Source of the DNA: a bacterium
GTDB lineage: Bacteria; UBP6; JAFGXH01
DNA length: 21,027 nucleotides
Reading direction: 5' to 3'
NCBI GenBank assembly: GCA_027064085.1
Contig: JAMOQH010000018.1
Location: 1-21,027, forward strand
A model generated the notes under the pieces. The model worked only from the letters and a program-made list of their open reading frames with translations, did not search any database and had not been told where the DNA came from. Shown piece by piece: positions 1 to 21,027 of the stretch. The translations under genes were made by a program, and so were the position numbers. The number at the start of each line of letters is the position of its first letter. Within the stretch, counting starts at the first letter, position 1.

Positions 1-157
1 AAGTGGAGAAAATTTTATTTAATTACAATATTTACTTTTTATGATATTGCAAATAGGGTAAGATAGTAAAAAATAAAATAATAAAAAAACAAATTACAAA
101 TCACAGATAAAATTATTTTTTTTGATATGTTAAATTTTGTAAAAAATAGGAAATCAA

Positions 158-186
158 TTGATTTATTTAAATAGAAGTTGTATTAT
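158..186 (+). promoter_or_regulatory. Probable sigma70-type promoter upstream of the cassette array
   Basis: A -35 box TTGATT (158-163) and a -10 box TATTAT (181-186) are separated by 17 bp. Transcription from about 193 would run through a Shine-Dalgarno-like GAAGGAAAG (198-206) into the small ORF at 210 and on into cassette 1. It occupies the place of a cassette promoter. Such matches arise easily in AT-rich DNA, but the box spacing and the ribosome site downstream make this one credible. Positions 1-157 hold nothing else I can support. Confidence 0.45.
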
Positions 187-209
187 TACTCTGTTTTGAA
201 GGAAAGTTA

Positions 210-347
210 ATGATAAAGGAAATATATACACAATTGTACTTGCACAACCGTATGAGTGGAATAAATACAATTGTGTTTACTCATACGTTAGGCATTATTA
301 GGGAGAACGAAGATATTAACATACAAAAGGAAATAAAATGGCAATAA
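210..347 (+). CDS. Possible 45-codon leader ORF crossing the first recombination site
   Basis: An ATG at 210 follows a good Shine-Dalgarno sequence (GAAGGAAAG, 198-206). The frame stays open through the whole recombination site at 242-293 and ends at TAA 345-347, overlapping the first 10 nt of the cassette 1 gene. The predicted peptide begins MIKEIYTQLYLHNRMSG and resembles nothing I know. The layout recalls the short ORF-11/ORF-18 in the class 1 integron attI1 site, known to raise translation of the first cassette gene. Here that role is inference; the ORF may be chance, although its ribosome site and the overlap with the next start argue for coupling. Confidence 0.35.
   Translation: MIKEIYTQLYLHNRMSGINTIVFTHTLGIIRENEDINIQKEIKWQ
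242..293 (+). other. Short attC-like (or attI-like) integron recombination site
   Basis: Core GTTAGGC (287-293) has the GTTRRRY form cut by integron integrases between G287 and T288. It is preceded by a 9-bp inverted repeat, CGTATGAGT (249-257) with ACTCATACG (279-287), and by a loose left core GCACAAC (242-248). The left core pairs only partly with the right core, which is expected because the right core belongs to the next cassette. At about 52 bp this would be a short attC, or the end of an attI site. It marks the left boundary of cassette 1. Confidence 0.6.
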
Positions 348-1979
348 CATTGAAAAGACAAATATCAGAAGATGAAAAGAAAAGAATTATTGAACGTTTT
401 GGAAGGAAATGTTACGCAACTGGACACGAAATTCCAGAAAATGAAGAAATACAATATGACCATATTAAAGCATTCGCAGATAAAGGTGTAAGTGAAATTG
501 ATAATATCGCACCAATGTGTAAAACACATAATTTACAGAAAGGTCGGTTACCATTAGAAGATTTTAGAATTAAACTTAGAATGAATGAGTTTTTTGAAAA
601 AGGTAATACTTTAACGCTAAAAGATGAATTACTATTTTTTAAAGAAAAAGGAGATATTAATAAATTCGGAGAAACAGTTTATTTTGAAGAATCTGATAGT
701 AACATAAATGTTGAGATAAATTCAAAAAAGTATTCTTTTCAACTTCATAAATGCCCGACTACTGGTTGGAAATATTTTTATGCAACTATTCCTGTCGAAG
801 TAATAAATAGCGATGATGATGAAGACGAAGAGATTGGGTTACAACCAAGATATTTAATTCAAGACAAAGTTTTTAATTTATATCGTCATTTCCAAAAGCA
901 TCCAGTTATTCAACCATCAATTGCAAGAGTTCACAATAATAAAATTTTGGTTTTTGATGGTCAACATAAAATTGCTGCAATGTTATGGGATAATAGAAAT
1001 ATTTTTGAATTAAAAATCTATCTAAATCCCGATGCTCATCTATTAAACAAAACAAACATTGCTGCTCACGACAAATTTGCTCAAACAAGATTCTATTCAT
1101 CAATTATGGTTTCAAAATTGGGTAGTCAGTTTGGTAAATTATTCGATGAATATAAAAATTCGGAAGATGATGCATTAAAATCAGAAAAAGGATTTGTTGA
1201 TTATTTGAAAATATCTGACCAATTGACAAACGGAGAAGTAAATAAAAGATTTAAAAGTTTTCTATATAGTGCTGTACTTGATGAAGAAGTAAATAAATTA
1301 TCAAGATTAGTATCAAAAACAAATAGAAGTTCTGATGAGTATCCAATAACAATGGATATGCTAAGCAAATCTTTATTTTCAAATTTTCTGTATTTAACAC
1401 CTGTTGAAGAAGATTTGGCATCAAACAAATATCTTAGAGAGCAAGAGATTAATAACCTTGTAACCCTTTTTAATATCTTGGATGAAGAAATCCTGCATCA
1501 ATGGGATTTTACAAAACCAAAGTCGGACTTGTTACAGATAAAGTTAAAGAGACTAATTAGAAGTAAATCTATAATGTCTTGGTCTGAAATTTTAAAAGAC
1601 GCAATTGCTGCGAAATTAGATATTTTCGATGCAGATGAGAAAGCAATACTATTTTACAGAGAATTAAATGATGAAGATTTCATTAAAATACGTGAAATTG
1701 TAAGAAGATTAATCAATTGGAGTGTTTGGAATTTACCAGAAAATTCAGATATCGATAGAATACTTGCTGACAACAAAAGTGAAATTAAAAAGTTTTTTAG
1801 AGAAAAAGGACTAACAACTGGATATTTAATGGGTGCACCTGAATAATAACAATGCCTAACAATGTATATAAGGCATTGGGCGGCAAGTAGTTAAATTGAA
1901 TGATATGAAGATTAATAAACGGTATAGTAAATTGAAAGTTAGGTGTTTCAAAATGCCCAACGCCTCATATACGAAACCG
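288..1979 (+). mobile_element. Integron gene cassette 1 (HNH/DGQH protein)
   Basis: This is the circularisable unit from T288 to G1979. Its first bases, GTTAGGCATT (287-296), are the exact reverse complement of AATGCCTAAC (1851-1860) at its far end, so the two halves rebuild a fully paired attC on excision. It holds one gene in the usual cassette orientation, starting 51 nt after the core and ending 7 nt before the left core of its attC. Confidence 0.8.
338..1846 (+). CDS. HNH nuclease-domain protein with ParB/DndB-like DGQH motif; probable defence protein
   Basis: The 502-residue soluble protein has two recognisable parts. Residues about 15-70 form an HNH (treble-clef) nuclease domain: Cys25, the Asp41-His42 pair, Asn56 in NIAPMC, Cys61 and His64-Asn65. 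HNH domains cut DNA using one metal ion. Residues about 170-260 contain FDGQHKIAAM (Asp207-Gly-Gln-His210), the signature of the ParB-like fold in DGQHR-motif proteins such as DndB. An acidic run near 158-165 may be a linker; the C-terminal half is helical and unrecognised. No membrane segment is seen. The start is set by AAGGA at 327-331 and matches the leader of cassette 2. It is the only gene of its cassette, so it should act alone. A role in phage or plasmid restriction is inferred from the domains and the cassette setting; the family name is unknown to me. Confidence 0.7.
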   Translation: MAITLKRQISEDEKKRIIERFGRKCYATGHEIPENEEIQYDHIKAFADKGVSEIDNIAPMCKTHNLQKGRLPLEDFRIKLRMNEFFEKGNTLTLKDELLFFKEKGDINKFGETVYFEESDSNINVEINSKKYSFQLHKCPTTGWKYFYATIPVEVINSDDDEDEEIGLQPRYLIQDKVFNLYRHFQKHPVIQPSIARVHNNKILVFDGQHKIAAMLWDNRNIFELKIYLNPDAHLLNKTNIAAHDKFAQTRFYSSIMVSKLGSQFGKLFDEYKNSEDDALKSEKGFVDYLKISDQLTNGEVNKRFKSFLYSAVLDEEVNKLSRLVSKTNRSSDEYPITMDMLSKSLFSNFLYLTPVEEDLASNKYLREQEINNLVTLFNILDEEILHQWDFTKPKSDLLQIKLKRLIRSKSIMSWSEILKDAIAAKLDIFDADEKAILFYRELNDEDFIKIREIVRRLINWSVWNLPENSDIDRILADNKSEIKKFFREKGLTTGYLMGAPE

Positions 1980-1985
1980 TTGGTG
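1854..1985 (+). other. attC recombination site of cassette 1
   Basis: Left core GCCTAAC (1854-1860) and right core GTTGGTG (1979-1985) flank an imperfect 18-nt inverted repeat, 1864-1881 against 1955-1972. Sixteen pairs are Watson-Crick. The two others are A/C on the top strand, hence T/G wobbles on the bottom strand, which fits the known folding of the bottom strand of attC before recombination. A smaller hairpin, TTGAAA (1932-1937) with TTTCAA (1946-1951), lies inside. The inner 3' part is nearly the same in the attC at 3664-3793, so the two belong to one attC family. Confidence 0.82.
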
Positions 1986-2029
1986 GCAATATGAATAGAA
2001 GAATTTAACAATATAAAAAAGGAAATGAA

Positions 2030-2428
2030 ATGGCAAAAAGAAAAGTATTTATTAGTTATGATTATGTCAATGATAGACATTACAAAAATTTATTATTAGC
2101 TTGGGATAGCAATAAACAATTTGATTTTTCAATAAGTGATTATTCCGCAGATGTTTCTATTAATAGCACAAAAGCTTCTGCAATTAAGTCTGTTTTATCA
2201 AGGTACATAAATGAAGCAACAACATTTTTAGTTATCGTTGGTAAACATACCCACAAAAGTGCTTGGGTGCGCTGGGAAATACAGAAAGCAGTAGAATTAG
2301 GGAAAAGAATTGTAGCGGTAAAAACAGATAGAGAGAATATAACACCACCCGAACTTTATGGAGTTGGTGCAAGTTGGGCTATGTCATTTACTTATTCTTC
2401 AATCGTAACAGCTATTAAAAATGCCTGA
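2030..2428 (+). CDS. ThsB-like TIR-domain protein
   Basis: This 132-residue protein consists of a single TIR-like domain of the MTH538/DUF1863 group, which includes the Thoeris sensor ThsB. The first strand is KVFISYDY (5-12); a middle strand TTFLVIVGK (64-72) is followed by SAWVRWEI (77-84), where Glu83 is the likely catalytic glutamate of NAD-cleaving TIR enzymes; then GKRIVAV (91-97). In Thoeris, ThsB proteins sense phage and make a cyclic ADP-ribose-type messenger from NAD. There is no signal peptide or membrane segment. The start at 2030 has the sequence AAAAAGGAAATGAAATGG, nearly identical to the cassette 1 start, and lies the same 51 nt from the core. The gene overlaps the next one, so the two products probably work together; the messenger role is inferred. 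Confidence 0.75.
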   Translation: MAKRKVFISYDYVNDRHYKNLLLAWDSNKQFDFSISDYSADVSINSTKASAIKSVLSRYINEATTFLVIVGKHTHKSAWVRWEIQKAVELGKRIVAVKTDRENITPPELYGVGASWAMSFTYSSIVTAIKNA

Positions 2429-3656
2429 TTATTCTGATAAAACTTGTTTCGTGATAATGGGTTATGGTCCTAAAAAGGACTATGAAACAGAAAGGATTTT
2501 AGATTTAGATAAAACTTTTGAAAATTTGATTAAGCCTGTTTTTGATAGCCTTAAAATTAAATGTTTCCGAGCAAAAGATATAAGGCATACTGGCGTAATT
2601 GATGTTCCAATGTATGAATGGATATATAAAGCAGATATAGTTGTTGCTGACTTGTCTACATTGAATTCAAATGCTTTATATGAATTAGGAGTTAGACACG
2701 CATTAAAACCATATACTACAATTGTAATATCAGAAGACCAATGCAAATACCCTTTTGATGTTAATCATACAGTTATTGAAAAGTATGAACATTTGGGTAA
2801 AGATATTGGTGTGTCAGAAGCGAAAAGATTTAAAAAAGAGTTGAAAAAGAAGGTTAAAGCAATTTTAAACAAACAAGTAAAAGACAGTCCTGTTTACACT
2901 TATTTGCCTAAATTAATACCGCCTCATTTAGACGACAAACGAGAAGCTATTTTAAAAAGTCCACAAAAGAATGAGCCAACACTTTCAGAACTCGTTGAAG
3001 ATGCTGAAAAAGCAAAAAATAATAATGAATTCAAAATAGCGGCTGAACTATATAAACAATGTTTACGCTTTGAGCCCAATAATACTTTTTTAATACAAAG
3101 ATTAGCCCTTGTAACTTATAAATCAAAAAGCCCCAATCCAAAACAAGCTTTACTAAAAGCCGAAAAAATATTAAAACAGTTAAATCCTGATGAAACAACA
3201 GATATTGAAACACTCGGTTTGTCGGGAGCAATAAACAAAAGACTTTACGAAATAACTAATGAAGAGAAATACCTTTATAAATCAATTAAATATTATGAGA
3301 AAGGGTTTTATATAAATGATGACTATTATAATGGAATAAATTTAGCATTTTTATACAATGTGCTTGCTTCAATTACAGACGATAAATCTCTATCTGAAAG
3401 TTATTATATACAAGCTAATTTATTACGAAAGAAAGTAATTGAAATATGCGAGAAAATAATTCAATCAAAAGGTTTTGTTAAAAGAGAAGATAAACATTGG
3501 TTATATCAGTCAATGGCACAAGCATATTTGGGTATGGGAGAAAACAAAAAATTGGAAAAGTTAATACCGATTATAGAAAATTATTCTAATGGTAAATTTG
3601 ATTTGGACACTTTTAAGAAACAAAATAAAAAACTTATTGAATTGATAAATAGATAA
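2421..3656 (+). CDS. TIR/deoxyribosyltransferase-like domain fused to TPR and TRAFs-binding (TPR-S) region; probable effector
   Basis: The 411-residue protein has three parts. Residues 7-125 form a Rossmann-like domain with CFVIMGYG (9-16), ADIVVADLST (71-80) and ALYELGVRHAL (85-95). This is the pattern of nucleoside-deoxyribosyltransferase/TIR-like nucleotide-cleaving domains, with Glu88 as the candidate catalytic residue. Residues about 188-255 read as TPR helices. Residues about 260-411 resemble the TRAFs-binding/DUF4071 region (called TPR-S in conflict-system studies), with ETLGLSGAINKR (263-274) and the SIKYYEKGFYIN stretch from residue 288. The start codon lies inside the end of the TIR gene with no separate ribosome site, so translation is probably coupled. 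A reasonable model is that the TIR protein makes a signal which the C-terminal module senses, setting off the N-terminal enzyme; this is inference. The domain calls are firmer than the mechanism. Confidence 0.7.
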   Translation: MPDYSDKTCFVIMGYGPKKDYETERILDLDKTFENLIKPVFDSLKIKCFRAKDIRHTGVIDVPMYEWIYKADIVVADLSTLNSNALYELGVRHALKPYTTIVISEDQCKYPFDVNHTVIEKYEHLGKDIGVSEAKRFKKELKKKVKAILNKQVKDSPVYTYLPKLIPPHLDDKREAILKSPQKNEPTLSELVEDAEKAKNNNEFKIAAELYKQCLRFEPNNTFLIQRLALVTYKSKSPNPKQALLKAEKILKQLNPDETTDIETLGLSGAINKRLYEITNEEKYLYKSIKYYEKGFYINDDYYNGINLAFLYNVLASITDDKSLSESYYIQANLLRKKVIEICEKIIQSKGFVKREDKHWLYQSMAQAYLGMGENKKLEKLIPIIENYSNGKFDLDTFKKQNKKLIELINR

Positions 3657-3663
3657 ATACTGC

Positions 3664-3793
3664 CACCAACAAAGGCTATACGTAATGCGGGTAAAGTGCT
3701 AAATATGAACATTGTAGCAATAAATAAAATTAGTGGTAAATTGAAAGTGTGGTGTTTCAAAATCCCAAACTAACCATATAGTCACCGTTACCA
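3664..3793 (+). other. attC recombination site of cassette 2
   Basis: Left core CACCAAC (3664-3670) and right core GTTACCA (3787-3793) bound a site of about 130 bp. The inner arms pair imperfectly: CTATACG near 3676 with CATATAG near 3776, and GGG near 3689 with CCC near 3764. One top-strand C/A mismatch becomes G/T on the bottom strand. The inner hairpin TTGAAA (3741-3746) with TTTCAA (3755-3760) and its surroundings (3734-3770) are close copies of 1925-1961 in the previous attC. The right core differs from the left core because it belongs to the following, decayed cassette. Confidence 0.75.
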
Positions 3794-3812
3794 CACATAA
3801 GAAGAAAAACCA

Positions 3813-4098
3813 ATGCACATAATTGACAAAGAAAAAAAATAGAATATCAAAACTTAAAGAAAAGACTTTTACAACTCAAAAAATATACGGACCTATCGAA
3901 TTTTTCCTTACTGTAATAGATTTAGATAATGTTGCACCAAAATATGGAAAAAGAAAATTAGAAGATTTTTTTTAATAAAGAGGTGAAGAAGTAACTGAAT
4001 TTTGAGACCGAAGTCTAACCAATAAAGGAATTCTTGATGAGACAAAGAATTACTGTATTTCTAGCTTGAAACTTGATTTTAGTATTAAAAAAGTTTAG
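3813..4098 (+). pseudogene. Decayed gene of a third cassette
   Basis: After the core at 3787, an ATG at 3813 opens a frame that ends at TAG 3840-3842, just after a run of eight A (3832-3839). Adding one base there joins it to a frame reading RISKLKEKTFTTQKIYGPIE, which continues from 3841 to TAA-TAA at 3973-3978, next to a run of eight T. The same frame reads on after that (RGEEVTEF, a TGA at 4006-4008, then DRSLTNKGILDETKNY) to TAG 4096-4098. The residue composition looks like protein, so this is probably a broken gene of about 95 codons. I do not recognise the family. No downstream attC core matching GTTACCACAC is present, so the cassette has lost its right end. Confidence 0.4.
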
Positions 4099-4101
4099 AA
4101 T
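4073..4101 (+). promoter_or_regulatory. Probable promoter of the ABC importer operon
   Basis: TTGATT (4073-4078) and TAGAAT (4096-4101) lie 17 bp apart, which places the transcript start near 4108 and leaves a leader of about 17 nt before the malK ATG. The -10 box overlaps the last stop codon of the decayed cassette gene. No operator-like dyad is evident. Confidence 0.5.
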
Positions 4102-4124
4102 GATACTCTTAAGTGAGGGGTAAA

Positions 4125-5177
4125 ATGGCAAGTTTAAAGCTTAAAAACATAAAAAAGACTTATGATGGTAAAAAATTTATAATAAAAGGTGTTGATTTAG
4201 AAATAAAAGACAAGGAATTTATTATTTTTGTTGGACCCAGCGGCTGTGGTAAATCAACTATGCTAAGAATGATAGCAGGGCTTGAAGAAATAACAGACGG
4301 AGAACTATATATTAATGATGAACTAGTAAATAATTTCTCTCCACAAGAAAGAAAAACTGCTATGGTGTTTCAATCTTATGCTCTATATCCTCACATGACT
4401 ATATACGATAATATTGCATTTTCATTAAAATTAAAAAAGGTAAATCCAGATATAATTAAAAAGAAAGTAGAAGAAGTTAGTAAAATACTAGACTTAGATG
4501 AATTTTTAAAAAGAAAACCAGCATCTTTATCAGGTGGTCAACGCCAAAGAGTTGCAATAGGTAGAGCAATTATCAGAGAGCCTAAAGTACTACTTTTTGA
4601 TGAACCATTATCAAATTTAGATGCTAAACTCCGTAACAGAATGAGATTTGAAATTTCAAAACTCAGAAAGAACTTAAATAGTACTTTTGTTTATGTTACC
4701 CACGACCAAGTAGAAGCAATGACTCTTGCAGACAGAATTGTAGTTTTTAATGATGGACACATTCAGCAGGTTGGAACTCCTATGGATTTATATGATAAAC
4801 CCTCGAATTTATTTGTTGCAGGTTTCATAGGCTCACCTCAAATTAATAGTTTTAAAGGCACTATAGAAGGTACTACATTTAAACATGAGTTATTTTCATA
4901 TAATTTAAATAAAACCGTTACCCATAAAGAAATAATTCTAGCAATTCGTTCTGAACACATAGAAATAGTAACAGAAAATGAAGATATTACTGGAGAGGTT
5001 ATATTAATTGAAACCCTAGGTAATGAAACTATACTTTGGATAGAAAATAATAATTTTGATTTTAAAATAAGATTAAATGCTCCTGATAATAAAATTAAAA
5101 ATGGAGATAAATTAAAATTTAAATTTCAATCAGAAAATATACATCTTTTTAATGCCGAAACAGAAGTGAGAATATGA
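4125..5177 (+). CDS. malK: ABC transporter ATPase of the MalK/UgpC/MsmX family
   Basis: The cytoplasmic ATPase drives a sugar importer. From the ATG at 4125 it has 350 residues: Walker [10 protein letters not shown] (37-45), Q-loop Gln83, signature LSGGQ (135-139), Walker B VLLFDEP (155-161) and switch His193 in VTHD. The C-terminal third, from about residue 220 with GFIGSP, is the TOBE/OB regulatory region typical of the family. The length is close to usual. The reading frame could begin at GTG 4113, but GAGGGG at 4115-4120 is the ribosome site for ATG 4125, which is preferred. It is the first gene of the operon, and its stop overlaps the next start in ATGA. MalK-type ATPases often serve several importers, so the sugar cannot be told from this gene. 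Confidence 0.9.
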
Positions 5178-6349
5178 TGAAAAATTTATTTATATTAATA
5201 CTTCTTATTTTTTCTAATATGGCTTATTCTAAAAGTTTAACTCTATGGCATGCTTATAGAGGTAAAGAAAGAAAAGCACTTGAAAAAGTTGCAATTCAAT
5301 ATGAAAAGGAAGAACATACAAAAATAAAACTCCTTGCAATTCCCTATGATGCCTTTGATAAAAAATTAACAGCAAGTATTCCAAGAATGCAGGGGCCAGA
5401 TGTTTTTATTTTTGCAAATGACAAAATAGGAAATTGGGCAGAATCGGGGCTGATAGAAACACTAAATTATTACTTTTACAATAAAAAAAGAGTGTTTTTA
5501 ACACAAATGTTTGATACTACAATTAAAGCTATGGTTTATAAGAATAAATTATATGCTATTCCTCTTGCCTTTAAAGTTCCTGTATTATTTTATAATAAAA
5601 AATATATTCAAAATCCTCCCAAAACCTTTAATGACTTAATTAAAATATCAAAAGAAAAAATGGCTAAACACAAGGGGTTGTTTGGTTTAGGATATGAAAA
5701 TACAAATTTCTTTTTTCATTCTTTTCTATACTTCTCCTTTGGAGGAAAATTATTTACTGATAATAAAAAAGTATTAATCAATAGCCAAGAAGCTAAATTA
5801 TCCTATAAATATGCCAAATATTTAGCTTTAGAAACAAAAATTATGCCCCAAGAGATAACTTCAGCCGTATTAACAACTCTTTTTAATAAAAATCAGTTAC
5901 TTTTTGTAATAAATGGCCCTTGGTTCTCTGCTGAAATAGATAAATCTATCAATTATGGAATTGCAACTATCCCTATGATAGATGATAAACATAAACCCAA
6001 GCCGTATATGTCAAATGAAGGAGCATTTATCAATAAATACTCTAACAATAAATCAGAAGCAATAAAATTTATAAGATATTTAGCTGGTAATAAAGGAAGT
6101 AAAATAAGAATGACGGAAGGAGACCAATCCGTATCTGTTGCAAACTTATATAACAAAACTACAGACAATAAGTTAAAAGCATTTAACTTGCAAGCACAAA
6201 GCTCAGAGCCTATATCAAATTCATCTTTAATGAATTATTTTTGGGCACCAATGACGCAAAGTTTAAAAAAAGTATTAGAGCAAAATATTAGTATAGATGA
6301 TGCATTAAAAAGTGCAAAATTAAAAATTGAAAAATTATTGAGTAAATAA
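5174..6349 (+). CDS. malE: Periplasmic sugar-binding protein of the importer (MalE-type, family 1)
   Basis: The 391-residue protein has a signal peptide of about 19 residues ([19 protein letters not shown]) with an A-x-S cleavage site and no lipobox Cys. It should therefore be soluble in a periplasm, which argues for a diderm cell. The mature part starts [17 protein letters not shown] and contains the family-1 features [19 protein letters not shown] and [17 protein letters not shown]. It binds an oligosaccharide, probably of the maltose type, and delivers it to the MalF-MalG pair. The start overlaps the malK stop by 4 nt (5174-5177), and the gene ends directly before the malF ATG. A second ATG at 5177 would give a protein one residue shorter. 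The sugar is inferred from the MalF/MalG resemblance. Confidence 0.85.
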
Positions 6350-8017
6350 ATGAAAAATAAAGAAAGTGGAAAAAAAATAATAAATATATCATATTTTATA
6401 CTGTTTACTGTTTTTATAATGATACTACAAGGCCTTTTATATAGTAAAACGATTAAAATGAATTCATTAAATGAAAAATTATATTTAATAAAAACTGAAT
6501 CAAATAAGCTATTTCAGAAAATGGAAGTAGAAGGTTTTATAAAAAAGAAAACCCTGCAAACTAAGCTTTTTGAAAATATAATAGAATTTAAAGAAGCACA
6601 AGATAAAAGATATCCTTTTATTTATAATAGAAATTTAAAAAATTCTTTAACAAAACAAAAACAACTTAAAGAAGACAGTTTACTAGACAAAGCAATTTAT
6701 GATAGTTGTGATAATCATCATAGTATAAGTAAATTTAAAGGAAGATACATCATTGCATATAGTAACAATAAATCAAATAAGTGCTATTCTTTTATTTCTA
6801 CCAAAATCAATCAAACTCTTGACTCTGGTCTTGGAGCAATATGGTATTTATTAATTGGAGTTATTTTAATAATACTTGTATCATTTATCTTCATTCCTAA
6901 AAATAATAAAAACAGGGTAATTCTTTCAGTAATAACAATTTTGTACAATACATTTTTTTATGTATATTCGTTAATTATTTTAAGGAATGCCCAAAATAAA
7001 GATATAGAAAATATTATTTCTATTACAAAATCAAATTTAACACAAACTTTTATAATAATAATAATAATTACACTATTATTTATAGGCTTTTATGTCACAA
7101 AATTAAATGAGAAACTCACCAATACTCTAATTAAATATAAAACTCCATACCTATACATACTTCCAGGCGGATTAGGAATAGCCCTACTCTCTTTTGCTCC
7201 ATTATTTTCAGGAATTATACTATCATTTTTTAAAGTTAAATATGGAAATTACAGTTTTACTTGGTTTAGTAACTACTATGATATATTAATTGGAGGCTTA
7301 AGTGATATTGCAAATCCTGAGGGTTTTTATTATACATTCTTTATAACAGTAATATGGACAGCAGTAAATATATTCTTTCACTTGTTAATCGGTATGTCAA
7401 TTGCATTAGTTCTAAATAAAAAAGGTTTAAAGTTCAAAAAAGTATATTCTATTATTTTTATTATTCCATGGGCAATCCCTAATTACATTACAGCTCTTAT
7501 TTGGAAATCAATGTTTCATAAACAATTTGGAAGTATAAATAATTTCTTAGTTTTCTTAGGTTTTGAAAGAATTTCATGGTTTACTAATACATTTACATCA
7601 TTTTTAGCTAATTTATTTACTAATATATGGTTAGGTTTTCCTTTTATGATGGTAATGACTCTAGGAGCTTTGCAATCCATACCCGCTCATTTATACGATG
7701 CAGCAGTAATGGATGGAGCAACTAAATGGCAACAATTTAAGTATATTACTCTTCCAATGTTAAAACCTGCTTTATTACCCTCTATAATACTTGGCATAAT
7801 ATGGACATTTAACATGTTTAATGTTATTTATTTAGTAAGTGGAGGAGAGCCAAATAGCAGTACTGATATTTTAATTACCGAGGCATACAGATGGGCATTT
7901 GAAAGAAATGGTAGATATGGATATAGTGCAGCTTATGCAACTATAATATTTATTGTTTTATTCTTATATAATCATATTACCGGAAAGATTAGTAGTAAAG
8001 GGGAAGCAAATGACTAA
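6350..8017 (+). CDS. malF: Importer permease MalF-type, with large extracytoplasmic insert
   Basis: An inner-membrane permease of 555 residues. An extra N-terminal part comes first: a helix at 12-31, then a hydrophilic region at 32-161 containing two Cys (120 and 145) that could form a disulphide outside the cytoplasm, followed by helices near 162-183, 190-211 and 233-249. The standard permease core follows from about 265 (YLYILPGGLGIAL), with the EAA loop at 449-470 (DAAVMDGATKW, then LP) that contacts the ATPase. The length is near E. coli MalF (514), which also has extra helices and a periplasmic loop, but the insert lies at a different place and shows no obvious resemblance. The start directly follows the malE stop; the end overlaps malG by 8 nt. 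Confidence 0.85.
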   Translation: MKNKESGKKIINISYFILFTVFIMILQGLLYSKTIKMNSLNEKLYLIKTESNKLFQKMEVEGFIKKKTLQTKLFENIIEFKEAQDKRYPFIYNRNLKNSLTKQKQLKEDSLLDKAIYDSCDNHHSISKFKGRYIIAYSNNKSNKCYSFISTKINQTLDSGLGAIWYLLIGVILIILVSFIFIPKNNKNRVILSVITILYNTFFYVYSLIILRNAQNKDIENIISITKSNLTQTFIIIIIITLLFIGFYVTKLNEKLTNTLIKYKTPYLYILPGGLGIALLSFAPLFSGIILSFFKVKYGNYSFTWFSNYYDILIGGLSDIANPEGFYYTFFITVIWTAVNIFFHLLIGMSIALVLNKKGLKFKKVYSIIFIIPWAIPNYITALIWKSMFHKQFGSINNFLVFLGFERISWFTNTFTSFLANLFTNIWLGFPFMMVMTLGALQSIPAHLYDAAVMDGATKWQQFKYITLPMLKPALLPSIILGIIWTFNMFNVIYLVSGGEPNSSTDILITEAYRWAFERNGRYGYSAAYATIIFIVLFLYNHITGKISSKGEAND

Positions 8018-8864
8018 AAAACATTATAGAAGATATATCCCTTTTAAAACAATTTTAACTCACTTAACTTTAATTTTTTTATCTGTAATTACACTTTATC
8101 CTGTTTTATGGGTATTTAAAATGGCATTTTCTCCTACACAAGGATTTTCAACATCTCTAAAAGGAGATTATACCTTAAATAATTTTATAACATTATTTAC
8201 AATAACAGATAGCGAAAGTAACTTATTGATGATTAGACAATTTTGGAATTCAATATTTGTATCAGTAATATCTGCATTTATTGGCTTAGTTTTAGCAACA
8301 AGTGCAGCTTACGCATTTTCAAGATTTGAATTTAAAGGGAAAAAATCAGGAATGAGTGCAATGCTAATTACTCAAATGTTTCCAGGAGTTTTGGTTATTA
8401 TTCCTTTATACTTGATACTTGATAACATTGGTTTACTCAACTCTCTTTGGGGCTTGATTTTAGTCTATTCAACAACAACAGTTCCGTTTTCTATTTTTAT
8501 GCTTAAAGGATACTTTGATACTATACCTAAAGAAATAGAGGAAGCTGCAGTAATGGATGGAGCAAGTCAATTTACTATTTTTATAAAAATAATATTACCA
8601 CTTTCAAGGCCCGCACTTGCAATTACAGGATTATTTTCATTTATGACAGCATGGAATGAATTTATTTTAGCTGCAACATTTATGGGGCAGGAAAAATACT
8701 ATACAGTTCCCGTTATGTTACAATCATTTGTGGGTGCATTTAACACTCAGTGGGGGCTTTTTGCGGCAGGTTCAATTATTGTATCATTACCTGTTGTAAT
8801 ATTATTTTTATATGTACAAAAACATCTAGTAGGAGGTCTAACTGCAGGTGGAATAAAGGGGTAA
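8010..8864 (+). CDS. malG: Importer permease MalG-type
   Basis: The second permease, 284 residues, has helices near 12-37, 80-106, 117-138, 143-165, 200-220 and 255-272. The EAA loop EEAAVMDGA (177-185), followed by ILPLSRPAL, docks to the ATPase. The start at 8010 is chosen because AAAGGGGAAG (7997-8006) is a ribosome site at the right distance; the frame is open further upstream, but that stretch lies within malF and lacks such a site. The 8-nt overlap with malF implies coupled synthesis of the heterodimer. Length and motifs are normal for MalG. Confidence 0.88.
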   Translation: MTKKHYRRYIPFKTILTHLTLIFLSVITLYPVLWVFKMAFSPTQGFSTSLKGDYTLNNFITLFTITDSESNLLMIRQFWNSIFVSVISAFIGLVLATSAAYAFSRFEFKGKKSGMSAMLITQMFPGVLVIIPLYLILDNIGLLNSLWGLILVYSTTTVPFSIFMLKGYFDTIPKEIEEAAVMDGASQFTIFIKIILPLSRPALAITGLFSFMTAWNEFILAATFMGQEKYYTVPVMLQSFVGAFNTQWGLFAAGSIIVSLPVVILFLYVQKHLVGGLTAGGIKG

Positions 8865-8866
8865 AC

Positions 8867-9202
8867 ATGAATGAAAACTTATACAAATTTTATACAAATA
8901 AATTAATCAAAAAATCTAGAAACAATCCATTATATCAGTATTCTGTATTAATATTTTTTAATCAAGGAATACTGTGGGATATAGAAAAATATAAAAAATC
9001 TGAATTATTTTCTTATATTAATGATAAACCTATTAATAGAACAGAAAAAAGAGTTTATGTCGGAATAGGTGGAAGAAAAAAAATGATAATAGAACATGTA
9101 AAACCCTACTTAAGGAGAGTGGACTACTTTTCTACTTTAGCCCCATTATTAAGTTTTTTCCCAGAATTAACACCACCAATAGTTCAAGAAGAAGAATTCT
9201 AG
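8867..9202 (+). CDS. Small protein of unknown function in the importer operon
   Basis: I do not recognise this family. The 111-residue product is rich in Lys, Tyr and Phe, has no signal peptide or membrane helix, and begins MNENLYKFYTNKLIKKSRNN. A basic middle (VGIGGRKKMIIEHVKPYLRR) is followed by a hydrophobic, Pro-rich tail ending in acidic residues. The start is set by AAGGGG (8856-8861), only 2 nt after the malG stop; the upstream extension of the frame overlaps malG and reads as Cys-rich shadow. Its place between malG and elbB, in one transcript, suggests a link to sugar use or to ElbB, but nothing in the protein shows which. Confidence 0.7.
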   Translation: MNENLYKFYTNKLIKKSRNNPLYQYSVLIFFNQGILWDIEKYKKSELFSYINDKPINRTEKRVYVGIGGRKKMIIEHVKPYLRRVDYFSTLAPLLSFFPELTPPIVQEEEF

Positions 9203-9217
9203 TTTATAGGAGGAAAT

Positions 9218-9880
9218 ATGAAAACAGTAGGAGTAATTTTAGCTGGTAGTGGAGTTTATGATGGTGCAGAAATTCATGAAGCCGTTTTAACCATGCTTGC
9301 ACTTGATAAAAGAAATGTAAATATGGTTATTATGGCTCCTAATGTAAATCAACATCATGTTGTAAATCATCTTACAGGCCAAGAAATGAATGAAACTAGA
9401 AATGTACTAACTGAAGCAGCAAGAATAGCAAGAGGGAATATTAAAGACATTAAGGATGTTGATACCAACACTCTTGATGCAGTTATTTTACCAGGGGGAT
9501 TTGGAGTTGCTAAAAACTTATGTGACTTTGCTTTTAAAGGAGAGGAATGTACCGTTGAACCTTCTGTACTTGAATTTTTAACTGAAATAGTTAAAGCTAA
9601 AAAACCACTTGGAGCTGTTTGTATTGCACCTGTTTTAGTTGCTAAAATTTATGAAAAATTAGGTAAAAAAGCAGAACTTACAATAGGGACAGATGCTGAA
9701 ACCGCAAATAAAGTTGAAAATATGGGCAATACTCACATTTCTTGTTTAGTTAAAGAATTTCATATCGATAAAAAAAACAACATCGTATCAACACCTGCGT
9801 ATATGCTTGGTCAAAGAATCAGTGAAGTAGCTGAAGGTATAGATAAAACTGTAGAAGCATTACTAAGTTTAATTAAATAG
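9218..9880 (+). CDS. elbB: ElbB, glyoxalase of the DJ-1/PfpI superfamily
   Basis: The 220-residue cytoplasmic protein matches E. coli ElbB over its whole length: GVILAGSGVYDGAEIHEAVL near the start, NHLTGQEMNETRNVL, the ILPGGFGVAKNL stretch, the nucleophile-elbow Cys in LGAVCIAP (about residue 135), LTIGTDAETA and STPAYMLGQ. ElbB has glyoxalase activity on glyoxal-type aldehydes and has been linked to isoprenoid synthesis in E. coli; its true substrate is unsettled. A strong ribosome site, AGGAGG, precedes the ATG. It lies 15 nt after the small unknown gene and is probably the last gene of the importer operon. Detoxifying reactive carbonyls formed from sugars would fit the setting, by inference. 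Confidence 0.92.
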   Translation: MKTVGVILAGSGVYDGAEIHEAVLTMLALDKRNVNMVIMAPNVNQHHVVNHLTGQEMNETRNVLTEAARIARGNIKDIKDVDTNTLDAVILPGGFGVAKNLCDFAFKGEECTVEPSVLEFLTEIVKAKKPLGAVCIAPVLVAKIYEKLGKKAELTIGTDAETANKVENMGNTHISCLVKEFHIDKKNNIVSTPAYMLGQRISEVAEGIDKTVEALLSLIK

Positions 9881-9933
9881 TAATACAAACAAAGTGTTCA
9901 TTACAACTTTGATTTAACAAAAAAAACCATTTC

Positions 9934-9962
9934 TTGAAAATACTAAGATTTTGTTATATAAT
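9934..9962 (+). promoter_or_regulatory. Consensus sigma70-type promoter of the lipoprotein gene
   Basis: TTGAAA (9934-9939) and a perfect TATAAT (9957-9962) are separated by 17 bp. The transcript would start near 9969. The ribosome site TAGGAGAGAGG (9977-9987) lies just before the ATG at 9991. This promoter also shows that a longer reading frame opening at TTG 9934 is not the true start. Confidence 0.8.
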
Positions 9963-9990
9963 GCTCTGTCTATTTTTAGGAGAGAGGTTT

Positions 9991-12882
9991 ATGAAGTCAA
10001 GTTTTTCAAAGTTTTTATTACTATTTATATCTATTATTTTAGTAACATCTTGCTCAAAAGGTAAAGAAGATGCTAAAAAGAATAACGAAATTAAAAAAAG
10101 TGATAAAAAAGAAGTTGCAGTAAGTAAAAAAGAAAAAATTAAAGATGTTTCTATTAGCTCTTTAAATGGTAAACTAGATAAAGATACAGCTATTTTAGCC
10201 AATCCTAAAGGAATCTACTATGAACAATTAAAAGAAAAATGGAAAGTAAAAGATTTTAATTTCTCTGTATACGAAATGGCTTATAATGAAAAAAAAGGTA
10301 TTTTGATTGGAATGAATAAAAATCAAACTTTAGTTAAAGCTGTTAATATTAACACAGGTAAAGTTCTTTGGAAAAGAAAATTAGATTTAAAAAAACCAGA
10401 GAAACTTGAAGAAAGAAAATCAGAAACTGATGAAACCGAATATGTATCATTACAAGAAGGAGAAGCATCAAGAGATAATAGTGCTCCTTCCTTTACATTT
10501 GATGGAGATAAAACAGTTATAATTGCAATCAATAAAAGAAATAAAGCTAAAAAATGGCTGTATGATTTGCATTATTATGGTGTTGACATAAGAAATGGTA
10601 AAATAAAATGGAAAAAAGTATTAACCAAAGGTAATAAAAAAATGCCTTATCCTTCAACATGGATGCAATATGGTTGGGCACTATGGACTCAAAAATCTGC
10701 GGTTTACTTAGGTGAACCAGAAAAGGGTCCTTTATATATTTTAGATCCAAGAAATGGAGAATGGTATGATATTCAATATCCATTAGATGATTCTATTAAA
10801 TATAGTTTTGCAGGAACTGACAAATATAGTACTTATTTTTTTAAATATGGAACAGGAAGTGAATTTACAATTAAAGCAGTTGATAAACTTGATGGAAGTG
10901 ATGATACAAAATATGCTTGGGAACAAAAATTTGATTGTAGACTAAGAAAAGCATTCTTTTTAGGTAAAGAAATTAATAACCATACTTTCCTTTGTTCTAA
11001 AAAACCAGAAAAAAAAGGTACATATAAAAATATTGACTCTCTAATAAAATTTGACCCATTAACAGGTAAAAAAGTTTGGGAAGCGATTATAGAAGAAAGA
11101 ACTCCTAATTCACACATTACAAGAGATATGATTTATAGATTTGAATCTAAAGATAAAAAATCTATTTATGTAAGGTCATTATTTTATCTTGCAAAAATTG
11201 ATGCTAAAAATGGTAAAGTTTTGTGGAAATTTAAGTTAAATCCATCAAAAGTAAATGGTATTTTCGTTGATAACCAATTTTTTAATCATCAATGGGTTTT
11301 AGGTGGTGATGAAGCTTACGATGATTATTTTATGCTTGATGCAAAAGATGGTCATAAGGTATGGACTGCATCAATGCAAAAAACTGAAAAAAATAAAAAC
11401 CCAGGAATGCCAGCAAATGCAAGTGTTGAAGGAAATTGGATTTTATCTTATGGTGATAATGTCATTAAAATTTTAAATAAAAAAGATGGTAAAATTATCT
11501 GGCAACATAGAACTAAAGATAAAATCGAATCCCTCTATTTAACTAATGGTATCTTCTATCTTGAAACACAAGGCGTCAGAAGAGGCTATAAAATTCCTTC
11601 TTTTAAATTATGGTCTTACTCCAGAACTAAAAGTGAAACTTTATTAAATAATGGTTGGATGAAAGGTTTAGGAAGTCAGTTATTACTTCATAATGAAGAT
11701 GATTTTATTCTTTACAGATTAAATCCATTAAAAAAATCTATGAAAAGAACTCTTCCTTCTGATAGATTAATTAAAGCTAAAGTCTTAACTAAAATGGCTA
11801 GATTTAGTTCTTTAAGATTTTCAAAAGATGGTAAGAATATTTATTTCTCTACTAATGATAAAGATAAAAGAAGAACATCAAAACTAGATGTAGCTTCTAA
11901 GAAAATTGAAAAGCTAGATGATTACGAAGAATATGGATACTCAATTATAATAAAATCAAAAATAAAAGAATTAATAGTCAAAAATGGTAAAAAGAAAAGA
12001 AAAAAAGTTAAACAATTTTATTTAAAATCAAAAGATGGCAAAGAAATTTTAATTTCTGATAATACTTTAGAATATCATAAATTTAGTAATGATAATAAAA
12101 AAATCTTTTTAGTAACTGCTGACAATCAATATTATGATGATGAAGTTGACTACAAAGACTTAATTTTTAAAGTTTATGATATAGAAAAAAATGAATTTCA
12201 TACTTTCTTTATATTAAGAAATACTGTTGCAATAATTAGAAAAAAAATCAAAGAATCAATAGTAAGATATGGTGACTTTATAGGTAAAGATATGGTAACT
12301 TTTACCATTGAGAATATGCACGCACATAAAGGTCTTTATACTATGAAATATGATGTTAAGAAGCCACTTGAAATTAAAGTTGAAATATCTGTGGATGAAG
12401 ATGAAATTGTAAATTATAATTTTCCTAAAAAATTAAATCTTAAGCCATCAACAGGGCTTGAATTTCAGGAAACCGATTTTAATCATTCATTTTATGATTC
12501 TCTTGCTACAAGTGTTGATGAATATCTAGCACTTGGAGAAAATTTTGGGCTTAAATACGGAAATACAAAGAAAAAAGGTTTAACTTTGTTTGATAATCTA
12601 ATAACAACTTATGATTGGGCTCCAAAAGGTAAATTTCTAGCATTAAATTCAGGTGGTAATATTTATATATTAAATGCTTCAAATGGTAAATTAACTCAAG
12701 TTACATGGTTTTTACCTAAAAGAGAGCCTAAAAACTTTGATGATACTAAAACAGGTAATAAGTTTAGAATTTTATCCCTCGCTTTTTCTCCAGATGAAAG
12801 TAAACTTGCTGCTGTAATTAAAATGCCTGATGAAGCATTAAGAAGAATAGTTCTTATTGATATTAAAAAATTCATGAAATAA
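9991..12882 (+). CDS. Large lipoprotein with PQQ-type beta-propeller repeats
   Basis: The 963-residue envelope protein has a lipoprotein signal peptide MKSSFSKFLLLFISIILVTS followed by Cys21 and Ser at +2; in the E. coli Lol scheme this directs it to the outer membrane. A Lys/Glu-rich linker (about 22-55) leads to a PQQ-like propeller with repeats of the type NGKVLWKRKLDL, NGKIKWKKVL, GKKVWEAI, NGKVLWKFKL, DGHKVWTA and DGKIIWQHR, up to about residue 530. The C-terminal 350 residues look like a second propeller of WD40/TolB type (FSKDGKNIYFS, FSPDESKLAAV). No catalytic or PQQ-binding residues are evident, so a scaffold or binding role is more likely than an enzyme. It differs from BamB by its size and second domain. 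It is a single-gene transcription unit with its own promoter. Confidence 0.75.
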   Translation: MKSSFSKFLLLFISIILVTSCSKGKEDAKKNNEIKKSDKKEVAVSKKEKIKDVSISSLNGKLDKDTAILANPKGIYYEQLKEKWKVKDFNFSVYEMAYNEKKGILIGMNKNQTLVKAVNINTGKVLWKRKLDLKKPEKLEERKSETDETEYVSLQEGEASRDNSAPSFTFDGDKTVIIAINKRNKAKKWLYDLHYYGVDIRNGKIKWKKVLTKGNKKMPYPSTWMQYGWALWTQKSAVYLGEPEKGPLYILDPRNGEWYDIQYPLDDSIKYSFAGTDKYSTYFFKYGTGSEFTIKAVDKLDGSDDTKYAWEQKFDCRLRKAFFLGKEINNHTFLCSKKPEKKGTYKNIDSLIKFDPLTGKKVWEAIIEERTPNSHITRDMIYRFESKDKKSIYVRSLFYLAKIDAKNGKVLWKFKLNPSKVNGIFVDNQFFNHQWVLGGDEAYDDYFMLDAKDGHKVWTASMQKTEKNKNPGMPANASVEGNWILSYGDNVIKILNKKDGKIIWQHRTKDKIESLYLTNGIFYLETQGVRRGYKIPSFKLWSYSRTKSETLLNNGWMKGLGSQLLLHNEDDFILYRLNPLKKSMKRTLPSDRLIKAKVLTKMARFSSLRFSKDGKNIYFSTNDKDKRRTSKLDVASKKIEKLDDYEEYGYSIIIKSKIKELIVKNGKKKRKKVKQFYLKSKDGKEILISDNTLEYHKFSNDNKKIFLVTADNQYYDDEVDYKDLIFKVYDIEKNEFHTFFILRNTVAIIRKKIKESIVRYGDFIGKDMVTFTIENMHAHKGLYTMKYDVKKPLEIKVEISVDEDEIVNYNFPKKLNLKPSTGLEFQETDFNHSFYDSLATSVDEYLALGENFGLKYGNTKKKGLTLFDNLITTYDWAPKGKFLALNSGGNIYILNASNGKLTQVTWFLPKREPKNFDDTKTGNKFRILSLAFSPDESKLAAVIKMPDEALRRIVLIDIKKFMK

Positions 12883-12909
12883 ATTACAATAACAAATACA
12901 ATAATAATT

Positions 12910-12938
12910 TTGCTTTTTTACTTTCTTTTTGATATCCT
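12910..12938 (+). promoter_or_regulatory. Weak candidate promoter of murI
   Basis: TTGCTT (12910-12915) and TATCCT (12933-12938) are 17 bp apart; each matches the consensus at four positions. They lie 23 nt before the murI ATG with GTGGGAG as ribosome site. The 79-nt gap after the lipoprotein gene shows no clear terminator, so read-through is also possible. Confidence 0.3.
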
Positions 12939-12961
12939 ACTTGATATTTTATTGTGGGAGT

Positions 12962-13750
12962 ATGAATAAATTACCAAATGAATCAGCTATAGGTGTATTG
13001 GATTCTGGAGTAGGAGGACTTTCAACTCTTGCAGTATTAAAAAAAGTATTACCACATGAAAATTTTATTTTCTATGCAGACCATAAAAATGCTCCTTATG
13101 GAGATAAAACTAAAGAGCAAGTTGAAAAGTTTGTTTATGATATTGTTAAATTCTTTATTTCAAAAAATGTAAAAGCTATTATAATAGCTTGTAATACTGC
13201 CGTTAGTGCAACAATTAAGAAATTAAGAAAAGAGTTTAATATCCCCATTTTAGGATTAGAACCTGCAATTAAAGTTGCTTATGATAATTGTAAAGAAAGA
13301 GATATAGTTATTATGGCTACGAAATTGACTATAGATGGAGATAAATTAAAAAATCTTTTAAAAAAACTAAATATAGAAAACCGTGTAAAAAAACTTTCTG
13401 CATCAGGATTGGTAGAACTCATTGAAGCTGAAAATTATTCGGAAGTAAAAATCATAGAGTATTTGAAAGAATTGTTTAGAAAAGTTGAAATTAAGAAGTA
13501 TTCATATCTTGTTTTAGGTTGTACTCACTATATTTTTATAAAAAACGAATTAAAAAAAGTTCTTGGTACTAAAATAAAACTTATCGATGGAAATTTAGGT
13601 ATTGCAAACCATTTAAAAAGAACTTTAACAAAATTAAATATTCTGAATTTATCAAAAGAAGTTGGGAAAGTTGAGTTAATTTCTTCTGGAACAGCAAAAG
13701 ATATGAAAAAGCTTAATATTTTTTATGAAAAGGCTTGTTCACTCGTTTAA
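12962..13750 (+). CDS. murI: Glutamate racemase
   Basis: The enzyme interconverts L- and D-glutamate and supplies D-Glu for peptidoglycan. From ATG 12962 it has 262 residues, normal for MurI. Seen directly: IGVLDSGVGGLST with Asp14-Ser15, PYGDKT, the first catalytic Cys77 in ACNTAVSAT, and the second, Cys187, in LGCTHY with His189. The usual ATxGT segment reads MATKLTIDGDKL, a mild deviation. The start is preferred over an upstream ATG (12929) because GTGGGAG (12954-12960) fits it and the family begins near here. The 3' end overlaps the convergent DUF1667 gene by 4 nt. Confidence 0.92.
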   Translation: MNKLPNESAIGVLDSGVGGLSTLAVLKKVLPHENFIFYADHKNAPYGDKTKEQVEKFVYDIVKFFISKNVKAIIIACNTAVSATIKKLRKEFNIPILGLEPAIKVAYDNCKERDIVIMATKLTIDGDKLKNLLKKLNIENRVKKLSASGLVELIEAENYSEVKIIEYLKELFRKVEIKKYSYLVLGCTHYIFIKNELKKVLGTKIKLIDGNLGIANHLKRTLTKLNILNLSKEVGKVELISSGTAKDMKKLNIFYEKACSLV

Positions 13751-14109
13751 TATTCAAGATTTCTGGTAATTACAATATCAACATTGGTATTTTTATAATT
13801 TTCTATTATTTTTTCTCCAACTTTTAACGGAGTTGTTAAATTGAGTTTATATAATTCTTCTATTAAACCATTAATAAATTTCTTAGATATAGCTTCTGTA
13901 GTCTTAACTGGAACTCTATGAACAAGTTTTGAGTCAACTTTACATGTTACAGTAACCATTCTTTTGGGGTCTGTATATTCGTTAATAGCATAATCAACCC
14001 CCCTTTTACATTTATTGCCTTCAATATTTGTAACTTTACCATTTTTAATTTCAACATCCAAATGGCAACCAATTGGACAAGCAATGCAAATATACTTTTT
14101 TTTATCCAT
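13747..14109 (-). CDS. DUF1667 iron-sulphur-type protein, third member of a GlpA-linked trio
   Basis: A 120-residue protein with Cys8, Cys11, Cys15 and Cys34 (CIACPIGC, then CKRG), a likely iron-sulphur site. DUF1667 genes commonly accompany a GlpA-like flavoprotein and a second FAD/NAD oxidoreductase, as in Thermotogae and Clostridia; both are present upstream here. It probably passes electrons in an anaerobic glycerol-3-phosphate-type dehydrogenase. The start is set by AAGGGG before ATG at 14109; a longer frame reaching into yoeB lacks support. It is separated from its partners by the yefM-yoeB pair and may be co-transcribed with it. It overlaps murI tail to tail by 4 nt. Confidence 0.85.
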   Translation of the reverse strand: MDKKKYICIACPIGCHLDVEIKNGKVTNIEGNKCKRGVDYAINEYTDPKRMVTVTCKVDSKLVHRVPVKTTEAISKKFINGLIEELYKLNLTTPLKVGEKIIENYKNTNVDIVITRNLEY

Positions 14110-14119
14110 TATAACCCCT

Positions 14120-14377
14120 TTATTTATAGTGACCCTTACAACTATAAATGAAAATATTTTTATCATCAATACTGTAAATTAATCTATGCTCAGGAGTTAT
14201 TCTTCTGCTCCATAAACCCATTAATTCATGTTTTAGTGCTTCAGGCTTTCCTAATCCAGAATTTCCATTCCTATCTATATCTTTTAGTAATTCATTTATT
14301 TTTTTTAAAGTCTTCTTGTCTTGTACTTGCCAATACAAATAGTGTTTCCACGAAATATCTGAAAAGACTTTATTCAT
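14120..14377 (-). CDS. yoeB: YoeB-family mRNA interferase toxin
   Basis: The 85-residue RelE-fold toxin cuts mRNA at the ribosome. It matches YoeB along its length (WKHYLYWQVQDKKTLKKIN, GLGKPEALKHELMGLWSRRI, EHRLIY, SCKGHY). The residues known to be catalytic in E. coli YoeB are at the same numbers: Glu46, Arg65, His83, Tyr84. Length is normal and nothing is missing, so it should be active. It overlaps the antitoxin gene by 8 nt, which couples their translation. Confidence 0.95.
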   Translation of the reverse strand: MNKVFSDISWKHYLYWQVQDKKTLKKINELLKDIDRNGNSGLGKPEALKHELMGLWSRRITPEHRLIYSIDDKNIFIYSCKGHYK

Positions 14378-14627
14378 ATTCTATTAACTCCCTAATTTGT
14401 GTTTTACCTTCTTTTATTTGTTCTATTGATTCAAGTAATTCATTATAATATTTTTTATTACTTCTAACAAATAGGTTTTCCATTAGGTTATTATATTCTG
14501 CCTCAGAAATCATAACAACATTGCCACCATGCTTCCTTGTTACAACTATTGTTTCATAATCTTCATTTGCAATATCACAATAATCTTTAAAATTCTTTCT
14601 TACATTTGTATAATTTACGGCTAACAT
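14370..14627 (-). CDS. yefM: YefM/Phd-family antitoxin
   Basis: The 85-residue antitoxin begins MLAVNYTNVRKNFKDYCD, with the Phd/YefM fold that binds DNA, followed by the typical IVVTRKHGGNVVMISEAEYNNL segment. The C-terminal tail (from about 50) would wrap the YoeB toxin. It represses its own operon through the palindrome at 14637-14654. The ATG at 14627 has the ribosome site AGGAGG just upstream. Confidence 0.93.
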   Translation of the reverse strand: MLAVNYTNVRKNFKDYCDIANEDYETIVVTRKHGGNVVMISEAEYNNLMENLFVRSNKKYYNELLESIEQIKEGKTQIRELIEYE

Positions 14628-14636
14628 AGCACCTCC

Positions 14637-14654
14637 TGTACAATATATTGTACA
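14637..14654. promoter_or_regulatory. Perfect palindromic operator of yefM-yoeB
   Basis: TGTACAATATATTGTACA is an exact 18-bp palindrome with TGTACA at each end, the hexamer known in the E. coli yefM-yoeB operator. It covers the predicted transcript start and touches the -10 box, so antitoxin binding would block initiation. Confidence 0.85.
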
Positions 14655-14682
14655 GTATAACTTATTATTTCTTTTTTGTCAA
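14654..14682 (-). promoter_or_regulatory. Promoter of yefM-yoeB
   Basis: Read on the minus strand, TTGACA (14677-14682), a full consensus -35 box, and TATACT (14654-14659) are 17 bp apart, reading towards the antitoxin. This promoter could also supply transcription of the DUF1667 gene that follows yoeB. Confidence 0.75.
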
Positions 14683-14691
14683 ATATCAAAG

Positions 14692-15975
14692 TTATATCCC
14701 CTTTAAAGACACTGTTAAACTACTATCAGAACTAATATTTAAATCCTTAAAAATTCTTTGAGTTAAAGTAAAAGTTATCATTTCAGAGGGTTGAACATGT
14801 TTTTTTCTTATTGTTTTTACAACGGTATCATTTAATTTAATTTCTAGATTAATCATCTCTTTTACAACCATACTTCTTAAATAAAACTTATTATTTTTAT
14901 TAGGATTAAATGAATTAGGAACTATGTATCTAACATTGGAGCCTGTTTTTACTCTATATTCTTTTTCTTCTTTTTTATTAGTTAAATAATTTGATACATA
15001 TTTTCCAACTCTTAATGATTCTTCTGTTGCATAATCAACAAGGTCATGAACATGAAGCATATTACCACATGCAAAAACACCTTCTTCCGAAGTCATCATA
15101 CTTGAGTTTACTATCGGACCATTTGTTAAAGGATTAATTTCAACACCGATAGACTTTGCTAGTTCATTTTCAGGAATTAATCCCACTGATAATAATAAAG
15201 TATCACATTTAATGGAGAAAGTTTTATTATAATCAGCCCTGCCTTCAACTAAAGGAGTTACATCAATTTTTTCAAGCCTCTCTTTGCCATAAATATTTGA
15301 AACAATATGACTTAAATATAATGGAATATCAAAATCATTTAAGCACTGAACAATATTTCTATTTAACCCACTTGGATATGGCAGTATTTCAATCACTGCA
15401 TGAACTTTTGCTCCTGCAAGTGTCATTCTTCTAGCCATAATAAGCCCTATATCGCCACTTCCAACTATAACAACTTCTTTACCAGGTATAAACCCTTCTA
15501 TATTTACTAATCTCTGAGCTAAACCTGCGGTATAAATTCCTGCAGGCCTAGTTCCAGGTGTTGAAATATTACCTCTGTTTCTTTCACGGCAACCCATTGC
15601 CATAACAACAGATTTGGTATTAATTGAAAATACACCCTCTTTTCCAGAATAACAATATATTTCATATTTGTAATCATCATTGTTTAAACAATCATCATCT
15701 TTAACTACTTCAACAACAGTTGATTCTAAAAAAACTCTAACATTGCCACTCCTTGTTAAATCTGCAAATCTTTCGGCATATTCAGGACCCGTTAATTCTT
15801 CTTTAAATTGGTGAAGTCCAAAGCCATTATGAATACACTGCATCAAAATTCCACCCAAAACTTCTTCTCTCTCTATAATTGCTACTGAGTGTCCATTTTT
15901 GTCTATTTCTGTTGCCGCAGCCATACCAGCTGCTCCTCCACCTATAACAACTACATCAAAATTATATTGTTGCAT
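14692..15975 (-). CDS. FAD/NAD(P)-dependent oxidoreductase, partner of GlpA-like protein
   Basis: A 427-residue soluble flavoprotein. The N-terminal FAD motif VVVIGGGAAG (8-17) is followed by GGILMQCIHNGFG. A second nucleotide-binding motif VVIVGSGDIGL, in the middle, suggests NAD(P) binding, and GVFACGNMLHVHDLVDYATEE is the C-terminal FAD-contact region of the family. It is the usual partner of GlpA-like and DUF1667 proteins and probably links substrate oxidation to NAD(P)(H). The start at 15975 is chosen for its GGAG ribosome site and because the FAD motif follows directly; the 26-codon upstream extension of the frame runs through the repeat cluster. Confidence 0.85.
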   Translation of the reverse strand: MQQYNFDVVVIGGGAAGMAAATEIDKNGHSVAIIEREEVLGGILMQCIHNGFGLHQFKEELTGPEYAERFADLTRSGNVRVFLESTVVEVVKDDDCLNNDDYKYEIYCYSGKEGVFSINTKSVVMAMGCRERNRGNISTPGTRPAGIYTAGLAQRLVNIEGFIPGKEVVIVGSGDIGLIMARRMTLAGAKVHAVIEILPYPSGLNRNIVQCLNDFDIPLYLSHIVSNIYGKERLEKIDVTPLVEGRADYNKTFSIKCDTLLLSVGLIPENELAKSIGVEINPLTNGPIVNSSMMTSEEGVFACGNMLHVHDLVDYATEESLRVGKYVSNYLTNKKEEKEYRVKTGSNVRYIVPNSFNPNKNNKFYLRSMVVKEMINLEIKLNDTVVKTIRKKHVQPSEMITFTLTQRIFKDLNISSDSSLTVSLKGI

Positions 15976-15986
15976 ATATTCTCCTA

Positions 15987-16124
15987 TTTTATCATGAGGA
16001 TAAGCCAACGGCTTATCCTCTACGGTTTTATTATAATTTATCCGTTTTATCATGAGGATAAATCCTCTGTTTTATCATGAAGATAAGCCAACGGCTTATC
16101 CCTACAGTTTTATTATAATTTATC
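15987..16124. repeat. Cluster of palindromic repeats between two operon genes
   Basis: Two near-identical units of about 55 bp (15987-16042 and 16070-16124) flank a partial unit (16045-16069). Each full unit carries a hairpin built on GGATAAGCC-AAC-GGCTTATCC (11-bp stem in the first, 15996-16006 with 16010-16020) and ends in TTTTATTATAATTTATC. The partial unit has its own hairpin, GAGGAT-AA-ATCCTC (16054-16067). The second unit overlaps the last codons and stop of the GlpA-like gene. These look like REP-type intergenic palindromes that could stop or stabilise the mRNA between the two genes. Confidence 0.8.
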
Positions 16125-17540
16125 AATTATAATAAAACTGTTTTTACCCTTTTTGGTTACTTCATCATAACTCATTCCTGTTTCACGCATTAGGATTTTT
16201 ATTGTTTTATATGTACAAAATCCACCTTGGCATCTTCCCATTCCTGCTCTTGTAAAAAATTTTATACCATCTAATGTTGTATGCCCATGTTTTATTGCAT
16301 TTACAATTTCCATTTCTGAAATATTTTCACATCTGCATACGATATTACCATATCGAGGTTCTTTATTTACTAAATCTGCAACTTGATAATGGTCTAAATT
16401 TCTAATATTTGGTAATTTTTTTATGTAGGGGTCATAATTGTCTTTTTCAACCAAAGAACCTATTAATTTTTTTAATAAATCTTTAACGAATTCTCCTATT
16501 GCAGGTGAAGCTGTAAGCCCAGGTGATTGTATTCCAGCAACTTGTATAAAATTTTCTTGTTTTTTTGATATATCTATATAAAAATCTCCCGTTTCTAATG
16601 CTGGTCTTAATCCCGCAAATGATGTAATAATATCCCTTTCCGATACAATAGGAACCATTTTTCTTGCACTATCAAAGATTTGCCTTAATTTGTCATTTGA
16701 TGTCGTTAAATCTTCTTTATCCTCTATTTCATCTGCTGTAGGGCCAATTAAAACGGTACCTTCATTTGTTGGAATAACCAGAATTCCTTTTGAAACATGG
16801 CTAGGAACAGGAAATATTACTTTATCAGGATTTGCTTTTGTTGATTTATCTAGTAAAAAGTATTCTCCTTTACGAGGTTTAATTGTAAATTCTTCGGCCT
16901 TAAATATTTCTGATATTTTATCAGCAAATAAACCAGCTGCATTAATTACATATTTAGCAGTTATCTTTTTATTATCTTTTGAAGTTATTATAAAATTTTT
17001 ATTTTCTTTTATAGCACTTGTCACTTCAAAATCAGTAAGTACCTCAACTCCATTTTTTTTAGCACTTTCAATTAATGAATATACAAATCTATAAGGCTCA
17101 ATTATTCCACCACTAGGAGCATATAATCCACCGATGACATCATGATTTAACTTAGGAGAAAGTTCTAACAATCTTTCTCTTGAAACCATTTCTATACCAA
17201 TAGAATTATTTTCTATTCCTTGAGTATATAGATGCTCTACAACTTTTAATTCTTCTTCATTTAAGGCCGCTACAATAATGCCAACTCTTGTAAAAGGAAA
17301 ATCTAATTCTCTTTTGAGTTGATCAAACATTAAATTACCCTTTATTTCAAGTTTAGATTTTAAATATTTTAAATTATGGTGAAATCCACCATGTATAATT
17401 CCTGAATTAGCTTTTGAAACTCCCCAAGCTACATCAGTTTCTTTTTCTAAAATAACTGTTTTTAAATCATATCTTGATAGTGTCCTTGCAATATTTGCAC
17501 CACTAACTCCACTACCAATAATTGCTACATCATAATTCAT
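16113..17540 (-). CDS. glpA: GlpA-like FAD-dependent dehydrogenase with C-terminal BFD-type [2Fe-2S] domain
   Basis: The 475-residue flavoprotein starts with the FAD motif VAIIGSGVSG (5-14) and SKANSGIIHGGFHH, typical of the glycerol-3-phosphate dehydrogenase/L-2-hydroxyglutarate oxidase group. NAAGLFADKISE lies mid-protein. The C-terminal domain has Cys402-x-Cys404 and Cys437-x4-Cys442 (RCQGGFC), the Fer2_BFD pattern. Together with the next two partner genes this is the anaerobic glycerol-3-phosphate dehydrogenase type of system, oxidising G3P to dihydroxyacetone phosphate. A related 2-hydroxy acid is possible as substrate. The last codons lie in a palindromic repeat, so the C-terminus may have been altered by repeat insertion. 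The start at 17540 has GGGAG upstream. Confidence 0.82.
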   Translation of the reverse strand: MNYDVAIIGSGVSGANIARTLSRYDLKTVILEKETDVAWGVSKANSGIIHGGFHHNLKYLKSKLEIKGNLMFDQLKRELDFPFTRVGIIVAALNEEELKVVEHLYTQGIENNSIGIEMVSRERLLELSPKLNHDVIGGLYAPSGGIIEPYRFVYSLIESAKKNGVEVLTDFEVTSAIKENKNFIITSKDNKKITAKYVINAAGLFADKISEIFKAEEFTIKPRKGEYFLLDKSTKANPDKVIFPVPSHVSKGILVIPTNEGTVLIGPTADEIEDKEDLTTSNDKLRQIFDSARKMVPIVSERDIITSFAGLRPALETGDFYIDISKKQENFIQVAGIQSPGLTASPAIGEFVKDLLKKLIGSLVEKDNYDPYIKKLPNIRNLDHYQVADLVNKEPRYGNIVCRCENISEMEIVNAIKHGHTTLDGIKFFTRAGMGRCQGGFCTYKTIKILMRETGMSYDEVTKKGKNSFIIIDKL

Positions 17541-17554
17541 AATGCTCCCAAATA

Positions 17555-17595
17555 ACGCACTGCGTCATTTTATTGTTTTTTAATATTTTTGTCAA
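17555..17595 (-). promoter_or_regulatory. Promoter and dyad upstream of the GlpA-like gene
   Basis: On the minus strand, TTGACA (17590-17595) and TAAAAT (17567-17572) are 17 bp apart. Directly downstream, at the expected transcript start, lies the dyad ACGCA-C-TGCGT (17555-17565), well placed for a repressor. Which regulator would bind cannot be told. Confidence 0.55.
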
Positions 17596-17621
17596 GTTTT
17601 TTTAGAAAATTAATAAATATA

Positions 17622-17649
17622 TTGCAAAATTTATTTCGTAGCTTATATT
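17622..17649 (+). promoter_or_regulatory. Candidate promoter of the gene at 17673
   Basis: TTGCAA (17622-17627) and TATATT (17644-17649) are 16 bp apart. The ribosome site AGTGAGGT precedes the ATG at 17673. It is divergent from the promoter of the GlpA-like gene, about 30 bp away. Confidence 0.4.
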
Positions 17650-17672
17650 AGTCTTAATTAAGTGAGGTTATT

Positions 17673-18197
17673 ATGCATGATTATATTTTTAAATACTTAC
17701 AAAAAATAATAAAAAATAAATCAGTTCTAATTTATGGGGCTATAACTAAAAACGAGTTAGCCTATATTACTAACTCTAACAATATTTCTATTGTCGATGA
17801 TAATGTTAATAATTTAATAGAATTAAAAAAGTTTTATCCTGATATAGATTATCATCAATCATTATATTTCATTAAAGAAAAATTTGATTTCATTATATTG
17901 TTAACAAATTCTCCAATAATCCCTAAAGACTACCTAAAAAGATTAGGTGTTTTTATTAATATTGAATTCATAAATAATCAAGAGGAGTATCATAAATTAA
18001 TATTAACTCCCAATAAACAAAATTTTGAATTTATGGAAAGGATTAATCTATACAAAAAAGAAGTTTTCATTGCTCTAGCAAACTCTAAGCATGCAAAATT
18101 TGAAGAAAATAATTTACTTAAGCAAATTCCTAATATTGTAATTGAATTTTGTTCTGATTTTAAACTTGAGTTAGAAAATAAAATTGATTCACTGTAA
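17673..18197 (+). CDS. Hypothetical protein, possible Rossmann/methyltransferase-like fold
   Basis: I do not recognise the family. The 174-residue product has no signal or membrane segment. Its first half alternates strands and helices: SVLIYGAITKNELAYI (17-32), ISIVDDNVNNLIELKKF (39-55) and KFDFIILLTNSPI (70-82). This recalls motif I, an acidic residue after strand 2, and motif IV of SAM-dependent methyltransferases, but the glycine-rich loop is reduced to YGAIT, so SAM binding is doubtful. The second half is helical and unplaced. It has its own promoter and ribosome site. Its stop abuts that of the convergent arcC (18197/18198) with no terminator between. Confidence 0.65.
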   Translation: MHDYIFKYLQKIIKNKSVLIYGAITKNELAYITNSNNISIVDDNVNNLIELKKFYPDIDYHQSLYFIKEKFDFIILLTNSPIIPKDYLKRLGVFINIEFINNQEEYHKLILTPNKQNFEFMERINLYKKEVFIALANSKHAKFEENNLLKQIPNIVIEFCSDFKLELENKIDSL

Positions 18198-19148
18198 TTA
18201 CTTAATGATTTGTGTACCGCTACCATTTAATAGAGCATCATAAGCATTATCAAGGCTTGTAATTATTGCTCTAGCTCCACCATTTTTAACAAATTCCATT
18301 GCAGCATTTACTTTAGGCCCCATACTGCCAGCTGCAAAATGCCCCTCATTTTGATACTTTGTTAATGTTTCTAAATTTTCTTTTTGTAATGCTTTTTCAT
18401 TTTTTTGAGCATAATTAATAAAAACATTTTTTACATCAGTTAAAATAACATAAGCATCAGCATTAAGCATAGTTGCTAATCTTTCTCCTGCCAAATCTTT
18501 ATCTATAACAGCAGCAACACCTTTAAGCATTCCATTTTCTTCAATTACAGGAACACCTCCACCACCAGATGCAATAACAGTTAAACCACTTTCAACCATA
18601 ATTTTAATAGCATCTTCTTCAATATTTCTAATAGGAGTAGGAGAAGCGACTACCCTTCTAAATCTATTTTCAATAGTTTTAGGTTTAACTTCTTTTATAG
18701 TCCAGTTAGGTTTTAGTTCTTTTAGTTTATTAGCTTGTTCTTCATTATAGAAAGGTCCAACTGGTTTTGTTAAATTTTGAAATGCTCTATCATTTTTATC
18801 AACTAAAACTTGATTAACAATAGACACCACTTTATTATCTAAATCAGCTTTTTTTAGTTCATTTGTTAAAGTTTGTAACATCATATAACCGATTTGACCT
18901 TGAGTCATTGCTCCAACAGCATCTAAATTCATTGCCGGCACTTCATTACTTCCTGCTTCTTGTTGTATTAATAAACTCCCTGCTTGCGGCCCATTTCCAT
19001 GAGTTATAACTATTTTGAAACCTTTTTTTACTAATTTTACAATTTCTTTTGCAGTTTTAAGTACATTTTCTAATTGTTCTTCATAAGTTCCTTTTTGGTC
19101 TGCTTGTTTAATAGCATTCCCTCCAAGTGCAATTACAATTTTCTCCAT
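18198..19148 (-). CDS. arcC: Carbamate kinase
   Basis: The 316-residue enzyme of the amino-acid-kinase family makes ATP and carbamate from carbamoyl phosphate and ADP. Seen: IVIALGGNAI (4-13), VITHGNGPQAG (47-57), VPAMNLDAVGAMTQGQIGYM, VIASGGGGVPVIEENG, DKDLAGERLA and AAGSMGPKVNAAM. The length is normal. The ATG at 19148 is preceded by AAGGAGA. No arginine deiminase or carbamoyltransferase lies next to it, so the source of carbamoyl phosphate (arginine, agmatine or purine breakdown) is not shown here. Confidence 0.95.
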   Translation of the reverse strand: MEKIVIALGGNAIKQADQKGTYEEQLENVLKTAKEIVKLVKKGFKIVITHGNGPQAGSLLIQQEAGSNEVPAMNLDAVGAMTQGQIGYMMLQTLTNELKKADLDNKVVSIVNQVLVDKNDRAFQNLTKPVGPFYNEEQANKLKELKPNWTIKEVKPKTIENRFRRVVASPTPIRNIEEDAIKIMVESGLTVIASGGGGVPVIEENGMLKGVAAVIDKDLAGERLATMLNADAYVILTDVKNVFINYAQKNEKALQKENLETLTKYQNEGHFAAGSMGPKVNAAMEFVKNGGARAIITSLDNAYDALLNGSGTQIIK

Positions 19149-19180
19149 ATCTTCTCCTTACAAATCAAAGCTAGAATGGG

Positions 19181-19209
19181 ATATTACAACAAAGAGCCAC
19201 TATATTCAA
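19181..19209 (-). promoter_or_regulatory. Candidate promoter of arcC
   Basis: On the minus strand, TTGAAT (19204-19209) and TAATAT (19181-19186) are 17 bp apart, leading to arcC about 33 nt downstream. Each box matches the consensus at four positions. It is divergent from the candidate promoter of the radical SAM gene. Confidence 0.35.
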
Positions 19210-19227
19210 GAGTAGAATATAAAAAAC

Positions 19228-19256
19228 TTTACAAAATATGAAATCTGATATATTCT
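19228..19256 (+). promoter_or_regulatory. Candidate promoter of the radical SAM gene
   Basis: TTTACA (19228-19233) and TATTCT (19251-19256) are 17 bp apart, giving a transcript start near 19263. That start would exclude an upstream ATG at 19238 and supports initiation at 19277, although no good ribosome site precedes either ATG. Confidence 0.4.
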
Positions 19257-19276
19257 TATCTTTTTTATTGGCATAC

Positions 19277-20881
19277 ATGAATATATTATTGCTTTCTCCA
19301 CCTGTTTTTGATTTTTATTTTACTCCTGCAAGGAGAGAGCCACTTGGTTTATTGTATTTGAAAGAATCCTTAAAGCAAATTAAAGATATAAATGTTTTTT
19401 TATATGACTCCACTATCAGTAGAAAAGTAAAAAAAAGAGCAATTCCCGAACATTTTGAATATTTAAAAAAATATTATTTTAAAGATTTGTCAATGTTTTC
19501 ATTATTTTCAACATATAAAAGATTTGGTGATAGTTTTACAAAAATAATTAATTATATTAATGAAAAAGACATAAATTTCATTGCAATTTCATCTTTATTT
19601 TCGGGTTATCATAATAATGTTGAAAAATTAATTATAGAAATCAAAAAACGAACCAAAGCATTAGTAATTGTTGGTGGTTGGGCAATAGAGGCAGAAAAAG
19701 AGAAATTATTTAAAATATCAAATGCAGATTTTTTTATTTATGGTGATAGTGAAAATAATTTTTTATTATTAATTAATTCATTAAAAAAAGGAATTATCCC
19801 CAAGAAAAAAGGTATATTATGTAGAGACGATGGCATTGCCTCGTCTCTACATAAAGAGAAAGGCATTGCCTCGTCTCTGAATCAAGAGAATATCATGAAT
19901 CAAGGCAATGCCTTGATTGTACCTCATAAAGAGGATAAAAAATTGATTTTTGATTTTAATGTATTCCCTAAGCGAGAAAATTTTTATTATTTTAAAAATA
20001 AAAAGATTGCCAAAATGGTAATTAGCAGAGGATGTAAGTTTTCATGTAGTTTTTGTGCAATCCATAGATATAATAATTTTAAAGTAAGAAATTTTGAATC
20101 TATTATTGCCGAGTTAGAATATTTATTAAGCATTGGAATTGAAATTGTTGATTTTGAAGATGATAATTTATTTTTTAATAGAAAATGGAGTATTAAATTT
20201 TTAAATATTTTAGATGAATTTCATAAAAAAGGACTGAATTTTACTGCGATGAATGGAATCACTGCAATTAATTTAGTTCCTTTTACTCAAAAAGCCATAG
20301 ATGTTGGATTTATTGAATTTAATTTATCACTTGTTACAACAAATAAAAATACTGCTAGAAACATAAATAGGCCTATATTTATAGAACAAATAAAGAAAAT
20401 AGCTGATATTAACCAAAATAAAATCGATATAGTTGTCTTTTTAATAGCTGGACTTGAAGAAAACACTACTCAAACATTAATTGATGATATAGTAGAATTA
20501 GCAAAATTGCCTGTAAAAATAGGACTTTCTCCCCTTTATATGATTCCCGATATAGATATCTTTGAAAATTTAGGTTTACCAACAAATAGAGATTATTTAA
20601 GAGGAAGTGCTTTGTATAAATTTGGCAAATCTTTTAATAGAGAACAAATTGTTAGTATTTGGAAGTTAGTAAGAATGATAAATGCGATAAAGGAGCTTGA
20701 TTATAGCAATGAATTAAGTGAAAATATCAAAAATTTTAAAAAATCAGTAGAAGAACAAAAATGGTATTATAAAGATATAGATGAAATATGGAAGGATTCA
20801 TTTAAATTTGATTTAAAATTTCCTAAAGAAATAAAAATAAAAAAAATAGATAATAGTTATTATACTCTCCATTTGAGTTAA
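19277..20881 (+). CDS. B12-binding-type radical SAM protein with in-frame palindromic insertion
   Basis: The 534-residue protein starts MNILLLSPPVFDFYF, the usual start of class B (cobalamin-binding) radical SAM enzymes. Residues 1-175 form the B12-binding-type Rossmann domain (ALVIVGGWAIEAE, YGDSENNFLLLINSL); no DxHxxG is seen, as is common in this class. The radical SAM core follows from about 245, with RGCKFSCSFC giving Cys253, Cys257 and Cys260 for the [4Fe-4S] cluster, then IVDFEDDNLFF. Between them, residues about 180-215 are a repetitive insert (GIASSL twice) encoded by palindromic repeats. The substrate is unknown; methylation or other remodelling of a lipid, cofactor or natural product are all possible. 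The ATG at 19277 is preferred by homology to class starts and by the promoter position. Confidence 0.78.
   Translation: MNILLLSPPVFDFYFTPARREPLGLLYLKESLKQIKDINVFLYDSTISRKVKKRAIPEHFEYLKKYYFKDLSMFSLFSTYKRFGDSFTKIINYINEKDINFIAISSLFSGYHNNVEKLIIEIKKRTKALVIVGGWAIEAEKEKLFKISNADFFIYGDSENNFLLLINSLKKGIIPKKKGILCRDDGIASSLHKEKGIASSLNQENIMNQGNALIVPHKEDKKLIFDFNVFPKRENFYYFKNKKIAKMVISRGCKFSCSFCAIHRYNNFKVRNFESIIAELEYLLSIGIEIVDFEDDNLFFNRKWSIKFLNILDEFHKKGLNFTAMNGITAINLVPFTQKAIDVGFIEFNLSLVTTNKNTARNINRPIFIEQIKKIADINQNKIDIVVFLIAGLEENTTQTLIDDIVELAKLPVKIGLSPLYMIPDIDIFENLGLPTNRDYLRGSALYKFGKSFNREQIVSIWKLVRMINAIKELDYSNELSENIKNFKKSVEEQKWYYKDIDEIWKDSFKFDLKFPKEIKIKKIDNSYYTLHLS
19821..19918. repeat. Palindromic repeats inserted in frame in the radical SAM gene
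   Basis: A near-palindrome at 19821-19850 (GTAGAGACGA paired with TCGTCTCTAC, inner GGCATTGCC with one bulged T) is followed by an exact second copy of its right part: GGCATTGCCTCGTCTCT at 19832-19848 and again at 19862-19878, 30 nt apart. A perfect 21-nt palindrome sharing the core GGCAATGCC lies at 19898-19918. The 30-nt spacing keeps the frame and gives repeated GIASSL in the protein. A diverged partial copy lies at 21004-21017. Confidence 0.8.
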
Positions 20882-20899
20882 GCTTTTTGTAAAAAAGCT
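20881..20899 (+). terminator. Possible terminator after the radical SAM gene
   Basis: A perfect 8-bp stem, AGCTTTTT (20881-20888) with AAAAAGCT (20892-20899) and a 3-nt loop, starts at the stop codon. The tract after it is ATTATTCTATT, not a pure T run, so it may be weak. Confidence 0.4.
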
Positions 20900-20968
20900 A
20901 TTATTCTATTAGGAGATAATTAAGTTTATTTATTTAACTTTTACAAATAATAAATTTTAAACCTTGGG

Positions 20969-20996
20969 TTGAAATTTCCGTGCAAAATCATATTAT
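20969..20996 (+). promoter_or_regulatory. Candidate promoter near the right edge
   Basis: TTGAAA (20969-20974) and TATTAT (20991-20996) are 16 bp apart, reading out of the window to the right. No gene is visible in 20900-21027. A piece resembling the repeat of the radical SAM gene (GGCATTGTCTTG) follows at 21006-21017. Confidence 0.35.
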
Positions 20997-21027
20997 AAAA
21001 ATAAAGGCATTGTCTTGTTTTTTAATA

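Follow-up and report, generated by a model that had tools for sequence, protein, structure and literature searches.

What is the function of the 502-residue protein encoded at positions 338–1,846 (forward strand, ATG start) of the window, the 21,027-nucleotide stretch of bacterial DNA analysed here, and how does its gene move? A preliminary description of this DNA had placed an HNH nuclease and the sequence FDGQHKIAAM in the one protein. The HNH residues (C25, D41-H42, N56, C61, H64, N65 and K68) and FDGQHKIAAM, beginning at F206, are indeed present, and they are conserved when ten divergent members, all full-length and 20–69% identical to the window protein, are aligned (alignment A5). No member of this alignment deviates at C25, H42, N56 or any residue of F206-D-G-Q-H-K211; conservation is at least 90% at D41, N65 and K68. 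Because the motifs persist across such diverged members, they are not chance occurrences.

The HNH domain spans about residues 6–81 (353–580, forward strand), with the PF01844 match at residues 25–69. In profile searches, PF01844 matched all ten members, with a best E-value of 1.7e-9; the window protein alone gave an E-value of 0.0015 and 19.0 bits, under the curated cut-off of 21.4. The family profile also matched solved HNH domains, namely those of a group II maturase (8.7e-9), Cas9 and a Geobacter HNH nickase (6.5e-6). Among the re-compared Foldseek matches, the HNH part of an AlphaFold2 model was closest to the CBASS effector Cap5 (Z 6.7) and also resembled the Cas9 HNH domain (Z about 5), the Cap5, McrA and Cas9 HNH structures together covering Z scores of about 5.0–6.7. 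Two observations count against reading the domain as a nuclease: the zinc site is incomplete in the subfamily of the window protein, which has C25, C61 and H64 and lacks the second CxxC cysteine, and one viral-contig relative (L038) lacks the HNH residues D41 and N65. IscB and Cas9 matches of the family were rejected as whole-protein identities, as they cover the HNH domain only. None of the PADLOC 2023 models matched the window protein, and matches of its relatives to these models were limited to the HNH parts of Cas9 and PtuB, with no whole-protein match.

The AlphaFold2 model used here was built with the A5 alignment as input and has a mean pLDDT of 84; an earlier model, built from three close homologues, had a pLDDT of 42 and was discarded as unusable. 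Together with profile–profile and structure comparisons, this confident model predicts a ParB/sulfiredoxin fold at about residues 136–248 (743–1,081, forward strand). The best structural match of this central domain is the ParB-like protein PadC (Z 9.6 over 98 residues, 2.0 Å), followed by CDP-bound ParB (Z 8.7) and sulfiredoxins (Z 6.7–7.7). Foldseek against the PDB returned no match with E < 0.001, and its top rows were mostly ParB-family, sulfiredoxin and HNH entries. SspE, DndI and BrxU are absent from the re-compared PDB matches, which says nothing about their folds. An hhalign comparison with five TIGR03187 DGQHR proteins from other genomes gave an E-value of 5.8e-6 and a probability of 85% over residues 143–263, a span that includes YFYATIPVEVI and the DGQH helix. 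Placed through this alignment, FDGQHK (206–211) probably lies within the ParB/sulfiredoxin fold. In single-sequence searches with the window protein, no DGQHR/DndB model (TIGR03187, PF14072) matched, and one of ten relatives gave such a match (E 0.0057); the link to DGQHR/DndB-type proteins therefore comes from profile–profile comparison and fold rather than from a direct model match. Thus the ‘DGQH (ParB/DndB-like) domain’ of the preliminary description stands as regards its ParB/sulfiredoxin fold and its profile–profile homology to DGQHR proteins, but its motif is FDGQHK, not DGQHR, and a direct DndB match is lacking. A DUF6551 model was silent everywhere searched, a result that carries no information. 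The remaining residues, 249–502 (1,082–1,843, forward strand), form an all-helical region in the model, which received no assignment from a fold search that barely probed it. From the HNH, DGQHR, AlphaFold2 and structure matches, the domain order is therefore HNH, ParB/sulfiredoxin, C-terminal helical region.

A 2025 survey lists fusions of HNH (PF01844) and ParB-CTPase-fold domains as novel, giving neither function, context nor order (PMC12704722), and the window protein, matched by its domain types, most probably belongs to that class. The Type IV enzymes GmrSD and BrxU (DUF262 plus DUF1524 HNH) likewise join a ParB/sulfiredoxin-fold domain with a DGQ motif to an HNH domain in one chain, both folds being carried by GmrSD (PMC4619093), and they too occur in defence islands and mobile settings. 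In GmrSD and BrxU, however, the HNH domain is C-terminal and of DUF1524 type and the motif is DGQQR, whereas in the window protein the HNH domain is N-terminal and of PF01844 type and the motif is DGQHK. PF03235 (DUF262) matched none of the ten members, and DUF1524 gave no match. The phosphorothioate-sensing enzymes SspE and DndI couple a ParB-like NTPase motif to an HNH nickase, as is predicted for the window protein, but have the opposite domain order; in addition, the window family shows no DUF262 match and no dndC in eight carrier genomes. On account of the reversed order, the DGQHK motif, the different HNH type and the missing DUF262 match, we place the family outside the GmrSD/SspE/DndI family. 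With the DGQHR/DndB family (TIGR03187, PF14072) the window protein shares a homologous ParB-fold core, but it differs in having lysine for the motif arginine, an HNH fusion and no dnd operon.

The closest relative, 69% identical, comes from outside the phylum, in Ignavibacteria bacterium GWF2_33_9 (L002); a second genome from the same phylum as the window has a copy that is 55% identical (L010). That the nearest relative lies in another phylum while the own-phylum copy is less similar fits horizontal transfer. Further relatives comprise one of 36% identity in genome G201 (L030), a partial copy in G225 (L029), a second subfamily of 20–24% identity in three further genomes of the class of the Ignavibacteria relative (L031–L033) and three copies on viral contigs (L038–L040). 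The family is rare in the class and phylum of genome G028, as few members were found in a search of about 780 genomes. No full-length relative came from a tblastn search of plasmid and phage records; a Pseudomonas plasmid match was rejected as an IscB-like protein, and IMG/VR matches with an HNH domain only (L028, L044) were excluded from the relatives.

The preliminary description had proposed a single-gene cassette that moves alone, and the anatomy of the locus bears this out. Positions 288–1,979 (forward strand) form a one-gene integron cassette, in which GTTAGGCATT at the start exactly complements the R'' box AATGCCTAAC at 1,851–1,860; all ten bases, that is, the first bases of the cassette and the preceding G, are complementary, and the crossover is G|TT. 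The bottom strand of its attC (1,851–1,988, forward strand) in the circular form folds with −21.0 kcal/mol, and none of 200 shuffles was as good. A second cassette follows at 1,980–3,787 (forward strand), with a TIR (ThsB-like) gene at 2,030–2,428, a TIR-like + TPR-S gene at 2,421–3,656 and an attC at 3,661–3,794 (forward strand) whose R'' box TGCCACCAAC complements GTTGGTGGCA at 1,979. In three further cassettes on contigs C188 and C57 of the same genome, cassette start and R'' box are complementary over 9–10 bases. For each of the five cassettes, almost no shuffled sequence folds as well as the bottom strand of the circle. Of the 16 attC stem pairs, 9 show changes in both partners, and sliding the partners destroys the signal, although only five sequences are compared. 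A covariance model trained on these five sites recovers them by construction, including that of the first cassette (E 5.0e-32); it also detected two new sites in the genome, on C171 (7.2e-18) and C133 (8.0e-8).

Similar anatomy was found in a genome outside the training set, G337, in which an attC lies directly behind a second-subfamily relative (2.9e-7) and another lies two cassettes on (2e-15). The start of the first G337 cassette, GTTAGGCAAC, is the exact complement of its own R'' box. Two members that are about 22% identical therefore ride integron cassettes in different genomes. The G337 array (L052:3071-8068, reverse strand) comprises the HNH-DGQHK gene, a Type II methyltransferase with a partner gene, and a 357-residue gene; no recombinase was seen in the 7 kb upstream.

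The HNH-DGQHK gene is the first cassette behind an attI-like site at 200–287 (forward strand; crossover G287|T288). The 75–95 or so bases before the crossover recur, at 79–87% identity, in four other copies in the genome (C159:678-769, C188:70921-71006, C57:397-479 and C133:7385-7462), each copy stopping at G|TT, beyond which the cassettes differ; these counts of attI and attC sites come from sequence searches. A 45-residue leader open reading frame (MIKEIYTQLYLHNRMSGINTIVFT...; 210–347, forward strand) spans the crossover and overlaps the start of the HNH gene at 338 by 10 nucleotides, an arrangement that would allow translational coupling. The leader peptide MIKEIYTQL is kept at four of the five attI-like sites, the exception being C133, and each of the five has a purine-rich stretch resembling a ribosome-binding site. 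Promoter-like hexamers, TTGATT-17-TATTAT (158–186, forward strand), match at 9 of 12 positions, and matches of this quality are no commoner than in shuffles; a TTGATTT promoter-like element precedes four of the five sites (window, C188, C57 and C133). The HNH-DGQHK gene may thus be expressed from a promoter on the attI side, with coupling through the leader.

One of the five attI-like copies, that on C159, adjoins a recombinase gene. This gene (L011:771-1607, reverse strand), which ends directly before the attI-like site, encodes a tyrosine recombinase of 278 residues that scores 229.5 bits with the XerA/integron model NF040815 (cut-off 220) and 205 bits with the IntI model TIGR02249 (cut-off 265), skipping model positions 180–240. 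An additional domain close to the C-terminus sets IntI enzymes apart (PMC9024848). As the recombinase has no IntI-type extra stretch, the platform is integron-like and not a textbook integron, and such a system without a standard IntI would merit attention in its own right. Judged from its position, the enzyme may move cassettes of the type found in the window. No convincing attC was seen on the viral contigs that carry relatives of this enzyme (L065, L066). Integron-borne antiphage cassettes have reportedly been described by Darracq et al. (2025) and Kieffer et al. (2025), both cited in PMC12409362; they resemble the present one in being single-gene defence cassettes beside an array promoter. 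The platform in this genome differs from those integrons in its dispersed attI-like sites and in a recombinase without the IntI extra domain.

The preliminary description had also asked whether homologues lie in defence islands. A known or candidate defence gene adjoins 8 of the 11 loci, or 9 when L002 is counted, as a raw count without a background rate. The neighbour is the TIR cassette in the window, a complete Type I restriction–modification (RM) system (HsdM, HsdS and HsdR) that begins two genes on in L031, a Type II methyltransferase whose partner gene has no annotation in L033, a Type IIG RM enzyme (1,195 bits) in L040, a SIR2/ThsA-like protein in L030, a DRT reverse transcriptase (Drt8, 1.2e-109) in L029, the candidate defence family PDC-S11 in L032 and, about 0.7 kb downstream, a Fic protein of the candidate family PDC-S04 in L010. 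At L002, the neighbour is an 849-residue protein (2015-4564) without a Pfam or PADLOC match, in which an NPPY motif, of the kind carried by adenine methylases, was read by eye; it may have an N-terminal nuclease region and is possibly an undescribed Type IIG-like enzyme. Two viral-contig loci (L038 and L039) are surrounded by phage structural or packaging genes and have no defence neighbour, which counts against a defence function. In a Type I RM locus of genome G229 (L050:8125-9255), a gene for a 377-residue protein of unassigned family sits between the HNH-DGQHK gene and hsdM and is a possible partner.

We consider it probable that the cassette gene encodes a self-contained antiphage nuclease, an NTP-gated HNH enzyme that works in the manner of GmrSD, SspE and DndI. 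The ParB/sulfiredoxin-fold domain would bind, and perhaps hydrolyse, a nucleoside triphosphate through FDGQHK, and the C-terminal helical region would recognize, or position the protein on, the DNA of an invader or the products of its replication. A conformational change that results would then permit nicking or cleavage of DNA by the N-terminal HNH domain. From the computed domains, their order and conservation, the cassette anatomy and the defence neighbours of most relatives, we infer nuclease activity, NTP binding, gating, a DNA target and a phage trigger, with catalytic activity and the trigger being the most uncertain parts. In SspE and DndI, the arginine of DGQQR in the ParB-like domain drives NTP hydrolysis, and mutating it or the HNH asparagine impairs or abolishes phage defence (PMC13251355; PMC11662687). 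The invariant K211 of FDGQHK occupies the motif position of that arginine, and lysine for arginine could weaken NTP hydrolysis. The nucleotide bound by a ParB-fold protein may be CTP, ATP or GTP, and the choice can be predicted neither from sequence nor with AlphaFold3 (PMC12704722); for this reason, the ligand of the window protein is left unnamed.

The earlier wording, ‘restriction-like or abortive’, fits the defence setting, the one-gene mobility and the HNH–ParB fusion, but the two halves of the phrase cannot be separated from sequence. An abortive-infection toxin, in which detection of a nucleotide or of a phage signal by the ParB-fold domain leads the HNH domain to degrade host and phage DNA indiscriminately, with death of the cell, is conceivable, if rather doubtful. 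The Cap5 effectors (Z 6.7), which the HNH domain resembles most closely in structure, are ligand-activated DNases; TIR genes, such as that in the adjoining cassette, are typical abortive parts; and the cassette has no cognate modification gene. However, several relatives lie in or beside RM systems, which fits self/non-self discrimination equally well. We grant about the same limited likelihood to a modification-dependent, Type IV-like restriction enzyme that cuts phage DNA with base modifications, as GmrSD does. The cassette lacks a modification partner, so protection of self would not be required, and the protein is a single gene product with the two parts common to GmrSD, BrxU and SspE (PMC4619093; PMC12839542), but no domain that reads modified bases was recognized in it, its C-terminal region has no assignment and the GmrSD family architecture is not present.

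Two further explanations appear less likely. HNH domains are typical of homing enzymes, and three relatives lie on viral contigs, two of them among phage genes; a homing or mobile-element endonuclease, or a phage genome-maintenance protein, with no defence function would accommodate this. We nevertheless regard it as improbable, since attC sites, not homing, explain the mobility, and the cellular relatives cluster with defence genes. The preliminary description had further pointed to DndB and DNA phosphorothioation. Profile similarity to DGQHR/DndB-type proteins would agree with a DndB-like regulator or a phosphorothioate-sensing nuclease, but this reading is very improbable: a search for DndC (TIGR03183), the one Dnd protein sought, found none in the eight cellular carrier genomes, some of them incomplete, with control genomes matching below the cut-off only. 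DndB is not known to have an HNH domain. In function, the HNH and ParB/sulfiredoxin NTPase effectors GmrSD, SspE and DndI, none of them named in the preliminary description, are a nearer parallel.

The family gives HNH–ParB-fold fusions, recently catalogued without a function, a setting in defence loci and integron cassettes; its architecture is clear, and its members are small, one-gene candidates for testing. It also suggests that the NTP-gate and HNH design of GmrSD, SspE and DndI arose more than once, with its parts in either order, and defence-carrying integron-like arrays are indicated in a little-studied lineage. Speculatively, the gene could represent a new type of nucleotide-gated DNase immunity that needs one gene and has crossed between phyla as an integron cassette. 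In its genome, an XerA-like recombinase lacking the IntI extra domain would then serve several scattered attI sites, each equipped with a promoter and with a leader open reading frame from which translation passes to the leading cassette, in most cases a defence cassette.

The second window cassette lacks ThsA, and its two genes are candidates for a TIR defence pair in which the TIR-like/TPR-S protein would be the putative sensor. The C188 array (L025:8071-10895, reverse strand) holds three cassettes: a 291-residue gene without assignment, a Thoeris pair (ThsA macro 6.6e-56; ThsB TIR 2.1e-21) and an 82-residue GmrSD_N fragment. The C57 cassette (L026:634-1404) carries one gene, of 257 residues, with no family match, and the C171 attC (C171:5684-5824, reverse strand; L064) follows a gene truncated at the end of the contig. 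On C133 (L027:5807-7462, reverse strand), the attI-like site is followed by a gene for a 452-residue FAD/NAD-dependent reductase-like protein and a degenerate attC; this cassette gene is apparently metabolic rather than defensive.

Follow-up and report, generated by a model that had tools for sequence, protein, structure and literature searches.

The two overlapping genes analyzed here encode a small TIR protein and a larger effector, and their pairing is real: they form a conserved two-gene unit. They lie in a stretch of DNA of 21,027 nucleotides, in the following called the window. On sequence grounds the gene pair is predicted to be a widespread bacterial defence module, which probably kills or stalls infected cells. 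We incline, at somewhat better than even chances, towards its interpretation as a Thoeris-like TIR-messenger defence cassette with an effector other than ThsA. The features of the window and of one further contig of the same genome are:

338-1846, forward strand: neighbouring cassette outside the pair, encoding a protein of 502 aa whose N-terminus carries an HNH segment (HNH 0.0015, IscB-HNH segment 5e-6, both below cut-off)
1848-1990, no strand assigned: attC-like repeat of the left flank (GCCTAAC ... GTTGGTGGC), an imperfect inverted repeat (p 0.0005)
2020-2024, forward strand: AGGAA, resembling a ribosome-binding site, for the TIR gene
2030-2428, forward strand: stand-alone ThsB-family TIR protein of 132 aa with ATG start, a predicted messenger-making NADase with Glu83
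2421-2428, forward strand: 8-nt overlap of the TIR stop and the effector start, seen in the sequence
2421-3656, forward strand: effector of 411 aa with ATG start, composed of a DRHyd/NDT-like domain (about aa 5-150) and a TPR-S domain (about aa 185-411)
3657-3796, no strand assigned: attC-like repeat of the right flank (inverted-repeat test p 0.47, not significant)
L064 (G000:C188:66000-71000), 2497-3860, reverse strand: complete-looking type II Thoeris cassette of the same genome (ThsA TM-macro and ThsB)

The product of the first gene was matched by the Pfam model ThsB_TIR (PF08937) with 75.1 bits (E 6.3e-21; cut-off 21.2) and by the PADLOC ThsB model with an E value of 9e-17. The original prediction of a small, ThsB-like, stand-alone TIR protein is thus confirmed by both. 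An AF2 model of the protein (pLDDT 76, pTM 0.77) has ThsB and other TIRs as its nearest structures, and E83 aligns with the glutamate of a solved ThsB structure. E85 of ThsB is catalytic and required for the cADPR isomers and for ThsA stimulation (PMC10022894). The position of E83 is occupied by Glu in all aligned TIR segments that have a residue there (52/52). E83 is the predicted catalytic residue of the TIR protein and the predicted counterpart of ThsB E85.

The second protein exceeded the curated cut-offs of two Pfam families, TPR-S (PF20308; 75.8 bits, E 4.6e-21, cut-off 27.6) and MAP3K_TRAF_bd (PF13281; 27.4 bits, E 2.1e-6, cut-off 24.1), and so the TPR and TRAFs-binding region that had been proposed for this protein was recovered. 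SIR2, SLOG, macro and caspase domains were not detected in the effector by Pfam, PADLOC and NCBIfam scans, and the expected lack of SIR2 and SLOG therefore held. The proposal of a nucleotide-cleaving Rossmann domain at the N-terminus stood in part. The ALYELG motif of this domain aligned with the YELG motif of DNPH1/Rcl in a profile search against the PDB, but PF05014 was matched with only 12.8 bits, under its curated cut-off of 28.8. The 12 PDB matches of the domain profile were all DNPH1/Rcl, each with an E value of 0.12-2. Because these matches are sub-threshold or weak, we name the domain DRHyd-like only.

Residues D77, N84, E88, R92 and H93 of the DRHyd-like domain are invariant among 22 TIR-paired effectors. 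E88, the predicted catalytic glutamate of the effector, occurs in 22/22 of these TIR-paired proteins and in 98% of 52 DRHyd-TPR-S proteins. In the TPR-S domain, E263, K273, G305, N307 and W360 are present in every one of the same 52. The effector is predicted to be a messenger-gated protein.

In the AF2 model of the effector (pLDDT 79, pTM 0.54) the N-terminal domain is the less certain part. The top Foldseek match of this model was ASK1 (8qgy), covering both domains. VIA gave the central regulatory region of ASK1 (5ulm) as top match (Z 16.3, rmsd 3.3, 202 residues), with a score tied with other TPR proteins. Since TPR folds match widely, the structural resemblance to ASK1 is weak by itself. 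At the sequence level, the distant bacterial DRHyd-TPR-S protein L037 matched ASK1 with an E value of 2e-10, in an alignment that takes in the G-x-x-x-K and G-x-N positions, and the TPR-S profile matched 5ulm over nearly its full length (E 8e-11). The TPR region of ASK1 keeps the G-x-x-x-K and G-I-N motifs. Among solved structures, a sequence search revealed no TPR-S protein of bacterial origin.

The gene overlap described in the original prediction was borne out by the open reading frames 2030-2428 and 2421-3656 and suggests translational coupling. Nine relatives of the effector were obtained from species genomes. In the eight whose effector is at least 60% identical, a TIR gene lies directly upstream of the effector gene, in the same order and on the same strand, and the two genes overlap or are within about 10 nt of each other. 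When these eight genomes were searched as a whole, each held a single relative of the window TIR, and it adjoined the effector. Copies of the system were also observed on plasmids of Klebsiella, Acinetobacter, Vibrio and lactobacilli. Most plasmid relatives with 35-44% identity are accompanied on either side by one to three TIR genes, in a changed order and sometimes on a changed strand. No relative was found in the viral contigs searched, and the matches in the phage records searched resemble the N-terminal domain only.

In a tree of 52 DRHyd-TPR-S proteins the window effector falls inside a clade of 31 members with a support of 100/100. A TIR gene lies within 1 kb at 22 of the 31 clade loci, in contrast to none of the 21 DRHyd-TPR-S proteins outside the clade, with one call, at L065, discounted. 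The adjacency on which the original prediction depended is consequently well documented. A TIR neighbour noted at L065 was dropped as spurious with a domain E value of about 1. For nine of the 31 members the 1-kb span holds no TIR gene; one of these has a TIR about 2 kb off, and in another an IS interrupts the TIR gene. At 11 of the 31 clade loci two or three TIR genes are found within 3.5 kb. This resembles the Thoeris system of B. cereus, in which two ThsB act on one ThsA (PMC10022894).

The same data bear on the question whether a diffusible messenger is involved at all. In a rather unlikely alternative, the TIR protein would bind the TPR scaffold directly, and NAD would be destroyed by the resulting complex. 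TPRs are generally known as mostly protein binders, and the TBD of ASK1 packs between the TPRs of the dimer (PMC10972558). The very short intergenic gaps would suit such a contact, as would the correlation between the TIR and effector distance matrices (r 0.88, p 0.0001, 16 pairs). However, within the nine close pairs this correlation is weak (r 0.49, p 0.07), so it probably reflects mostly shared descent at depth. Moreover, several divergent TIRs per effector, and likewise the changes of order and strand at L014, L016 and L034, are better suited to a shared small molecule than to a fixed complex.

TPR-S proteins carry, besides DRHyd-like domains, also TIR, trypsin, caspase plus esterase, cyclase or alpha/beta-hydrolase domains. 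The clearest case is a Lichenicola plasmid (L053:5001-7359), on which the gene of a TIR protein with 53% identity to the window TIR precedes that of a TIR-TPR-S protein, the two being separated by a single gene. The TIR-TPR-S protein occupies the place of the DRHyd-TPR-S protein. This locus adjoins an MmeI-type restriction enzyme. In a Bacteroidota genome (L117:1-3075) a caspase-esterase-TPR-S protein is encoded beside a TIR gene, an arrangement that may bear on messenger sensing in TIR-caspase systems. A TPR-S domain that keeps one motif and stays constant while the enzymes change, together with at least one TIR, would suit a shared receptor that senses a messenger made by the TIR and drives different effectors.

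TIR-less pairs of a DRHyd-TPR-S protein and a second TPR-S protein were found at L037, L065, L066, L068, L071, L097-L100 and L122-L124. In the two pairs that were checked (L037, L122) the second protein is an alpha/beta-hydrolase. Because this large sister group pairs DRHyd-TPR-S with hydrolase-TPR-S proteins in the absence of a TIR, the DRHyd domain might itself make signals in some systems. For the window this opens the unlikely alternative of reversed roles, with the DRHyd-TPR-S protein making or amplifying the signal and the TIR protein acting as the NAD-depleting effector. The coupling to hydrolase partners would agree with such an arrangement, and DRHyd and TIR both belong to NAD-processing superfamilies (PMC9503650). 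Against it, the window TIR belongs to the ThsB family, in which those members that have been tested produce messengers (PMC10022894). Moreover, the number of TIR genes differs from locus to locus, whereas there is one TPR-S protein, and the sensor-type domain resides on the second protein.

The gene pair is flanked by attC-like repeats, and the span of 1980-3787 originally assigned to it includes parts of both (1848-1990 and 3657-3796), which the original prediction does not mention. A core of 61 nt of the left repeat recurs at the right flank with 75% identity. Folding of the flanks as single-stranded DNA gave a z of -2.5 for the left flank and nothing for the right one, and the core boxes at the right ends of the repeats fit GTTRRRY inexactly. 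A repeat at L012:9780-9925 matches the right flank with 78% identity over 125 nt. L012 is a Bacteroidales contig carrying the same system, and its effector is the nearest tree neighbour of the window effector. We regard this likeness as a sign that a cassette was exchanged between phyla. When the window repeat was sought beside the relatives it was found in L012 only; downstream stretches of L007, L009 and L011 look alike to the eye but did not pass the inverted-repeat test.

The right flank is further 76% identical over 79 nt to G000:C188:68354-68432. Apart from the two flanks, this is the sole place in the genome where the repeat core occurs, and it adjoins the type II Thoeris cassette (6.6e-56 for ThsA macro, 5.5e-58 for ThsB). 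A GmrSD/DUF262 fragment lies past this cassette. A mobile, defence-like context is supported by the flanking repeats, the plasmid copies and the repeat shared with the type II Thoeris cassette. No integron integrase was found at the cut-off in the draft genome; the best TIGR02249 pieces, both from one ORF, reached 111 and 97 bits (cut-off 265), and the IntI-specific segment was unmatched in this ORF. The cassette is not marked as foreign by its base composition.

Several neighbouring genes were recorded. To the left of the cassette at 338-1846, near 240-298, there is a terminal GTTAGGC like the end of an attC site. A YoeB/YefM-like toxin-antitoxin pair, judged by sequence only, is located on the reverse strand of the window at 14120-14627, and toxin-antitoxin genes occur near several copies of the system. 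DUF4231/SLATT genes for two-TM effectors are found near plasmid copies (L014:8366-9226, L043:7349-8209; also L016, L047 and L050). Restriction genes (AlwI-family, MmeI) adjoin some loci. A stress-response or plasmid/cassette addiction module without antiphage function, which the nearby toxin-antitoxin genes might suggest, is very improbable, since the TIR protein belongs to the family known from Thoeris, some loci have restriction genes as neighbours, neither gene resembles an antitoxin and the flanking repeat of the window also adjoins a type II Thoeris cassette.

In the favoured Thoeris-like interpretation, infection would trigger the TIR protein, which would convert NAD+ to an ADP-ribose-type messenger. 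In the second protein, TPR-S would bind this messenger in a pocket that the motifs E-T-x-G-L-x-G-x-x-x-K and Y-Y-x-G-x-N would line, and would switch on the N-terminal DRHyd-like domain. The latter would then cut an N-glycosidic bond in NAD+ or a nucleotide via Glu88, and the depletion of NAD+ or nucleotides would lead to aborted infection. The stable pairing, the conservation of both glutamates, the partner swaps of TPR-S, the loci with several TIRs and the mobile setting support this interpretation. The tie of the N-terminal domain to the NDT family, which is weak by sequence, the TIR-less DRHyd-TPR-S group and the nine of 31 clade members lacking a near TIR speak against it.

The effectors known from Thoeris contain SIR2-SLOG, TM-macro or caspase domains (PMC12847820, PMC11204291), and a type III Thoeris has been named in the literature (PMC12390725). 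Like Thoeris, the system has a TIR of the ThsB family with an invariant catalytic Glu, an adjacent single effector, sometimes several TIRs and a mobile setting. Unlike types I, II and IV, it combines the TIR with a DRHyd-like plus TPR-S protein in which SIR2-SLOG (type I), TM-macro (type II) and caspase (type IV) were not detected. As a pair it matches no system of PADLOC-2023. In the literature searched on TPR-S in Thoeris, on DUF4071, on TRAFs-binding proteins in defence and on Thoeris types III and IV, no description of the pair was found, and none of the make-up of type III; Costa 2024 does not mention Thoeris.

The TPR-S conflict systems share the same TPR-S domain (PF20308). Burroughs and Aravind (J Bacteriol, 2020) reportedly predicted such a module from sequence, with a TPR scaffold that would recognise NAD-derived signals, and the same scaffold is said to have been taken up by the ASK signalosome, with descent into ASK. 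A passage of PMC8195603 cites Burroughs & Aravind 2020 for the link to the animal ASK signalosome. The present analysis differs in that the conservation of the pair and its clade were measured. The original proposal of a candidate new Thoeris-like system is partly supported: it agrees with the absence of the pair from PADLOC-2023, but is weakened by the reported 2020 prediction and by the naming of type III.

With DNPH1/Rcl and the nucleoside deoxyribosyltransferases the effector shares the YELG motif with the active-site glutamate and a Rossmann-like core; unlike them, it stays below the Pfam cut-off, has PDB E values of 0.12 or worse and is fused to TPR-S. The N-terminal TBD and central regulatory region of ASK1/MAP3K5, a human stress kinase, follow the same order of a Rossmann-like domain and then TPR-S. 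ASK1 continues into PH and kinase domains. FYHLGVRES of ASK1 aligns with the catalytic-Glu motif, and the Glu is not kept. A more far-reaching extension, speculative and quite doubtful as a whole, would have the TPR-S domain of an as yet uncharacterised Thoeris type recognise an ADP-ribose messenger from the TIR and gate nucleotide or NAD cleavage, with the same ligand pocket kept in ASK1, so that ASK1 would sense an NAD-derived metabolite. The two-domain head is shared with animal ASK1, and knowledge of a bacterial ligand would therefore make it testable what the ASK1 TPR region binds. The pair would also offer a system of two small-scale, soluble components for direct tests of the predicted TPR-S receptor. 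If the messenger mechanism is true, a further output would be added to TIR messenger immunity. Judged by its sequence, the pair appears as a variant of TIR-messenger immunity, not wholly new as an idea and set apart from Thoeris types I, II and IV.
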